From Gammaproteobacteria bacterium (GTDB lineage Bacteria; Pseudomonadota; Gammaproteobacteria; SZUA-152): a DNA stretch of 64,000 bases. The notes beneath the pieces were generated by a model, which was not told the origin of the DNA, ran no database searches, and saw only the letters and a list, made by a program, of their open reading frames with translations. The number at the start of each line of letters is the position of its first letter. Within the stretch, counting starts at the first letter, position 1. Positions 1 through 64,000 of this stretch are shown here, piece after piece. The stretch is from the NCBI GenBank assembly GCA_032250735.1, contig JAVVEP010000001.1:186001-250000 (forward strand), given 5' to 3'. A program made the position numbers and the translations under genes.

Positions 1-1
1 G

Positions 2-256
2 GCAGCGGCGGGCGAGGATTCCCTGGGCGACCTTGTCATCTGCGCCGCCGTGGTGGAACAGGAGGCTGAGCAGCAGCACAAGGCGGCCGTGGCGCATTGG
101 GCACACATGATTGTGCATGGTACTTTGCACCTGCTGGGCTATGATCATTTGACCGATGACGAGGCGCAGCAGATGGAAATGAAAGAGATAGCCATACTCG
201 AGAGTTTTGGTTATGCCAATCCCTACGACAACCCCAACGACAACCCCTACGAATAG
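2..256 (+). CDS. ybeY: Endoribonuclease YbeY (C-terminal part)
   Basis: The reading frame is open from the left edge of the window, so only the last 84 residues or so are present. YbeY is a zinc-dependent endoribonuclease for 16S rRNA 3'-end maturation and ribosome quality control. The visible fragment carries the family's zinc signature [11 protein letters not shown] (three His ligands). The C-terminus after SFGYANPY is a short Asn/Pro/Asp/Tyr-rich tail ([12 protein letters not shown]) made by a small in-gene repeat; I do not know this tail from other family members. It is followed 61 bp later by corC and then lnt, the usual ybeZ-ybeY-ybeX-lnt order, so one operon is likely. Confidence 0.93.
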
Positions 257-317
257 ATGTCTGAACATCAGCAAAAATTAAACAACACAGTAATCAACAG
301 AGTAAACATAAAAAATT

Positions 318-1265
318 ATGAGTGAAGATCGATCTAGTAGCGCTGCCGTTGGCAACGGACGGCAGCAACCTTCCTGGCTGGATAGACTCGGCCAGACCCT
401 CCTGAATAAAACCTTTTCCTCGCGACCCAAAGACCGGGACCAGCTGGATATGGTTTTACGCGACGCCCAGAAACATAACCTGCTGGACCATGATGCGCTG
501 ACGATGATCGAAGGCGTGTTGACCGTGTCCGACATGCAGGTGCGTGATGTGATGGTGCCGCGTTCGCAGATGATCGTGGTGGAAGAGGCGGCATCGCCGG
601 AGACCTTTCTGCCGGTGATTATCGAATCCGCCCATTCCCGTTTTCCGGTGGTGGGGGATACGCGCGATGAAATCGTCGGTATCCTGCTGGCAAAGGATCT
701 GCTGGCCTATATCGCTGAGCGCGATGCCAAGCCGGCAGAAGGGAATAGCCATAAGTTTAATCTGCGGGACATATTGCGGCCCGCCGTGTTTGTGCCTGAA
801 AGCAAGCGCCTGAATGTGTTGTTAAAGGATTTCCGCGCTAACCGTAATCACATGGCGATTGTTGTTGATGAATATGGCGGGGTGGCCGGACTGGTCACCA
901 TCGAGGATGTGCTGGAACAGATTGTGGGTGATATCGAAGACGAGCACGATTTTGAAGATGATGTATTTATCGTTAAACATTCGGATACTCATTACACCCT
1001 TAAGGCGCTGACGCCGGTCGAAGAATTTAATGAGTATTTCGAAGACACCCTGAGTGATGACGAATGCGATACCATCGGTGGCCTGATCATGCGCGAGTTC
1101 GGTCGCATGCCAGAGCGTGGTGAAAAGTGCCGGATCGGCCGCTACGGTTTCAAGGTGTTGCGGGCCGACAGTCGGCGCATCCATCTGCTGCAAATGAATA
1201 TTCTGGAAACGGATGAAGCTGAAATCGCACCCGGTAAGTCCACCACTAGTACTCCTTCAACCTAA
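318..1265 (+). CDS. corC: CorC/YbeX family CBS-domain protein
   Basis: 315 residues. Layout: N-terminal linker, tandem CBS domains at about residues 70-190 starting with the family motif DVMVPRSQM, the conserved VDEYGGVAGLVTIEDVLEQIVGDI stretch ending the second CBS domain, and a C-terminal CorC_HlyC transporter-associated domain (about 215-295). It has no membrane segments, as in the short YbeX form. YbeX/CorC is linked to magnesium/cobalt efflux and to ribosome metabolism with the neighbouring YbeY. Its last six codons and its stop lie inside the left arm of a 34-bp inverted repeat, so the C-terminal residues may be contributed by an inserted element. The start at 318 fits the family N-terminus; no strong ribosome-binding site is visible. 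Confidence 0.92.
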   Translation: MSEDRSSSAAVGNGRQQPSWLDRLGQTLLNKTFSSRPKDRDQLDMVLRDAQKHNLLDHDALTMIEGVLTVSDMQVRDVMVPRSQMIVVEEAASPETFLPVIIESAHSRFPVVGDTRDEIVGILLAKDLLAYIAERDAKPAEGNSHKFNLRDILRPAVFVPESKRLNVLLKDFRANRNHMAIVVDEYGGVAGLVTIEDVLEQIVGDIEDEHDFEDDVFIVKHSDTHYTLKALTPVEEFNEYFEDTLSDDECDTIGGLIMREFGRMPERGEKCRIGRYGFKVLRADSRRIHLLQMNILETDEAEIAPGKSTTSTPST

Positions 1266-1536
1266 TAATGATGGGCTCAGTTGGCCTGTCAGCGTTCAGG
1301 GCAAGGCGCGCCTCGCAACTAATGGCCGTAGCCCTTAGTAAGAGGCGCAACGCCGCCATGGACGCTGACAGGTCAACCCTTCGGGCGCTCCTGTGGTGTC
1401 CCGCTGCGCGTCGCCTAAAGCGCCTACTTTTGGTGCAGTGCTTGACAAGGACTATGGCCATTGCCTGCGCACTGCGCCTTGCCGCGAAACACCACAGGAA
1501 CGCTGAGCCCATCATTATTAGGTTGAAGGAGTACTA
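1247..1536. repeat. 290-bp nested inverted-repeat element
   Basis: A perfect 34-bp inverted repeat (1247-1280 against 1503-1536) encloses two further hairpins. The first pairs 1281-1295 with 1362-1376 (15 bp, one G-U pair) and continues inward as an imperfect stem, for example 1310-1314 with 1342-1346. The second pairs 1390-1399 with 1489-1498 (10 bp) and extends outward with one mismatch. A transcript would fold into a three-way junction. The left arm contains the end and stop codon of corC; the right arm contains AAGGAG (1526-1531), the only Shine-Dalgarno-like sequence before lnt. Because of the symmetry both strands have open frames of about 90 codons, which I regard as by-products. No target-site duplication is evident. 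Confidence 0.85.
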
Positions 1537-1545
1537 CAAAACCTG

Positions 1546-3132
1546 ATGTCGAACGTCGCCGTGTCTAGGGCTAGCCGATGTCCGGGGATGTGTGTCGGCT
1601 GGCGGGCATCGATCGTGGCCTTACTGGCCGGCGCGCTGCTGCCTCTGGCCTTCGCCCCGCTCGGCTGGTTTTTGTTGGCAGTCCTCTCTCCCGCTATTTT
1701 ATTCCTGTTGAGTTTTCGGGCCACACCGCGTCAGGCCTTGCTCCTTGGTTACAGTTTCGGGGTAGGCTTTTTTGGCGTAGGCGTCTCCTGGGTGGCGGTC
1801 AGCTTTTATCGCTTCGGCAGCATGGGTGGGGTGTTGTCCGTCGCCGCGACCTTGCTGTTCGTACTGTTTCTGGCGCTGTTCCCCGCGCTATTGACCTGGG
1901 TTGCCCGGCGTTTTTTTTCCGCACTGAGTCCCGCACGCTATTTTATGTTATTGATGCCGGCACTGTGGGTGCTGCTGGAATGGGTGCGCGGCTGGATTCT
2001 CACCGGCTTTCCCTGGCTGAACCTGGGTTACAGCCAAACCGATGCGCCGCTGGGCGGGCTGGCGCCGGTGCTCGGTGTGTATGGTATCTCCTGGGCGGTG
2101 GCCCTGACCGCGGGGCTGTTGCTGACCGCCTGGTGTGAAGATGGGCGCCGCCGCGTGGCGAGTCTTGGGGGTATGGTCTTGCTGTGGGCCGTTGCCGGAC
2201 TGTTATGGCCAGTGGGCTGGTCCGAGCCGCATGGCCGGCCGATCACCGCCAGCCTGATCCAGGGCAATGTGCCGCAGAATCTGAAATGGCGGCCGGAACA
2301 GCGTGGCCAGACCATCGATCTGTACACCCGCCTGAGCCGCGAACACTGGGATAGCGATATGGTGATCTGGCCGGAGACCGCACTGCCGGCCTATTTCCAT
2401 CAGGCGCAAAGTTTTTTACAGGGGCTGGCGCGCGAGGCGCGGGACAATGGTGGGGCGACCCTGCTGGTGGGGCTGCCGGTGATGGCCGAGACGGATAATA
2501 CGCGGTATTACAATGGCGTCGTGCGGGTAGGCACCGGTGATGATGAGTTCCCCTCGCAGATCTATCGAAAATCGCACCTGGTGCCTTTCGGTGAATACAT
2601 TCCGCTGCAATCGGTGCTGGGAAAATTATTGGATATCCTGCAGGTGCCGATGGCCAGCTTTAGCCGCGGTGCGGAGGTGCAGCCGCTGCTGACCCTGATC
2701 GATAAAAAAGATGCATCAGAGAATGAGCAACACCCGGTACAAAAGATTGCGGTGTCGATCTGTTACGAAGATGCCTTTGGTGAAGAGGTGATCCGCAATC
2801 TGCCGGCCGCGACCCTGCTGGTGAATGTCAGCAATGATGCCTGGTTCGGTGATTCCTTCGCCCCCCACCAGCATCTGCAAATGGCCCGTATGCGTAGCAT
2901 GGAGACCTCGCGACCGATGCTGCGGTCAACGAACAACGGCGTTTCCGCGATCATCGATCACCGCGGTGAGGTGCGGGCGTCCTCACCCCAGTTTGAGGTG
3001 GCCGTGCTGAATGGTGAGGTCCAGCCCCGTTCCGGTGCCACACCCTATGTGACGCTGGGCAACTGGCCGGTATTGTCCTGCCTGTTGCTGGTGTTTCTGT
3101 TTTGTGGGACTTGCCTGCGTCGACGTCAGTAG
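1546..3132 (+). CDS. lnt: Apolipoprotein N-acyltransferase
   Basis: 528 residues. Lnt adds the third acyl chain to the N-terminal cysteine of lipoproteins at the periplasmic face of the inner membrane. Several hydrophobic membrane segments fill about residues 20-215, followed by a carbon-nitrogen hydrolase domain (about 230-490). The catalytic triad is readable: Glu in WPETALPAY (near 276), Lys in YRKSHLVPFGEYIP (near 341) and Cys in SICYEDAFG (near 406). One further hydrophobic segment ends the protein. Start choice: ATG 1546 lies 14 bases after AAGGAG, which is a long spacing; ATG 1588 (MCVGW) directly before the first membrane segment is an alternative. Upstream is the inverted-repeat element, which may affect translation. 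Confidence 0.95.
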   Translation: MSNVAVSRASRCPGMCVGWRASIVALLAGALLPLAFAPLGWFLLAVLSPAILFLLSFRATPRQALLLGYSFGVGFFGVGVSWVAVSFYRFGSMGGVLSVAATLLFVLFLALFPALLTWVARRFFSALSPARYFMLLMPALWVLLEWVRGWILTGFPWLNLGYSQTDAPLGGLAPVLGVYGISWAVALTAGLLLTAWCEDGRRRVASLGGMVLLWAVAGLLWPVGWSEPHGRPITASLIQGNVPQNLKWRPEQRGQTIDLYTRLSREHWDSDMVIWPETALPAYFHQAQSFLQGLAREARDNGGATLLVGLPVMAETDNTRYYNGVVRVGTGDDEFPSQIYRKSHLVPFGEYIPLQSVLGKLLDILQVPMASFSRGAEVQPLLTLIDKKDASENEQHPVQKIAVSICYEDAFGEEVIRNLPAATLLVNVSNDAWFGDSFAPHQHLQMARMRSMETSRPMLRSTNNGVSAIIDHRGEVRASSPQFEVAVLNGEVQPRSGATPYVTLGNWPVLSCLLLVFLFCGTCLRRRQ

Positions 3133-3177
3133 TACCTCACTCTGCGTTAAATAAAGCCAAACCGTAGCCGCTATTTC

Positions 3178-3211
3178 AGGTCATGCACATGCCGTTGATG
3201 TGCGCGGACCT
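3178..3211 (+). other. Imperfect hairpin between lnt and the dehydrogenase gene
   Basis: AGGTC (3178-3182) pairs with GACCT (3207-3211) and GCACAT (3185-3190) with ATGTGC (3198-3203) around a 7-base loop, with an internal loop between the two stems. There is no T-tract, so it is not a typical intrinsic terminator. It could act in the leader of the dehydrogenase gene or reduce read-through from lnt. Confidence 0.35.
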
Positions 3212-3266
3212 GTTCTGCTGAAGTTATTGTGGCCGGCAAGCGGCTTGTCACCCAGAGGCAATAAAA

Positions 3267-4691
3267 ATGGAAGAACCCATTCAAGAGATTTCGTTTCGTG
3301 AAAGCGTCAACCGGATGGTGGACTGTGCGCTCGAGGTGATGGATCTGGCGCCGGACGTGGCCGCGGCCATCAAGGCCTGCAATGCCGTATTGCAGGTCAA
3401 TTTTCCCGTCAAGATACGGGGCAAGGTGGAGATGATTACCGGCTGGCGTGCGGTACACAGTACCCATCGTCTGCCGGTCAAGGGCGGCATCCGTTACGCG
3501 CTGTGTGTGAACCAAAACGAGATCGAGGCGCTGGCGGCGCTGATGACCTACAAGTGCGCCATCGTGGACGTGCCCTTTGGTGGCTCTAAGGGGGGGCTGC
3601 TGATCGATCCACACAAATATGAGCGCGATGAGATGGAGCTGATCACGCGTCGCTTCACCCTGGAGCTGGTGCGCAAAGACTTTCTCAGCCCGGCGACCAA
3701 TGTGCCGGCGCCGGACATGGGTACCGGCCAGCGGGAGATGGCCTGGATGGCCGATACCTACAAACACCTCAAGCCGGACGATATCAATTATCAGGCCTGT
3801 GTGACTGGCAAACCCGTGGAGCATGGTGGAATCCAGGGGCGGACCGAGGCCACCGGCCGCGGCTTGCAATACGCCCTGCAGGAGCTGTTTCGTCACCCTG
3901 AGGCCGTGAAAGAGACCGGCCTCAGCGGAAGTCTGGGTGGCAAGACGGTGGTGGTTCAGGGTTTCGGCAATGTGGGTTATCACGCCTCAAAATTTCTGTT
4001 TGAGGAGGATGGCTGCAGGGTAATCGCTGTGACCGACAGCAAGGGCGTGCTGGTCAATGACGATGGCCTGGATATCGAGGCGGCCTATCGCTACAAGGTG
4101 GAAAATCATACGCTGAAAGGTTTTCCCGGCGGTCGTTATGAAGAGGGCAGCACGCTCCGCGCCCTGGAGATGGACTGCGATATCCTGATCCCCGCAGCGA
4201 TGGAGGCGCAGATCAGTCTGGAAAATGCCGATCGCATCAAGGCCCGGATCATCATCGAGGCGGCCAATGGCCCGATCACCTTTGCGGCGGATGAAATTCT
4301 GAGCAAGCGCGGTGTGGTGATTATCCCTGATGCCTACGCGAATGCCGGCGGTGTGGTGGTCTCGTATTTTGAATGGATACGCAATCTGTCCCATATCCGC
4401 TTTGGGCGGATGCAGCGGCTGTATGATGAGTCGCGCTCACAGCAGCAGATGCAGGCCCTGGAAGACCTTACTGGAAAATTGGTGCCCGACGCGTTCAAGC
4501 TGAAAATCAACGGTGGCGCAAGTGAGCTGGACCTGGTGCGTTCCGGTCTGGATGACAGCATGCGTCAGGCCTTTCAGCAGATGCGCGAGGTCCGCGAGGG
4601 AAATCCGAAGATCACCACATACCGTATGGCAGCTTATGTGATTGCGATACGCAAGATCTCCCGCTCCTATCTGGATATCGGGATTTATTGA
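3267..4691 (+). CDS. Glu/Leu/Phe/Val dehydrogenase (probable glutamate dehydrogenase)
   Basis: 474 residues, a soluble oxidative-deamination enzyme of the glutamate dehydrogenase superfamily. The N-terminal dimerisation/substrate domain holds KGGIRYA and the catalytic-lysine region MTYKCAIVDVPFGGSKGGL. After a linker the Rossmann NAD(P)-binding domain begins near residue 230 with VVQGFGNVGYH. The late stretch DAYANAGGVVVSYFEW is typical of glutamate dehydrogenases. The length is slightly above the common 410-450 residues, mainly through the C-terminal part. It appears monocistronic between lnt and rnpB. Cofactor preference and whether it works in catabolism or ammonium assimilation cannot be read from the sequence. 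Confidence 0.88.
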   Translation: MEEPIQEISFRESVNRMVDCALEVMDLAPDVAAAIKACNAVLQVNFPVKIRGKVEMITGWRAVHSTHRLPVKGGIRYALCVNQNEIEALAALMTYKCAIVDVPFGGSKGGLLIDPHKYERDEMELITRRFTLELVRKDFLSPATNVPAPDMGTGQREMAWMADTYKHLKPDDINYQACVTGKPVEHGGIQGRTEATGRGLQYALQELFRHPEAVKETGLSGSLGGKTVVVQGFGNVGYHASKFLFEEDGCRVIAVTDSKGVLVNDDGLDIEAAYRYKVENHTLKGFPGGRYEEGSTLRALEMDCDILIPAAMEAQISLENADRIKARIIIEAANGPITFAADEILSKRGVVIIPDAYANAGGVVVSYFEWIRNLSHIRFGRMQRLYDESRSQQQMQALEDLTGKLVPDAFKLKINGGASELDLVRSGLDDSMRQAFQQMREVREGNPKITTYRMAAYVIAIRKISRSYLDIGIY

Positions 4692-4860
4692 GGTCGGGCT
4701 TGCATTGATGCGGTGGCCAGGGCGGCGGCGCGTAGCACGTTGCAGCCTCCTGGCCGCCGGCCGGGACTGCACCTTTCTGTGCGCAGGCTGTCTGAGGCTA
4801 CGGCAGGCTTGCAGTGTGCGCCGACGGTTACCGATGGGGATGAAAATCGCAGCGGCAGGC

Positions 4861-4889
4861 TTGTCAGCGCATCCCCGCTTGCGTAAGCT
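4861..4889 (+). promoter_or_regulatory. Putative rnpB promoter
   Basis: TTGTCA (4861-4866) and TAAGCT (4884-4889) are separated by 17 bp. The -10 end lies 8 bases before the mature 5' end of the RNase P RNA, the right distance for direct initiation. The -10 matches consensus at only three of six positions; position is the main support. Confidence 0.5.
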
Positions 4890-4897
4890 TGCCGCCG

Positions 4898-5276
4898 GAA
4901 GTCGGCTGGACAGTCGCGGTATCTCCACTTTCGTTTTTACGGAAGGGGCGATACGGAGGAAAGTCCGGGCTCCATAGGGCAGAGTGCCAGGTAATACCTG
5001 GGGGGCGTGAGCCTACGGAAAGTGCAACAGAAAATACACCGCCGATGGCCTTCGGTTTTCGAACCGGGGCACAGGTAAGGTTGAAATGGTGCGGTAAGAG
5101 CGCACCGCGCTGTTGGTAACAACAGTGGCAGGGAAAACCCCACTCGGAGCAAGACCAAATAGGGGAACATTGGCGCGGCCCGCGTTGTTCCCGGGTAGGT
5201 TGCTTGAGCGACGCGGTGACGCGTTCGCCAGATGAATGACTGTTCACGACAGAACCCGGCTTACAGGCCGACTTCC
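4898..5276 (+). ncRNA. rnpB: RNase P RNA (type A)
   Basis: About 379 nt, close to the E. coli M1 RNA (377 nt). This is the catalytic RNA that processes tRNA 5' ends together with RnpA. The 5' end GAAGTCGGC pairs with the 3' end GCCGACTTC, forming helix P1. Universally conserved blocks are present: GAGGAAAGTCCGGGCTCC (near 4955-4972), the AGGGTG-like segment read here as CAGAGTGCCAGG, the GGTAAGAG segment near 5092, GCAAGACCAAATAGGGGAAC (near 5147) and the 3' ACAGAACCCGGCTTACA. Ends were set by P1 pairing. Location just upstream of the mraZ operon is common in gammaproteobacteria. Confidence 0.96.
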
Positions 5277-5299
5277 AACTTTCTTCGACCCGCATGTTC

Positions 5300-5335
5300 T
5301 ACCCGCGTGAGCCCTGGAGGCTCACGTCCCGGGTA
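5300..5335 (+). terminator. Hairpin downstream of rnpB
   Basis: Outer stem TACCCG/CGGGTA and inner stem CGTGAGCC/GGCTCACG (8 bp, perfect) close a 5-base loop; a 3-base bulge separates the stems on one side. It lies 24 bp after the mature end of the RNase P RNA. There is no T-run directly after it, so termination or 3'-end protection are both possible. Confidence 0.5.
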
Positions 5336-5643
5336 ATTCCCCCGATCCCTCCCGGCTTTATGCCGCGTTAACCCTCTTTCACCCTTCTCACCCTTCTCAC
5401 CCTTTTTTCGCCCTTTTCCCCTGCTGTGTCTGCCTGTCTGCACCCCTCGCGTGGCTATTATTTAACCAGTTTCGGTGGGCTCGCTGTATTATTCCGACTA
5501 TCTCCTAAGGATTCACATTAACTCTTTTCGCCAAGAAATTGATTATATAAAGGTAGTCTGGGCGACCTGGCTCGGGTCTTGGCAGATGCTGCTAAGTCGT
5601 TGTGTAAAAAGCAGGTTTTTGGTGTTTGTTGGGCGCTATTTTC
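5336..5643. other. Gene-free spacer with a polypyrimidine tract
   Basis: I see no credible gene here. Positions about 5370-5422 are almost pure C/T on the plus strand, with short direct repeats of ACCCTTCTC. The rest becomes AT-richer towards the mraZ promoter. A 95-codon frame crossing the promoter (5475-5762) has no recognisable features and is rejected. Confidence 0.6.
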
Positions 5644-5672
5644 TTGACAGTGGGTGTATTGGGTACCATAGT
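5644..5672 (+). promoter_or_regulatory. Pmra, candidate dcw cluster promoter
   Basis: A perfect -35 TTGACA (5644-5649) is followed after 17 bp by CATAGT (5667-5672), four of six matches to TATAAT. It is about 120 bp before mraZ and would drive the long dcw transcript. Confidence 0.6.
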
Positions 5673-5681
5673 GTAATAATG

Positions 5682-5706
5682 TGGGAAAAGGTGGCGAATA
5701 GTGGAT
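5682..5706 (+). promoter_or_regulatory. MraZ-type operator (three TGG boxes)
   Basis: TGGGA (5682-5686), TGGCG (5692-5696) and TGGAT (5702-5706) are separated by exactly 5 bp. In E. coli, MraZ represses its own promoter through three TGGGN repeats with 5-bp spacers. Here the first box is perfect and the other two keep TGG. The position just downstream of the predicted -10 fits repression. Two more TGGG words (5651, 5660) lie in the promoter spacer with 9-bp spacing. Confidence 0.65.
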
Positions 5707-5794
5707 TTTTCAGATTCGCGGCCGTTAAGACTGGGAGCTGGCGCAATAGTTGCGCCCAATGATCGCGCCGATTGTCGCGCCAGGGGTTGGGTAA

Positions 5795-6250
5795 GTGTTT
5801 CGAGGGGTCAATTCACTCAATTTGGATGCCAAGGGGCGTATGGCGATGCCGACGCGCTATCGGCAGCACCTGTCTGATATGTGTGGCGGGCAGATGGTGA
5901 TTACCGTGGACAATGGCGACCGCTGCCTGCTGCTCTACCCCTTGCAGGAGTGGGAGGTGGTTGAGCGCAAGTTGCAGCAGCTCCCCAGTTTTAACAAGCA
6001 GGCGCGGCGGTTGCAGCGCCTGTTGATCGGCCACGCCACGGAGGTGGAGATGGATGGTGTCGGGCGGCTGCTGGTACCGCCGCCGCTACGGGAATTCGCC
6101 GGGCTGGATAAGCGCACGGTGCTGATCGGCCAGAGCAACAAATTTGAGCTATGGGATGAGGCCCTCTGGAATGAGCGCTGCAGCGCCTGGCTGGCAGAGG
6201 GTGATGAGCTCGGTGAGCTGCCGGAAGAGATGGAGACGATGTCGTTATAG
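5795..6250 (+). CDS. mraZ: Transcriptional regulator MraZ
   Basis: 151 residues, the usual MraZ length. The start is GTG 5795, giving MFRGVNSLNLDAKGRMAMPTRYR, the conserved N-terminus. Two SpoVT/AbrB-like halves each carry the D(A/G)KGR / DGVGRLLVP motif (about residues 10-20 and 89-97). MraZ forms a ring-shaped multimer and binds repeated TGGG boxes ahead of its own operon, repressing dcw transcription; such boxes are found here at 5682-5706. It is the first gene of the cluster, with rsmH starting 5 bp after its stop. Confidence 0.95.
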   Translation: MFRGVNSLNLDAKGRMAMPTRYRQHLSDMCGGQMVITVDNGDRCLLLYPLQEWEVVERKLQQLPSFNKQARRLQRLLIGHATEVEMDGVGRLLVPPPLREFAGLDKRTVLIGQSNKFELWDEALWNERCSAWLAEGDELGELPEEMETMSL

Positions 6251-6255
6251 GGCCG

Positions 6256-7197
6256 ATGAGCGAAGACTTCGTGCATCAGCCGGTGTTATTCAACGAGGTG
6301 TTGGAGGGCTTGGCCATAAAACCTGACGGCATCTACGTGGATGGCACCTATGGCCGCGGCGGACATGCCGGGGCCATTTTAGAACGGTTGGGTCCAGAGG
6401 GACGGCTGTTGGCCATTGATAAGGATCCGCAGGCCGTTGAGGCCGCCAGAAATCGGTTTGGTGCGGATCCGCGGTTTGCGATTGAGCAGGGTTCGTTTAC
6501 GCAGTTGGAGTCGCTGGTGCAGAAACGGGGTTGGCAGCAACAGGGGGGTGTCGACGGGGTGCTACTGGACCTCGGGGTCTCCTCTCCCCAGTTGGATGAT
6601 CCCGGCCGTGGATTTAGTTTTCGCCACAACGGCGCGCTCGACATGCGGATGGATCCAGGCGTGGGGCAGAGTGCGGCCGAATGGCTGGCCACGGCGGAGG
6701 CCTACGATATCCGTCGGGTGCTGCGTGACTACGGCGAAGAGAAGTTTGCCAAGCGCATTGCCTACGCCATCGTCAAGGCGCGAGAAGAACATCCCATTAC
6801 GACTACCGGCCAGCTGGCGGCCCTGATCGCCGAGGCGAGCCCCGTGCGCGAACGGGGCAAGGATCCGGCCACCCGCAGCTTTCAGGCCATCCGCATTTTT
6901 ATTAATGATGAGCTGGGCGATGTGAAGGCCTGCCTGCCGCAGGCGCTGAATGTGCTGCGCCCGGGCGGGCGTCTGGCGGTGATCAGCTTTCATTCACTGG
7001 AGGATCGCATCGTAAAACGCTTTATGCGCGATCAGGCGCGAGGTGATGAGTACCCGCCGGATCTGCCAATACCGCAGTCGGCGCTGTCGCCAAGGCTGCG
7101 TCTGCTGGGACGGGCGATTCGCGCCAGCCAACAGGAAATAGATCTTAATCCGCGCGCCCGTAGCGCGGTATTACGTTTAGCGGAGCGGCTGCATTGA
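6256..7197 (+). CDS. rsmH: 16S rRNA (cytosine1402-N4)-methyltransferase
   Basis: 313 residues, same size as E. coli RsmH (MraW). It methylates N4 of C1402 in the ribosomal P-site using S-adenosylmethionine. Visible motifs: HQPVLFNEVLEGL at the N-terminus, the SAM-binding DGTYGRGGHAG loop (about residues 29-39), LLDLGVSSPQLDD, the DMRMD motif, and VISFHSLEDRIVKRF near residue 250. ATG 6256 follows mraZ by 5 bp and ftsL begins directly after the stop, so translation is probably coupled along the operon. Confidence 0.97.
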   Translation: MSEDFVHQPVLFNEVLEGLAIKPDGIYVDGTYGRGGHAGAILERLGPEGRLLAIDKDPQAVEAARNRFGADPRFAIEQGSFTQLESLVQKRGWQQQGGVDGVLLDLGVSSPQLDDPGRGFSFRHNGALDMRMDPGVGQSAAEWLATAEAYDIRRVLRDYGEEKFAKRIAYAIVKAREEHPITTTGQLAALIAEASPVRERGKDPATRSFQAIRIFINDELGDVKACLPQALNVLRPGGRLAVISFHSLEDRIVKRFMRDQARGDEYPPDLPIPQSALSPRLRLLGRAIRASQQEIDLNPRARSAVLRLAERLH

Positions 7198-7479
7198 ATG
7201 AACAGATCGGGACTGCTGATAACGATGGTGCTGGCTGTGCTGGCCTCGGCGGTCGCCGTGATTGAGGTCAAGCATGAGAGCCGCAAGCGCTTCGTCGAAT
7301 TGCAGGCGCTGGAAAAAATGCGCGACGCAATGAATGTGGAATGGGGACAGCTGCAGCTGGAGCAGGGCACCTGGTCCACGCACAGTCGCGTCGAGCGCCT
7401 TGCCCGTAAGAATCTACAAATGGTTATGCCTGAAATGCAGTCCGTGGTGATTGTTAAGAAGGCGCCGGAACAACACTAA
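7198..7479 (+). CDS. ftsL: Cell division protein FtsL
   Basis: 93 residues. A short cytoplasmic start (MNRSG), one membrane helix (about residues 6-22) and a periplasmic coiled coil are followed by the family segment WSTHSRVERLARKNLQMVMP. FtsL forms a complex with FtsB and FtsQ and helps activate FtsWI septal peptidoglycan synthesis. The start ATG lies directly after the rsmH stop, and ftsI begins 23 bp after the ftsL stop, which fits co-translation in the operon. Confidence 0.92.
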   Translation: MNRSGLLITMVLAVLASAVAVIEVKHESRKRFVELQALEKMRDAMNVEWGQLQLEQGTWSTHSRVERLARKNLQMVMPEMQSVVIVKKAPEQH

Positions 7480-7502
7480 TGCACAGGGTTATCGATCAAT
7501 AA

Positions 7503-9248
7503 ATGCAAACACCGTCCCTACAACCTGCTTACCGTGGTCGTCGCCGGCTGATGCTGGCGGTGCTGGCTGCGGCCGGTATCACTCTGCTGTGGCGCGCGGT
7601 GGATTTGCAGGTGTTGGACAAGGACTTTTTGCAGGGTCAGGGAGACGCGCGATATCTGCGAGTGGTATCGGAGCCCGCACATCGCGGCATGATCACCGAT
7701 CGCAACGGCGAGCCGCTGGCGATCAGTACACCGGTGGATTCGGTGTGGGCAAATCCGCAGCAGTTGATCGAGGCGCGTGATGCCTGGCCGCAACTGGCGA
7801 AGCTATTGGGCATCAAACGCGGTGAGCTGGAACGGCTGCTGGCGGCCAGGCGGGATAAAGAATTCGTCTATCTGAAGCGGCGTGTGTCGCCTGATCTGGC
7901 GGATAAGGTGATGGCGCTGGAAGTGCCGGGTGTGTTTCTGGAACCGGAATACAAGCGGTTTTATCCCGCCGGGGAGGTCGCGGCCCACGTCGTGGGCTTT
8001 ACCAATATCGATGATCAGGGTCAGGAAGGCATGGAGCTGGTGTATGACCAGCGGCTCAGGAGTGTCGCGGGTACCAAGCGGGTGATCAAGGATCGTTACG
8101 GCCGGGTAGTGGAAAATGTAGAACGGATTTCGGAGCCGCAGCCCGGTGAAGACATCGCCCTGAGTATCGATCTGCGTTTGCAGTATCTGGCCTTCCGGGA
8201 ATTGAAGGCGACGGTAAAGAGCAATCGCGCCGACTCGGGCTCGGCAGTGATACTGGATGTGAATACCGGCGAGGTGTTGGCGATGGTGAATCAGCCGGCC
8301 TACAACCCGAATAACCGGTACCAGATCGACAGCAATGATATGCGCAACCGTGCGGTCACCGATGTGTTTGAGCCCGGCTCCACCATCAAGCCGTTCACCG
8401 CTGCCGCGGCCCTGGAAAGCGGGCGCTACACTGCGCGCAGCATGATCGATGTACGCCCCGGCTATCTGAAGGTGGGCAGCAAGACCATTCGTGATTTTCG
8501 TGATTACGGGGTGATCGATGTCTCCACCATTATCCAGAAATCCAGCAACGTGGGGGCCAGCAAGCTGGCCCTGGGCATTAGTCCCGAACGCCTGTGGCAG
8601 GCCTTCGCCAGCGTGGGTCTGGGGACGGATTCGGGCAGCGGTTTTCCGGGTGAACCGGCCGGTCTGCTCACCGATTTCGGCGCCTGGCATGATATTCAGC
8701 GCGCCACGGTTTCCTACGGTTATGGGCTGTCGGTAACCGCAATGCAGCTGGCGCGTGCCTATGCGGCGTTGGCGACGGATGGCCGTCCCCTGCCGGCGAG
8801 CTTTGTGCCGCGCAGCCGCGCCCAGGCGACGGAGCTTGCCAGTTATTATCAGCCGGTGTTGGGTAAGGACAGTTTGCGCAGCGTAAGAAATATGTTGGAG
8901 CTGGTGGTTGAGGAGGATGGCACCGGCACGCGTGCCGCCGTGCCCGGTTATCGTATTGCGGGTAAAACCGGTACGGTGAAAAAGTCGGGCGCCGGCGGTT
9001 ATGTAGAAGATAGCTATTTGGCGTTATTCGCCGGAATTGCGCCGGCCAGCAATCCACGACTGGCAATGGTGGTGATGATCAATGAGCCCCGCGGTGAGAA
9101 GTATTACGGGGGTGCGGTGGCCGCACCGGTATTTTCCAGGGTGATGTCGGGTGCGTTGCGTATGCTGGATGTGACACCGGATGGCCTGCCGGCCAATCCG
9201 GCGGCGGATTCTGGACGACGCATGGCACTGCTGGGAGGGACCCGGTGA
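7503..9248 (+). CDS. ftsI: Septal peptidoglycan D,D-transpeptidase FtsI (PBP3)
   Basis: 581 residues, close to E. coli PBP3 (588). One membrane anchor (about residues 15-35), a pedestal/dimerisation domain (about 55-215, with RG(M)ITDRNGEPLA) and a transpeptidase domain. The catalytic motifs are intact: STIK (Ser near 293), SSN (near 347) and KTGT (near 488). It cross-links septal peptidoglycan with FtsW as its glycosyltransferase partner. Its stop overlaps the murE start in ATGA. The C-terminus lacks an obvious proprotein-type cleavage segment. Confidence 0.97.
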   Translation: MQTPSLQPAYRGRRRLMLAVLAAAGITLLWRAVDLQVLDKDFLQGQGDARYLRVVSEPAHRGMITDRNGEPLAISTPVDSVWANPQQLIEARDAWPQLAKLLGIKRGELERLLAARRDKEFVYLKRRVSPDLADKVMALEVPGVFLEPEYKRFYPAGEVAAHVVGFTNIDDQGQEGMELVYDQRLRSVAGTKRVIKDRYGRVVENVERISEPQPGEDIALSIDLRLQYLAFRELKATVKSNRADSGSAVILDVNTGEVLAMVNQPAYNPNNRYQIDSNDMRNRAVTDVFEPGSTIKPFTAAAALESGRYTARSMIDVRPGYLKVGSKTIRDFRDYGVIDVSTIIQKSSNVGASKLALGISPERLWQAFASVGLGTDSGSGFPGEPAGLLTDFGAWHDIQRATVSYGYGLSVTAMQLARAYAALATDGRPLPASFVPRSRAQATELASYYQPVLGKDSLRSVRNMLELVVEEDGTGTRAAVPGYRIAGKTGTVKKSGAGGYVEDSYLALFAGIAPASNPRLAMVVMINEPRGEKYYGGAVAAPVFSRVMSGALRMLDVTPDGLPANPAADSGRRMALLGGTR

Positions 9249-10789
9249 TGACGGCGGAAAAATCTCCTGCGCACATGAACTTTGCAGAGCTGGTCGAGGG
9301 CATCTGTTTTATACGCCAGGCCCCGCGGATGGAGATTACCGGCCTGTGTCTGGACAGCCGGCAGGTGCAGAAGGGTGATCTGTTTTTTGCCCTCAAAGGG
9401 CAGCAGGCGCACGCCAAAAAATTTATTGATGAAGCCATTAAGCGCGGTGCCAGTGTGGTGATGTGGGAGTCATCCATACCGCAGCTGGATGAGCGCAATG
9501 GTGTGCCGATCTACGGCGTGCCCGAGCTGAAAAATTTTGTGGGCAGGATCGCCGAGCGGTTTTACGGTGAACCTTCGGCATCAATGTTTGTGATTGGCGT
9601 TACCGGCACCAATGGCAAGACCTCGGTGACCCAGTTTATTGCGCAGGCCCTGCAGCAGGATGCGCCCTGTGGCGTGATTGGTACCCTCGGCAATGGGGTG
9701 TTTGGTCGGCTGCAGAGCACCACCTTTACAACGCCAGATGCGGTGACCTTGCATACCTTGCTGGATGATATGCGCCATGACGAGGTGACGCGTGTGGTGA
9801 TGGAGGTATCCTCACATGGCCTGGAGCAGGGGCGAGTGGCCGGCGTGCATTTTGATGTGGCGGTATTCACCAATCTCAGTCATGAACATCTGGATTACCA
9901 CGGCGATATGGAGAATTACGGCCGCGCCAAGCGCCGCCTGTTTGAGAGCAAGGGTTTGAAATACGCCGTCATCAATATCGATGATGATTATGGTCGGCAG
10001 TTGCTGACTTCACTGCCTGCCTCCGTCGGCACGGTGAGTTACGGCTTTAACAGCGACGATTTTTCACCCTCGCTTTTAGGTTCCAATTTGCAGTTAGGTA
10101 GAAACGGCCTGCGTATGCATGTGGAAAGTGACTGGGGAAGTGGCGATCTGCGTGTGCCGCTATTGGGTGGTTTTAATGCATCCAATGTGTTGGCCGCGCT
10201 GGGCGCACTGCTGGCTGCCGGTGTGGGTTTTGATGACGCCGTGCAGCGGTTATCGAAATTGAGTCCGGTGCCGGGTCGCATGCAGGGTTATGGCGGTAGC
10301 GGGGCCGGCGATAATGTGCTGGGCAGTGACGAACAGCCGCTGGTGGTGGTGGATTATGCACACACCCCGGACGCACTGGAACAGGTGTTGACGGCCTTGC
10401 GGGCCCATACCGAGGCCAGGCTGTGGTGTCTGTTTGGCTGCGGCGGTGACCGTGATGCCTCCAAGCGTCCGCTGATGGCGGCGGTCGCCGAGCGTCTGGC
10501 GGATCAGGTTATTGTGACCGACGACAATCCCCGCAGCGAAAATTCGCAGGTCATCATTGCCGATATCCTGCAGGGTTTTACTCATGAGGATAATGTGACG
10601 GTGATCCCGGACAGGGACAGGGCGATAGAATCGGTAGTGCAGGCGGCGGCCAACAATGACGTCGTGCTGGTGGCCGGCAAGGGACACGAAGAGGTGCAGA
10701 TCATTGGTGATCAGCGGCTGCCGTTTAATGATGCCTACGAGGTGGAAAAGGCATTGGCGCAGCGCAAGGCGCGCGGGGCTGTGACGTGA
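9245..10789 (+). CDS. murE: UDP-MurNAc-L-Ala-D-Glu:meso-diaminopimelate ligase
   Basis: 514 residues in three Mur ligase domains: N-terminal UDP-binding, central ATPase with the P-loop GVTGTNGKTS (near residue 118), and C-terminal domain. The DNPR motif near residue 426 is the signature of meso-diaminopimelate-adding enzymes, so the peptidoglycan is predicted to be the A1gamma type. It catalyses ATP-dependent addition of meso-DAP in the cytoplasm. It overlaps ftsI by 4 bp and murF by 4 bp. Confidence 0.97.
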   Translation: MMTAEKSPAHMNFAELVEGICFIRQAPRMEITGLCLDSRQVQKGDLFFALKGQQAHAKKFIDEAIKRGASVVMWESSIPQLDERNGVPIYGVPELKNFVGRIAERFYGEPSASMFVIGVTGTNGKTSVTQFIAQALQQDAPCGVIGTLGNGVFGRLQSTTFTTPDAVTLHTLLDDMRHDEVTRVVMEVSSHGLEQGRVAGVHFDVAVFTNLSHEHLDYHGDMENYGRAKRRLFESKGLKYAVINIDDDYGRQLLTSLPASVGTVSYGFNSDDFSPSLLGSNLQLGRNGLRMHVESDWGSGDLRVPLLGGFNASNVLAALGALLAAGVGFDDAVQRLSKLSPVPGRMQGYGGSGAGDNVLGSDEQPLVVVDYAHTPDALEQVLTALRAHTEARLWCLFGCGGDRDASKRPLMAAVAERLADQVIVTDDNPRSENSQVIIADILQGFTHEDNVTVIPDRDRAIESVVQAAANNDVVLVAGKGHEEVQIIGDQRLPFNDAYEVEKALAQRKARGAVT

Positions 10790-12198
10790 TGGCCGGCCAT
10801 CTGCCCGTGACCACGCTCGGCGAGGCGGCTGCATTGCTGCAGGGGGCCTGTTTGCCCACGACGCTGTCGGTGCAAAGCGTGCGTATTGCCGGCATCTGCA
10901 CCGATACCCGCGAGCTTGTGCCCGGCCAGCTGTTCGTGGCACTCGCCGGCCCAAGTTTCGATGGGCATGATTTTGTGCGCCAGGCGCGCCAGCAGGGTGC
11001 CGTCGGGGCCGTGGTGTCGCGCGCCCTGAGCGGCGATGGGCTGGGGGGGTTTCCACAGATCGTGGTGGCCGATACGCAACGCGCCTTTGCGCAGCTGGCT
11101 GGCAACTGGCGTGCGCAGTTTGCAATTCCGGTGGTGGCCATAACCGGCAGCAACGGCAAGACCACGGTGAAAGAGATTGTGGCGGCGATTCTCTCGCAGC
11201 GGGGCGAGGTACTGGCGACCCAGGCGAATTTCAATAATGAGATTGGCGTGCCGCGCACCCTGTTACGCATGACGGATAAACAGGTTGCCGCGGTGATTGA
11301 AGAGGGCGCGAGTCACCCTGGTGACATTGCCTATCTCACTGAATTTGTACAGCCGACGGTGGCGCTGGTCACCAATGCCGCCGGCGCGCATCTGGAAGGT
11401 TTTGGTTCGCTGCAGGTGGTGGCGAAAACCAAGGGCGAGATTTTTGCAGGGCTGCCGGTCACGGGGGTAGCGGTGATTAATGCCGATGACGCCTTCGCCG
11501 CGTTGTGGCGCTCCCAGGCCGCTGGACGCAGGATCGTGAGTTTTGGCATGACGGCGGATGCCGATGTGCGCGGTGCGCTGGGTGACGATGGTCGGTTGCG
11601 CATCATTGCCGCAGAGGGTGAGCTTGTCGCGCACTGGTCGCTGGAAGGACGGCACAATGTGATGAACGCGCTGGCGGCAACGGCCGCAGCGTTGGCGGCC
11701 GGCGCGAGTCTGGCGGAAGTGGTCGCAGGCCTGGAATCCGTGACGCCGGTCCCCGGTCGGCTGCAACGCAAACGGGCAATTGGCGGCGCGGAAATCCTCG
11801 ATGATACCTATAACGCCAATCCCGCCTCGCTGGCGGTCGCCCTGGATGTGCTGGCGGAACGGCGCAATGAGCGCTATCTCGCGTTAGGTGATATGGCGGA
11901 ACTGGGCGAACAGTCAATTGGCTTTCATGAGCAGGCCGGACGGCAGGCGCGGGAAAAGGGTGTGCAGCGGCTGTATGCAGTCGGCGATTATGCGCGTCAT
12001 GCCGCCCTGGCCTTTGGTGAAGAGGGCCGGCATTTTCCGACCCAGCAGCAGCTGATTGACCAGTTGCGTGAAGATCTGCATGAGCACGTGAGCTTGCTGG
12101 TAAAGGGCTCGCGTTCATCGCATATGGAACGTGTGGTCGCATCGCTGGTCGTGGCTGAGGATGCGGTGGCGAAAAACAGGGCGGAGGGTTGCGGCTGA
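10786..12198 (+). CDS. murF: UDP-MurNAc-tripeptide:D-Ala-D-Ala ligase
   Basis: 470 residues. The N-terminal substrate domain is followed by the ATP-binding [12 protein letters not shown] motif (near residue 118), the central domain with [10 protein letters not shown] and [12 protein letters not shown], and the C-terminal domain opening with [13 protein letters not shown]. MurF adds the D-Ala-D-Ala dipeptide made by Ddl (encoded downstream in the same cluster) to the UDP-MurNAc-tripeptide. The start overlaps the murE stop in ATGA; the stop overlaps the mraY start by one base. Confidence 0.96.
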
Positions 12199-13280
12199 TG
12201 TTACTGGATCTTACGGCCTATCTGACACAGTTTTACAGCGGCTTCGGCGTGTTTCAGTATTTGACCTTGCGCGCCATTCTTGGCGCCCTGACGGCATTGT
12301 TGATTTCACTGCTGGTGGGGCCGCTGATGATTCGCAAACTCAGCCATTACCAGATCGGCCAGTCCGTGCGCGACGATGGCCCGGAATCGCATCTGGGAAA
12401 GATCGGTACGCCGACCATGGGCGGCGCGTTGATTCTGGTGGCGATCACCATCAGTACCCTGTTGTGGTCGGACCTGGGCAATCACTACGTATGGCTGGTG
12501 TTGCTGGTGACGATCCTGTTTGGCGTGATCGGCTGGGTGGATGACTATAAAAAGCTGGTCAAGAAAGATTCTCGCGGGCTGTCGGCGCGCTACAAGTATT
12601 TCTGGCAATCGGTAGTGGGTTTGGGTGCAGCCTATTTTCTGTTTGACGCTGCCAGCCTGCCGGCGCAGACACAGTTATACGTGCCCTTTTTCAAGGATGT
12701 GGCGATTGCGCTGGGACCGATGTTTATACTGCTGGCGTATTTGACCATCGTCGGCAGCAGTAATGCGGTGAATCTTACCGATGGCCTGGATGGTCTGGCG
12801 ATCTTGCCGACGGTGATGGTGGCGGGAGCACTGGGCATCTTCGCCTATGTCACCGGCCACATGAAGTTCGCCGAGTATCTGGCGATCCCCTATGTCCCCG
12901 GGGTCGGTGAGGTGGTGGTGTTTTGTGGCGCGCTGGTGGGCGCAGGCCTCGGCTTTCTCTGGTTTAACACCTATCCGGCAATGGTGTTCATGGGTGACAT
13001 CGGTGCGCTGGCGCTGGGTGCCGCGCTGGGTATTGTGGCGGTGGTGGTGCGGCAGGAGCTGGTGCTGGTGATCATGGGCGGCGTGTTTGTGATCGAGACG
13101 CTGTCGGTGATTATCCAGGTGGCGTCTTTCAAAATGACGGGCAGGCGTATTTTCCGCATGGCGCCATTGCATCACCACTACGAGTTAATGGGCTGGCCGG
13201 AACCACGGGTGATTGTGCGCTTCTGGATCATCACCGTGATTCTGGTGTTGATCGGATTGGCCACCCTGAAAATACGTTAG
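12198..13280 (+). CDS. mraY: Phospho-MurNAc-pentapeptide transferase (lipid I synthase)
   Basis: 360 residues from ATG 12198, the same length as E. coli MraY; an in-frame TTG at 12189 is possible but the ATG overlapping the murF stop (TGATG) fits homologues better. A polytopic inner-membrane enzyme that transfers phospho-MurNAc-pentapeptide to undecaprenyl phosphate. Signature loops are visible: [16 protein letters not shown], the aspartate-rich [32 protein letters not shown] and the histidine motif [14 protein letters not shown]. Confidence 0.97.
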
Positions 13281-13307
13281 ACATGTCAGACATAAAGAAA
13301 ACGTGAG

Positions 13308-14753
13308 ATGAGTGCGGCGCTGGAAATGGGCATAACAACAGACAGGCAATGCGGATTGTCAGCCGTGCCGACCCTGGTGGTCGGTCTGGGGCAGACCGGT
13401 TTGTCGTGCGCGCGGTTCCTGACGCGCTGTGGTGTGCCGGTGGCGGTGACCGATAGTCGTGCCACGCCGCCGGGCCTGCAAACACTGCGCGCCGAACAGA
13501 CGGACATTGCCATCAGTGTCGGTGGGTTTGATGCGGGTCTGTTTGCCTGGGCGCAACGTCTGGTGGTGAGCCCCGGCGTGCCCCTCAACGAACCGCTCAT
13601 TGTCGAGGCCCGCGGCCGTGGTGTGGAGGTGATGGGCGATATCGAGCTGTTTGCGCGGGTCGCGCGGGCCCCCATCGCGGCGATTACCGGCGCCAATGGC
13701 AAAAGCACCGTCACCCTGCTGCTGGCCGAAATGTGCAGAGCCGCCGGCAGAGAGGTCAGGGTGGGCGGCAATATCGGCACGCCTGCACTGGAGCTGCTGG
13801 GCGATAGCGAGCCCGATTGTTATGTGTTGGAGTTGTCGAGTTTTCAGCTCGATAGCACCCGCTCGTTACATGCTGCCGCCGCGACGGTGTTGAACATCAG
13901 TGCCGACCACATGGATCGTTATCGTGACATCGCCGAGTACGCGGCGAGCAAGCAGACCATTTTCAATGTCCCTTTCAATGTCCCTGAGGCCGCCGCCGGA
14001 CAGCCGGGGGTGGCGGTTATCAATCGCGATGACCCGCTGGTTCGTGTTATGCCGACATGCCATCGCCAGGTGGTGAGTTTTGGTCTGGACGCCCCGGCCG
14101 AGCAGCAGTTCGGACGATGCCTGCATGAGGGACGATACTGGCTGGCGCGCGGCGAGCAGCGCCTGCTGGCAGTCGACGATCTGCGCCTGGCGGGTGAGCA
14201 TAATCAGGCCAATGCCCTGGCGGCACTGGCTCTGGGCGAGGCCCTGGGTCTGCCCTTGCCCGCCATGCTGGCTACCTTGCAGACCTTTACCGGCCTGCCG
14301 CACCGGGTCCAGTTTGTGACCAGCGCCGGGGGCGTCAACTGGCTGAATGATTCCAAGGGCACCAATGTGGGCGCCACCCTGGCGGCGATTCAGGGCCTGC
14401 AGGGGCCGTTGATCCTGATCGCCGGCGGACAGGGCAAGGGCGCCGATTTTTCGCCGCTGCGCGAGGCGGTGCAGGACAAGGTGCGGACGGTGATCCTGCT
14501 GGGTGAGGATGCCGCCCTGATCGAGGCCGCGCTCGCCGGTGTGGTGCCGGTGCAGTATGTAACGACGATGTCGGCGGCGGTTGCCGCCGCCCATGCCATC
14601 GCCAGGCCGGGTGACACGGTATTGCTGTCGCCGGCCTGTGCCAGCTTCGATATGTTTGCCGGGTTTGCGGCGCGGGGCGATGCCTTCATGGCGGCCGTGC
14701 ATGCGCTGCTGGATGACGGGCCTGCTGGTCAGTGCGAGGGCGCGGGATCATGA
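13308..14753 (+). CDS. murD: UDP-MurNAc-L-Ala:D-glutamate ligase
   Basis: 481 residues, some 40 more than E. coli MurD, mainly from an N-terminal extension before VPTLVVGLGQTGLSCARF and a small central insertion. The ATP P-loop is ITGANGKST (near residue 125), followed by ELSSFQLD and the C-terminal PHRVQFV, LNDSKGTN and LSPACASFDMF motifs. It adds D-glutamate to UDP-MurNAc-L-Ala. Start at 13308 is the first ATG; a shorter start before VPTLVV is conceivable. The stop overlaps the ftsW start in ATGA. Confidence 0.95.
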   Translation: MSAALEMGITTDRQCGLSAVPTLVVGLGQTGLSCARFLTRCGVPVAVTDSRATPPGLQTLRAEQTDIAISVGGFDAGLFAWAQRLVVSPGVPLNEPLIVEARGRGVEVMGDIELFARVARAPIAAITGANGKSTVTLLLAEMCRAAGREVRVGGNIGTPALELLGDSEPDCYVLELSSFQLDSTRSLHAAAATVLNISADHMDRYRDIAEYAASKQTIFNVPFNVPEAAAGQPGVAVINRDDPLVRVMPTCHRQVVSFGLDAPAEQQFGRCLHEGRYWLARGEQRLLAVDDLRLAGEHNQANALAALALGEALGLPLPAMLATLQTFTGLPHRVQFVTSAGGVNWLNDSKGTNVGATLAAIQGLQGPLILIAGGQGKGADFSPLREAVQDKVRTVILLGEDAALIEAALAGVVPVQYVTTMSAAVAAAHAIARPGDTVLLSPACASFDMFAGFAARGDAFMAAVHALLDDGPAGQCEGAGS

Positions 14754-16018
14754 TGGCGCAGTCCATTCCTGGTTTGCGCTTTCTGGCGGCGTCGTCACCG
14801 ATGTCGACGCAGCGGCATGGGCGTTTTCCGCTGGACATCCTGTTGCTGGGCTCGGCGCTGTTGTTGCTGGCCGTGGGGGTGGTGATGGTGGCCTCGGCCT
14901 CGGTGTCCATTGCCGAACGCCAGATGAATGACCCGCTCTATTATCTGTGGCGACAGGCCTCCTTTGTCAGTGTTGGCCTGATCGCGGCTTACAGCGTGTT
15001 GCGCGTGCGTCTGGTCTACTGGGAGCGTCTGGGACCCTATTTCCTGTTGCTCGGTTTGAGTCTGCTGGTAGTCGTGCTGCTGATCGGCCGCGAGATCAAC
15101 GGCAGTACGCGTTGGCTGGCGCTGGGCCCGGTGAACTTCCAGCCTTCGGAACTGGTGAAATTATTTGTGGTGGTGTATCTGGCCGGTTATCTGGTGCGGC
15201 GTGGCGACGAGGTGCGGCAGAGCATCAAGGGGTTTCTCAAGCCGATGGCGCTGGTGGGGCTGATCGGTTTGCTGTTGTTGCTGGAACCCGATTTCGGCGC
15301 GGCGGCGGTGATCACCCTGACCGTGCTGGGAATGATGTTTCTCGGCGGCGTGCGCCTCTGGCAATTTGTCGTGCTATTTATGGTGATGCTGTCCGCCATG
15401 GGTGCACTGGCCTACTCCTCGCCCTATCGTGTCGCGCGGTTGACCTCGTTCGTGAATCCCTGGAGCGATCCTTTCGACAGCGGATTCCAGCTGACCCAGG
15501 CGCTGATCGCCTTTGGTCGCGGTGAGTGGCTGGGGGTGGGGCTGGGTGGCAGCATCCAGAAATTGTTTTATCTGCCCGAGGCGCACACCGATTTTCTGTT
15601 TGCCGTGCTGGCCGAAGAGCTGGGCCTGCTCGGTGTAGTCACGATTATCGCCCTGTTCGCGATACTGGTGTGGCGCGCGTTTGTGATCGGCACCGCCTCG
15701 GCAGCGGCCGGCAATCATTTTGGCGCCTATGCTGCTTACGGCATCGGCATGTGGCTGGGTCTGCAGGCCTTCATCAATCTCGGAGTGAACATGGGCGTGT
15801 TGCCGACCAAGGGGCTGACCCTGCCGCTGATGAGTTACGGCGGCTCCAGTATCGTGATGAGCTGCGTGGCGGTTGCGCTGTTGTTGCGTATCTCACACGA
15901 GCATCCGGTCGCGGCACAGCCGGCGGCATGTCGCACGGTAGTCGGACGTAGCGGATCCGGAGCGGCCGCCCGCCAGGGTTCCGCCACCCGCTCGGCCGGT
16001 CGGGGGCGTCGCGCATGA
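14750..16018 (+). CDS. ftsW: Septal peptidoglycan polymerase FtsW (SEDS)
   Basis: 422 residues from ATG 14750, which overlaps the murD stop; an upstream in-frame GTG (14732) is less likely. About ten membrane segments of the SEDS family, with FQPSELVKLF, the functionally important LEPDFGAAAV region, YRVARLTSFVNPWSDPFDSGFQ and the closing LPLMSYGGSS motif. FtsW is the lipid II glycosyltransferase paired with FtsI. The C-terminal tail is Gly/Ser/Arg/Ala-rich (GRSGSGAAARQGS) and probably disordered in the cytoplasm. The stop overlaps the murG start. Confidence 0.96.
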   Translation: MMAQSIPGLRFLAASSPMSTQRHGRFPLDILLLGSALLLLAVGVVMVASASVSIAERQMNDPLYYLWRQASFVSVGLIAAYSVLRVRLVYWERLGPYFLLLGLSLLVVVLLIGREINGSTRWLALGPVNFQPSELVKLFVVVYLAGYLVRRGDEVRQSIKGFLKPMALVGLIGLLLLLEPDFGAAAVITLTVLGMMFLGGVRLWQFVVLFMVMLSAMGALAYSSPYRVARLTSFVNPWSDPFDSGFQLTQALIAFGRGEWLGVGLGGSIQKLFYLPEAHTDFLFAVLAEELGLLGVVTIIALFAILVWRAFVIGTASAAAGNHFGAYAAYGIGMWLGLQAFINLGVNMGVLPTKGLTLPLMSYGGSSIVMSCVAVALLLRISHEHPVAAQPAACRTVVGRSGSGAAARQGSATRSAGRGRRA

Positions 16019-17139
16019 ACGCCAGTCAACCTCTGCGTATTGTGGTGATGGCGGGCGGCACCGGTGGCCACGTGTTTCCGGCACTGGCAGTGGCCGACGA
16101 GCTGCGCGCGCGTGGTGTCGAGGTGAGCTGGCTGGGGACACGCCGGGGGCTGGAGGCCGAGCTGGTGCCGCAGGCCGGATTTCCCATCGACTACATCCAG
16201 GTAGCCGGGCTGCGCGGTAAAGGCATGATGCAGCTGCTGACGGCACCGGTAAAGCTGTTGTCGGCCCTGTATCAGGGGCTGCGGATTATGCGTCGGCGCA
16301 ATCCGGCCGCGGTGCTGGGCATGGGCGGCTATGTCACCGGCCCGGCTGGACTGGCGGCATGGTTGAGTCGTCGGCCGTTGTTGATCCACGAACAGAATGC
16401 CCGCGCCGGCCTGACCAATCGTCTGTTGGCGCCGCTGGCCGGACGGGTGATGGAGGCCTTCCCCGGGACCTTTGCGCCGCATGCGCGGGTGGTGCATACC
16501 GGCAATCCGCTACGCCAGGAATTTATCAACAAGGCCCTGGCCACCGCGGATGCCGACGCCCGTGAGCCCCGGCAGCCCCTGCGACTGCTGGTGGTGGGCG
16601 GCAGTCTGGGTGCGGCGCACCTGAACAGGGTGGTGCCCGCGGCCCTGGCGAGTCTGAATGTCGACGACCGGCCCCAGGTCTGGCACCAGACCGGCCGGCA
16701 AAATTTTGCGGCCACCGAGGCGGCCTATGATGCAGCGGGGTTGATGGCGGACAGCGTTAAGCTGGTGCCGTTTATCGATGATATGGCAGGTGCCTATGCC
16801 TGGGCCGATGTGGTGTTGTGTCGCGCCGGTGCGATGACCATTGCCGAGCTGGCGGCGGCGGCGGCGCCCTCGATTCTGGTGCCGTTCCCCTATGCCGTGG
16901 ACGATCACCAAACGGCCAATGCGCATTACCTGGCCGACCAACAGGCGGCGATCCTGATCCAGCAGGCGGAATTGAGTGCGGCCCGTTTACGCCAGGTGCT
17001 GATGTCGCTGACGCCGGCCACGCTGAAGGCGATGTCCGCGGCGGCGCGCCAGCTAGCCCTGCTGGATGCGACCACCCAGGTGGTGAACCAGTGCCTGGAC
17101 GTGGCGCAGGCGCGGCAAGGGAGAAAGGCGCATGGTTGA
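16015..17139 (+). CDS. murG: Lipid II synthase (UDP-GlcNAc transferase MurG)
   Basis: 374 residues, a GT-B fold enzyme of family GT28 at the cytoplasmic face of the membrane that turns lipid I into lipid II. N-terminal loop [18 protein letters not shown], then [19 protein letters not shown], the second glycine loop [12 protein letters not shown], and the UDP-GlcNAc-binding region [14 protein letters not shown] with [10 protein letters not shown]. Starts in ATGA with ftsW and overlaps murC by 8 bp. Confidence 0.97.
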
Positions 17140-18577
17140 GAATCTGCACAATCCGCTGAGCCGCAAGACACATCCCGCCTGGGAGCGTATGCGCCGCGTG
17201 CATTTTGTCGGCGTGGGCGGTGCCGGCATGGGCGGGATCGCCGAAGTGCTGTCTAATCTGGGTTATGTGGTGTCGGGTTCAGACCTGCGCGATAACGCGG
17301 TAACCCGTCACCTGGCTGAGATGGGCGTTACGGTGTTTATTGGTCACGATGCCGCGCATGTACAGGGCTGCAATGTGGTGGTGGTTTCCACCGCTGTATC
17401 TGCCGACAATCCCGAGGTACTGGCGGCGCGTGAGGCGCGCATCCCGGTTGTCCCGCGTGCCGAAATGCTCGCCGAGTTGATGCGCTTTCGATTTGGTATC
17501 GCCATTGCCGGCACTCACGGCAAAACCACGACCACCAGCCTGACCGCAAGCCTGCTGGCCGAAGGTGGGCTGGATCCGACCTTTGTGATCGGGGGTCTGC
17601 TCAACAGCGCAGGCTCGCATGCGCGGCTGGGTGAGGGCCGTTACCTGGTCGCCGAGGCGGATGAGAGCGATGCCTCATTCCTGTATCTGGCGCCGATGAT
17701 GGCGATAGTGACCAACATCGATGCGGATCACATGAGCACCTATGGTGGTGACTTTGACAATCTGCGTAAGGCCTTCCTGGAGTTTCTGCACCATCTGCCT
17801 TTTTATGGTCTGGCGGTGATGTGTATTGATGACCCGGTGGTGCGTGAATTGCTGCCGGAAATCTCCAAGCCGGTGCTGACCTATGGCTTCGCCTCGGATG
17901 ATGCGGATGTGCGGGGTCTTGATCTGAGCCAGCAAGGTGCCCACACCCATTTCCGGGTGAGGCGGAAAGATCACCCTGGCGAATTGGCGATCACGCTCAA
18001 TATGCCGGGACAACACAATGCCCTGAATGCACTGGCCGCCATCGCCGTGGCGACCGAGCTAAAGGTGCCGGATGCGGCGATTCAACATGCCCTGCTCAGC
18101 TTTGAGGGTATCGGCCGGCGCTTTCAGGTATATGGCGAGATGAAAACGGCGGCGGGGAGTGTGCTGCTGGTGGATGACTATGGTCACCACCCGCGTGAAA
18201 TCGCCGCAACCATGGAGGCCGCGCGCAAGGCGTGGCCGGATAGGCGGCTGGTGCTGGCCTTCCAGCCGCATCGTTTTTCACGTACCCGCGATCTGTTTGA
18301 AGACTTTGTCAAAGTGCTTTCCGAGGTCGATGTCCTGTTGCTGCTGGAAGTCTATGCAGCAGGAGAGCAGCCACAGGGCGAGGATGATGGACGGGCCCTG
18401 TGCCGGGCGATACGCGTGCGTGGACAGGTGGATCCCGTGTTCGTGGAAACAGTCGAGGAGCTTGCGCCAACCCTGCAGGGCGTATTGCGCGATGGCGATG
18501 TGCTGCTGACCCTGGGCGCCGGTTCCATCGGCGCGGCTGCCGCACTGCTGCCTGCCCAGCTGGAGGTGAAGGCATGA
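17132..18577 (+). CDS. murC: UDP-MurNAc:L-alanine ligase
   Basis: 481 residues. The N-terminal Rossmann-like part contains [17 protein letters not shown], the ATPase P-loop is AGTHGKTTT (near residue 127), followed by [12 protein letters not shown] and NIDADHM, and the C-terminal domain has [10 protein letters not shown] and [12 protein letters not shown]. It performs the first amino-acid addition to UDP-MurNAc. The first 20 residues before MRRVHFVG are longer than the minimal domain, matching other gammaproteobacterial MurC proteins. It is overlapped by murG upstream and by murB downstream (ATGA). Confidence 0.97.
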
Positions 18578-19476
18578 ACGCGGCACCACAGGTGAATGCA
18601 TTGCGTGGCAACTTATTGTTAGACGAGCCGATGTCGAAACACACCTCATGGCGGATAGGCGGTCCGGCGGATCGCTATTATCAGCCGGCGGATATCGAGG
18701 ATCTCGCACAGTTTCTCGCCCAGCTGCCCGCCACCGAGCCGGTGTTCTGGCTGGGACTGGGTAGTAACCTGCTGGTGCGTGATGCCGGCATTCGCGGCAC
18801 GGTGATCGCGACCAGTGGTGTGGTGAACGGTCTGTCACAGCTTGACGAAACAACGGTGCGCGCCGAAGCGGGTGTCGCCTGTGCCAAGGTGGCGCGGTTT
18901 TGTGCCCGCGCAGGACTGAGTGGTTCGGCCTTTCTGGCCGGCATTCCCGGCACCATGGGCGGCGCCCTGGCGATGAACGCCGGTGCCTTTGGTGGAGAGA
19001 CCTGGGATGTGGTGGCAGCGGTGGAGACGGTGGACCGTCACGGCCGATTGCATCGCCGTACGCCGAATGAATTTGAGATCGCCTACCGCCATGTGCGAGG
19101 CCCGCAGGGAGAATGGTTTATCGCCGCTGAATTACAGTTAGAAGGCGGTGGCAATTCCGATCTGTTATTGGCCGAGATCAAGGCGCTGCTCAGCAAGCGC
19201 AGTGATACGCAGCCGACACAGCTGCCTAATGCCGGCTCGGTGTTTCGTAATCCGGAGGCCGACTATGCGGCGCGCCTGATCGAGGCCTGTGGTTTGAAGG
19301 GGATATGCGAGGGCGCCGCCTGCGTGTCGGATAAACATGCGAATTTCATCATTAATACCGGTGGGGCAACGGCGCACGATGTGGAGACCCTGATCGAGCG
19401 GATTACCCATACCGTCGCCGAGAAAATGTCGGTGCAGTTGCAGCGTGAAGTGCATATCGTGGGAGAGGGTGTATGA
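18574..19476 (+). CDS. murB: UDP-N-acetylenolpyruvoylglucosamine reductase
   Basis: 300 residues from ATG 18574, which overlaps the murC stop. A longer frame upstream runs through murC and is not used. FAD-binding motifs are visible: [24 protein letters not shown] and [20 protein letters not shown]. The catalytic serine is in [11 protein letters not shown]. The length and sequence suit the shorter type II MurB. It reduces the enolpyruvyl group using NADPH to give UDP-MurNAc. Placement inside dcw between murC and ddl is common outside Enterobacterales. Confidence 0.96.
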
Positions 19477-20447
19477 CCGAGGTTTTTGCAATGGATCCCG
19501 CCGCCTTCGGCAAGGTTGCCGTGCTCATGGGTGGGCTGTCCGCGGAGCGTGAGATTTCCCTGCTGAGCGGCGCGGCGGTGCTGGCCGCCTTGCAGCGTCA
19601 GGGTGTGGATGCCCATGGCGTGGACGTGGGTCGCGATATTGCCGCCGTGCTGCTGGAGGCGAAGTTTGATTGTGCCTTTATCGCCCTGCATGGTCGGCGT
19701 GGAGAGGATGGCGTGATGCAGGGGCTGCTGGAAAGTCTGAATATCCCTTTCACCGGCTCGGGCGTGCTGGGCAGCGCGCTGTCCATGGATAAGGTGCGCA
19801 GCAAACAGGTCTGGCTGTCGGCCGGCCTGCCGACACCGAAATTTGCACTGTTGCACGAAGATACGGATTGGCACGCGATTGTGGATCTGCTGGGTCTGCC
19901 GCTGGCGGTGAAGCCGGTGCATGAAGGTTCCAGTCTGGGTGCGGCGCGGGTGGAAAGCGTCGACGATCTGCAGGCGGCCTGGAAGGCGGCGGTGGCATTT
20001 GACGCCGCGGTGATGGTCGAGCCCTGGGTGGTCGGCGAAGAGTATACCGTCGGCATTCTGGCCAACGAGGCATTGCCGGTGATTCGTCTGGAAACGCCAC
20101 GCGAATTCTACGACTTCCAGGCCAAATACAAGGCGAATGATACGCGCTATCACTGCCCGGCCGGTCTGGATGTCGAGACAGAAAAACGCATGCAGTCGCT
20201 GGCGCTGGCGGCCTTCAATGCCCTGGGCGCAAGCGGCTGGGGGCGTATCGATTTAATGTTAGACGGCGAAGGTCAGCCATGGCTGCTGGAGAATAATACG
20301 GTGCCGGGTATGACCGATCACAGCCTGGTGCCAATGGCGGCAAAGGCTGCGGGAATCGGGTTTGATGAGTTGGTGCTGCGCATCCTGTCGGCCACCAGTG
20401 TGTCCGGTGTGTCGGATGTGATGGGAGAGATCAGTCATGGGTGCTAG
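19473..20447 (+). CDS. ddlB: D-alanine:D-alanine ligase
   Basis: 324 residues, ATP-grasp fold. Motifs: VAVLMGGLSAEREISLLSG at the N-terminus, ALHGRRGEDG, the ATP-binding VKPVHEGSSLGAA segment, and the metal/ATP site LENNTVPGMTDHSLVP. It joins two D-alanines for MurF. It starts in the murB stop (ATGA) and overlaps ftsQ by 11 bp. The C-terminal SATSVSGVSDVMGEISHGC runs slightly beyond the conserved core. Confidence 0.96.
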   Translation: MTEVFAMDPAAFGKVAVLMGGLSAEREISLLSGAAVLAALQRQGVDAHGVDVGRDIAAVLLEAKFDCAFIALHGRRGEDGVMQGLLESLNIPFTGSGVLGSALSMDKVRSKQVWLSAGLPTPKFALLHEDTDWHAIVDLLGLPLAVKPVHEGSSLGAARVESVDDLQAAWKAAVAFDAAVMVEPWVVGEEYTVGILANEALPVIRLETPREFYDFQAKYKANDTRYHCPAGLDVETEKRMQSLALAAFNALGASGWGRIDLMLDGEGQPWLLENNTVPGMTDHSLVPMAAKAAGIGFDELVLRILSATSVSGVSDVMGEISHGC

Positions 20448-21207
20448 GCGCATCTCCCCTAAGCCAGCGAAATCGGTGTCGTTGCCTGCGTGGCAGGGGC
20501 CGACATGGTTGACGCGACGTTTGCTCGGTGGCGCCATTCTGGTGTCGACACTGGGTGGGGTGTTGGGTTTTTCCGTCTGGCATCTGCTGCAGCAGGACAC
20601 CCTGCCTATTGATCATGTGCAGGTGAAAGGCTCATTTCAGCATCTTGCCAAACAGGATTTACATGCCGCGATCGGCGGGTTGGCCCACAGTGGATTTTTC
20701 AGTGTGGATGTGCGCGCCGTGAAGCAGGCTGCCGAGAGTCTGGCGTGGGTGGACCGCGCTTCAGTGCGCCGGGTATGGCCAAATATCTTGCAGGTGGAGA
20801 TTGTCGAGCAGGTTCCGCTGGCCCGGTGGAAGGATGGTCGAGTGGTCAATCAGCGCGGTGAGGTGATTGATGTGGACAGTGGAAGCCAGCTCAGTGCCCT
20901 GCCCCTGTTTAGTGGGCCAGAGGGTTCGTCGGAAATGCTGGCGAAACGCTTTCAGCTGATATCGACACAACTGGCGGGGCTGGAGTTGGGTGTCAAGACG
21001 CTGGAGATTAATGAGCGGCGCGCCTGGCAGGTGACGCTCAGTAATGGTCTGGGATTGTTGCTGGGTCGTGCGGCAAAGGAGGCGCAGATTGCACGATTTG
21101 CAGATGCCTATAAGACAGTGCTGGCAGATCGGGCTGAAAAAATCCAGTCGATTGATTTGCGATATACCAATGGTTTTGCAGTGAGCTGGCGTTCTGAGCG
21201 TGGTTAA
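20437..21207 (+). CDS. ftsQ: Cell division protein FtsQ
   Basis: 256 residues. A basic cytoplasmic N-terminus, one membrane helix (about residues 28-48), a POTRA domain starting at IDHVQVKGSFQHL (about 55-125) with SVDVRAVKQAAESLAWVDRASVRRVWPN, and the FtsQ beta domain with LARWKDGRVVNQRGEVI. FtsQ scaffolds FtsL/FtsB at the septum. It overlaps the ddlB end and is followed by ftsA after 44 bp. Confidence 0.94.
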   Translation: MGARRISPKPAKSVSLPAWQGPTWLTRRLLGGAILVSTLGGVLGFSVWHLLQQDTLPIDHVQVKGSFQHLAKQDLHAAIGGLAHSGFFSVDVRAVKQAAESLAWVDRASVRRVWPNILQVEIVEQVPLARWKDGRVVNQRGEVIDVDSGSQLSALPLFSGPEGSSEMLAKRFQLISTQLAGLELGVKTLEINERRAWQVTLSNGLGLLLGRAAKEAQIARFADAYKTVLADRAEKIQSIDLRYTNGFAVSWRSERG

Positions 21208-21251
21208 GAAGTCTGGTTTTGTTAACGGGATGTGTTCCTGGGGATGTTGTG

Positions 21252-22487
21252 ATGAGTAAAAAGTCTGATCCAAATCTGGTGGTGGGCCTGGATATTGGTA
21301 CCTCTAAGGTGGTGGCGATAGTCGCCGATCTGACGCCGGAGGGGAATATCGAAATTATCGGTGTCGGTTCGCATCCTTCTCGTGGCCTGAAAAAGGGCGT
21401 GGTGGTGAATATCGAGTCCACCGTGTTGTCGATTCAGCGCGCGGTGGAAGAAGCGGAATTGATGGCAGGCTGCCAGATTAATTCGGTGTATGCGGGCATT
21501 GCGGGTAGCCATATTCGGAGCCTGAATTCGCACGGTATCGTGGCGATAAGGGACAAGGAGGTGACGCATGCCGATGTGGAGCGGGTTATCGATGCGGCGC
21601 GCGCGGTAGCGATTCCGGCCGATCAAAAAGTATTACACATCCTGCCGCAGGAATTTCTGATTGATGATCAGGAAGGTATTCGTGAGCCGGTGGGAATGTC
21701 CGGTGTGCGCCTGGAGGCCAAGGTGCATATGGTTACCGGTGCAGTGAGTGCGGCGCAAAACATTATCAAGTGCGTGCGGCGCTGCGGGCTTGAGGTGGAT
21801 GATGTGATTCTTGAGCAGTTGGCTTCCAGTTATGCGGTGCTGACCGAGGATGAAAAAGAGCTGGGCGTATGTCTGGTGGACATGGGTGGCGGTACAACCG
21901 ACATCGCAATATTTACCGATGGCTCCATTCGACACACGGCGGTGATCCCCATCGCCGGCGATCAGGTGACGAATGATATTGCGGTCGCCTTGCGCACGCC
22001 GACGCAGTATGCGGAAGAGATCAAGATCAAATATGCCTGCGCCTTAACGCAGCTGGCCAGTCCGGAAGAAAATATTGAGGTGCCCAGTGTGGGCGATCGC
22101 CCACCCCGGCGGCTGGCGCGACAGACCCTGGCCGAGGTGATTGAGCCGCGTTATGAAGAGTTGCTGACGCTGGTACAAAACGAATTGCGGCGCAGCGGCT
22201 TTGAAGAGGTCTGTGCCGCGGGCATTGTGCTCACCGGCGGCTGTTCCAAGATGGAGGGGGTGATCGAGCTGGCGGAAGAGATTTTCCATATGCCGGTGCG
22301 GCTGGGTGTGCCGCAGCATGTGACGGGGCTGGTGGATGTGGTGCGTAATCCGATTTACGCGACGGGTGTGGGACTGTTGTTGTATGGCCACCAGCATCAT
22401 GGTGACCGGCGAAGGGAGCGAAAGGGTGACTGGAATGGCAAGGGGCTTTGGGCGCGAATGCAGAGCTGGTTTCAGGGAAATTTTTAA
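21252..22487 (+). CDS. ftsA: Cell division protein FtsA
   Basis: 411 residues from ATG 21252 (MSKKSDPNLVVGLDIGTSKVVA); an in-frame upstream start at 21219 would add 11 unconserved residues. Actin-like ATPase that tethers FtsZ to the membrane and signals to FtsN/FtsW. Phosphate-binding loops GLDIGTSK and VDMGGGTTDIAIF are intact, as is the adenosine motif GIVLTGGCSKMEG. The amphipathic membrane-targeting helix is at the C-terminus (GLWARMQSWFQGNF). Confidence 0.96.
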   Translation: MSKKSDPNLVVGLDIGTSKVVAIVADLTPEGNIEIIGVGSHPSRGLKKGVVVNIESTVLSIQRAVEEAELMAGCQINSVYAGIAGSHIRSLNSHGIVAIRDKEVTHADVERVIDAARAVAIPADQKVLHILPQEFLIDDQEGIREPVGMSGVRLEAKVHMVTGAVSAAQNIIKCVRRCGLEVDDVILEQLASSYAVLTEDEKELGVCLVDMGGGTTDIAIFTDGSIRHTAVIPIAGDQVTNDIAVALRTPTQYAEEIKIKYACALTQLASPEENIEVPSVGDRPPRRLARQTLAEVIEPRYEELLTLVQNELRRSGFEEVCAAGIVLTGGCSKMEGVIELAEEIFHMPVRLGVPQHVTGLVDVVRNPIYATGVGLLLYGHQHHGDRRRERKGDWNGKGLWARMQSWFQGNF

Positions 22488-22558
22488 AGTTTGTTAGAGC
22501 GGCTTGGCGAAACACATAACTGTAAGATTATTTGAGTATTGACTAGGAGGACGAAACG

Positions 22559-23707
22559 ATGTTCGAACTGATGGAAACCAATATTGCGGGTGCAATTATT
22601 AAAGTGATCGGTGTCGGTGGTGGCGGTGGTAATGCCGTCGAGCATATGGTGTCGCAAAATATCGAGGGTGTTGACTTTATATGCACCAACACCGATGCGC
22701 AGGCGCTGAAGAATTCTTCGGCACGCACCGTGTTGCAGATGGGTAATAATGTCACCAAGGGGCTGGGTGCGGGCGCGAATCCGGACATGGGCCGACAGGC
22801 GGCGCTGGAAGATCGGGAACGCATCGTAGAGCTGATATCGGGCGCCGACATGGTGTTCATCACTGCCGGTATGGGCGGCGGTACCGGTACCGGTGGTGCG
22901 CCAGTGGTGGCGCAGATTGCCAAAGAGCTGGGTGTGTTGACCGTGGCCGTGGTGACCAAGCCGTTTCCCTTCGAAGGTAAAAAGCGCATGGCGATCGCGG
23001 AGCAGGGCATCAAGGAGTTGTCCGAGTATGTGGATTCACTGATCACCATCCCCAACGAAAAGCTGATGGATGTGCTGGGCAAGGATGTCTCCCTGCTGGA
23101 TGCCTTCAAGGCGGCCAATGATGTGTTGCTCGGTGCGGTGCAGGGGATCGCGGATCTGATCACCCGCCCCGGTCTGATCAATGTCGACTTTGCGGACGTG
23201 CGTACGGTGATGTCTGAAATGGGTATGGCAATGATGGGCACCGGTTTCGCGGTGGGTGAGAATCGGGCGCGTATCGCTGCTGAATCTGCAGTGGCGAGTC
23301 CGTTGCTGGAAAGTATCGACCTGGCCGGTGCGCGAGGCATCCTGGTGAACGTCACGGCAGGCATGGATATGACCATTGGTGAATTCGATGAGGTGGGTAA
23401 CACCATCAAGGGTTTTGCCTCGGATAACGCCACGGTAGTGGTGGGTACGGTCATCGACCCGGAGATGACGGAAGGCCTGCGGGTGACGGTCGTGGCCACG
23501 GGTCTGGGCCAGAAGTTGCCAGTTTCGATGGAAAAGCCGATGACCCTGATCACCCCGGCGGGCCCGAATGGCGAAGTGGACTATGGTCAGCTGGATCGTC
23601 CCACGGTGATCCGCAATAAAGTGGCTGGCGAGCGTTATGCCACGGGCACGGATGGTAGCCTCGATTACCTGGATATCCCGGCATTCCTGCGTCGTCAGGC
23701 CGACTAG
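22559..23707 (+). CDS. ftsZ: Cell division GTPase FtsZ
   Basis: 382 residues. A tubulin-like GTPase that forms the Z ring. Glycine loop [16 protein letters not shown], the tubulin signature [12 protein letters not shown] near residue 105, the T7 loop with [11 protein letters not shown], and the conserved C-terminal peptide [12 protein letters not shown] that binds FtsA and ZapD. A strong AGGAGG Shine-Dalgarno sequence lies 8 bases before ATG 22559, the clearest ribosome-binding site in the cluster, in keeping with high FtsZ synthesis. The 71-bp gap after ftsA may hold extra regulation. Confidence 0.98.
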
Positions 23708-23782
23708 TGCGGAGGGGTGCCGATTGGCACACGCCTGGGTTACGGAGGGTGCCGGGAGGGCTGGGAGTGTGATGCAGGTCGC

Positions 23783-23811
23783 TAGGCAGGTTTTTCGGAC
23801 TGTGCTAGACT
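23783..23811 (+). promoter_or_regulatory. Candidate lpxC promoter
   Basis: TAGGCA (23783-23788), 17 bp, then TAGACT (23806-23811), each four of six matches to consensus. It lies in the ftsZ-lpxC gap, where a separate lpxC promoter is common. Confidence 0.4.
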
Positions 23812-23865
23812 TTGCGATCCTGCACGCCCCAGGGAATGGTGGCGAGATTGACTCTGGTTGACCAA

Positions 23866-24777
23866 ATGATTAGACAACGAACCTTAAAGAATGTGATTCG
23901 CGCGACCGGCATCGGTCTGCACACGGGCGAAAAGGTGTATCTGACCTTGCGCCCGGCTGCCGTGGATAGCGGTATCATTTTTCGCCGGGTTGACCTGGAT
24001 GTGCCGGTAGAAATCGCCGCAACGCCGGACAATGTCGGTGATACGCGGCTGTCTACCACCCTGATTCAGGATGGCGTCAGGGTTTCCACGGTGGAGCATT
24101 TGTTGTCCGCGATGGCCGGTCTGGGTATTGATAATGCCTATATTGATGTGAGCGCACCCGAAGTGCCGATTATGGACGGTAGCGCCGGCCCCTTTGTATT
24201 TCTGATCCAGTCCGCCGGTATTGAGGAGCAGAATGCGCCCAAGCGCTTCATCCGCATCAAAAAATCGATCGTGGTGGAAGATGGCGATAAGTGGGCCCGT
24301 TTTGACCCCTTTGAAGGATTCAAGGTCTCTTTCAAGATCGATTTTGAACATCCGGTGTTTCAGGCACAGGCTCAGACCACCACCGTGGATTTTTCCAGCA
24401 CCTCTTTTGTGAAAGAGGTGAGCCGTGCCCGTACCTTTGGTTTTATGCGGGATATCGAACAGTTGCGTGCGAATAACCTGGCGCTGGGCGGCAGCCTGGA
24501 AAATGCCATCGTGATGGATGACTATCGCGTACTGAATGAAGATGGTCTGCGTTATCAGGATGAGTTCGTGAAGCATAAAGTGCTAGATGCTATCGGCGAC
24601 CTGTACCTGCTGGGCTGCAGCCTGATTGGCGAATTCAGCGGCTACAAATCGGGCCATGCGTTAAATAACCGCCTGCTGCGGACCATGCTTGCCACAGAGG
24701 ATGCCTGGGAGGCCGCGACTTTCGATGACCCTGAACGTGCGCCCATTTCCTATATCCATCCCTTGATGGCGAATTAA
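23866..24777 (+). CDS. lpxC: UDP-3-O-acyl-N-acetylglucosamine deacetylase
   Basis: 303 residues from ATG 23866 ([15 protein letters not shown]), matching the E. coli length of 305; an upstream in-frame start would add unconserved residues. LpxC carries out the first committed step of lipid A synthesis. Zinc ligands are recognisable: His in [12 protein letters not shown], and the [14 protein letters not shown] motif with His and Asp. DGSAGPFVF is also conserved, as is the late [11 protein letters not shown]. It closes the dcw cluster as in other gammaproteobacteria. Confidence 0.97.
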
Positions 24778-25132
24778 TTACTCGACTGTCGCCTGTTCCT
24801 TTTCGTTTTTCCCTCTCCTGGTTTTCTGTCAATACCATCAATACCATCACAGGATGTTTGGCGTGGCCACGATTCGGATTTTCCTGTGGAAAATCGAATG
24901 CGAAAGCTGTCACGCGTGCCCCGTTTTGACGCTTGTCAGTGGAAGGTCTTGTTGTTACCGTAGGCGGCCGAATCTCGCCGTGTTTTGGATGCGGAGCTGG
25001 ATCCTGCCGATGGAATACCGGCCTGGGTACCGAGGGTGTCAGTTAAATCATTGTTTTTAGTGCCATTTTTTCGCTTAAGGTTTTTCGCGGATTTCGCAGT
25101 TCAGGGTTGTGAGTTGGCGAAACGGTCCTAAA
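24778..25132. other. Gene-free stretch after lpxC
   Basis: No credible gene. It contains a hairpin at about 24873-24898, with GATTTTCC (24877-24884) pairing with GGAAAATC (24888-24895) around a 3-base loop. It could end the lpxC transcript but has no clear T-run. A 68-codon frame crossing it has no family resemblance. No SecM-like arrest sequence is visible. Confidence 0.55.
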
Positions 25133-25594
25133 CTATTCAGTGTCGTCGTATTTTTGTTGTGAGAGGCGCTGCAAGGCCTCGGACAGTGCGGTGTCTTCGG
25201 TGTCATTTGCTGCGCTCTTTAATACCTCGGCGCTGTAACGTGAGAGCAAGGCGCGGCGGGCGGGCTGGATAATGGGGGTCTGTGCAGGGGGTTCAATCTT
25301 GAACTGTATTTTGCGCAGTCCCTGCAAGCCGGGTTGTTGTTTGAGGTGCTGGAGTATGACCGGTGCCTGGTAACGTAATTGGGTCAACCACGCCGGCGTA
25401 TCCGTGCTGATGACGGCCGTGTCATCGCGATGATTAGCGAAGCGGACATGTTCGGAAAGCTCGGGGCTGATCCCGTTACGCACGATGTTTCGCAGCATAG
25501 CGGTGAGCCGCTGCAGGTGTTGGGCACGTTCAAGCAGCGTGTGTAGGCCGCTGTTTTTGGTGGATAGAAATTTGGCAACAGACTTGGGTGGCAT
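25133..25594 (-). CDS. dciA: DciA/DUF721 family protein
   Basis: 153 residues of the DUF721 family. The conserved core runs from LLERAQHLQRLTAMLRNIV through HVRFANHRDDTAVISTDTPAWLTQLRYQAPVILQHL. DciA is the ancestral bacterial loader of the replicative helicase DnaB and replaces phage-derived DnaC/DnaI in most bacteria; its position beside lpxC/secA is common in gammaproteobacteria lacking dnaC. The C-terminal part is Ala/Ser-rich and probably disordered. It is transcribed opposite to its neighbours. Naming rests on family resemblance plus synteny. Confidence 0.82.
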   Translation of the reverse strand: MPPKSVAKFLSTKNSGLHTLLERAQHLQRLTAMLRNIVRNGISPELSEHVRFANHRDDTAVISTDTPAWLTQLRYQAPVILQHLKQQPGLQGLRKIQFKIEPPAQTPIIQPARRALLSRYSAEVLKSAANDTEDTALSEALQRLSQQKYDDTE

Positions 25595-25888
25595 GGTATT
25601 TTTTACAGCTTGATTCGAGGCTGGACGTTTAACTACGGTGTGGCCAACTTGATGATAAGTGTATATTTCTAAATCATAAATTTGTTGAAGGCATCTGCCA
25701 AACTGCCGATATAAACACTGTGTCGGTCGGCAAGAGGGCCTTCAGTGGCTGAGTGTAGTGGAAATGACCGCCGATAAAAATGGCAGCCACAGGCCAGGCA
25801 CCGAGAATAAATCGGATATTTACTTGTTAAGTGTCTGAAATAAAACAATTCTGGTTCGGAATGCGTCATGGGAAGGATTGGCTAAATA
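25595..25888. other. Divergent intergenic region dciA / LytM gene
   Basis: About 294 bp, AT-richer than its surroundings, between two genes that read away from each other, so it should carry both promoters. I cannot single out convincing boxes. Short frames here show no family features. Confidence 0.5.
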
Positions 25889-26815
25889 ATGAACATCATC
25901 TTTATCGGAAAACGCGGGCGGCAGACCAAAACCCTCAAGCTGGGTTCACCGGCGGTCATTCTGGGTGCGTTGCTGGCGGTCACCCTCATTCCCTCCACGA
26001 TGTTTTTCGGCGGCTATTTTACCGCACAGCAGGCCGGACCCGGCCAGGATCAGGCGCTGATCTCGGCCTGGCAGGGCGAGATGGAGGCGCAGCGTGATGA
26101 GATTGCTATGGCGCGCCGCAAGGTTGATGAAGATATCGATGCGCTGGCCCTGCGCCTGGGTGAGCTGCAGGCCAAGCTTATTCGCCTGGATGCCCTGGGT
26201 GAACGGCTGACCGAGGTCGCCAAGCTGGATCGCGGCGAATTCGATTTTTCGACCGCACCCGCCGTGGGTGGTCCAGAAGGTGGCGAGGCGGTTGAGACCA
26301 TCGCGATACCGGATTTTGTCCAGTCCCTGGAAACACTGACCCGGCAGGTGGATGATCGAAGTGCACAATTGGGTCTGCTGGAGACCATGCTGATGAACCG
26401 TAATCTGGAAGATGAGGTGAGCCCCGCCGGCCGGCCGATCAAGCGCGGCTGGATCTCGTCGTATTACGGAATGCGTACGGATCCCTTTACCGGTCGCCGG
26501 GAACATCACAAAGGCATGGATCTGGCGGGCAAGGAGGGCAGTGACGTGATCTCGGTCGGCGCCGGTGTGGTGACCTGGGCGGGTGATCGTTACGGCTATG
26601 GTAAATTGGTCGAAATAAACCATGGCAACGGTTATTCCACACGTTACGGCCACAGTGCCGAAATACTGGTCCAGGTGGGCGATACCGTGAAAAAGGGACA
26701 GGTATTGGCCTTGATGGGCTCGACAGGGCGCTCTACCGGCCCCCATGTCCATTTTGAGGTCCTGTTCAAAGGCAAGGCGGTAGACCCCAAGAAATACATC
26801 CTGGCGACACGCTAA
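25889..26815 (+). CDS. M23 (LytM) family peptidoglycan peptidase
   Basis: 308 residues. A short cytoplasmic start, one membrane helix (about residues 22-45), a coiled coil (about 60-110), a linker and a C-terminal LytM domain (about 190-305). The zinc ligands look intact: His and Asp in HHKGMDLAG (near 207-211) and HVH in GPHVHFEV (near 286-288), so this may be an active endopeptidase and not a degenerate NlpD/EnvC-type activator. It is expected to be anchored in the inner membrane and act in the periplasm. Orthologues sit between dciA and secA in many gammaproteobacteria. Confidence 0.88.
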   Translation: MNIIFIGKRGRQTKTLKLGSPAVILGALLAVTLIPSTMFFGGYFTAQQAGPGQDQALISAWQGEMEAQRDEIAMARRKVDEDIDALALRLGELQAKLIRLDALGERLTEVAKLDRGEFDFSTAPAVGGPEGGEAVETIAIPDFVQSLETLTRQVDDRSAQLGLLETMLMNRNLEDEVSPAGRPIKRGWISSYYGMRTDPFTGRREHHKGMDLAGKEGSDVISVGAGVVTWAGDRYGYGKLVEINHGNGYSTRYGHSAEILVQVGDTVKKGQVLALMGSTGRSTGPHVHFEVLFKGKAVDPKKYILATR

Positions 26816-26924
26816 GAGTCTGTTAGGAGTCTGCCGGTAGTCTTTCCGACCGATTAATCCCCCCGAAATCCGGGCTGCATCAACCTGCTGATCCATCAGA
26901 CGTGCCGGCGCCCACCGCTGGCCA

Positions 26925-26953
26925 TTCTCTAAACCCTCAATCCCCGCTATAAT
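26925..26953 (+). promoter_or_regulatory. Candidate secA promoter
   Basis: A perfect -10 TATAAT (26948-26953) lies 17 bp after a weak -35 TTCTCT (26925-26930). The remaining sequence of the 302-bp gap (26816-27117) shows no gene; in particular no SecM-type arrest peptide could be found ahead of secA. Confidence 0.45.
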
Positions 26954-27117
26954 TCACGCCTTTGTACCGGGGCGGTACAGGCAGGGGTTTGCTGTCCCGA
27001 ATTCGTTCTGCGTTGTCACCACATTCGCGAGACAGGCCCTGGCATCAGTCGGCGTTCCTCGGTGTGTGTGAAACACGGCAGACCCTCGATCCAGTCTAGA
27101 AACGGTTCAATAAAACT

Positions 27118-29847
27118 ATGGTAAGTAAATTCCTGAGTAAGATTTTCGGCAGCCGCAATGAGCGACTGCTCAAACGCCTGAATAAAGTGGTGACAGAGAT
27201 CTCCGCACTGGAATCGACGGTGCAAGACCTTTCAGACGCAGAGCTGCGCGCCAGGACGGATGAGTTCCGTGAGCGTATTGCCAGTGGTGCGAGCATCGAA
27301 GATCTGTTGCCGGAGGCCTTTGCCGTGGTGCGTGAAGGCGGCAAACGCGCCCTCAATATGCGCCATTTTGATGTGCAGCTGATCGGCGGCATGGTGCTCA
27401 ATGACGGCAAGATTGCGGAAATGCGTACCGGTGAGGGCAAAACGCTGGTGGCGACCCTGGCGGTGTATCTGAACGCCCTGTCCGGCAAGGGCGTGCATCT
27501 GGTCACGGTGAATGATTATCTGGCGCAGCGCGATGCCGAGTGGATGGGCAAACTGTATAACTTCCTGGGGCTGTCGGTCGGGGTGATTCTCTCTGGCCAG
27601 AATACCGAAGAAAAGCGCGCGGCCTATGCGGCGGATATTACCTATGGCACCAACAATGAATTTGGTTTCGATTATCTGCGCGACAACATGGCCTTCAGTA
27701 CCGAGGACAAGGTGCAGCGCGACCTGCATTATGCCATCGTCGATGAGGTGGACTCGATACTCATTGATGAGGCGCGCACCCCGCTGATTATCTCCGGCCC
27801 TGCCGAAGACAGCTCCGAGCTGTATCAGAAGATCAATGCCATCGTACCCAGGCTGGTACAGCAGGCCGGTGAAGAGCTCGAAGAGGGCGAGCAAGAGGGC
27901 GATTATTACCTCGAAGAAAAGAGCAAGCAGGTGTTTCTCACCGAGCTGGGACATCAGCACGTGGAAGAATTCCTGACAGAAATAGGGCTGCTGGGCGAGG
28001 GTGAGAGTCTATATGACGCCGCCAATATTCGTCTTATGCACCATGCGAGCGCCGCCTTGCGGGCGCACAAGCTGTATCACCGCAATGTCGACTACATCGT
28101 TAAAAACAACGAAGTCATCATCGTGGACGAATTCACCGGTCGTACCATGCCGGGGCGTCGCTGGTCGGATGGTCTGCATCAGGCGGTGGAGGCCAAGGAA
28201 GGCGTGCAGGTGCAGAATGAAAATCAGACCCTGGCGTCGATTACCTTCCAGAATTTCTTCCGGCTGTACGACAAGCTGGCGGGTATGACCGGTACGGCAG
28301 ATACCGAGGCCTTTGAATTTCAGCAGATTTATGGGCTGGAAGTGGTGGTGATTCCCACCTCCAAAGAGGTTAAACGCATCGACAATACCGACCTGGTGTT
28401 TCTCACCCATGAGGAAAAGTTTGCCGCCATCGTGGAAGACGTCAAGGCATGCCGTGAGCGTCAGCAGCCGGTGCTGGTGGGCACGGCATCCATCGAAACC
28501 TCGGAATATCTGTCGAGGTTACTGGACGAGCAGGATATCCAGCACAGCGTACTGAATGCCAAGTTTCATCAGCAGGAGGCACAGATCATTGCCCAGGCCG
28601 GGGCACCGGGTGCCATCACTATTGCCACGAATATGGCTGGGCGTGGTACCGATATTGTGCTGGGCGGCAACCTCGAGGTGGAACTGAGTCAGGCCGGTGA
28701 GGTCAGTGATGAGCAGCGCCAGCAGATCACCAGTGACTGGCAAAAACGTCACGACGCAGTGCTGACCGCAGGTGGTCTGCATGTGGTGGGCACCGAACGT
28801 CACGAGTCCAGACGTGTGGATAATCAGTTGCGGGGTCGTTCCGGGCGGCAGGGTGACCCGGGTTCCAGCCGGTTTTATCTGTCCCTACAGGATAACCTGA
28901 TGCGGATATTCGCCTCGGAGCGTGTTGCAGGCCTGATGCAAAAGCTGGGTATGCAGAAAGGTGAGGCCATCGAGCATCCCTGGGTGAATAAGGCGATCGA
29001 AAATGCCCAACGTAAAGTAGAGGGTCATAACTTCGATATCCGCAAAAACCTGCTGGAATACGATGACGTCGCCAATGATCAGCGCAAGGTTATATACGGC
29101 CAACGCGCCGAGCTGATGGCCACAGATGATGTCTCCGAAGGCGTTGCCGCGATGCGCGCGGACGTTGTAAAAAATGTGGTCAGCGCTTATATAACGCCAG
29201 AAAGCCTTGAAGAGATGTGGGATGTGCCCGGTTTGGAAAAGGCGATGGAGGCCGAGTTTGGGCTGCAGATGCCGATCCAGCAGTGGTTGGACGAAGACGA
29301 CAGTTTGCATGAAGAAACCCTGCGCAAACGCATTCTGGAAACCCTTGAGCAGACCTATTTTGAGAAAGAGGCGATGGTCGGCAAACAGGTGATGCGCCAT
29401 TTCGAAAAGGCAGTGATGTTGAAAGTGCTGGACGAGCACTGGAAGGAACATCTGGGCATGATGGACCATCTGCGTCAGGGTATTCACCTGCGCGGTTATG
29501 CGCAAAAGAATCCCAAGCAGGAATATAAGCGCGAGGCCTTTGAGCTGTTTTCACAGATGCTGGAAACCGTGGAGCGGGAAGTGGTCGGTCTGCTGTCGAA
29601 AGTGCAGATTCAGGCCGAAGAAGATGTTGCGGCGATCGAGGAACAGCGTCGTTCCTCCGTGCCGGTTTCCTACCGGCACGATGCCGCACCGTCACCGGCC
29701 AGTAGCGCCGAGATGCCACCTGAAGCCGGACCGGGTGCCGAGCCCGAACAACCCTTCGTGCGCGAAGGGCGCAAGGTGGGGCGTAACGAACCCTGCCCCT
29801 GCGGTTCGGGAAAAAAATACAAACAGTGCCACGGCAAGCTCGCCTGA
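27118..29847 (+). CDS. secA: Preprotein translocase ATPase SecA
   Basis: 909 residues (E. coli 901). The motor that drives proteins through SecYEG. Walker A in [12 protein letters not shown] (near residue 104), DEAD-type [14 protein letters not shown], the preprotein cross-linking domain, the second helicase domain with [13 protein letters not shown] and [13 protein letters not shown], the scaffold/wing region, and the C-terminal zinc motif [17 protein letters not shown] that binds SecB. An Ala/Pro-rich linker precedes the zinc motif. It is preceded by its own promoter candidate and not by secM. Confidence 0.98.
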
Positions 29848-29876
29848 TCCGAATGCCTGTTCGTTGAGCAGGAATC

Positions 29877-29898
29877 GCCGTCGCTATTGTGCGACGGC
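29877..29898 (+). terminator. Hairpin after secA
   Basis: GCCGTCGC (29877-29884) pairs with GCGACGGC (29891-29898), an 8-bp GC-rich stem with a 6-base loop 30 bp after the secA stop. No T-run follows, so it may need Rho or serve as an RNA stabiliser. Confidence 0.45.
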
Positions 29899-30091
29899 GG
29901 TCATCCCCCTTACCATCTCCGGTAGTCCTGCATGGTTGTGTATCATGCTGTGTATCACGGCTGTTGTCCTGCCAATGTGTGGCAACGTGTTGCACCATTG
30001 CAGGCATAGGTTTTTGATGCTGGCTTTGGTCAACAGCAATTTTGTTTGGCAATAACAACGACTATCTTTGGCACTAAAAGGGAATCCCCTG

Positions 30092-31318
30092 ATGTCGAGC
30101 AATACCCTGTCTGAACTAATCCCTATTCCCGGCCTGCGGTTGGGCACGGCCTGTGCCGGCATCAAGCGACCCGGTCGTCGCGATCTGGTGCTAATGGAGT
30201 TGTGCGCAGGCAGCCAGGTCGCTGCGGTGTTTACGCGCAATGCCTTTTGCGCGGCGCCGGTGATTGTGGCCCGCGAGCACTGGGGGAAGACTTCGCCCCG
30301 CTATTTGTTGATCAATACCGGCAATGCCAATGCAGGCACTGGCGCGCAGGGCCTGCAGGATGCCCTCGCCTGTTGCGATGCGGTGGCACAGGCTAGCGGC
30401 TGCGCGCGCGAGGCCGTATTGCCCTTTTCCACCGGCGTGATTGGTGAACCATTGCCGGTCACGGTAATCAGCAGCGCCATTCCCGCGGCCCTGGCGGCGC
30501 TGGCCGAAAACGCCTGGGCAGATGCGGCTCACGGTATTTTGACTACCGATACCGTGCCCAAGGCGCTTTCCAGGAAACTTGAAATAGATGGTCATGTGGT
30601 GAGCATGACGGGGATCGCCAAGGGCTCGGGGATGATTCGCCCCGATATGGCCACCATGCTGGCCTATATCGCGTTAGATGCCTCTGTGCCGCAGAACGTC
30701 CTGCAGGCCTGTCTGGTGCGCGCGGTGAATCATTCCTTTAATCGCATCACCGTAGACGGTGATACCTCGACCAACGATGCCTGTGTGTTGATGGCGACGG
30801 GGCAATCGGCCGTACGCATTGAGCGCACCGAAAGTGAGTCATTCGAGACGCTGTGCGCGGCGGTAACGGACCTGTGTGAACAACTGGCGCTGGCCATCGT
30901 GCGTGACGGCGAGGGTGCGACAAAACTGATTAGCGTGGTGGTGGAGGCCGGCGCAGACGAGGGCGAGTGCCTGCAAGTGGCCTATGCCATTGCCCATTCG
31001 CCACTGGTGAAGACGGCCTTTTTTGCCAGCGATCCCAACTGGGGACGTATTCTGGCGGCGGTGGGCAGAGCCGGTCTGGAAGACCTGGACATCAATGCGA
31101 TCACGCTGTTTTTGGGTACCGAACACACAGGTGATGTGTGTCTGGCGCGCGACGGTGGACGTGACCCCGCGTATCACGAGGCGCTGGGTCAGCAGGTGAT
31201 GGATCAAACCGAAATCACGGTGCGTGTTGTCCTCAATCGCGGTAGCGCTACGGCCCGGGTGTGGACCTGTGACCTGTCTTACGATTACGTACGCATCAAT
31301 GCCGAATACCGGACCTGA
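30092..31318 (+). CDS. argJ: Bifunctional glutamate N-acetyltransferase/amino-acid acetyltransferase
   Basis: 408 residues from ATG 30092, chosen because AAGGG lies about 10 bases upstream; the longer TTG start (30068) adds unconserved residues. ArgJ recycles the acetyl group of N-acetylornithine to glutamate in arginine synthesis. It is made as a precursor that cleaves itself before the nucleophilic Thr in the KGSGMIRPDMATMLA motif, which is intact. Also present are TTDTVPK, TVDGDTSTNDAC and DPNWGRILAAVGRAG. Placement after secA and before the Nudix gene matches many gammaproteobacteria. Confidence 0.96.
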   Translation: MSSNTLSELIPIPGLRLGTACAGIKRPGRRDLVLMELCAGSQVAAVFTRNAFCAAPVIVAREHWGKTSPRYLLINTGNANAGTGAQGLQDALACCDAVAQASGCAREAVLPFSTGVIGEPLPVTVISSAIPAALAALAENAWADAAHGILTTDTVPKALSRKLEIDGHVVSMTGIAKGSGMIRPDMATMLAYIALDASVPQNVLQACLVRAVNHSFNRITVDGDTSTNDACVLMATGQSAVRIERTESESFETLCAAVTDLCEQLALAIVRDGEGATKLISVVVEAGADEGECLQVAYAIAHSPLVKTAFFASDPNWGRILAAVGRAGLEDLDINAITLFLGTEHTGDVCLARDGGRDPAYHEALGQQVMDQTEITVRVVLNRGSATARVWTCDLSYDYVRINAEYRT

Positions 31319-31343
31319 TGCGCCAGGCCGCCTGCCTCGCCGG

Positions 31344-32345
31344 ATGGCGGTACAGGTCGCTGTCGCGGCCATCTTTGATGAGGCGGGACGTGTACTGATC
31401 GCCCGTCGCCCCGAGCATTTGCATCAGGGCGGGCTGTGGGAATTTCCCGGCGGCAAGGTGGAGGCCAACGAGTCCGTGTTCGAGGCGCTGGTCCGCGAGC
31501 TCGATGAAGAGCTGGGCATTGCTGTGCAGGCCGCGCGCCCCCTGATTCGTGTCCGACACGACTACCCGGAGCTGTCGGTAGTGCTCGACGTGTGGCGGGT
31601 AGACGGGTTTTCCGACACGGCGGTCTTGCAGGCAGACACGGGACGCGAAGGCCAGGTCATCAAGTGGGTGCGGCCCGAGGCATTGCCTGAATACGATTTT
31701 CCAGCCGCCAATCGCCCCATCATCACGGCAGTCCGCCTGCCGGATCGTTATCTCATCACCCCTGATCCCGGCGAGAATATGCCGGCCTTTCTCGCGCAGC
31801 TGGAAAACCGTTTGCGGGAGGGTGTTCGCCTGGTGCAGTTGCGTGCCAAGTCCCTGTCCACGGAGGCCTACGCCGTATTGGCCCGGCAGTGCGTGACGCT
31901 GTGTGAGCAGTATGCCGCCCGCCTGTTGTTGAATGCCGATCCGCAACTGGTCATGCAGGTCGGCGCACACGGTGTGCATCTCGACAGCGAACGACTGGCC
32001 TCCTTGACGGAACCCCCCTTTCTATCGCAGGTGCCAGAACTGGGCGGCGCGGGGAATTCTAACGTGAAGTGGGTGTCTGCCTCCTGTCACTCTGAACAGC
32101 AGCTGGAGCAGGCGAGGCGGCTGGGGGCGGATTTTGTGGTGCTGTCACCGGTGGCGGCAACGGCCAGCCACCCCGGTGCACAGCCGCTGGGCTGGGCGCG
32201 GTTCCAGCAGCTTACCGCGTTGGCGGGCTGCCCGGTGTATGCGCTGGGTGGGATGACGCCGGCAGATCGGCAACAGGCCTTTGCCCAGGGTGCGCAGGGG
32301 GTGGCGGCGATTCGGGCGCTGTGGAAATTTAGTGCTGAGTGCTGA
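31344..32345 (+). CDS. Nudix hydrolase / ThiE-like fusion
   Basis: 333 residues from ATG 31344; ATG 31299 is an alternative that overlaps argJ. The N-terminal half is a MutT-type Nudix domain with LIARRPEHLHQGGLWEFPGGK and a complete Nudix box (GGKVEANESVFEALVRELDEELG, consensus GX5EX7REUXEEXGU), expected to clean 8-oxo-dGTP. The C-terminal half is a thiamine-phosphate-synthase-like (TenI/ThiE) barrel: VRLVQLRAKSL, LLLNADPQLVMQVGAHGVHL, ADFVVLSPVAATASHPGAQPLGW and YALGGMT. Such fusions are known in gammaproteobacteria. The stop codon lies inside a run of eight 7-bp repeats, so changes in repeat number would not affect the enzyme core but could alter the last residues. Confidence 0.9.
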   Translation: MAVQVAVAAIFDEAGRVLIARRPEHLHQGGLWEFPGGKVEANESVFEALVRELDEELGIAVQAARPLIRVRHDYPELSVVLDVWRVDGFSDTAVLQADTGREGQVIKWVRPEALPEYDFPAANRPIITAVRLPDRYLITPDPGENMPAFLAQLENRLREGVRLVQLRAKSLSTEAYAVLARQCVTLCEQYAARLLLNADPQLVMQVGAHGVHLDSERLASLTEPPFLSQVPELGGAGNSNVKWVSASCHSEQQLEQARRLGADFVVLSPVAATASHPGAQPLGWARFQQLTALAGCPVYALGGMTPADRQQAFAQGAQGVAAIRALWKFSAEC

Positions 32346-32386
32346 GTGCTGAGTGCTGAGTGCTGAGTGCTGAGTGCTGAGTGCTG
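32331..32386. repeat. Heptamer tandem repeat (AGTGCTG)x8
   Basis: Eight perfect copies of AGTGCTG followed by AGTA. The repeat covers the last codons and the stop of the Nudix-ThiE gene. A shorter, less regular copy of the same heptamer occurs at 50977-50997, after pilR. Confidence 0.95.
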
Positions 32387-32449
32387 AGTACATGAGGAAA
32401 GAATTTTTTCGCCAGAATGACGGTATATTTTTAGCGCTAATTGCAGTTT

Positions 32450-32650
32450 CTAATGCAGCGAGTCGTCCGGGTCCGCAGGATGTTCGGTGAAATCACCCGG
32501 CGCGGCATCGGGGATGCGGTGGCTCTCGTCGGCCCAGGCGCCAAGGTCAATCAGCTTGCAGCGTTCACTGCAAAAGGGGCGCCAGCGGCTTTCGTCATTC
32601 CATTCGACCGGCCTTCCACAGGTCGGGCATTTCACGGTGGTCGATTTCAT
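32450..32650 (-). CDS. yacG: DNA gyrase inhibitor YacG
   Basis: 66 residues, the usual small zinc protein. Four cysteine ligands are in [12 protein letters not shown] and [13 protein letters not shown]. The tail after [11 protein letters not shown] is acidic and disordered. E. coli YacG binds GyrB and inhibits gyrase. It is the last gene of the minus-strand yacG-zapD-coaE group, which is conserved as a unit near secA/mutT. Confidence 0.94.
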
Positions 32651-32686
32651 ACGTCTATTTCACTGCGGCTGAGGCTGGGGTGATGA

Positions 32687-33463
32687 TTATAGCGCGCAAC
32701 AACTGATGTGAAATGCCACGTCAGTGCTGGCCTGGACGGGGCGGGTTGCGGTGCTGGCATTCATGAAGCGGGCGGTGAATCGGTGCTTGCCGGCGCTGAT
32801 TTCCACAAACTGGGGTGAGTCTGCCGGCAGCCAGATGCGAATCAGTTGGTAGGGCGTGCCGCTGTCCAGGCTCTGCTGATAATTGCCGCCTTCGGCGAGC
32901 TGCGCGGTGGGCTCGGCGCTCTCACGGATCAGCTTGAGCATTAATTCCACCGACAGCCGCAGGGTGTCCAGGGTGCCCAGCCAGCGGCGCAGGTCGTTGA
33001 CGCGCGTCTCGGCGGGCGATTTCAGCCAGTGTCGGTAGGGGGGCAGATCGAAATCACACAGCCCGCCGGGGATGCCGCTGCGCTGGATGATCAGCTTGAA
33101 CAGTTCGTTTTCGCGGAGTTCCTGTGCCAAGGGGCCGTTCAGGGTGTGCAGCTGGGTCTTGAATCCGCCGAGGGTAGTGAGCAGTTGTTCGAGGGTCTGG
33201 TAATTGACGCCGGCGGTTTGCGAGAGCGCGTTGAGTGTGCCGGTGATGCGGTCGAGCTCCTTGATCACCTCGGTTTTCATATCCACGCGACTAACGATAT
33301 TGAGGATCTCCAGCAACGCGGAAAGGCAGTTGTGACTGTCCCATACGTCGCCACCGCGCAGGCTGTGCCGGGCCTGACGAAACAGGAATTCGAGGCGCAG
33401 GAAAAATCGCAGGCGCTCATTGAGCGGGTGTTCGTAGATAGTGACGGTAGTTAGATCAGGCAC
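32687..33463 (-). CDS. zapD: Cell division protein ZapD
   Basis: 258 residues (E. coli 247). ZapD bundles FtsZ filaments by binding the FtsZ C-terminal peptide, which is present in the FtsZ of this window. Family features: TIYEHPLNERLRFFLRLEFLF at the N-terminus, helical domain, GLCDFDLPPYRHWL and the later beta domain YQLIRIWLP. It lies between coaE and yacG in the standard order. The C-terminus is slightly longer than in E. coli. Confidence 0.94.
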   Translation of the reverse strand: MPDLTTVTIYEHPLNERLRFFLRLEFLFRQARHSLRGGDVWDSHNCLSALLEILNIVSRVDMKTEVIKELDRITGTLNALSQTAGVNYQTLEQLLTTLGGFKTQLHTLNGPLAQELRENELFKLIIQRSGIPGGLCDFDLPPYRHWLKSPAETRVNDLRRWLGTLDTLRLSVELMLKLIRESAEPTAQLAEGGNYQQSLDSGTPYQLIRIWLPADSPQFVEISAGKHRFTARFMNASTATRPVQASTDVAFHISCCAL

Positions 33464-33538
33464 GTTGGTTTTGCGCAGGTTTGGGCTTCGGGTGGCGTGA
33501 TGGGTGTGGAACAGATGATGGTCGTCATTCTCCCTGAG

Positions 33539-34153
33539 TTAGGCGGCATGGGCAAGCTGCAGATAACGCCGATGCAGGGTTTCCACCTGGGCCTGCAGGG
33601 CGGGGAGGTCGGCATCGTTGTGAATGATGTCGTCAGCGGCGGCGAGTCGGGTATCCCGGTCCGCCTGGTTGCGGATAATGGAGCTGACGTGCTCGGGGCT
33701 CAGACCATCGCGCTGGCTGGCGCGCTGTTGCTGCTGTGCCGGGCTGGCATCGACCACGAGTACGCGCTGCACCAGATCGATCCAGCCGCTTTCGATCAGC
33801 AGGGGGATGCTGAGGATGCAGTAGGCCGGCGGTGTGTTGCGCTCACGCAGGGCATTGACGCGCTGACGCAGGCACTCGCGGATTTTCGGGTGGAGAATGG
33901 CCTCCAGCCTCTTGCGCTCCTCGTTGTGCGCAAACACGCGTTGACGCAGCTGGGCGCGATCGAGGTTGCCATCGGCCAGCACTAGCTCCGGCCCCAGCTG
34001 GTGGGCGATTTCCCCCAGTGCGGGCTGGCCGGGGGCCACCAGTTCGCGGGCAATGATATCGGCGTCGATGACCGGCACGCCAAGCGCTTCAAAATAATGG
34101 GCAACGGTGGATTTGCCGCTGCCGATACCGCCAGTCAGTCCGATGATGAGCAT
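33539..34153 (-). CDS. coaE: Dephospho-CoA kinase
   Basis: 204 residues. The last enzyme of coenzyme A synthesis, phosphorylating the 3'-hydroxyl of dephospho-CoA. P-loop GLTGGIGSGKSTVA at the N-terminus, then DADIIARELVAPG and SIPLLIESGW. It is 70 bp downstream of pilD, as in Pseudomonas and relatives where pilBCD-coaE form one operon. Confidence 0.97.
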   Translation of the reverse strand: MLIIGLTGGIGSGKSTVAHYFEALGVPVIDADIIARELVAPGQPALGEIAHQLGPELVLADGNLDRAQLRQRVFAHNEERKRLEAILHPKIRECLRQRVNALRERNTPPAYCILSIPLLIESGWIDLVQRVLVVDASPAQQQQRASQRDGLSPEHVSSIIRNQADRDTRLAAADDIIHNDADLPALQAQVETLHRRYLQLAHAA

Positions 34154-34223
34154 GCGAGCAAGATACCCGAGCGGGCGGGGAACGCCAAGTCAGATTGGGT
34201 TGTGGCTGGGGTTGTGTAGTGCT

Positions 34224-35135
34224 CTATTGCATCCCTGAATAGCGCAGATAGGTGGCGGTGATATCGTGGCCCCATAGCAGGGCGATCCAGCCCGCCGTGG
34301 CCAGATAGGGGCCAAAGGGGATGGGGATGTTTCTGTCACGCCCGCGCACGAGGATGAGGCCAATGCCCACCACGGCACCCACGGCGGATGACAGCAGGAT
34401 GATCACCGGCAGCATCTGCCAGCCCATCCAGGCGCCGAGCAGGGCCAGCAGTTTGAAATCGCCATAGCCCATGCCCTCCTTGCCGGTGATGAGCTTGAAG
34501 GCCCAGTAGACGGTCCACAGGCTGAGATAACCGGCGATGGCGCCGATGAGCGCAGTGGGGGTATCCACGAAGACCTGCCACAGGCTCAGCCCCAGGCCCA
34601 GCCACAGAAAGGGCAGGGTGATGCTATCGGGCAACAGCTGATGGTCAATGTCGATCATGGTCAGGGCAATCAGTGCCCAGGTAAAAAACAGCCCGGCCAG
34701 GGCGGGCCAGCCAAACCCGAAATGCCAGGCGACGGTGACGGAAAGTAGCGCGGTCACGAGTTCGATGATCGGGTAGCGGATAGAAATCCTTGCGCCACAG
34801 CCGGAACAGCGGCCGCGTAACCAGAGATAGCTGAGCAGGGGGATGTTTTCCAGCGCGGTGATGGCGTGGCCGCAATGCGGGCAGCGGGAGCGTGGGGTGG
34901 AAAGAGTAAGTTTTTCCTCGGCGACGGTGTCGAGCCCTGGATCTGAGGTTTGACGATACTGCGTCGCGGTGTCTGCGGCGGTGATCTCGGCGCAGTGTGC
35001 CCGCCACTCGCGCTCCATCATCAGCGGTAGCCGGTGGATGACGACGTTGAGAAAGCTGCCGACGATCAGGCCGAGCAGCCCAACCGAAATAAGGTAGAAC
35101 ACGGGACTGGTGTCCAGTAGTTCAATGAGGGCCAT
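34224..35135 (-). CDS. pilD: Type IV prepilin peptidase / N-methyltransferase PilD
   Basis: 303 residues. Inner-membrane aspartic protease that cleaves and methylates type IV prepilins. After the first membrane helix comes the cytoplasmic domain with zinc tetracysteine motif (CPHCGHAI ... CSGCGARI), then about seven further helices. The two catalytic aspartates are in TMIDIDHQLLPDS and in the GxGD-type GMGYGDFKLL. The substrate PilA in this window carries the matching KGFTLIELM cleavage site. It is last of pilB-pilC-pilD on the minus strand. Confidence 0.97.
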   Translation of the reverse strand: MALIELLDTSPVFYLISVGLLGLIVGSFLNVVIHRLPLMMEREWRAHCAEITAADTATQYRQTSDPGLDTVAEEKLTLSTPRSRCPHCGHAITALENIPLLSYLWLRGRCSGCGARISIRYPIIELVTALLSVTVAWHFGFGWPALAGLFFTWALIALTMIDIDHQLLPDSITLPFLWLGLGLSLWQVFVDTPTALIGAIAGYLSLWTVYWAFKLITGKEGMGYGDFKLLALLGAWMGWQMLPVIILLSSAVGAVVGIGLILVRGRDRNIPIPFGPYLATAGWIALLWGHDITATYLRYSGMQ

Positions 35136-35182
35136 AGGCGCGACGATGAGATTGGTGACGGATGATGATCAGTCGCCGCGGC

Positions 35183-36400
35183 CTAAACCACCTGGCCCAT
35201 CTTGAAGATTGGCAGATACATGGCGATAACCAGGCCACCGATCAGTACGCCAAGAACAGCCATGATTATGGGTTCCAGCAGACTGCTGAGACCATCGACC
35301 ATATTGTCGACCTCTTCTTCATAGAAGTCGGCCACCTTGGCCAGCATGCTATCCACCGAACCGGTCTCCTCACCGATGGCCAGCATCTGCACCACCATGT
35401 TGGGAAATAGACCGGTCTCCTTCATGCACACATTGATCATCTGGCCGGTGGCGACCTCGTCCTTCATGCCCATGATGGCCTCGGTGTAGACGGCATTACC
35501 GGCGGCGCTGGCCACGGTATCCATGGCCTCCACCAGGGGCATGCCGGCGGCAAACATGGTGGACAGGGTGCGGGCAAAACGGGCGATGGTGGCCTTGGTG
35601 ATGATGTCGCCGATGACGGGCAGTTTGAGGATCACCCGATCCAGCATGACATTAAAGGGCTTGGAGCGTTTTTTCACCTGCATGATGGCATAGATAGCGC
35701 CACCTAAAGCGCCGAAGATGGCCCACCACCATTCCTGAAAGATCTTGGAGAGCTCCACAACAAATTTGGTCATGGCAGGCAGGTCACCGCCGAAGCTGGT
35801 AAACATCGACTCAAACTGGGGAATAACAAAGATCAGCAGGATGGCGGTGATGATGAAGGACACCACGATGATCGCAGCGGGGTAAAACAGGGCCTTCTTG
35901 ATCTTGCCCTTGATCGCCTCCACCTTTTCTTTATAGGTGGCGATCTTGTCAAGCAGGGTCTCCAGGATGCCGGCCTGTTCACCGGCGTGTACCAGGCTGC
36001 AATAGAGGTCATCAAAATAGAAGGGGTGTTTGGCCAGGGCCTCGGCCAGCGAGTTGCCGCCCTCCACAGTAGCCTTCACATCCATGATCAGGTCCTGCAT
36101 GCTGGGGTTCTCATGGCCCTTGCCGACGATCTCGAAGGCCTGCACCAGGGGCACACCGGCCGACATCATGGTGGCCAGCTGGCGGCTGAATATCGCGATA
36201 TCACTGGCGGTGATCTTCTGTTTCTTCTTGCCAAACAGGGGTTTTGGCTTTTTCTTGACTTTGAGCGGGGTGATCCCCTGACGACGCAACTCAGCCTTCA
36301 CCAGGGCCATGCTGGAGCCAGGAGCCTCTCCCTTAGCGCGTTTACCCTGTTTGTTCATCCCCTCCCAAACGAAGATGTCAAAAGTTGCCTGTTTAGCCAT
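35183..36400 (-). CDS. pilC: Type IV pilus inner-membrane platform protein PilC
   Basis: 405 residues, the GspF/PilC family with two repeated cytoplasmic helical domains (FSRQLATMMSAGVPLVQAFEIV and FARTLSTMFAAGMPLVEAMDTV) and three membrane helices. It connects the assembly ATPase PilB to the growing pilus. N-terminus MAKQATFDIFVWEG is typical. It lies 29 bp after pilB on the same strand. Confidence 0.97.
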   Translation of the reverse strand: MAKQATFDIFVWEGMNKQGKRAKGEAPGSSMALVKAELRRQGITPLKVKKKPKPLFGKKKQKITASDIAIFSRQLATMMSAGVPLVQAFEIVGKGHENPSMQDLIMDVKATVEGGNSLAEALAKHPFYFDDLYCSLVHAGEQAGILETLLDKIATYKEKVEAIKGKIKKALFYPAAIIVVSFIITAILLIFVIPQFESMFTSFGGDLPAMTKFVVELSKIFQEWWWAIFGALGGAIYAIMQVKKRSKPFNVMLDRVILKLPVIGDIITKATIARFARTLSTMFAAGMPLVEAMDTVASAAGNAVYTEAIMGMKDEVATGQMINVCMKETGLFPNMVVQMLAIGEETGSVDSMLAKVADFYEEEVDNMVDGLSSLLEPIIMAVLGVLIGGLVIAMYLPIFKMGQVV

Positions 36401-36429
36401 AGTCTTTTCCTGGGTCCTGTGCTGGAGTT

Positions 36430-38145
36430 CTATTCTTTGGTCACGCGGTTGACGTCTTCAAGGCTGGTGACACCCTGTTTGACCTTGAGCAGGCCGGATT
36501 GCCGGAGGTCATTGATACCTTCCTTCTGGGCCTGATCGGCCAGCTGGATGGCATTGCCCTCGGCCATGATGATACGCGCCATTTCATCGGAGATGGGCAT
36601 GACTTGGTAGATACCGACACGCCCCTTGTAACCGCCATCGCACTGATCACAACCTACCGGTTTGTAGATCTTCAGGCCCGGCAGATCCTCCTCTTTGAAG
36701 CCCTCTTCCAGCAGGGCCTCCCTGGGGATGTCGGCCGGTTTCTTGCAGCTATTACACAGCCGGCGCGCCAGACGCTGGGCGATAATCAGGGATACCGAGG
36801 AGGCGATGTTGAACGGCGCAATGCCCATATTGATCAGACGGCTCAGGGTTTGCGGGGCATCATTGGTATGCAGGGTGGAGAGCACCAGATGCCCGGTCTG
36901 GGCGGCCTTGATGGCAATCTCGCCGGTTTCAATGTCGCGAATCTCACCCACCATGATGATGTCTGGATCCTGTCGCAGGAAGGCCTTGAGGGCCGCAGAA
37001 AAGGTCAGCCCCACCTTGGGTTCAACATTCACCTGGTTGATACCCGCCAGGTTGATTTCCACGGGGTCCTCCGCGGTAGAAATATTTTTGTCTTCGGTAT
37101 TGAGAATGTTCAGGCCGGTATACAGGGAAACCGTTTTACCACTACCGGTAGGACCGGTCACCAGGATCATCCCCTGTGGCTGCTGGAGGGCATCCATGAA
37201 GAGCTGTTTCTGGTCCTCCTCATAACCCAGGGCATCGATACCCAACTGGGCGCTGGAGGGGTCAAGGATACGCAGCACCACCTTTTCGCCGAACAGGGTC
37301 GGGCAGGTGTTGACGCGAAAATCGATCGCCCGGTTTTTGGAGAGCTTCATTTTCATGCGACCGTCCTGCGGTATCCGGCGTTCCGAGATATCCAGCCGCG
37401 ACAGCACTTTCAGGCGGGCCGAGATGCGGCGGTTGAGGGCCACCGGCGGCGTGGCGATTTCCCGCAGCACGCCGTCGCGGCGATAACGCACGCGGTAGGT
37501 CTTTTCATAGGGCTCAAAATGGACGTCGGAGGCCCCGGTATTGATCGCATCCAGCAAAATCTTGTTGATAAAACGCACCACAGGGGCGTCGTCCACGTCG
37601 GAGTCGCTGGTCGCATCATTCTCAACCTCATCGCCGCTGCCGATATCCAGGTCATCCAGGTCACCATCGCCTGACATCTCGGCAAGGGTGGTATCCGCCC
37701 CCGCCATGGCCTTTTCGATGATCAGCTTAAGCTTGCCCTCTTCAACCAGCACGGCCTCAGTGTTGGCCCCGACGTGGAACTTGATCTCATCCAGCGCCTG
37801 GAGGTTGGTCGGGTCCGACACCGCGATAAACAGGCGATTGCCACGTTTGTAAAGCGGTAGTGCATGGTGCTTGCGCACCAGTTTCTCATCCACCATTTTG
37901 GTGATTTCGGTTTCCAGCTCAATCACCTCGATATCAAATACCGGGATGCCGAATTCTTCAGCGGCCGCGGTGGCGATGATCTTTCCATCCACCAGCGCCT
38001 TTTCCACCAGATAGCTGACCAGGGGGATCTTTTTCTTATCCGCCTGTTCCTGCGCCTTAAGGGCATCCCCCTCGGCGATATGTCCGTCATTGACCAGTCT
38101 TTTGGCCAGGCCGTTAAGAGTCATTTGTGCGTTTGTAGTTGCCAT
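36430..38145 (-). CDS. pilB: Type IV pilus assembly ATPase PilB
   Basis: 571 residues. N-terminal MshEN/GspE-N domain (about 1-150), an acidic linker (DGDLDDLDIGSGDE), then the GspE-type ATPase with Walker A GPTGSGKTVSLYTGL, Asp box, Walker B VGEIRDIETGEIA, His box HLVLSTLHTNDA, and the zinc tetracysteine motif CNSCKK ... CDQCDGGYKG. It powers pilus extension. The first gene of pilBCD; pilA is not adjacent as in Pseudomonas but about 12 kb away across the glycan island. Confidence 0.97.
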   Translation of the reverse strand: MATTNAQMTLNGLAKRLVNDGHIAEGDALKAQEQADKKKIPLVSYLVEKALVDGKIIATAAAEEFGIPVFDIEVIELETEITKMVDEKLVRKHHALPLYKRGNRLFIAVSDPTNLQALDEIKFHVGANTEAVLVEEGKLKLIIEKAMAGADTTLAEMSGDGDLDDLDIGSGDEVENDATSDSDVDDAPVVRFINKILLDAINTGASDVHFEPYEKTYRVRYRRDGVLREIATPPVALNRRISARLKVLSRLDISERRIPQDGRMKMKLSKNRAIDFRVNTCPTLFGEKVVLRILDPSSAQLGIDALGYEEDQKQLFMDALQQPQGMILVTGPTGSGKTVSLYTGLNILNTEDKNISTAEDPVEINLAGINQVNVEPKVGLTFSAALKAFLRQDPDIIMVGEIRDIETGEIAIKAAQTGHLVLSTLHTNDAPQTLSRLINMGIAPFNIASSVSLIIAQRLARRLCNSCKKPADIPREALLEEGFKEEDLPGLKIYKPVGCDQCDGGYKGRVGIYQVMPISDEMARIIMAEGNAIQLADQAQKEGINDLRQSGLLKVKQGVTSLEDVNRVTKE

Positions 38146-38425
38146 AATCAGAGGTTCTTTTTACATCAAATTAGCATCAATATCTGCGAAGTAGCACATA
38201 ATTTTTTGTTGTTTGACGAGTTGGGCCAATGGATTAATTCAATGTGATAAGCTGTTATTTGAATTGTGTTTTCAAAAGAATAATCGAGAGTTATTATTTA
38301 TTAATCAATATGTTACAACTTTTCTTCACTTTGAATCAAGTTTGGTCGATAGTGATTTTAATTATAAAGTAGTATGTCTGAATACTTAGCGGCCAATTGT
38401 TGTGTTTGTTTAAGCGAAGCCACCC

Positions 38426-39601
38426 ATGCGTATCCTTTTGTTGACAACATCCTTCCCCCTTTGCCTAGGTGCTTCCAGCGGCGTATTTGTGGAACGCCTT
38501 GCCCAGAGGCTTGGACATCGAAGTAATCTTCATGTGCTCGCACCAGCGACGCAAGTCCCCCCGGTTCTGCCGACAGATAAAATGTATAGCTTGTCCACAT
38601 TTACATATGCACCAGTGAAATGGCGGATATTGGCGCAGGGCAATGGTGGTATTCCCGCTGCTCTTTCCGTCAATCCTTGGTTATGGTTATTGGTGCCCAG
38701 TTTTATTGCATCGATGATGGTAACTTGTTTTTGGCAGGCGCGCCGCGCCGATATTATATTCGCCAATTGGTCAATATGCGGTGCGGTTGCGTGTGTTGTC
38801 GGCCGTCTCTGTGGGCTGCCGGTTGTGACGACCCTTCGAGGGGCGGATGCTAATCGTGTTGAAATCTCTCTCGTCCACCGTCTTTTGATTGGACTTTGCC
38901 TGCGTTTGGGAGGACGAGTAGTAGCGGTCAGTGATGATATCGCGCATCGAATGGAGGTCATGTTCCCAGCCATGGCGGGTAAAGTGGTGATGATTCCGAA
39001 CGGAGTTGACCTCGTTTCGCCACATGATGAATCCGGCGTAGCGGAAGAAAACGAGCTGACTCGCTTGCTAATGGTGGGTAGCCTTATCCCGAGAAAATCT
39101 GTCCAGACTGCATTTCATGCATTGGCTCGTTTACCTGCGGAATTCTTACTTACAGTCGTTGGTGAAGGCCCTGAAAAGAGGACATTGAAAACACTTGCCG
39201 AAAATCTTGATATTGGCGGGCGTGTTCATTTTGTTGGTCATGTGCCACCTGAGCAGATAACTGATTGGCTCATAAAAGCGGATTTACTGGTAATGACAAG
39301 TCGTAGCGAGGGCCGTCCAAATGTCGTTCTGGAAGCAATGGCTGCGGGATTGCCTGTGGTGGGCAGCGACATTCCGGGAATACGCGAGCTGATTACCCCT
39401 GAAGTGAACGGCAAGCTTTTTCCTGTAGGCGACAGTGATGCGCTTATCGATTGTCTTTTGCCTTTTCGGAATCGGAATTTTCGTCTGCGTTTAGGTGAGG
39501 CCTCGCGCCGCTTGATCATCGAACGTGGTTTGACCTGGGAAAACACTGCCGAACTTTATATGAAGCAGTTCGAACATCTTATTGCTGAGAGTAAGTGCTG
39601 A
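38426..39601 (+). CDS. Family 4 glycosyltransferase
   Basis: 391 residues, GT-B fold, retaining GT4 type. N-terminal MRILLLTTSFP with a donor/acceptor domain including TTLRGADANRVE, followed by the C-terminal Rossmann half: RLLMVGSLIPRKS, LLTVVGEGPEKR and the EX7E motif in SRSEGRPNVVLEAMAAGLPVV. It should transfer a nucleotide-activated sugar to a lipid- or sugar-linked acceptor in the cytoplasm; the sugar cannot be told. First gene of a plus-strand trio with asnB (gap 1 bp) and a second GT4, in an AT-richer stretch after pilB. Confidence 0.85.
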   Translation: MRILLLTTSFPLCLGASSGVFVERLAQRLGHRSNLHVLAPATQVPPVLPTDKMYSLSTFTYAPVKWRILAQGNGGIPAALSVNPWLWLLVPSFIASMMVTCFWQARRADIIFANWSICGAVACVVGRLCGLPVVTTLRGADANRVEISLVHRLLIGLCLRLGGRVVAVSDDIAHRMEVMFPAMAGKVVMIPNGVDLVSPHDESGVAEENELTRLLMVGSLIPRKSVQTAFHALARLPAEFLLTVVGEGPEKRTLKTLAENLDIGGRVHFVGHVPPEQITDWLIKADLLVMTSRSEGRPNVVLEAMAAGLPVVGSDIPGIRELITPEVNGKLFPVGDSDALIDCLLPFRNRNFRLRLGEASRRLIIERGLTWENTAELYMKQFEHLIAESKC

Positions 39602-39602
39602 C

Positions 39603-41498
39603 ATGTGTGGTTTTTCTTTTCTTTTAGATCGCCGAATTCCACCGCCGCAGGCTAAGCAGCGCATGGAGCGCAGCCTTCAAGCTATGCAGCATCGTGGTCC
39701 GGACGATGGCCACATCGAAGTTTCAGGCGATACCATGCTTGGCCATCGGCGGCTTTCCGTCATCGATCTTGCCGGCAGCAGACAGCCTATGTCTGATCCC
39801 ACTGGCCGCTATTTACTCGCCTATAATGGTGAAATTTATAATTATGTTGACGTTCGCAATCAGCTCGACGGCCGTTGGGCCTTCACTACCAAAGGCGATA
39901 CTGAAGTACTCCTTGCAGGACTGGTGCTTCAAGGAGCAAGTTTTCTTGAGCGGCTCGAAGGGATGTGGGCTTTTGCTTTTTGGGATTCTCAAGAGCGTTG
40001 TTTGTTGCTTGGGCGAGATCGTATGGGTAAAAAACCGCTATTTTTTCAGCCGCTTCCAGAAGGGGGGATGACATGTGCCTCGGAAATACCTTCCCTGCGT
40101 AAGCTGAGCGATGAGCCGTGGCATGAGAGTTTGGATAGTACGGCTGATTATTTGAGGTATGGTTATTATCTGCCTGGTACAACAGCCTATCAAGATGTAT
40201 GCGAAGTGCTTCCTGGTCATACGCTGGGTTGGTCGCCAGGGAAAAGTATTGAAGCTAAAGCCTATTGGTCCTTACCTCTAAATCCTTTTCAAGGTACGCG
40301 AAAACAAGCGAAATTTGTACTACAGGAAAAAATGTTTGCCGCCGTTGAAAGGCGCTTAGTCTCAGATGTTGAAGTGGGTGCGTTTCTCTCTGGAGGAGTA
40401 GATTCATCACTTATTGTTAGTATATTGGTCGATCAGTTAAATGTTTCTCCTAAGACGTTTACTATCGGTTTCGAGGAAAAGTCATACGATGAAAGTATGT
40501 TCGCCGATCTGGTTGCTAAAAGGTTTAGTACGGAACACTACGTTGAGTATTTGAAGGAGTGGGATTCAGGTGTGTTAGAAAAGTTGATTTTCGAACATGT
40601 TGGGCAGCCATTTTCAGACCCTTCCATTTTGCCGACAGCTATGCTGTCAAAATTAGCAGCATCTCATGTGAAGGTTGCCTTGTCAGGTGATGGAGGAGAC
40701 GAATTGTTTAGCGGTTATCAGCGTTATCAGGCGCGCGTGTTATTGCAATGGTATACGCGACTTCCGATTTTAGTTAGAAAGAATATTAGGTATGTTGTTG
40801 AATCCATTCCAGAGCCGATGGTTCATCATAGCCACAGTCTGATTAAAAAGGCTCATTTATTCTTGGATACGGTTGATCGGCAGGCGGGAGAAACATCTTA
40901 TATAGCGCCATTAATGTTCTCAAATGAAGAATTTTCTGGGCTGGCGCCTGATTTAATAGGTCGCGGCCATCGACCACCTAAACTTCCGGATGAAACGGAT
41001 CTGGATGATATCTATAAGATGATGGCTTCTGATGCTTTGATTTACTTGCCTCAAGACATTTTACAGAAAGTGGATCGCGCATCAATGGCTTATTCATTAG
41101 AAACTAGAGCGCCCTTTCTTGATAGTGAAGTTGTGAAAACAGCATTCTCAATACCTCGCCAGTGGCACCGGCGGGGGATGGTAGGGAAGCGGATGTTGAG
41201 AGAAACTTTTTCAGGTTTTCTGCCAGATAACATATGGAAGCGTAGGAAGCAAGGTCTTGGAGTTCCTGTAGGCCGTTGGTTTCGAGAGAATCTGGGTAGA
41301 GAGTTAGAGGGTCTGATAGAGGATGTGGATATGCCGCTGAACAAACTTTGGCTTAAAGAAATGCTCGTTTCCCATCGAGAGAATAAGCGAGACCAGGGTC
41401 TTCAATTATGGATGATTTATATATATTTATTATGGAAACGTAATGGTATGTGCATTGGGGCTGAAAGCCAACTGGCAAATATGATATCTGGAAAATAG
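39603..41498 (+). CDS. asnB: Asparagine synthetase B-type glutamine amidotransferase
   Basis: 631 residues from ATG 39603, which places the nucleophile Cys at position 2 (MCGFSF); upstream in-frame codons would block this and are ignored. Class II glutaminase domain with MQHRGPDDG, HRRLSVIDL and YNGEIYN, followed by the synthetase domain with the PP-loop FLSGGVDSSLIVS and SGDGGDELFSGY. In polysaccharide clusters such proteins often amidate uronic acids or other sugars, so its role here may be glycan modification and not free asparagine synthesis. This is inference from context. It sits tightly between two GT4 genes. Confidence 0.9.
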   Translation: MCGFSFLLDRRIPPPQAKQRMERSLQAMQHRGPDDGHIEVSGDTMLGHRRLSVIDLAGSRQPMSDPTGRYLLAYNGEIYNYVDVRNQLDGRWAFTTKGDTEVLLAGLVLQGASFLERLEGMWAFAFWDSQERCLLLGRDRMGKKPLFFQPLPEGGMTCASEIPSLRKLSDEPWHESLDSTADYLRYGYYLPGTTAYQDVCEVLPGHTLGWSPGKSIEAKAYWSLPLNPFQGTRKQAKFVLQEKMFAAVERRLVSDVEVGAFLSGGVDSSLIVSILVDQLNVSPKTFTIGFEEKSYDESMFADLVAKRFSTEHYVEYLKEWDSGVLEKLIFEHVGQPFSDPSILPTAMLSKLAASHVKVALSGDGGDELFSGYQRYQARVLLQWYTRLPILVRKNIRYVVESIPEPMVHHSHSLIKKAHLFLDTVDRQAGETSYIAPLMFSNEEFSGLAPDLIGRGHRPPKLPDETDLDDIYKMMASDALIYLPQDILQKVDRASMAYSLETRAPFLDSEVVKTAFSIPRQWHRRGMVGKRMLRETFSGFLPDNIWKRRKQGLGVPVGRWFRENLGRELEGLIEDVDMPLNKLWLKEMLVSHRENKRDQGLQLWMIYIYLLWKRNGMCIGAESQLANMISGK

Positions 41499-41499
41499 G

Positions 41500-42597
41500 A
41501 TGCATAAGATAGCAATATTTATATCAGATCTTGATTGCGGTGGAGCGCAGCGTGTGATGTTGACGTTGGCAGAAGGATTTGTGGCTCAGGGGTTCTCAGT
41601 AGATATGGTGTTAGCACGAGGCGGTGGGATATTAGAGAATGAGGTACCTGATGGTGTGCGCTTGGTTAGTCTTTCTGGCGAAAAAAAGAAAAAACTACTG
41701 TTTTCTTTAAAGGTGCTTGTTTGCTTGGTGGGCTATCTTCGGAGCGTTAAGCCGGAGGCCGTGTTGTCAAGTATAACAGGGGCAAATCTGGTTGCGGTGT
41801 TAGCTAGAGGTATAGCTAATCTAGATACAGTGCTTGTATTGCGGCATGAGAACACGGCGCCAAATATTAGTAGCCAATTGCGCACTTGGCTTGTGAAGAA
41901 ATTATATCCTAGATCTGATGCCGTCATTACAGTTTCTGCAGGTGCGGGTTTAGATCTCAAAAAGATTATTGATCTAAAGGATGAAAAATTACATGTAATC
42001 GAAAATCCAGTTAATTCGACCAAGATTCGTAAATTAGCACAAGACCCGGTATCAGAGCCATGGTTTAATGATGTAGATATTCCAGTTTTGATTAGTGTTG
42101 GGCGACTATATCCCCAAAAAGATTTTGTGACATTAATACGTGCCTTTGCAAAGATGCGCGAGACGCATCCTGCTCGCCTAATTATTCTCGGTGAAGGACC
42201 AGAGCGTGATCGTCTTGAGTTATTGGTGCGTCAGCTTGGATTGGAAAATGATGTTTCAATGCCTGGAATTGTACAAAACCCATACCCGTGGATGCGTGCG
42301 GCTACTGTATTCACGTTATCTTCTTTATGGGAGGGTTTGCCTATTGCGCTGATGGAAGCAATGGCTCTGGGTTGCCGCATTGTAGCAACTGACTGTCATT
42401 CTGGTCCGCGCGAACTTTTAGATGATGGAAAATACGGCATGCTTGTTCCGGTTTCGAATGAAGATGCGTTATCGGAAGCTTGTATTGCCGCGCTTGATGC
42501 ACCACATAATCCCCAGTTAATAATGACCAGGGCGGATAATTATAGCCCAGAGGGAATTGTGGCTAAACATCTTCAGCTTCTAAGGGCTGGCGATTAG
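41500..42597 (+). CDS. Family 4 glycosyltransferase
   Basis: 365 residues. Starts 1 base after asnB. N-terminal KIAIFISDLDCGGAQRVMLTLAEGF is typical of GT4 enzymes of the N-acetylgalactosamine/galactosyl type. Catalytic C-terminal half: VLISVGRLYPQKDF, RLIILGEGPERDRLE, MPGIVQNPYPWMRAA, and the EX7E region SSLWEGLPIALMEAMALG. Predicted cytoplasmic or membrane-associated, building the glycan of the local cluster. The donor sugar is unknown. Confidence 0.87.
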   Translation: MHKIAIFISDLDCGGAQRVMLTLAEGFVAQGFSVDMVLARGGGILENEVPDGVRLVSLSGEKKKKLLFSLKVLVCLVGYLRSVKPEAVLSSITGANLVAVLARGIANLDTVLVLRHENTAPNISSQLRTWLVKKLYPRSDAVITVSAGAGLDLKKIIDLKDEKLHVIENPVNSTKIRKLAQDPVSEPWFNDVDIPVLISVGRLYPQKDFVTLIRAFAKMRETHPARLIILGEGPERDRLELLVRQLGLENDVSMPGIVQNPYPWMRAATVFTLSSLWEGLPIALMEAMALGCRIVATDCHSGPRELLDDGKYGMLVPVSNEDALSEACIAALDAPHNPQLIMTRADNYSPEGIVAKHLQLLRAGD

Positions 42598-42687
42598 TGA
42601 AAAATATTTAGATTTAATTGTGATAGAAATAAAATATATTTGTTGATAATGCGCTCTGAACTTTTAATACGCGTGATATTAATATAA

Positions 42688-43428
42688 TTAATTTTTTATC
42701 TTTGTTATTTTTAATGAGCCTGCGGAGTCATCCAGCACAAACTTCCCGCTAATATCATTCAGGTATTCATCGGTTGCTTTTTTGCATCCTCCCCAGTCAT
42801 AGTAGTCATCTAGAATTATACTTCCACCAATGACAAGGCTTGGAAAGATGCGTTTTAGGCAGGTGATTACTGGCTCATACCAGTCAACATCGATGTGTGC
42901 AAAAGCAACAGGCTGATTTATTTTTAGAGTGTCCTGAACCAACCCTTTAATTAGCGATACCGATTGCTCGTCACGATTTATACCAAACATTTTCAGGTTG
43001 TTATTGACAATCTCGTATAAGTTTTTTTCGTAGCCGTAGTATTTTTCACCGCCAAGCCCTTTTGATTTCCCCTCCTCTATTATTTTATAACGACTATGCA
43101 CGTCACGCGTGTCTTCCTTTGTTGGTGGAGGGATCATGCCGAAAACATCATAAACGAAAAAGGGGCGTTTGTTTTTTTTCATTGAAGCAATTAAAATGCT
43201 AGACCCGCCAAGCGCACAGCCAGCTTCTATAAAAATTCCAGGCAGAGCATTAGTCTCTATTTGTCGGCATGTGTGCGCAATGCGGGCAAGTTTTTTGACT
43301 GACAAATAAGTAATCATTTGCGAACGAATACGATGTATCAGTTCGCATTCTTCGTGGTTTAATCCGGATAGAATGGATTTCTCTGAAACGCTTATTGTTT
43401 TTAAGAATCGCTTGATTCGTTGCAGCAT
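42688..43428 (-). CDS. TylF/macrocin-type O-methyltransferase
   Basis: 246 residues. SAM-dependent O-methyltransferase of the TylF/MycF family. SAM loop GIFIEAGCALGGSSILIA, then YDVFGMIPPPT, and the metal-binding region HIDVDWYEPVITCL with LDDYYDWGGCKKATDEYL. In polysaccharide loci such enzymes methylate sugar hydroxyls, often on a terminal residue. It is the last gene of the minus-strand half of the island and converges with the GT4 gene before it; the 90-bp gap between them is very AT-rich. Sugar specificity cannot be read. Confidence 0.82.
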   Translation of the reverse strand: MLQRIKRFLKTISVSEKSILSGLNHEECELIHRIRSQMITYLSVKKLARIAHTCRQIETNALPGIFIEAGCALGGSSILIASMKKNKRPFFVYDVFGMIPPPTKEDTRDVHSRYKIIEEGKSKGLGGEKYYGYEKNLYEIVNNNLKMFGINRDEQSVSLIKGLVQDTLKINQPVAFAHIDVDWYEPVITCLKRIFPSLVIGGSIILDDYYDWGGCKKATDEYLNDISGKFVLDDSAGSLKITKIKN

Positions 43429-43555
43429 AATTTATCCTGGGTTTTTGGGCTTGTGCTCCATTGTAATAAATGGATTGAAGTAACTAATAGTAAGGTGATC
43501 TAAATTTTTTGCCGGTGAGAAAATTGGCGGCGTGTTGTTATATTTGTTTTTTTAG

Positions 43556-44515
43556 TCATAAGCGTTCAAGCGCTTCCTTCATGTTGGTTAATATTCTTTC
43601 TTTAGTAGCTTCAACGTTTATAGCTGTTGTTGGCCAGGCGATGTTGCGATAATAAAAAAAGTATCTTACACGATAAAATATAAACTTGAATAAGCCGTAT
43701 GTTAGTAATAGGAACCGTTTCCATAACGGCTTGTCCATTTGGCTTATCTCACCTCTCATATCCAAAGAAAAATAAGGGTGAATAGGGATAAATTCCTCAA
43801 CTAGCTGTAAACGCTTATCATTCTGATCTCCCAGCACAACGACTGGAATTCCCATTGCGATACAGGGTAGCGCGCAATGTAGTCGACTCGTAACAACTAA
43901 TTTTGCCCGTGTTCTGTACATCTCTAAAAAACCCTCAGCAATATTCATCTTTATATCGTGCGAAAGCTTTGCGGGAAGGATGTGTTTGGCATATTCAATT
44001 TTTTGATTTTTGAGTTCTTTTGGCAGGGGTACAAATGTATCTAAATCGACAATAAATATTGTGTCTGCACTGACAGCATATTCTTTCTTTCTCCTGTTGA
44101 AAGTAAGTGTTAAGCAGTAGTTGAAGTAGGTGTCGATACCGAGTGAATTTAATATTTTTTCAGTATTCCTGTCTCTGCAACCGATGGGGGAGTTATTTTT
44201 AAGGTATGCAATCGCTTCTTTTGTCAGTAGTTTGTTCTGGGTTAAGCTAGTAGAGCTAATATGTATATTGCTAAAGACGGGAGTGATATTTTCGTCTAGC
44301 GGAAACGTTTCCTGACTGATCGAGAACCAGCCGTTGATGATGAGGATGCATTCAATATTTCCAAGCGTGGGGTGGTCTCTGTCCAAGTATCCGCTAATAC
44401 TTAATCCAAGTAATTTCAGGGCGTGGATGGCTGCTAGTGTCTGTATTTCATCACCTACATTTACAGAATCTGGATACTTAAAGCTATATATGTTCTTGTT
44501 TAATTGTGATTTCAT
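43556..44515 (-). CDS. Polysaccharide pyruvyl transferase family protein
   Basis: 319 residues. The N-terminal GDEIQTLAAIHALKLLG and the C-terminal VVTSRLHCALPCIAMGIPVVVLGDQNDKR are hallmarks of the PS_pyruv_trans family, which adds pyruvate ketals to sugars from phosphoenolpyruvate; other members have different activities, so the exact reaction is open. A hydrophobic stretch near the C-terminus (LLLTYGLFKFIFYRVRYFFYY) may be a membrane-associated helix. It begins 4 bp after the flippase gene ends, so both are probably co-translated. AT content is high. Confidence 0.8.
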   Translation of the reverse strand: MKSQLNKNIYSFKYPDSVNVGDEIQTLAAIHALKLLGLSISGYLDRDHPTLGNIECILIINGWFSISQETFPLDENITPVFSNIHISSTSLTQNKLLTKEAIAYLKNNSPIGCRDRNTEKILNSLGIDTYFNYCLTLTFNRRKKEYAVSADTIFIVDLDTFVPLPKELKNQKIEYAKHILPAKLSHDIKMNIAEGFLEMYRTRAKLVVTSRLHCALPCIAMGIPVVVLGDQNDKRLQLVEEFIPIHPYFSLDMRGEISQMDKPLWKRFLLLTYGLFKFIFYRVRYFFYYRNIAWPTTAINVEATKERILTNMKEALERL

Positions 44516-44519
44516 AAAT

Positions 44520-45833
44520 TCATGCCGTGGGGTTGGTTGGCCTCCAGGAAGGCCATGTTCTTATGTGTTCTTTTTTATACAGATACACAAGAGCAATCAT
44601 GCGCCAACTAACTAACGCTATGCCGCTGGCTGTGGCTGCACCAAGAGCACCATATCTTGGAATTAATGCTATACAAAGTGCTATGTTAAGTAAAATTGAT
44701 AGGATGGATATTTTAAGTGCCGCGGCTTGATATATGGTCATCATCATAATTATAGCCACAGGACCTGCGGCTGCGTTGATTATTTGCGCGACAACTAAGA
44801 CCATCATGGCTGGGTAAGCAGAGGAGAATTCCCTCCCAAAAGCGCTAAGCAATACTGGGCCAAATGCCAATAAAACTATCCCTATAATAATCGCTACGAA
44901 AAACCCATAATTTGCAGACCGGGTAAGTACTGTCTGAAGGGTTCTATTGTCACGCTTTTGAAATAATTCAGATGCAATTGGCGCAAAAGCCATATTGATG
45001 GTGATTAATCCAAAGGAAGTTAATTCAGCGATTCTTGCGGCTACTGAATATAAGCCAACAGACTTGTCGTCTGACAATATGCCTAGAATGATAATCCCAA
45101 GATTCATTTGTGCCACGGATAGGATGCCTACCCCGTAAAGAACCCATCTTACAGAGGCCCATTCCTGTTGTTTTTCTTCTGGCAAAGGAGATGAAGATTT
45201 ATCTAATTTTATATGATGCAAGAACACGCTGGATGCAATCAGCGCTACGCTCGCAGAAAGAAGGTGGATATAAAGCATCATGTTGGCTTTCGTTGAGAAG
45301 CCGAAAAGAATAAGCGATGCTGAAATTAGCGCAAGTAGCCCCGGTCTTATAATGGCATCAGGGACAAAGCTTTTCTTCATGTATCGCAACCCTTGCAGGA
45401 TGCCTTGCCTGACAGTAAGCGTAGCGAGTATAAGGATTAACAATGAGCCTGCGATTAAATAGCTGCTTATTTCCGATGTGTTTAATTTAATTAAAAGAGC
45501 CAAACCAAATGCCGGAATGGTTAGTGTGGATAATAATAGAATAATGTTTTCAGAATATCTTCGAAAATGAGAAATTGATAACCAGTCTTTGTCCGAGCGA
45601 TAGCGAGAAACAAAGCGTGTTGCAGCAGTATCTAATCCGCCTGTTGTTAGTCTCGCCAGTACTACGATCCAGGCAACCACGAAAGAGTAGAGTCCGAATT
45701 CGCTTGCACCCATTAACCTTGCAAGTAATATTTGCGTAAGGAGCAGAATGGCAAGCGATGTTGCACGGATGATGAATGTGCCTGTAGTGCTTCGCAACAA
45801 TATCGCTAGGTAGTCGGGTCGTAATTCAGACAT
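44520..45833 (-). CDS. Wzx-type oligosaccharide flippase
   Basis: 437 residues with about 12 to 14 hydrophobic membrane segments. The MATE/PST superfamily N-terminus (GTFIIRATSLAILLLTQILLARLMGASEFGLYSFVVAW) is typical of Wzx proteins, which flip undecaprenyl-linked oligosaccharides across the inner membrane. Together with GTs, methyltransferases and the pyruvyl transferase it argues for a lipid-linked glycan made by this cluster. No separate Wzy polymerase or Wzz chain-length regulator is visible in the window. Confidence 0.85.
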   Translation of the reverse strand: MSELRPDYLAILLRSTTGTFIIRATSLAILLLTQILLARLMGASEFGLYSFVVAWIVVLARLTTGGLDTAATRFVSRYRSDKDWLSISHFRRYSENIILLLSTLTIPAFGLALLIKLNTSEISSYLIAGSLLILILATLTVRQGILQGLRYMKKSFVPDAIIRPGLLALISASLILFGFSTKANMMLYIHLLSASVALIASSVFLHHIKLDKSSSPLPEEKQQEWASVRWVLYGVGILSVAQMNLGIIILGILSDDKSVGLYSVAARIAELTSFGLITINMAFAPIASELFQKRDNRTLQTVLTRSANYGFFVAIIIGIVLLAFGPVLLSAFGREFSSAYPAMMVLVVAQIINAAAGPVAIIMMMTIYQAAALKISILSILLNIALCIALIPRYGALGAATASGIALVSWRMIALVYLYKKEHIRTWPSWRPTNPTA

Positions 45834-46316
45834 ATATGGTCACTTGATTATACACAGTAAGTCGATATTAATGCTTCAAGCAATTATCGATTTCTAATGC
45901 GATGATGTTTTAAACCAAGGCTGATTAGCATGCTGGTCGGGTTAAAATAAATACGTTCCATGCTGCGCGCTGTGCCTTTGGAATAAAATTAATAAAGCAG
46001 AGCGCGATAATTTGTGTGATTGCTCTAGTACAAATACGCGCTTCAAATAATCGTCTCGTGGATAGCAACTATGTCCTCTATGATAATCCAGTAAATTATT
46101 AATCGACTGCTTTCCAATACGCATGACGGAGAGGTGAGCGTTAGCGCTTGTCTGTTCGGCCTTTCACTAATCAGAAATTCTTTGTTCTATATTTATGGCG
46201 TGAAGAGTTCCAGCACATCCTCTTAAATACAGAAATCTTTTCGTTAGGCTGGTGATTCCTCCTTAGGCTCCGACACAATTTGTGGTTGAGATAAATGAGG
46301 AGACCCTTTTCATATG
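45834..46316. other. Gene-free, AT-rich stretch, possible gene remnant
   Basis: No intact gene. A 60-codon minus-strand frame (45942-46124, MRIGKQSINNLLDYHRGHS) has a faint resemblance to the SAM-binding start of class I methyltransferases (an ILDxGCGHG-like stretch), but with the key Gly/Cys residues altered. It may be a decayed methyltransferase; the evidence is weak. The stretch would also hold the promoter of the flippase gene. Confidence 0.3.
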
Positions 46317-47039
46317 TTAATCAAGTACGAGTAAATAGCCAACTGCAAAAGGCGTGCTGCTACTGCTTTCTGGTGATTGGCTTCCGATAATGGCGAGCAG
46401 GTTAAATAAAGGAACGACGATGAATGTCAACACTGCCAGAGGTAGGAGAGCCAATGGTGATACATGCAACATTTGCCATGCCAAAGATAAATTGAATAGC
46501 AATACACTTGATTCAATAGCATTGCCAAAGACAACTGATCGACGAATAGCCAATCCGCTCTTTCTTGTAAGGTGTTGCAGGCCGTGGTACGTCCAGCGCG
46601 TGTAGTCTCCTGGCGCGTCATGAATTGGATAAAGAAATGGCGTGGAAATGATTATGCATCCTCCGGGGGAGACGATGCGACGCGCTTCTTGCAGAGCGAA
46701 ATATGGATCAGTGAGGTGTTCCAACACCTCAAGCATCACTATAGTGTCGAAGCTTCCGTTGGCGAATGGTAACTTATGCGCATCGCCGAATACGTCTGGG
46801 CGAGCGGCATACAGTTTTTTGCCCGTCATTGGGTAGTCCAAGCTGTAATAATCGCAGCTCGTTTTAATATATTTTCGAAGCGGTTGGCGGCCGCATCCAA
46901 TATCTAGAATTTTGCCTGCGGCTTCATTGGCAACAAGCTTATAACGCCTGTGTTCAAATCGATATGCTAAATATTGTGGATGAAACAGCGTATAGCGCAC
47001 ATGGTGCATTATTTGTCGAAGGAGTGATGCACGTATCAT
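46317..47039 (-). CDS. Class I SAM-dependent methyltransferase
   Basis: 240 residues of the Methyltransf_11/UbiE-like type. SAM motif KILDIGCGRQPLRKYI (about residues 39-54), acidic loop SLDYPMTG, DAHKLPFANGSFDTIVMLEVLEHL and the post-motif ARRIVSPGGCIIISTPFLYP. A hydrophobic C-terminal segment (LALLPLAVLTFIVVPLFNLLAI) probably anchors it in the membrane. Its location in the glycan cluster suggests a sugar or lipid-linked substrate. It lies 142 bp downstream of the GT2 gene on the same strand. Confidence 0.8.
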   Translation of the reverse strand: MIRASLLRQIMHHVRYTLFHPQYLAYRFEHRRYKLVANEAAGKILDIGCGRQPLRKYIKTSCDYYSLDYPMTGKKLYAARPDVFGDAHKLPFANGSFDTIVMLEVLEHLTDPYFALQEARRIVSPGGCIIISTPFLYPIHDAPGDYTRWTYHGLQHLTRKSGLAIRRSVVFGNAIESSVLLFNLSLAWQMLHVSPLALLPLAVLTFIVVPLFNLLAIIGSQSPESSSSTPFAVGYLLVLD

Positions 47040-47181
47040 ACGATTTACATTTCTGACTTAGCGGAAGTAAAAATAGAATTTGTTGCCCATAGTTCTAACT
47101 TGGTTCTGAAGTTCTAATGATGATCTTACTATTTATGTCGATTTGAATGTTTAAGATGATGCGGTCAATTTTAATGAAATG

Positions 47182-48090
47182 TTATTTGTCATTTTTCTCA
47201 GATTTGTACATTAATTGTGTGATTTGTTCGGAAACAAGACCAATAAGAAATATGGTCACTGATGCTGTGAGAAGAAAGATGGTCGCGAGTGACAGGCGGC
47301 CCTGTGTTGCAAAGGTGTAAGCATAATACGTGATGCCAGCTAGCGCGTGCAGAAATGCGACGGGAAAAAATAATTTGAGTGGCGAATACAAAGTTCCAAT
47401 TTTGAAAATGATGAGTAGAAAACGCACTCCGTCTTTCACTAGATGAATATGGCTATTGCCAAGTCGTTTCGCTGCCGTTATGGAGATGTATGCAACCGGA
47501 TAGCCAGCACGAAAGAATGCCATTGTGCTAGTGGTAGGGTAGGAGAAACCGTTCGGTAGTAGATAGAGATATTCGCGAAAGCGGTTCGCTCGTGCTGCAC
47601 GAAAACCGGATGTGAGATCTTCGATTTTCTGTCCTGTCATGTAGCTTGCTAGGCGATTATAGAGGCGGTTAGCGATGCTACGCCCGGCACTAGCCTGGGA
47701 ACTGAGGCCACGCGCACCCACTACCATTTCATAGCCTTGGTCGAGTTTTTCCAACAGGCGCGGGATGTCGGCAGGGTCATGTTGGCCATCAGCATCCATG
47801 AACACGATGATGTCTCCCTTCGCCATACGGGCGCCACTCTTAATCGCTGCTCCATTACCCATGCTATACGGGTGATGCAAGATGGTCGCCCCATGGTTTA
47901 GGCCAACCTGTGCTGTATCGTCGCTCGAGCCATCGTCGACGATCAGTATCTCGGCATCAGGACAGGTAACGCGAAGCTGTGGCAGGAGATGGTTCAGGCC
48001 CGCGGCCTCGTTTTTGGCAGGTAGTACAATCGTCAGCATAGGGCAATGTACCTGTGTGATGTCGGTTGGGCACCTGTTGACAGTAGTCAT
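47182..48090 (-). CDS. Family 2 glycosyltransferase, polyprenyl-phosphate sugar synthase type
   Basis: 302 residues. A DPM1/GtrB-like GT2 domain: LTIVLPAKNEAAGL, ILIVDDGSSDDT, FMDADGQHDPADI, VVGARG, followed by two C-terminal membrane helices (about residues 230-285). Such enzymes charge undecaprenyl phosphate with one sugar for use by periplasmic GT-C transferases. That fits its neighbour, the GT-C protein, whose stop overlaps this start in ATGA. The start could also be at Met18 (MLTIVLPAKNE). Confidence 0.85.
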   Translation of the reverse strand: MTTVNRCPTDITQVHCPMLTIVLPAKNEAAGLNHLLPQLRVTCPDAEILIVDDGSSDDTAQVGLNHGATILHHPYSMGNGAAIKSGARMAKGDIIVFMDADGQHDPADIPRLLEKLDQGYEMVVGARGLSSQASAGRSIANRLYNRLASYMTGQKIEDLTSGFRAARANRFREYLYLLPNGFSYPTTSTMAFFRAGYPVAYISITAAKRLGNSHIHLVKDGVRFLLIIFKIGTLYSPLKLFFPVAFLHALAGITYYAYTFATQGRLSLATIFLLTASVTIFLIGLVSEQITQLMYKSEKNDK

Positions 48091-50057
48091 TGAGCTAATC
48101 CTGTGGCTGTGGTGGCTTTTCTGCGACTCTGCATTTGGTCAATCATCCGAAATTTTTCTGCGTACAGTTCATTGTTGCTCATGTGGTACCACGTTTGCTT
48201 GGCATGTTCCCGCGATTGTGCCACCGTTAGCCATTGGCGTGCATCATCAAATTGTTGCGCCAGTAGATAAAGGTTGGCGACGCGTTGCGCAGAAGCAGCG
48301 GTGGGCGCGATTTGGTCGATGATCTGATAGGCCGTCAGTGCTCCGGATGGGTTCTCCTGTTTACGATACAAGTCTCCGCTCAATACATACATGCCGGAGA
48401 TGCTGCGATGCCAGAGTTCATTATCTTCTAGATTAAACAAAGCTGGTATCAGATTATGCAAATCGGCGGTCTGGTTATGGCAGCTGGTCGTGAGTATGCC
48501 TGAAAAAAGGCTTTGCATCGCTGGCCGCAGGCCGTCGGTCATGCGGTGAGAAGGCGTTGCTGAGGCGAGTTCGCTGAAATGGTAGCGCAGGGGTTTGTTG
48601 TTCCGGCAGGCAATGTCGATAGACATGATCGGTATGCTCAAATCGTGTGGGAATCGCCGATAGGCTTCGTCGAGTTCATCTAGCGCCACACCAGCCAGAC
48701 CAGCACCAACGAGTGTTTGCGCGTAGGTACGCTGGGCCCGCGGGGAATCGGGGTGTTCCACTGCCCATATCGGTATGATGCGCATGAGTGAGCCCCACTC
48801 GCTGGCATAACCCCAGGTAGTGGCGGCAGTGATGCCGATGATGATGGTTGCCAATACCGGCGCCAGTCGGCGTAGATCGGAGGTGTATTTTCCCAGAGTA
48901 TTATTGATAGCGACCGTCGCAGCCAGCAGTGGGCCAAATATAGGCAGGTAGTTTCTGTGCTCGAAATACAGCTCCAACGATACCGTGGTGGATTCCAGCA
49001 GATGCCCTCCAAGGAACCACAGCGCACCAAAGCTTAGTAGCGGACGATGCAGGCGATAACGGATGGCTCCAATCAGTGCAACCGTGATCACGAGTGCGCT
49101 GAACAGGGCCATGGGTTGTAACAGGCTGGAATAGATCGGGAAGTCATCATGGAACAGCCCCAGCCCCGATACGCGCATGCTGAACAGGCTAGACAGATAG
49201 TCCAGCAAGACGACTGGTTGGGTGATGACCCGCTCTAGCAGAGTGAAGTCCCGTGTCTGATAAGAACCGATCCAACGAGGTAAGTAGGCGAGGTAAGCGA
49301 CCAGAGCAACGGAGGGAAACACGATGAAGGTGCGACGCCACCAAATGAATGCCCGATTGGTGGGAAGGTGCGCAAGCAGAGTGAATTCCACCACCAGTAG
49401 ATACACCGCCAGCAAGATGCCTGATTCCTTGCTCAAGACTGCTAGCAAGGTGCTGAGTCCCAGCGAAAGTGTCATCCAAACCATTGCGCGGCTATTGGGG
49501 TTCGGGTTGCGCAGGCGTAATTGGAGATGTAACGCGACACCGATGACCACAAACAGCGTGGAAAGTTGGGTCATGCGTTGAACCACATAGCTTACTGTGG
49601 ATACCTGTAATGGATGCACCAACCATAGGGCCATTATGGTAAGCGCCAGCCAATCGGCCCCTGCCGTGCTGGTAAAGGGCCGTAGCATCTGCCGTCCTGC
49701 GATAAATAGCACTATCCCAATGAGCAGGTGCAATAAGAGATTGGTACGTTTGAAGCCTCCCGGCTGTGAGGGCCAGGCGTTGTCGTCAAGTAGAAATGAC
49801 AGTTTGGAGATCGGACGTCCAAGGGGGCCGGCTTGGCCATCTCGAAGGTATCCACGTAGTGACTCAATGTCGTTCACCGGGCGTAGGGTACCTAGGTTGT
49901 CGAAGTCATCCAGCATGAAAAAGCCAGGAATCGCTGGCTGGAAAACCATCCAGGTCAGTGCAAGCAGTCCGAGGAATGTTGCTGCGACTAGGAGGGGATG
50001 CCTAGGATTAGGCAGGTTGGAGCTAGAGTTGTTCAATGTGGTCAAATCATCACGCAT
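48087..50057 (-). CDS. Multi-span membrane GT-C/TPR protein, candidate pilin glycosyltransferase
   Basis: 656 residues from ATG 50057; the frame opens further upstream with a TTG that lies inside the pilA terminator and is not used. About 11 membrane segments. The first periplasmic loop carries an acidic DDFDNL motif followed by GRPISKLSFLLDD, and a later loop has HPLQVSTVSYVVQRMTQLS, the pattern of GT-C glycosyltransferases and of TfpW-like pilin glycosylation proteins. The last ~220 residues look like helical TPR repeats (ENPSGALTAYQIIDQIAP). Being directly downstream of pilA, as tfp accessory genes are in Pseudomonas, it may glycosylate pilin in the periplasm. The function is inferred, not shown. 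Confidence 0.65.
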   Translation of the reverse strand: MRDDLTTLNNSSSNLPNPRHPLLVAATFLGLLALTWMVFQPAIPGFFMLDDFDNLGTLRPVNDIESLRGYLRDGQAGPLGRPISKLSFLLDDNAWPSQPGGFKRTNLLLHLLIGIVLFIAGRQMLRPFTSTAGADWLALTIMALWLVHPLQVSTVSYVVQRMTQLSTLFVVIGVALHLQLRLRNPNPNSRAMVWMTLSLGLSTLLAVLSKESGILLAVYLLVVEFTLLAHLPTNRAFIWWRRTFIVFPSVALVAYLAYLPRWIGSYQTRDFTLLERVITQPVVLLDYLSSLFSMRVSGLGLFHDDFPIYSSLLQPMALFSALVITVALIGAIRYRLHRPLLSFGALWFLGGHLLESTTVSLELYFEHRNYLPIFGPLLAATVAINNTLGKYTSDLRRLAPVLATIIIGITAATTWGYASEWGSLMRIIPIWAVEHPDSPRAQRTYAQTLVGAGLAGVALDELDEAYRRFPHDLSIPIMSIDIACRNNKPLRYHFSELASATPSHRMTDGLRPAMQSLFSGILTTSCHNQTADLHNLIPALFNLEDNELWHRSISGMYVLSGDLYRKQENPSGALTAYQIIDQIAPTAASAQRVANLYLLAQQFDDARQWLTVAQSREHAKQTWYHMSNNELYAEKFRMIDQMQSRRKATTATGLAQ

Positions 50058-50084
50058 TAGCAGTTTATTATGTGTAGTTGCGCA

Positions 50085-50112
50085 CAAAAATAAAGCCCCC
50101 TTGCGGGGGCTT
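50085..50112 (-). terminator. Intrinsic terminator after pilA
   Basis: AAGCCCCC (50093-50100) and GGGGGCTT (50105-50112) form an 8-bp stem with a TTGC loop. On the minus strand the stem is followed by TTATTTTTG, a good T-tract. It separates the abundant pilA message from the downstream GT-C gene. Confidence 0.88.
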
Positions 50113-50144
50113 CATCACATCATTCTCGTCATGCTACTGCCGGG

Positions 50145-50588
50145 TTATAAGCGGCAATTAGCGGGGCGATATTTGGCTGGCAGGGTGCCGCCAGTACAAT
50201 CAACCTGCACACCATTCGCGTTGCCTATGACTTGATACAGGAACGTTGTGGTATCAGCGCCTGCGCCAAGATTTGCCAGGGTATAGGTCAGCAAGGTGCC
50301 GCCGGAGCTGGTTGCAAAGGCGATGGCGCTGACAAATTCACTCTGGTCTGCATTTGTATTGATACCTGCGGCGGCGGTTGTGGCCGGCATGCTGCCCGTA
50401 GAAATGTAGTATTCAGCGACGCTGGTACGGGCAGCGCTGGCGAGTACCAGTACTTCACTCACTTTGGCGCGAATGGTGTAATCCTGATAGGCCGGAATTG
50501 CGATGGCGGCCAGGATGCCGATGATGGCTACCACGATCATCAGTTCGATCAGGGTGAAACCCTTTTGTACTGTTCTTATGTGTTGCAT
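50145..50588 (-). CDS. pilA: Type IV major pilin PilA
   Basis: 147 residues from ATG 50588, which has GGAGG 8 bases upstream; a longer in-frame start is not needed. Leader [10 protein letters not shown], then cleavage before [22 protein letters not shown], with Glu5 present, the standard class IVa signal cut and methylated by PilD. The globular domain is short. Two cysteines near the end (VDCTGG ... PANC) should form the disulfide D-loop. Ser/Thr-rich stretches ([17 protein letters not shown]) could be glycan sites. Regulation: sigma-54 type promoter at 50759-50774 with PilR/PilS encoded upstream, intrinsic terminator behind. Confidence 0.96.
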
Positions 50589-50758
50589 GGATAAATCCTC
50601 CAGTGTGTTCATGAAAAACCGTTTGTTGCGCATTTCCCGATGTTGAGTATTACCGTCTAGATCGGTGGTGACGTTTTCCTTATTCGGTCGTTGCCGCAGA
50701 TTCTTTAGTCTCTGTGGCGGGCGCCCAAAACGGGGAAATCCGCACTTGCCAGAGTACT

Positions 50759-50774
50759 TGCATGTGGTGTGCCA
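50759..50774 (-). promoter_or_regulatory. Sigma-54 promoter of pilA
   Basis: On the minus strand TGGCAC at -24 and ATGCA at -12 have the exact GG-to-GC spacing required for sigma-54. It predicts a start near 50747 and a leader of about 160 nt. PilR, a sigma-54 activator, is encoded just upstream. Confidence 0.8.
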
Positions 50775-50832
50775 AAAGCTATCGGGGTGACTGTTTTAGC
50801 CGGCCGGGGTATTGTGAGTGGATAAAATGCCA

Positions 50833-50853
50833 ATTATAACAAAAAGTTATAAT
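50833..50853. promoter_or_regulatory. AT-rich palindrome upstream of pilA promoter
   Basis: ATTATAAC and GTTATAAT (8-bp arms) flank AAAAA, about 60-80 bp upstream of the -24 element. It could be an activator or bending site in the enhancer region; no known consensus was matched. Confidence 0.45.
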
Positions 50854-50938
50854 CGTGTTTTGGGGCTCGAGGTTTCGGGTCGGTGTGCGGGGATTGACGC
50901 CCTTCGCCTTGTTGGGCAGGCGGCGCCTTTCACGCCGG

Positions 50939-50951
50939 GTCACAATGTGAC
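50939..50951. promoter_or_regulatory. Palindrome GTCACAATGTGAC upstream of pilA
   Basis: A perfect 13-bp palindrome, 165 bp upstream of the -24 element, a usual distance for sigma-54 enhancers. The half-site GTCACA does not clearly match the published PilR half-site, so the binding protein is open. Confidence 0.4.
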
Positions 50952-50976
50952 AATTTTGGTCAGTCTGTTAGGGGTA

Positions 50977-50997
50977 AGTGCTAAGTACTAAGTGCTG
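50977..50997. repeat. Short heptamer repeat related to AGTGCTG
   Basis: AGTGCTA, AGTACTA and AGTGCTG in tandem followed by AGT. This is the same heptamer family as the eight-copy array at 32331-32386. Confidence 0.8.
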
Positions 50998-51008
50998 AGT
51001 TGGGCCGG

Positions 51009-51045
51009 CACTATACGCAGTTTATTTATGTGTCTGCGTATAGTG
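51009..51045 (-). terminator. Hairpin downstream of pilR
   Basis: CACTATACGCAG (51009-51020) and CTGCGTATAGTG (51034-51045) are perfect 12-bp inverted arms around a 13-base loop, 47 bp after the pilR stop. There is no T-tract; it may end or stabilise the pilSR transcript. Confidence 0.5.
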
Positions 51046-51091
51046 TCTGGATGTTTTCTGTTCCTGGCGAGTTCCCGTTGCTATTCCAGTG

Positions 51092-52453
51092 CTATTCCAG
51101 TCCCAGTTTTTTGAGGCGATACCGCAGCGCCCTAAAGCTGAGCCCCAGCAGCTTGGCGGCGGCGGTCTTGTTGTATCGGGTCTGCTCCAGGGCTTGGAGG
51201 ATGGCCATCTTTTCGATCTCGCCGAGGTGTGCTTCGAGGTGGATCTGGCCGGAGTCCAGTGGGCCGGGCATGGGCGGGATAAGAGAGGTGGTGTCCGTGG
51301 TCTGCGGCAGGTGCAGGTCACGCTGGCGTATGGTGTTGTCTTCGCACAGGGTCATGGCCCGTTCGAGGATGTTTTCCAATTCGCGCACGTTGCCGGGGAA
51401 GCGGTACTGGCTGAGCGCCCCCAAGGCATCGGGGGCGAGGGTGGGGGTGGGCAGGTCCATCTGCCGGGCAAGTTTGTGCAGGGTGTGCGCGGTGAGCTGG
51501 GGGATGTCCTCGGCGCGATCACGTAGCGGTGGCACCGGCAGCTGGATGACGTTGATGCGGTAGTACAGATCCTGTCGGAATTTGCCCTCTTCGACCAGCC
51601 GGCTCAGGCCCTTGTGGGTGGCGCTGAGGATGCGTACGTCGATGCTGGTCTCGTTGGCCGCGCCGACCGGGCGGATGGCCTTTTCCTGGATGGCGCGCAG
51701 TAGTTTGACCTGCATGTGCAGGGGCAGGTCGGCGACCTCATCCAGAAACAGGGTGCCGCCATCGGCGGCCTGGAACAGGCCCGCCTTGTCGGCGATGGCG
51801 CCGGTGAAGCTGCCCTTTTGATGGCCGAAAAATTCGCTCTCCATGAGTTCGTCGGGGATCGCTCCGCAGTTGACGGGGATGAAGGGCTGATTGGCGCGCG
51901 GCCCCTTGCTGTGGATCAGCCGGGCTACCAGTTCCTTGCCGGTGCCGGATTCGCCGCTGATGTAGATGGGCGCCTGGCTGCGCGCGACTTTGGCGATGGT
52001 GGCGCGGGTGTGGCGCATGAGTTCGGAGTCGCCGAGCAATTCATCGCGGGAACGGCGATCCAGCTGCGGCTGACTTTCGGAGACCCGGAGCGCGGTATTG
52101 ACCAGGTTGCGCAGGATGTGCAGATCCACCGGCTTGGAGACAAAATCAAACGCGCCGGCCTTGAGGGCCTTGATCGCCCATTCCATATTGCCGTGGGCGG
52201 TGATCATGGCGACCGGGATCTTCGGGTAATGCTGCTGGATGTGTTCCACCAGCTCCAGGCCGTTGCCGTCGGGCAGTTTCATGTCGGTGAGGCACAGGTC
52301 GAAGTGGTGTCTGGATAACAGGTCCCGGGCCTGGCCGAGGTCCGCCGCGGCGCGGGTGTCGATATTCATGCGCCCCAGCGTCAGCTCCAGCAGTTCGCAG
52401 ATGTCGGGTTCGTCGTCGACGATGAGGGCATGGGGTTGAGTGGCGGTATTCAT
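51092..52453 (-). CDS. pilR: Sigma-54 dependent response regulator PilR
   Basis: 453 residues, NtrC family. Receiver domain (about 8-120) with IVDDEPDICELLELTL and LTDMKLPDGNG, AAA+ domain (about 138-370) with Walker A GESGTGKELVARL, the sigma-54 contact loop GSFTGA, and Walker B GGTLFLDEVADLP, then a Fis-type HTH at the end (KTAAAKLLGLSFRALRYRLKKLG). It activates pilA, for which a sigma-54 promoter is seen at 50759-50774. Its start overlaps the pilS stop, so kinase and regulator are translationally coupled. Confidence 0.95.
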   Translation of the reverse strand: MNTATQPHALIVDDEPDICELLELTLGRMNIDTRAAADLGQARDLLSRHHFDLCLTDMKLPDGNGLELVEHIQQHYPKIPVAMITAHGNMEWAIKALKAGAFDFVSKPVDLHILRNLVNTALRVSESQPQLDRRSRDELLGDSELMRHTRATIAKVARSQAPIYISGESGTGKELVARLIHSKGPRANQPFIPVNCGAIPDELMESEFFGHQKGSFTGAIADKAGLFQAADGGTLFLDEVADLPLHMQVKLLRAIQEKAIRPVGAANETSIDVRILSATHKGLSRLVEEGKFRQDLYYRINVIQLPVPPLRDRAEDIPQLTAHTLHKLARQMDLPTPTLAPDALGALSQYRFPGNVRELENILERAMTLCEDNTIRQRDLHLPQTTDTTSLIPPMPGPLDSGQIHLEAHLGEIEKMAILQALEQTRYNKTAAAKLLGLSFRALRYRLKKLGLE

Positions 52454-54123
52454 GGATTTTTGACGCGGCTAATGGACTCTGTGGTGGATTTGGCCGACAC
52501 GGGCGCATTGGCAAATTCTAACCGAAAACAGGCCCCGCCGGTGGGGATCGCCACATAATTGAGCCGCGCCTGATTGCTTTCACACAGCTCGCGGGCGATG
52601 TACAGGCCCAGACCGGAGCCTTTGCTCTCGGTGGTAAAGAAGGGTTCGAAGATGTTGGGTGCGACATCGGGCGGAATGCCGGGGCCCTGGTCAATCACGT
52701 CGATGAAGGGGGCGTGGGATTTGGTGGACTGGCCACAATGCAGTTCCAGTTTTGGCTGACGCGGAAATCCCTGGCTGTGACGCAGGCCGTTGTGACACAG
52801 GTTCCACAGCACCTGGTGCAGCTGGGTGGCGTCCATGTGGGCGGTGATGTCAGCCGGTTCCACGTGCAGGCGGATGTCGGCCGGATCGCATTTCTGGCTG
52901 TGCACAAATTCGTTGACGAAGTCTTCCAGCCACGGTTTCAGGGCAATGGTTTCCGGCATGGAGTGATCGCGGCGGCTCAATTGCAGCACGTTTTCAATGA
53001 TGTCATTGACCCGTCGGCTGTTGGTGTGAATGATCTCCAGCAGGCGTTTTTCCGAGGGATTGTCGCTGGCCGTCTCCGTCAGCAACTGCTCGGCATGGCT
53101 GATGGCGCCAAGCGGGTTGCGGATCTCGTGGGCGATGCTGGCGGTGAGGCGGCCCAGCGAGGCGAGCTTCATCTGCTGGGCCTGCTGGGCCATGCGTGCG
53201 GTGTCCTCGAGAAAAATCAGCGTGCCGGCGCGGGCTTCGCTACCCAGCGCCGTCATGTTGGGCAGCAGTTCTACCGAGCCGCCGCCGGGGCGAAACATGC
53301 GCGCCTCCGACAGGCCGCCACGGCGCCAGTCGATCAGTTGCTCGGCCAGCTCCGGGGAGATGAGTTTCAGGCTTTTGCTGCTCGTGCTACCCATGGAGGG
53401 CAGGCCCAGCATGTACCAGGCCGATTCGTTCATCAGTCGCACCCGCAGGTCGGCATCGACCACCACAATGCCGGACTGCATGCGCTGCAGGACGTGTTGA
53501 TTGAGTTGCGCAAGATTGGCCAGGTCGACACCGCGCTGCGCCGCCAGTGCCTCGCTCTCGCGTATGCGCGACGACAGCACATGGGCCAGAAAGGCGGTGG
53601 CAAACAGGCTCGCCCCCAGGATCCCGGCCTGGGTGAAATTGGAGGTCAGTGCCGGATCCTGATGGGCGAGCACCTGTTCGCCCAGTACCGCGATGGCCGC
53701 GATGGCCGCGAAAAGATTGGCCGCCCGGCTGCTGAGCAACAGGCTGTTGCCGGCGATGGCCACGATCAGCAGCATGCCAAGCCCCGTCTCGATGCCGCCA
53801 CTGGCGCGCATGATCAGGGTGAGCGAGAGGATGTCGATGACCATCAGCCCGTAGGTGAGGACGCGGAATTCTGTCCACCGCAGACGGATCGCAAAACTGG
53901 CAGCCAGGGCGACGCCGAGATAGACAAAGCTGATGGTCTGAAACAGCGAGGGGTTGGCGCTGCCCAGTACCGGCAGGTTGCCCTTTACAAACACGGCGCT
54001 GACAAACAGCGCCGCCAGGGTAATGCGATACAGATTGAGGTAATGCAGCGGGCGCCAGGCGCGCTCACTATCAAGGTGCGAGAGGGTGCTGGTTTCGGCC
54101 TGGGAAAAACTCGATGTGGGCAC
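52450..54123 (-). CDS. pilS: Sensor histidine kinase PilS
   Basis: 557 residues. Six hydrophobic membrane segments in the first ~190 residues, a PAS domain (about 205-310, starting MQSGIVVVDADLRVRLMNESA), HisKA with phospho-acceptor His in LTASIAHEIRNPLGAISHAEQLL (near 335), and the HATPase domain with NLCHNGLRHS, DQGPGIPP, FFTTESKGSGLGLYIAREL. It phosphorylates PilR. In Pseudomonas it senses pilin level through direct contact with PilA in the membrane; the same is likely here. Confidence 0.95.
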   Translation of the reverse strand: MPTSSFSQAETSTLSHLDSERAWRPLHYLNLYRITLAALFVSAVFVKGNLPVLGSANPSLFQTISFVYLGVALAASFAIRLRWTEFRVLTYGLMVIDILSLTLIMRASGGIETGLGMLLIVAIAGNSLLLSSRAANLFAAIAAIAVLGEQVLAHQDPALTSNFTQAGILGASLFATAFLAHVLSSRIRESEALAAQRGVDLANLAQLNQHVLQRMQSGIVVVDADLRVRLMNESAWYMLGLPSMGSTSSKSLKLISPELAEQLIDWRRGGLSEARMFRPGGGSVELLPNMTALGSEARAGTLIFLEDTARMAQQAQQMKLASLGRLTASIAHEIRNPLGAISHAEQLLTETASDNPSEKRLLEIIHTNSRRVNDIIENVLQLSRRDHSMPETIALKPWLEDFVNEFVHSQKCDPADIRLHVEPADITAHMDATQLHQVLWNLCHNGLRHSQGFPRQPKLELHCGQSTKSHAPFIDVIDQGPGIPPDVAPNIFEPFFTTESKGSGLGLYIARELCESNQARLNYVAIPTGGACFRLEFANAPVSAKSTTESISRVKNP

Positions 54124-54139
54124 GGTTTATGGGGTCTGA

Positions 54140-54394
54140 TCAGTGGCTTTGATATTGCTGGCGGCAGTCCGCACTACAGAAATAGCGGCCATCCTGATGA
54201 ATTGTTTCAGTTTTTGGCGCATGCGTCCGACAATGGTCACAGGCAACGGTTTGGGCGTAGGCCATGCTGCGGGGAGGTCTGTCGGTGGTTTGCTGGCGTT
54301 GACGCTGTTGTTGATGAGACCGATACAGCTGGCGAATCAGCAGTAGGGCCAGGCCGATGGCTGCGATCAGAAATATCCCGCGAAGAAATGGCAT
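54140..54394 (-). CDS. PP0621-family small membrane protein
   Basis: 84 residues from ATG 54394; the frame extends upstream but Met at MPFLRGIFLIAAIG begins the conserved part. One N-terminal membrane helix, a Gln/Arg-rich linker, then a zinc-ribbon-like C-terminal end with CDHCRTHAP and YFCSADCRQQYQ. It resembles the PP0621 family encoded next to pilS in Pseudomonas; function unknown. It lies 16 bp upstream of pilS and may share its transcript. Confidence 0.75.
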   Translation of the reverse strand: MPFLRGIFLIAAIGLALLLIRQLYRSHQQQRQRQQTTDRPPRSMAYAQTVACDHCRTHAPKTETIHQDGRYFCSADCRQQYQSH

Positions 54395-54552
54395 GGGCGA
54401 GAGTATACGCGGCAGACTGTGTGGCGGCGAGTGGGGCGGTCTCAATATTAGATTAGGTGTTTTACGGCAGCGAGGGATGTGCGGCTATCGGTCGTGGATT
54501 TTGCAATCGCTTATGTAATCGATGATGCAATCGTAGACTTTGGATCAAGTGA

Positions 54553-55725
54553 ATGGATGTTAAACCGTTAAAAATTCTGGCTGTTGATGACACAGAAATG
54601 AACATCAACCTGCTGGGACGTTTTCTGCACAAGTTCGGGCATGAAATGGTGGTCGCCACCAATGGACAGGAGGCGATTGATTGTTTCGAAACCGAACGCC
54701 CGGACCTCGTGTTGATGGACGTGATGATGCCGGTGATGGACGGTTATGAGGCCACGCGGGAGATTCGTAAACGCAGTGGCGAACAGTGGGTGCCGATCAT
54801 TTTCATGAGCGCCAAGGCCGCTGTCGAGGACCAGGTGATGGGGCTCGATGCGGGGGGTGACGATTACCTCACCAAGCCCGTGAACATGCACATCCTCGGG
54901 GCCAAGATAAAGGCCATGCAGCGCATCGCCGAAATGCGCGATGCGCTGGCGGTGCAGGCAAAGGCGCTTGAGGCCTATCAGGCCAAGGCCGAGGAAGAAA
55001 AATATCTCGGCAATGTGCTGATGGAACGCATGACCCGCACCAGCGATTTAACGGACGAGCTGGTGGACAGCTGGTTGCTGCCGGCAGAGCATATGAGCGG
55101 TGATCTGGTGGCCTCCTGCCGCGGCAAGGATGGCCGGCTGTATGTGATGGTGGCCGATGCCACGGGTCACGGCCTGTTGGCGGCCATGATGCAGATCCCT
55201 GTTTCGCAAACCTTTTATCACATGACCGATCGTGGTTATTCCCTGAGCAGCATTGTCAGCCGCATGAATAGCCAGCTGCGGGTGCTGGTGCCGCGTGACC
55301 GTTTTGTTGCCGCGACGCTGATCATGGTGGATGCCCACAACCGGCTGATCGAGGTGTGGAATGGCGGGGGTTCGGAAACACTGTTTCTGGATAGCCAACG
55401 GAAAATCCTGCACCGTTTTACATCCAACGCCGCGCCGCTGGGAATTATTCCGGAACAGCAGTTTGAGCCGCAGACGCAGGTCTATCAATGGCAACAGGCC
55501 GGTGAGCTGCTGGCCTGTTCCGATGGCGCGGTGGATGCCCTCAATGATGAACAGCAGCCCTACGGTGAAGAAAGACTGGCACAATCGCTGAGCCGCTATC
55601 GCGATAAAACGGCCTGTGCCGCCGTGGCCGAGGGTCTGCGGGAATACCTGAAAGGGGGGCGGGCGCAGGATGATATCAGCGTGGTCAGCGTGTATTGCCC
55701 GATGCCGGAGAATAACCTTAATTAG
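54553..55725 (+). CDS. Response regulator with PP2C/SpoIIE phosphatase output
   Basis: 390 residues. Receiver domain (about 6-125) with AVDDTEMNINLLGRFL, phospho-acceptor Asp in LVLMDVMMPVMDG (near 56) and KPVNMHILGAKI; a coiled-coil linker (about 128-165); and a SpoIIE/RsbU-type Ser/Thr phosphatase (about 175-385) with MSGDLVASC, VADATGHGLLAAMM, WNGGGSETLF and ACSDGAVDALND. Metal-binding aspartates seem intact. Such proteins dephosphorylate anti-sigma antagonists in partner-switch systems; no STAS or RsbW-like partner is in the window. Divergent from pilS, convergent with nfi. Confidence 0.88.
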   Translation: MDVKPLKILAVDDTEMNINLLGRFLHKFGHEMVVATNGQEAIDCFETERPDLVLMDVMMPVMDGYEATREIRKRSGEQWVPIIFMSAKAAVEDQVMGLDAGGDDYLTKPVNMHILGAKIKAMQRIAEMRDALAVQAKALEAYQAKAEEEKYLGNVLMERMTRTSDLTDELVDSWLLPAEHMSGDLVASCRGKDGRLYVMVADATGHGLLAAMMQIPVSQTFYHMTDRGYSLSSIVSRMNSQLRVLVPRDRFVAATLIMVDAHNRLIEVWNGGGSETLFLDSQRKILHRFTSNAAPLGIIPEQQFEPQTQVYQWQQAGELLACSDGAVDALNDEQQPYGEERLAQSLSRYRDKTACAAVAEGLREYLKGGRAQDDISVVSVYCPMPENNLN

Positions 55726-55732
55726 TTGTCTA

Positions 55733-56410
55733 TCAGCCCGATGCCAGGCGGTGCGCCCAGCGCGTGGTCTCCGGCAGCCGGAAACGCGTGGTGCAACGTA
55801 ACACAAAGTTGATTGCCGTCGGCAGGTCCACTCGATGGCCGATCGACACAAACAGCGGCCGCACATGATCCCGCGTGCGCAGTACCGCCCCGATCATCTC
55901 TTCCTCTTCAGTGTCACCCCACAATGGCTCCCAGGCCCCCTTGTCGCCGGCCGGTTCCTGATAGTGGCCGATGAGTCGCGACTTGGCGACGCCGATCGTC
56001 GGCAGGCCGGAAAGTACCCCCAGGTGGCAGGCCAGTCCGAAGCGACGCGGGTGGGCAATGCCCTGACCATCACACAGCAGCAAATCAGGCATGGCATGCA
56101 GCTGTTGCAGGGCCTGCATGACCCCCGGCAGTTCACGAAAGGACAGGTAGCCCGGCACATAGGGGAAGCGCGTCGGGACGCGGGCGATGGTCTGCTCGTG
56201 CAGCGTCAGGGCGGGGAAGTTCAGTACCGCGATCGCGGCACGGGTGGTCTTGCCGCTGTCTTCAAATCCCACATCCACTCCGGCCACAAGGCCGATCGGC
56301 TCCGGCAGCTCATTGCGGCGGATCACCTGATCGCGCAGCTGCTGCTGAATAATCCTGGCCTGGTCGATCCGGGTAGGCCAGTTGATGTCGGGCAAATGGG
56401 GCATGGGCAT
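55733..56410 (-). CDS. nfi: Endonuclease V
   Basis: 225 residues from ATG 56410 (MPMPHLPDINWP). The frame is open to 56500 but the added part crosses the hairpin at the prophage boundary, and no start has a strong Shine-Dalgarno sequence. Endonuclease V nicks near deoxyinosine in DNA repair. Conserved motifs: AGVDVGFEDSG, the PYVPGYLSFRELP wedge, LLLCDGQGIAHPRRFGLACHLGV, GVAKSRLIG and SIGHRVDLPTA, with RLPETTRWAHRLAS at the end. The catalytic acidic residues appear present. The prophage lies directly upstream, so the native promoter may have been displaced. Confidence 0.92.
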   Translation of the reverse strand: MPMPHLPDINWPTRIDQARIIQQQLRDQVIRRNELPEPIGLVAGVDVGFEDSGKTTRAAIAVLNFPALTLHEQTIARVPTRFPYVPGYLSFRELPGVMQALQQLHAMPDLLLCDGQGIAHPRRFGLACHLGVLSGLPTIGVAKSRLIGHYQEPAGDKGAWEPLWGDTEEEEMIGAVLRTRDHVRPLFVSIGHRVDLPTAINFVLRCTTRFRLPETTRWAHRLASG

Positions 56411-56483
56411 TGCCGGTGTAACGCGACACATGAAATGCGAATCCGCGACAATGGAGTTGCGAAACACATAAATCGGAGAATTA

Positions 56484-56522
56484 AGGGGGTTTTTCGGCAC
56501 TTAAACCTTGCGAAAACCCCCT
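56484..56522. terminator. Hairpin at the host/prophage junction
   Basis: AGGGGGTTTT (56484-56493) pairs with AAAACCCCCT (56513-56522), a 10-bp stem extended by a CG pair past a bulged T. It lies 7 bp after the stop of the MuA-like gene and likely acts as a terminator, perhaps in both directions. Confidence 0.6.
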
Positions 56523-56529
56523 TTTAAGG

Positions 56530-56946
56530 TCAATTTTCGGCGTACCTACTACGGGCCTTAAGTCCTTCTCTTTTCATGCGCCGCCTAAAGGTGTTTTCAG
56601 ACGGCACATCCCACTTCTGCCGCAGCCCTTCAGCCACCACCTCTTGATACGCTTCAGCGATATTTGGGGGGTCTATTTCCTCGTATCGTTTCTTAAAGAA
56701 AGACCACGCAGCAGGCGTCATGCTGGCGGTAACGGTCCGCCCTTTATACTGGCTTGCCAGCAATTCCACCCATTCGCCCCGGGGCTGCCCTTTAACCGTG
56801 TCAAACCACCTATAAAGAGCCGCCTTGCTTACGCCAAACTCTTCGCCGGTAAGCTGCCATGCCTGGACTGGTGGGACCCCCTTTTTGATTAGAGCCAATC
56901 CGTATAGCAAAGCCTTGTGTCGTGTTTCAGCCGAGGTCGCCACCAT
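56530..56946 (-). CDS. MuA-like DNA-binding protein without catalytic domain
   Basis: 138 residues from ATG 56946 (MVATSAETRHKALL); an ATG at 56970 is also possible. The sequence follows the N-terminal DNA-binding region of Mu-type transposases: an HTH with GVSKAALYRWFDTVKGQPRGEW, then SQYKGRTVTASMTPAAWSFFKKRY, and an Ibeta/gamma-like VPSENTFRRRMKREG. It stops where a full transposase would enter the DDE catalytic core. It may be a truncated transposase or an independent regulator that keeps only the binding half. It overlaps the preceding small gene and lies next to a hairpin and nfi. Assigned by pattern only. Confidence 0.6.
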   Translation of the reverse strand: MVATSAETRHKALLYGLALIKKGVPPVQAWQLTGEEFGVSKAALYRWFDTVKGQPRGEWVELLASQYKGRTVTASMTPAAWSFFKKRYEEIDPPNIAEAYQEVVAEGLRQKWDVPSENTFRRRMKREGLKARSRYAEN

Positions 56947-57127
56947 TCCCCCCTTGCAGCAATGATTCAAAGCGGCTAGCTATTGACTCCAGGCGATCGA
57001 GGACCGCGCTATCCATTTTTTTAGGGATGACGCAGTTCTTCAGAAAGGCATCGAAGTGCTCCATTTTGCTCTCTGATTTATGACTACCCGCATCAGAGTT
57101 GAGGGGGAACCTAATAATTTCAGCCAT
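56927..57127 (-). CDS. Small prophage protein, unknown function
   Basis: 66 residues. The ATG has a strong AAGGAGG Shine-Dalgarno sequence 6-7 bases upstream, so translation is likely. No family is recognised: MAEIIRFPLNSD at the N-terminus, a helical middle (SAVLDRLESIASRFESLL) and a Gly/Asn-rich end. Its end overlaps the start of the MuA-like gene by about 20 bp, so the two should be made together. A promoter and a palindrome lie upstream. Confidence 0.6.
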   Translation of the reverse strand: MAEIIRFPLNSDAGSHKSESKMEHFDAFLKNCVIPKKMDSAVLDRLESIASRFESLLQGGNGGDLG

Positions 57128-57277
57128 GACGGCCTCCTTATGCTTTAGTAAATGTTGCCGCTTAGTAGGCGGCGGGACTCAACTACCGGCATAAGTCGGC
57201 GGAGGGTATTTCCCCGAAGGGTCTTGTATTTTCCTCTCTAATCCCACCTGGTAATTAAGATACCATGTGATGGGATA

Positions 57278-57290
57278 ATTGTCTGACAAT
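57278..57290. promoter_or_regulatory. Palindromic operator candidate
   Basis: ATTGTCTGACAAT, a perfect 13-bp palindrome about 17 bp downstream of the -10 box at 57307-57312 in the direction of transcription, a place where a repressor would block initiation or clearance. Confidence 0.5.
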
Positions 57291-57306
57291 GCCAGTAGTA
57301 GTCCTA

Positions 57307-57335
57307 AAGGTAGACTGTCTCGCTTCATGTGTCAA
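57307..57335 (-). promoter_or_regulatory. Promoter for the two small prophage genes
   Basis: On the minus strand a perfect TTGACA (57330-57335), 17 bp, and TACCTT (57307-57312; three of six). The rest of the gene-free stretch 57128-57480 shows only the palindrome at 57278-57290 and no gene. Confidence 0.5.
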
Positions 57336-57480
57336 TATGTATTTATTTAAAAGGCATTTGATGTGCCCGGCTGCGTCGACGCGGCGGGGGGCCTTGCCTG
57401 GGTCACAGTGTTCACTCACTGCGGTTTAGGGTCTGGGCCGTGTTGGCGCACGGCTCAGTCGCCCCTTTTATTATTGCCCT

Positions 57481-57711
57481 CTACTCGGCTGTGGGCGATG
57501 CGTCGCTGTCGCCTTCATCGCTCGCGCCATCATTACTCTTGGCCGCCTTTTGCGGCGACAGACATTCCACTGTCTGCAGGATTACACTGATCTCATCGAG
57601 GCGGTTGCGTATCATTTCAGTGCGCTTTTTCAGGTGGAACAATTCCACTGCGAGCTGGGCCTGTTCATTGACGTGCTGGTTGCGCACGTCTGTTGCTGTG
57701 GTCGTGGTCAT
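57481..57711 (-). CDS. Small prophage protein, unknown function
   Basis: 76 residues from ATG 57711, preceded by AAGGGA. The frame extends upstream to 57822 but that part overlaps the tail gene. The middle (VNEQAQLAVELFHLKKRTEMIRNRLDEISVIL) is a likely coiled coil, and the end is acidic and Ser/Asp-rich (DGASDEGDSDASPTAE). No membrane segment and no recognised family. It follows the tail-tip gene by 62 bp, so a role in the virion or as a tail-fibre partner is possible. Confidence 0.55.
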   Translation of the reverse strand: MTTTTATDVRNQHVNEQAQLAVELFHLKKRTEMIRNRLDEISVILQTVECLSPQKAAKSNDGASDEGDSDASPTAE

Positions 57712-57773
57712 ATCATCTTCCCTTTGTTGGTTATACATTCTGATTTTGCGTGGCCATGCTGGCCAATTAACCG

Positions 57774-60700
57774 TTACTGCCCATAAAGCACTTTCAACTC
57801 CCCCACCCTCATCGCGGCCCAACTGCTCCCTGCCGTAACCGTCTTACCGTGAATTCTGAATATTTCGGCGGATGAGACGGATGGCATCAAGCCCCAGCCT
57901 GTTATTGTCCCCCCTAGAACACCATCAACATAAAAATTTGCAGTGTAAGTGGCCGCGATATACTCGACTTCCAGCAAGTAATCGGTATTTATGAGCAAAG
58001 TGGCAATCGCGGACGTGCGGGTTTGAGTGGCTCCTCTGTTGGCCTCTCCCATTAAAACTCCGTCCTGAACAATAAATCCAAGGGTATGTGTTCCCAGGGT
58101 AGAGCCAGTCGTGACGGACCAATGCCGCCCAGAATCCATCGCATTCTGGTAAAACCGGACTTTAGTTTTAAACTTTCTATTCACTGTCCACAAAAACCCG
58201 TTACTAGCGAGCATCAGTTGCTGCTCAAGTGAACACCATGCCTCACTGTCCAGTGTTGCCATTGTCAATATCTGTATGCTGGTAGAGGGCACGCTCGTCA
58301 CTGAGCCGTCAAGGGCTGTGCCTGTTATATAGTTGCTAGGACTCCGCATCAGCTCATGGATGTAAACTGAGTCGTTATCGTAGGCGCTTGCACCCAGCAA
58401 CTTTGTATTTTCTCCGACGACCAAATCAGTGCCGTTAAAATGAATGCTCTTTTTGGCGTCATGATCGCCCACGTCAAACTGATAGGCGCCGCCATCGTAT
58501 CCGAGGAAAAACCCAGCCCCGGCGCCCACCACTTTCCCTGTGCTTTTGATAGCGCCACCCGCGGATAGCGTTATGCCGCCGCCAGTGAGCAGCGCATCCA
58601 GGGCGGTGATTTTTCCGTCGGTTGAGGAAAGACGAAATACGGGTGTGGCACTGTTGGCTTTATAGCCGTACAACCCGGTGTCGTTCGCCAGTATGCCTTG
58701 CCCATTTGCGCTGCCGTCACCTACCGTGCTGCTGGTGCGCAAAATGCCCGAGGAGGTGATGTTAAATATCGTGCTATTGATGATGCCGCTAGCAAAAAGG
58801 GGGATTGATCCATCGGTCGGTAATTTAAATACAGTACCCAGCGTTGCATGCACACCGAGAATGCCTTCGGCGTCCGACCTGACGTAAGTTGTGCCCGCTG
58901 CGTTTTGTAACTGTATCCGCTGATTCCCGGCATCCAGGATGACCCGGTTATTTGCGCTTTTTATAGTTGATGCACCAATCGACCAGCCACCAATTGTGCC
59001 GGCTTTGGTGGTCAGTGCGCCCGCAGGTGTAACGCTAAAAGGTGCATTGGCAATCAGGTCGGCACCCATCCAGATGCCTGTGGTGGGGTTCAGCTCAAGA
59101 TGGGCTACACCTAATCCAGTGCTGAGTTTACCGGCAGTAATATCCCAGCCGCCAATGGTGCCCGCTGTTGCGTAAATTGTGCCTGTTACCGCCAGCGTGG
59201 TTCCGTCCCACGTGAGTCGATTGCCACCCGACACGCCGACAGAAAACTTCCATTTGGCCGCGTCATAACCAAGAAAGAATCCCGTACCGCCATTAAAGCC
59301 TGTTTGCCCCGCCCGGATGGATGGCGCTGCCCCCGAGGTTATGATTAATCCTGAGGACGAAAGATTAGTAGCCGAGAGAGTCCAGCCGCCGATGCTGCCG
59401 GACTTGGACGTCAACGCACCGGCAGGTGTAACACTAAAAGGTGCATTGGCAATCAGGTCGGCACCCATCCAGATACCCGAGGCAGGGTTCAGTTCAAGGT
59501 GGGCTACACCGGATCCAATGCTGAGCTTGGCGGCAGCGATATTCCAACCACCGATGCTGCCGGACTTGGACGTCAACGCACCGGCAGGTGTCACACTAAA
59601 AGGTGCGTTGGCAATCAGGTCGGCACCCATCCATATACCCGAGGCAGGGTTCAGTTCAAGATGGGCTACACCGGACCCAATGCTGAGCTTGTCGGCAACG
59701 ATGCTCCAGCCGCCGATACTGCCGGACTTGGATGTCAGCGCACCGGCAGGTGTAACACTAAAAGGTGCATCGGCAATCAGGTCGGCACCCATCCAGATAC
59801 CCGAGGCAGGGTTCAGTTCAAGGTGGGCTACACCGGATCCAATGCTGAGCTTGGCGGCAGCGATATTCCAACCACCGATGCTGCCGGACTTGGACGTCAA
59901 CGCACCGGCAGGTGTCACACTAAAAGGTGCGTTGGCAATCAGGTCGGCACCCATCCATATACCCGAGGCAGGGTTCAGTTCAAGATGGGCTACACCGGAC
60001 CCAATGCTGAGCTTGTCGGCAACGATGCTCCAGCCGCCGATACTGCCGGACTTGGATGTCAGCGCACCGGCAGGTGTAACACTAAAAGGTGCATCGGCAA
60101 TCAGGTCGGCACCCATCCAGATACCCGAGGCAGGGTTCAGTTCAAGGTGGGCTACACCGGATCCAATGCTGAGCTTGGCGGCAGCGATATTCCAACCACC
60201 GATGCTGCCGGACTTGGATGTCAGCGCACCGGCAGGTGTAACACTAAAAGGTGCATCGGCAATCAGGTCGGCACCCATCCAGATACCCGAGGCAGGGTTC
60301 AGTTCAAGGTGGGCTACACCGGATCCAATGCTGAGCTTGGCGGCAGCGATATTCCAACCACCGATGCTGCCGGACTTGGACGTCAACACACCGGCAGGTG
60401 TCACACTAAAAGGTGCGCTGGCAATCAGGTCGGCACCCATCCAGATACCCGAGGTAGGGTTCAGTTCAAGATGGGCTACACCGGATCCGACGCTGAGTTT
60501 GGCAGAAGTGATGAGCCAGCCGCCGATGCTGCCTGCCAGTGCGGTAATAGAGCCCGTAAGATTTACATCAACAGCGGTGATCTTGCCCGTGCTGGCATCA
60601 ATGCGGGTTTTTTCAGCGCCCGTCGGGCTGTATCCGACGATGGCATTGCCGCCGATAATGAGCCCCTGGCCATTGGTCACCTCGCCGACGGTATCGCTGG

Positions 60701-63700
60701 TTTGCACCTGGTTGCCGCTGCCAATAACAACAATACCCGCCGTGGCCTGCACGGTGTAGCTGTCTTCGATATAGGCATCGGAAACATTGCCGTTAATGGC
60801 GATGGGGTGGGCCTTGATGTTGTAGGTAGCCGCATCCGCAGGTACCCAGACGACCTTTTCTTCGTTGCCGGCGGCATCGCCCACCAGGGTCCATGAATCC
60901 GTGCCTTGCAGTTTTATATAGAGCCGTGATGCCCGGTAGTTGGTGTCTGTTGGCGGGTCTACGGACAGCTCAAGCCCTATGATGTTCAGGCCATTTTTTG
61001 TGGCCTGTTGAACCTGCACATTGATCGACAGTGCGCGACCGGTTTCGCTTGGCGGATCAGGTTCGGGGGCAATGCTGTCGTCTCGCAAATGCTGGATGCG
61101 CAGATTGGCATCGGCGCGAGAGCCGACCGGCATGCCGACGTAGTGCGAGGTGGTAGTGCCGTACGGCGCGTGGGGCACATAACCGGCATCCAACACCGTG
61201 CCGACGGTGGGGGACAGGCCCTGGTCTGCCGTCAGCGTAATGAAGGCGAACCCCGGCCCATCGATAACGGCCAGTAGCCCGCTGGGCGCACCGCCGGCAC
61301 CGGCACCGGCGCGCATGGTGCGGCTACCATTCACAACGTGATCGGAACCTTCAGCGCCATCGCCGCCGCTGAGGTTGTAGCTGCCGGCGGCGCCTTCGTA
61401 GATGTTTTGCGCGACAATAATCAGCGCTGCCGGTCCATTGCCGCCGTTGCCACCGGCCACGCCTGGCACGCCCTCCATAAAGGTGCCGCCGCCTGACGAA
61501 CCAGGCGTGCCGCGCAGGTCGCTGGGCAAGCCGACGAGGTTGGCACCGTCCCAGCGAATGTCGAACACCGGCAGCGATGTCCAGGAGCCCTCAACCACGC
61601 CACCCCTCCACGAATCTGCACGGAACCCGCCGCCGGATCGGTGGCGGTAATTGACAGAGCCGCCCGACTCCGTCACGCCAATCGCGCCAGGCGAGGCCAG
61701 CGTGAAGCGGTTCGACGTACTGACCGGCGGCACCGCCACCGCGCCGGGAAGGCCGCGACCCACGCCATCGACCGTGCCATTGCGCGTCCATTCCTTTATA
61801 CGCAGCTGCACATTGTCATCAATGTAGAGCGTCACGCCCGGGTCAAGCGTCACAGAGCCGTTGAATGAATAGATGGCGGAAAGGTTGTTGGCATCGGCAT
61901 GGCCGACCAGCGTGCTGTCGGCCGTGATATGCCAAACCGGTCCCACATAAGCGCCGGTGGTCACTGTCGTGATATCCGTGCCGGCCTCGTAAAAGCCATC
62001 AGGCAGTATCGCGTTCGCCGCATCGGCAATTGGCGCCGCCGCCTGGCTGGAGCCAAACAGCACCAGCACCACCTCGCCCGTCATCCAGTTCTTGCGCGTG
62101 CCAAGGATGATGAATGAGCGATCCAGATCGCCGCCGGTAATCGGGTCGCGGACTGCCGAGGTTTGGCAACGCACGATATCGCCGCACTCCAGCACGTTCA
62201 GGTGCGGCATGCCTTTTACCGTCATCAGCAGTGGCCCACCGGCGTGCATGTCGCGCGCGGAGTCCCGCAGGCCGGCCAGGGTGGCCTGGGTGTGCGTGTA
62301 ACCGGTCAGCCCCTCGAAGCTGAACTCCATCGGGGAAGTCGCGCCATGCACGAGCACCGAGTCAGGGTCAAACAGGGTCTGATGCCGATTGGGCTTACCG
62401 GTCGTTGAATCCGGGTTCCAATGGAAGGTAAAGACGTTATGAATCTGCTCGAAATCCTGTTTTAGATTTCCCCAGCCACCCTTTGCCACATTGTTGTCAT
62501 TCAGCACCGCCACATAGGCGGAATCCGGCGCAACACGGCCAAACCGACGAAGCTCAAGCTGGCCATCGTTGCGCACCCGCATAAAGCAGCCGCCCAGACG
62601 CAGCAGCTGCTCCTCGATAAACTTCTTGCCGTCACGTTTTGAGAGCTTTTGAAAGTGCGCAGTAAACCCCAGCACATCATTGCTGGTGTCCCACAGGTCG
62701 GCTCCTATGCCCAGGAAGGAGGCGGTGGCCACCCACTTCGTATCGATGCCCAGGGTCCAGTTTGACGGGAACGGTTGCGCCTGACCTTCCACATTGCCGG
62801 TGAGCATTGCCAGCAACATTTTCACCAGCGGCATTTCGATGTAGATGTTTTCCGTGACCTTGGTGCGCCGGTCGGGCGCATCGCTGGTGTTTATCTCGTG
62901 CGCCACAGCGCGGGTGTTCAGCGCGCCCCGGGTGCAGTTATAAAATTGCACATCCGCCAGCACGTTAACGTTGGCGCCCGCCGCCTCCGTGGTAACCGAC
63001 TCCAGCACCAGGATCTTGTTGGCCGCAGGTCCGGTGGGCGCGATGGTAAACGCCACATCGTTGAGCGCCGAGCCCGTGATGATCAGCTGCTGGCCACTCG
63101 AGAACACGGATAAATCCGTGGCAACAGAATTGATGGAGTTGTCGGCAGCGCTGAAGCTGATATCGCTACCGATCAACGAAATGGCAACATCTACCTTGTC
63201 GGTAGCACGAACCGTCTCCTTGTCGACATCGACGTAGATCACTGTCTCATTCGGTGCGTCGGTATAACTGCTACCGTGAGTATTAAATTCAATGTCGCTG
63301 GTGGAGTAGACCGGCAACACTGTGTCGGTATCGGTGATGGACGCCCGCAGGTTGGTCTCGCGGTTCTCGAACACGTTTTGCCGCGTCAGGCGCTGCACGT
63401 CAGAGCAGTTGAAATCCCGCAGGCCGCCCTTGAAAGACTCATCGGTGATGATTTGCGTTTCGGTCTGAATATAGCTGTCCCACACCATACCCTTACCGCC
63501 CATCCACACCCGCACCACCTTGTGGCGCAGGCCGCGGCCGGCCGCAAGCTGGGCGCTGATCAGGTTGGTGACCTCGCGATCAGCATCAACCAGGCTGAAA
63601 TTGATCGACCCGATACTGCTCCAGCCTTTGATCGGCGTCAGTTTTTGTGAGGATGCGCTAATGCCTTTTGCGCGAATGACATCCCACACCACATTGGTGC

Positions 63701-63851
63701 CCACATAAGGTGGCACCGCGCAATCGTCATGGGACGTGATCGCCCAGGTCTGGGCCTGATCATTGGGATCGAATTCGATCTCGATCGTGTAGCGTGGGTC
63801 TTTGTCTTCGGAGAAATTGAAATCCGCAAAGGCGAGGTTGTCATTCCTCAT
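57774..63851 (-). CDS. Phage tail-tip / receptor-binding protein with 54-residue repeats
   Basis: 2025 residues. The N-terminal ~650 residues (MRNDNLAFADFNFSEDKDPRYTIEIEF) resemble central tail-tip proteins of siphophages, with domains such as GKKFIEEQLLRLGGCFMRVRNDGQLEL. Next comes a Gly-rich collagen-like zone (GGGTFMEGVPGVAGGNGGNG, about 790-880) and a fibronectin-like part (about 960-1050). Residues about 1090-1620 hold eight or so copies of a 54-residue repeat opening with SKSGSIGGW and containing VAHLELNP-SGIWMGADL. The last ~180 residues look like a laminin-G/lectin-like receptor-binding domain (FYVDGVLGGTITGW). Its start overlaps the upstream gene's stop (ATGA). Confidence 0.82.
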   Translation of the reverse strand: MRNDNLAFADFNFSEDKDPRYTIEIEFDPNDQAQTWAITSHDDCAVPPYVGTNVVWDVIRAKGISASSQKLTPIKGWSSIGSINFSLVDADREVTNLISAQLAAGRGLRHKVVRVWMGGKGMVWDSYIQTETQIITDESFKGGLRDFNCSDVQRLTRQNVFENRETNLRASITDTDTVLPVYSTSDIEFNTHGSSYTDAPNETVIYVDVDKETVRATDKVDVAISLIGSDISFSAADNSINSVATDLSVFSSGQQLIITGSALNDVAFTIAPTGPAANKILVLESVTTEAAGANVNVLADVQFYNCTRGALNTRAVAHEINTSDAPDRRTKVTENIYIEMPLVKMLLAMLTGNVEGQAQPFPSNWTLGIDTKWVATASFLGIGADLWDTSNDVLGFTAHFQKLSKRDGKKFIEEQLLRLGGCFMRVRNDGQLELRRFGRVAPDSAYVAVLNDNNVAKGGWGNLKQDFEQIHNVFTFHWNPDSTTGKPNRHQTLFDPDSVLVHGATSPMEFSFEGLTGYTHTQATLAGLRDSARDMHAGGPLLMTVKGMPHLNVLECGDIVRCQTSAVRDPITGGDLDRSFIILGTRKNWMTGEVVLVLFGSSQAAAPIADAANAILPDGFYEAGTDITTVTTGAYVGPVWHITADSTLVGHADANNLSAIYSFNGSVTLDPGVTLYIDDNVQLRIKEWTRNGTVDGVGRGLPGAVAVPPVSTSNRFTLASPGAIGVTESGGSVNYRHRSGGGFRADSWRGGVVEGSWTSLPVFDIRWDGANLVGLPSDLRGTPGSSGGGTFMEGVPGVAGGNGGNGPAALIIVAQNIYEGAAGSYNLSGGDGAEGSDHVVNGSRTMRAGAGAGGAPSGLLAVIDGPGFAFITLTADQGLSPTVGTVLDAGYVPHAPYGTTTSHYVGMPVGSRADANLRIQHLRDDSIAPEPDPPSETGRALSINVQVQQATKNGLNIIGLELSVDPPTDTNYRASRLYIKLQGTDSWTLVGDAAGNEEKVVWVPADAATYNIKAHPIAINGNVSDAYIEDSYTVQATAGIVVIGSGNQVQTSDTVGEVTNGQGLIIGGNAIVGYSPTGAEKTRIDASTGKITAVDVNLTGSITALAGSIGGWLITSAKLSVGSGVAHLELNPTSGIWMGADLIASAPFSVTPAGVLTSKSGSIGGWNIAAAKLSIGSGVAHLELNPASGIWMGADLIADAPFSVTPAGALTSKSGSIGGWNIAAAKLSIGSGVAHLELNPASGIWMGADLIADAPFSVTPAGALTSKSGSIGGWSIVADKLSIGSGVAHLELNPASGIWMGADLIANAPFSVTPAGALTSKSGSIGGWNIAAAKLSIGSGVAHLELNPASGIWMGADLIADAPFSVTPAGALTSKSGSIGGWSIVADKLSIGSGVAHLELNPASGIWMGADLIANAPFSVTPAGALTSKSGSIGGWNIAAAKLSIGSGVAHLELNPASGIWMGADLIANAPFSVTPAGALTSKSGSIGGWTLSATNLSSSGLIITSGAAPSIRAGQTGFNGGTGFFLGYDAAKWKFSVGVSGGNRLTWDGTTLAVTGTIYATAGTIGGWDITAGKLSTGLGVAHLELNPTTGIWMGADLIANAPFSVTPAGALTTKAGTIGGWSIGASTIKSANNRVILDAGNQRIQLQNAAGTTYVRSDAEGILGVHATLGTVFKLPTDGSIPLFASGIINSTIFNITSSGILRTSSTVGDGSANGQGILANDTGLYGYKANSATPVFRLSSTDGKITALDALLTGGGITLSAGGAIKSTGKVVGAGAGFFLGYDGGAYQFDVGDHDAKKSIHFNGTDLVVGENTKLLGASAYDNDSVYIHELMRSPSNYITGTALDGSVTSVPSTSIQILTMATLDSEAWCSLEQQLMLASNGFLWTVNRKFKTKVRFYQNAMDSGRHWSVTTGSTLGTHTLGFIVQDGVLMGEANRGATQTRTSAIATLLINTDYLLEVEYIAATYTANFYVDGVLGGTITGWGLMPSVSSAEIFRIHGKTVTAGSSWAAMRVGELKVLYGQ
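59448..60218. repeat. Exactly periodic 324-bp repeat inside the tail gene
   Basis: Every base from 59448 to 59894 equals the base 324 positions further (59772-60218), giving 2.4 perfect copies. Each 324-bp unit holds two 162-bp (54-codon) modules, one with GGWNIAAAKL and one with GGWSIVADKL. Diverged 162-bp modules flank the block from about 59020 to 60560. Confidence 0.95.
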
Positions 63852-64000
63852 ACCGCGCGCACCCGGAAGCTGATGCGGAACGTCATGGTGGTCCCATGCC
63901 GCGCCTCTTTGTAGTCACCGACACGCTTGACTGAGATGGGATCTACCGGCACGGCAGCGGTGCCGTAACGATCAAACGTAAACACTTCACCACCGTCCGT
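63848..64000 (-). CDS. Phage tail protein (C-terminal fragment)
   Basis: The frame enters from the right edge and gives the last 50 residues (TDGGEVFTFDRYGTAAVPVD ... FRISFRVRAV). It stops in ATGA with the start of the tail-tip gene, typical of packed phage operons. No family can be named from this fragment; a tail-assembly role is inferred from its neighbour. Confidence 0.65.
   Translation of the reverse strand, partial: TDGGEVFTFDRYGTAAVPVDPISVKRVGDYKEARHGTTMTFRISFRVRAV

Follow-up and report, generated by a model that had tools for sequence, protein, structure and literature searches.

The 290-bp nested palindrome that separates corC from lnt in the window (the whole 64,000-nucleotide stretch of gammaproteobacterial DNA that we analysed) is most probably a MITE-like element, devoid of a transposase of its own and mobilised by an IS5-type enzyme, that belongs to an unnamed superfamily of cloverleaf-shaped repeats and later received a nested insertion of a 22-nt repeat. 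It is ordinary in kind, being a MITE, and unusual in architecture and spread, and the nested 22-nt repeat is its most interesting part.

Anatomy and covariation of the palindrome

The palindrome is genuine and stands well above chance expectation. Positions 1247-1336 and 1447-1536 form an inverted repeat of 90 nt that is 78% complementary, with the outermost 34 bp perfect, and folding of 1240-1545 as RNA yielded -182.7 kcal/mol compared to -103.4 +/- 4.9 in shuffled sequences (z = -16), none of the 100 shuffles being equally low; folded as DNA, the palindrome gave z = -14. An earlier sequence-only reading had described perfect 34-bp outer arms enclosing two inner hairpins, and both were recovered (34/34 bp paired; hairpins at 1281-1376 and ~1386-1502). 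Its predicted three-way junction has to be replaced by a four-way one, since the CCC-TTCG-GGG segment at 1377-1385 is a conserved mini-hairpin that adds an arm, and its second hairpin, correctly recognised as such, contains at 1412-1433 a separate 22-nt insertion that had gone undistinguished. The folding and Rfam searches that it had proposed gave the very stable fold above and no RNA family: against the Rfam 15 covariance models, 1247-1536 had no match, and within the window only rnpB was matched (RNase P RNA, class A, at 4898-5279, upstream of an mraZ-like gene; ordinary). Its remark that the repeat belongs to no recognised named family also stands, and the literature searched gave no description of the cloverleaf superfamily. 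A promoter and terminator scan gave nothing convincing.

Table. Features at and around the corC-lnt junction (coordinates of the window)
Feature	Position	Strand	Remarks
corC	318..1265	+	element supplies residues from ~310 on and the stop codon
Whole element (MITE-like cloverleaf, family A)	1247..1536	.	6 full and 3 half copies in own genome; corC-lnt empty in relatives
Left outer arm	1247..1280	.	first two letters are the TA of the CTAG target; pairs with 1503-1536 at all 34 bp; covaries (41 copies)
92-aa frame through element	1268..1546	+	begins just after the corC stop; ends with the TGA of TGATG over the lnt ATG
Hairpin 1	1281..1376	.	inverted relative to hairpin 2; conserved tip ~1315-1338
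Mini-hairpin CCC-TTCG-GGG	1377..1385	.	between hairpins 1 and 2; CCC/GGG kept in nearly all copies, loop varies
Hairpin 2	1386..1502 (start approximate)	.	core recurs in other subfamilies and Azotobacter
Nested 22-nt insertion CGCCTAAAGCGCCTACTTTTGG	1412..1433	+	between T1411 and T1434, inside hairpin 2
Hairpin 2 conserved tip	within 1441-1465		TTGACAAGG-N-CCATTGCC
Hairpin 2 internal-loop motifs	1474-1483 for GCGCCTTGCC		GCGT/TGC, and GCGCCTTGCC
Right outer arm	1503..1536	.	ends with the second TA; pairs perfectly with left arm, 34 bp
AAGGAG, Shine-Dalgarno-like	1526..1531	+	in right arm, 14 nt before ATG 1546; the only one of lnt
lnt	1546..3132	+	overlaps or nearly abuts corC in relatives

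Aligning 41 full-length copies from 14 genomes, that of the window host included, gave a cloverleaf consensus made up of an outer stem (34 bp in the window copy), hairpin 1, a CCC-N3/4-GGG mini-hairpin and hairpin 2, with 97.6% of the cells in standard pairs and two-sided changes at 58 of the 99 pairs. Cells with two-sided changes numbered 354, compared to 86 in shuffles, a control that leaves relatedness in place, and to 23-50 with slid partners, a control that retains it too. In the outer stem, where 24/30 pairs covary, a hand count from the covariation table gave ~236 two-sided and ~16 one-sided cells, with few G-U intermediates. Such an excess of two-sided changes points beyond selection on RNA pairing alone and suggests either DNA-level copying between the arms or a protein for which the ends must be identical. 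Hairpins 1 and 2 are mirror images with the same motifs in both, and the hairpin 2 motif, GCGTTGC-N5-TTGRCAAGG-N6/7-CCATTGCC-N5-...-GCGCCTTG, recurs across subfamilies with unrelated arms and stems, including that of Azotobacter, the hairpin tips being the part most conserved between subfamilies. The two halves of the element, each consisting of an arm and a hairpin, would have remained mirror images and complementary over long times, probably because one arm is copied from the other in the DNA, because the folded form is selected for, or both.

Dispersal, target and candidate mobilising enzyme

BLASTN comparisons with the host and related genomes, one of the checks proposed in the sequence-only reading, revealed a dispersed family. 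With the element and its flanks as query, the host genome (3.43 Mb, 61 contigs) contains six full copies of ~268-313 bp and 78-100% identity, two of which are 91% identical at unrelated sites, as well as three half copies, each at a contig end; since these half copies stop where contigs end, the repeat evidently breaks the assembly. Matches were present in 37 of 144 related genomes (22 of 126 genera), with full-length copies at 74-76% in other families of the class (G080, G121 and G037), and some distant matches are confined to the 22-nt insert or to the tip of hairpin 2 (50 nt). Another genome of the same genus, G002, has 62 element termini, with dozens of near-identical ends; many of its termini lie near contig ends, the element fragmenting the assembly there. 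The host genome also carries a perfect ~35-bp palindrome of two outer arms only (L169, C24:22164-22199) and several single ends without a partner on C3, C8 and C9, which suggest arm-only or decayed forms. A search with a profile of the family detected no further copy elsewhere in the window and no copy at any of 80 named corC loci, and the plasmid, phage and E. coli collections lacked the element at blastn sensitivity.

Comparison of the corC-lnt junction between genomes indicates that the element is a recent insertion there. Nine genomes of the same genus (G001, G002 and G004-G010) have no element at this junction, the two genes overlapping or lying within ~90 nt, and in genomes of other genera of the family it was missing at every readable corC-lnt junction. 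The tenth congener, G011, the closest relative by corC DNA, has a different CTAG-bounded palindrome at corC-lnt with its own variant of the 22-mer (L187), and the junction would thus have taken two independent insertions, one in the window host and one in G011. When the element is excised from the window sequence, the end of corC again overlaps the start of lnt, as it does in relatives: with no TA kept, corC stops at TGATG, and with one TA kept its frame continues past the lnt ATG. The other copies in the host genome adjoin other genes; that on contig C5 lies precisely at the stop codon of atpC, ahead of the terminator of this gene, at a position where relatives are empty and have a single stop-codon site, and that on contig C35 also supplies a TAG stop. 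Most copies are bordered C-TA-G...C-TA-G, from which CTAG emerges as the target, often within a stop codon; in the window copy the left border is CTAG and the right border CTAC. TA flanks both sides (within CTAG in most copies), and the data fit either TA or CTAG as the duplication length. A sequence present at this site in all relatives, with no copies elsewhere and no covariation, which the sequence-only reading had named as speaking against both a mobile element and a conserved RNA, is the opposite of what we found on all three points.

The element is short (290 bp), has no transposase gene (its 92-aa frame has no Pfam match), ends in perfect 34-bp terminal inverted repeats and belongs to a family with several dispersed copies and empty orthologous sites. 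In its general features it may resemble Correia/NEMIS or ERIC. It shares with bacterial MITEs of this sort (Correia/NEMIS, ERIC/RU-1, YPAL/RU-2, RUP; PMC2229807, PMC10969869) its small size, the lack of a transposase, terminal inverted repeats, TA at the ends, an intergenic location, stable folded transcripts and open frames fused to neighbours. Unlike those MITEs, the cloverleaf family is ~270-315 bp long and four-way, has arms that vary in sequence yet remain complementary, targets CTAG and has hairpin tips common to subfamilies with different ends.

The evidence on what mobilises the element comes from its sister subfamilies. A blastn search with a superfamily member from G044 (L062) led to an element on a plasmid of Azotobacter chroococcum NCIMB 8003, and this one in turn to members on P. 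aeruginosa and Halomonas records. The Azotobacter element shares its hairpin core with the window family and starts with CTAGGGTCTGTTGACGTTTTGA, 22 nt of which are identical to the ends of an IS5-type insertion sequence on a different plasmid of the same strain; ends of this kind also border IS5-family transposases in Aeromonas, Paracoccus and Acinetobacter (ISAba31), and the two intact transposases scanned both belong to NF033580. Moreover, a 22-mer-bearing element of G011 has ends that match those of an IS5-type insertion sequence in G007, and IS5_3 insertion sequences with CTAG ends occur in relatives of the window host. Thus, the sister subfamilies (Azotobacter, G011) share with IS5-family insertion sequences (NCBIfam NF033580, e.g. 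ISAba31) both terminal repeats and CTAG/TA borders, whereas the cloverleaf element has no transposase and the GTACTCCTTCAAGG-type ends of the window subfamily match no insertion sequence found, the IS5_3 transposases of its carriers having other CTAG ends. An autonomous partner with matching ends was found for the sister subfamilies but, in 24 genomes, none for the window subfamily, nor any pair of family-A ends at the spacing of an insertion sequence; the host genome has no IS5_3-group transposase, and the perfect 34-bp arms are longer than the ends of the IS5-type elements encountered, which span 20-24 bp. Because the sister subfamilies share IS5-type ends, mobilisation of this type is supported for them, and we infer it for the window subfamily: an IS5-type DDE transposase would act in trans on the outer ends of the element, which would have inserted into a CTAG/CTAC tetranucleotide at corC-lnt with duplication of at least the central TA.

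Two other accounts of the mobility of the family have to be weighed against this one. A single-strand element recognised by its hairpins and moved by a Y1/HUH transposase, in the manner of RAYT and REPIN, would suit the high conservation of the hairpin tips between subfamilies, the six Y1 transposases of the host genome and the REPIN-style look of palindromes with covarying arms. We consider it distinctly improbable, because all six Y1 genes lack element ends at their borders (their own ends are unrelated), the element runs CTAG...CTAG and has no GTAG tag, and sister subfamilies carry IS5 terminal repeats. REP/REPIN sequences are GTAG-tagged palindromes of 20-40 bp near RAYT genes (PMC3733652), and the window element is like REP/REPIN and RAYT systems (PMC3733652, PMC3116915) in being palindromic, intergenic, dispersed and non-autonomous; with its CTAG ends, its much greater length of 290 bp and all six Y1 genes elsewhere in the genome, it does not belong among them. 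An old repeat that spread by recombination or gene conversion and has ceased to move would, in turn, be in keeping with a host genome that has no transposase partner and with the solo ends and the arm-only palindrome, which suggest decay; this is unlikely, given that the corC-lnt site lacks this element in all congeners read, that two host copies at unrelated sites are 91% identical and that G002 has dozens of near-identical ends.

The sequence-only reading had offered two explanations, a small non-autonomous mobile element and a structured RNA that controls lnt translation. The former has strong support from the dispersed copies, the empty sites, the CTAG target and the IS5-type ends in relatives of the element. 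A conserved RNA leader regulating lnt translation, akin to a riboswitch or thermosensor, could account for the very stable fold, the strong covariation and the burial of the lnt Shine-Dalgarno sequence, but as the reason for the existence of the element it is hardly credible: relatives have no such element at any readable corC-lnt junction, other copies adjoin atpC and other genes, Rfam gives no match, and the changes in the outer stem (~236 cells two-sided, ~16 one-sided, few G-U pairs) are better explained by DNA-level correction of the arms than by selection on RNA.

The nested 22-nt repeat

The MITE-like element of the window would itself have been the target of a separate, later and site-specific insertion of a very small repeat. 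The 91%-identical copy on contig C10 lacks positions 1412-1433 and reads an uninterrupted GCGTTGC. Within the family, the 22-mer occupies four equivalent places in the two hairpins, with an orientation that is constant relative to GCGT^TGC or GCCT^TGC, and in L048 the hairpin core between two direct 22-mer inserts is lost, as if the two had recombined. Among 82 distinct contexts, the preceding base is T in 80 and the following base T in 76 (consensus GCNT^TGC), and no target duplication was seen. The 22-mer, CGCCTAAAGCGCCTACTGTTGG, also sits in host repeats unrelated to the cloverleaf element (loci L356-L425), and with up to two mismatches it was found in 16 of 369 Gammaproteobacteria, spanning 14 genera and reaching 42 copies per genome, compared to one for the reversed control. 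In G286 and G270 its flanks are near-identical, so it is the host repeat that has multiplied there and not the 22-mer. In G236, G380, G285 and G075, the 22-mer also lies inside another family of dispersed repeats, the core of which is GGCAACTGCTCCTGCATTGCTCTACCTCCTGCATCCATGCAG-like (loci L369, L385, L405, L412-L417 and L423). The 22-mer was absent from IMG/VR (exact match) and from E. coli, had only two weak matches in plasmids and had no occurrence in the literature searched.

Its length of ~20 nt, its many sites inside repeats and its presence or absence between host copies are the marks of a small dispersed repeat, a kind reportedly found in cyanobacteria (Elhai et al. 2008, as cited in PMC3116915). 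The cyanobacterial repeats are likewise ~20 nt long, lie inside other repeats and are apparently mobile and gene-less; compared by description, the 22-mer differs from them in its occurrence in Gammaproteobacteria, its length of 22 nt and its sharp target, GCNT^TGC. Judged by this distribution, the 22-mer acts like a tiny mobile repeat with a specific target site. Our tentative reading, a serious possibility that we would not yet call probable, is that CGCCTAAAGCGCCTACTGTTGG is an independent, gene-less mobile unit, specific for site and orientation, that is moved in trans by a putative enzyme across many gammaproteobacterial families and is often hosted in hairpin repeats such as the cloverleaf; it would then be among the smallest kinds of mobile DNA. 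Alternatively, the 22-mer may have spread via recombination between host repeats that have GCNTTGC in common.

Consequences for corC and lnt

By its insertion at this junction, the MITE-like element would have replaced the end of CorC, parted a pair of overlapping genes and enclosed the ribosome-binding site of lnt in a stable stem. Both contributions that the sequence-only reading had ascribed to the arms are real: the corC frame extends into the left arm, where TAA (1263-1265) ends it, and the right arm holds the only Shine-Dalgarno-like sequence of lnt, AAGGAG at 1526-1531. Because the CorC_HlyC domain reaches only to residue 294 of 315, the CorC core is intact and only the tail is new. In the full fold, AAGGAG has a predicted unpaired probability of <=0.001; with the left arm omitted, four of its six bases are predicted to be unpaired at >=0.84 and the other two at 0.11-0.34. 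Translation of lnt should accordingly require that the stem opens, and the buried Shine-Dalgarno sequence together with the lost corC overlap predicts a side effect of the insertion on lnt translation. The 92-aa frame is a possible termination-reinitiation path to lnt; that it has a coding function is doubtful, and we claim none, since copies of the family often contain open frames (1.15 per copy compared to 0.21 in mononucleotide shuffles).

The locus thus illustrates how an element can enter an overlapping gene pair, giving one protein a new end and burying the ribosome-binding site of the gene that follows, lnt. More broadly, a widespread cloverleaf class with strongly covarying arms is added to the bacterial mini-transposons, a group about whose parents and structure little is understood, and natural pairs that differ by the presence of the insert or of the element allow tests of how palindromic arms keep complementary. 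The 22-mer, for its part, makes an old question testable, namely whether gene-less repeats of ~20 nt move, and by what, because its target, its orientation and pairs with and without it are now defined.
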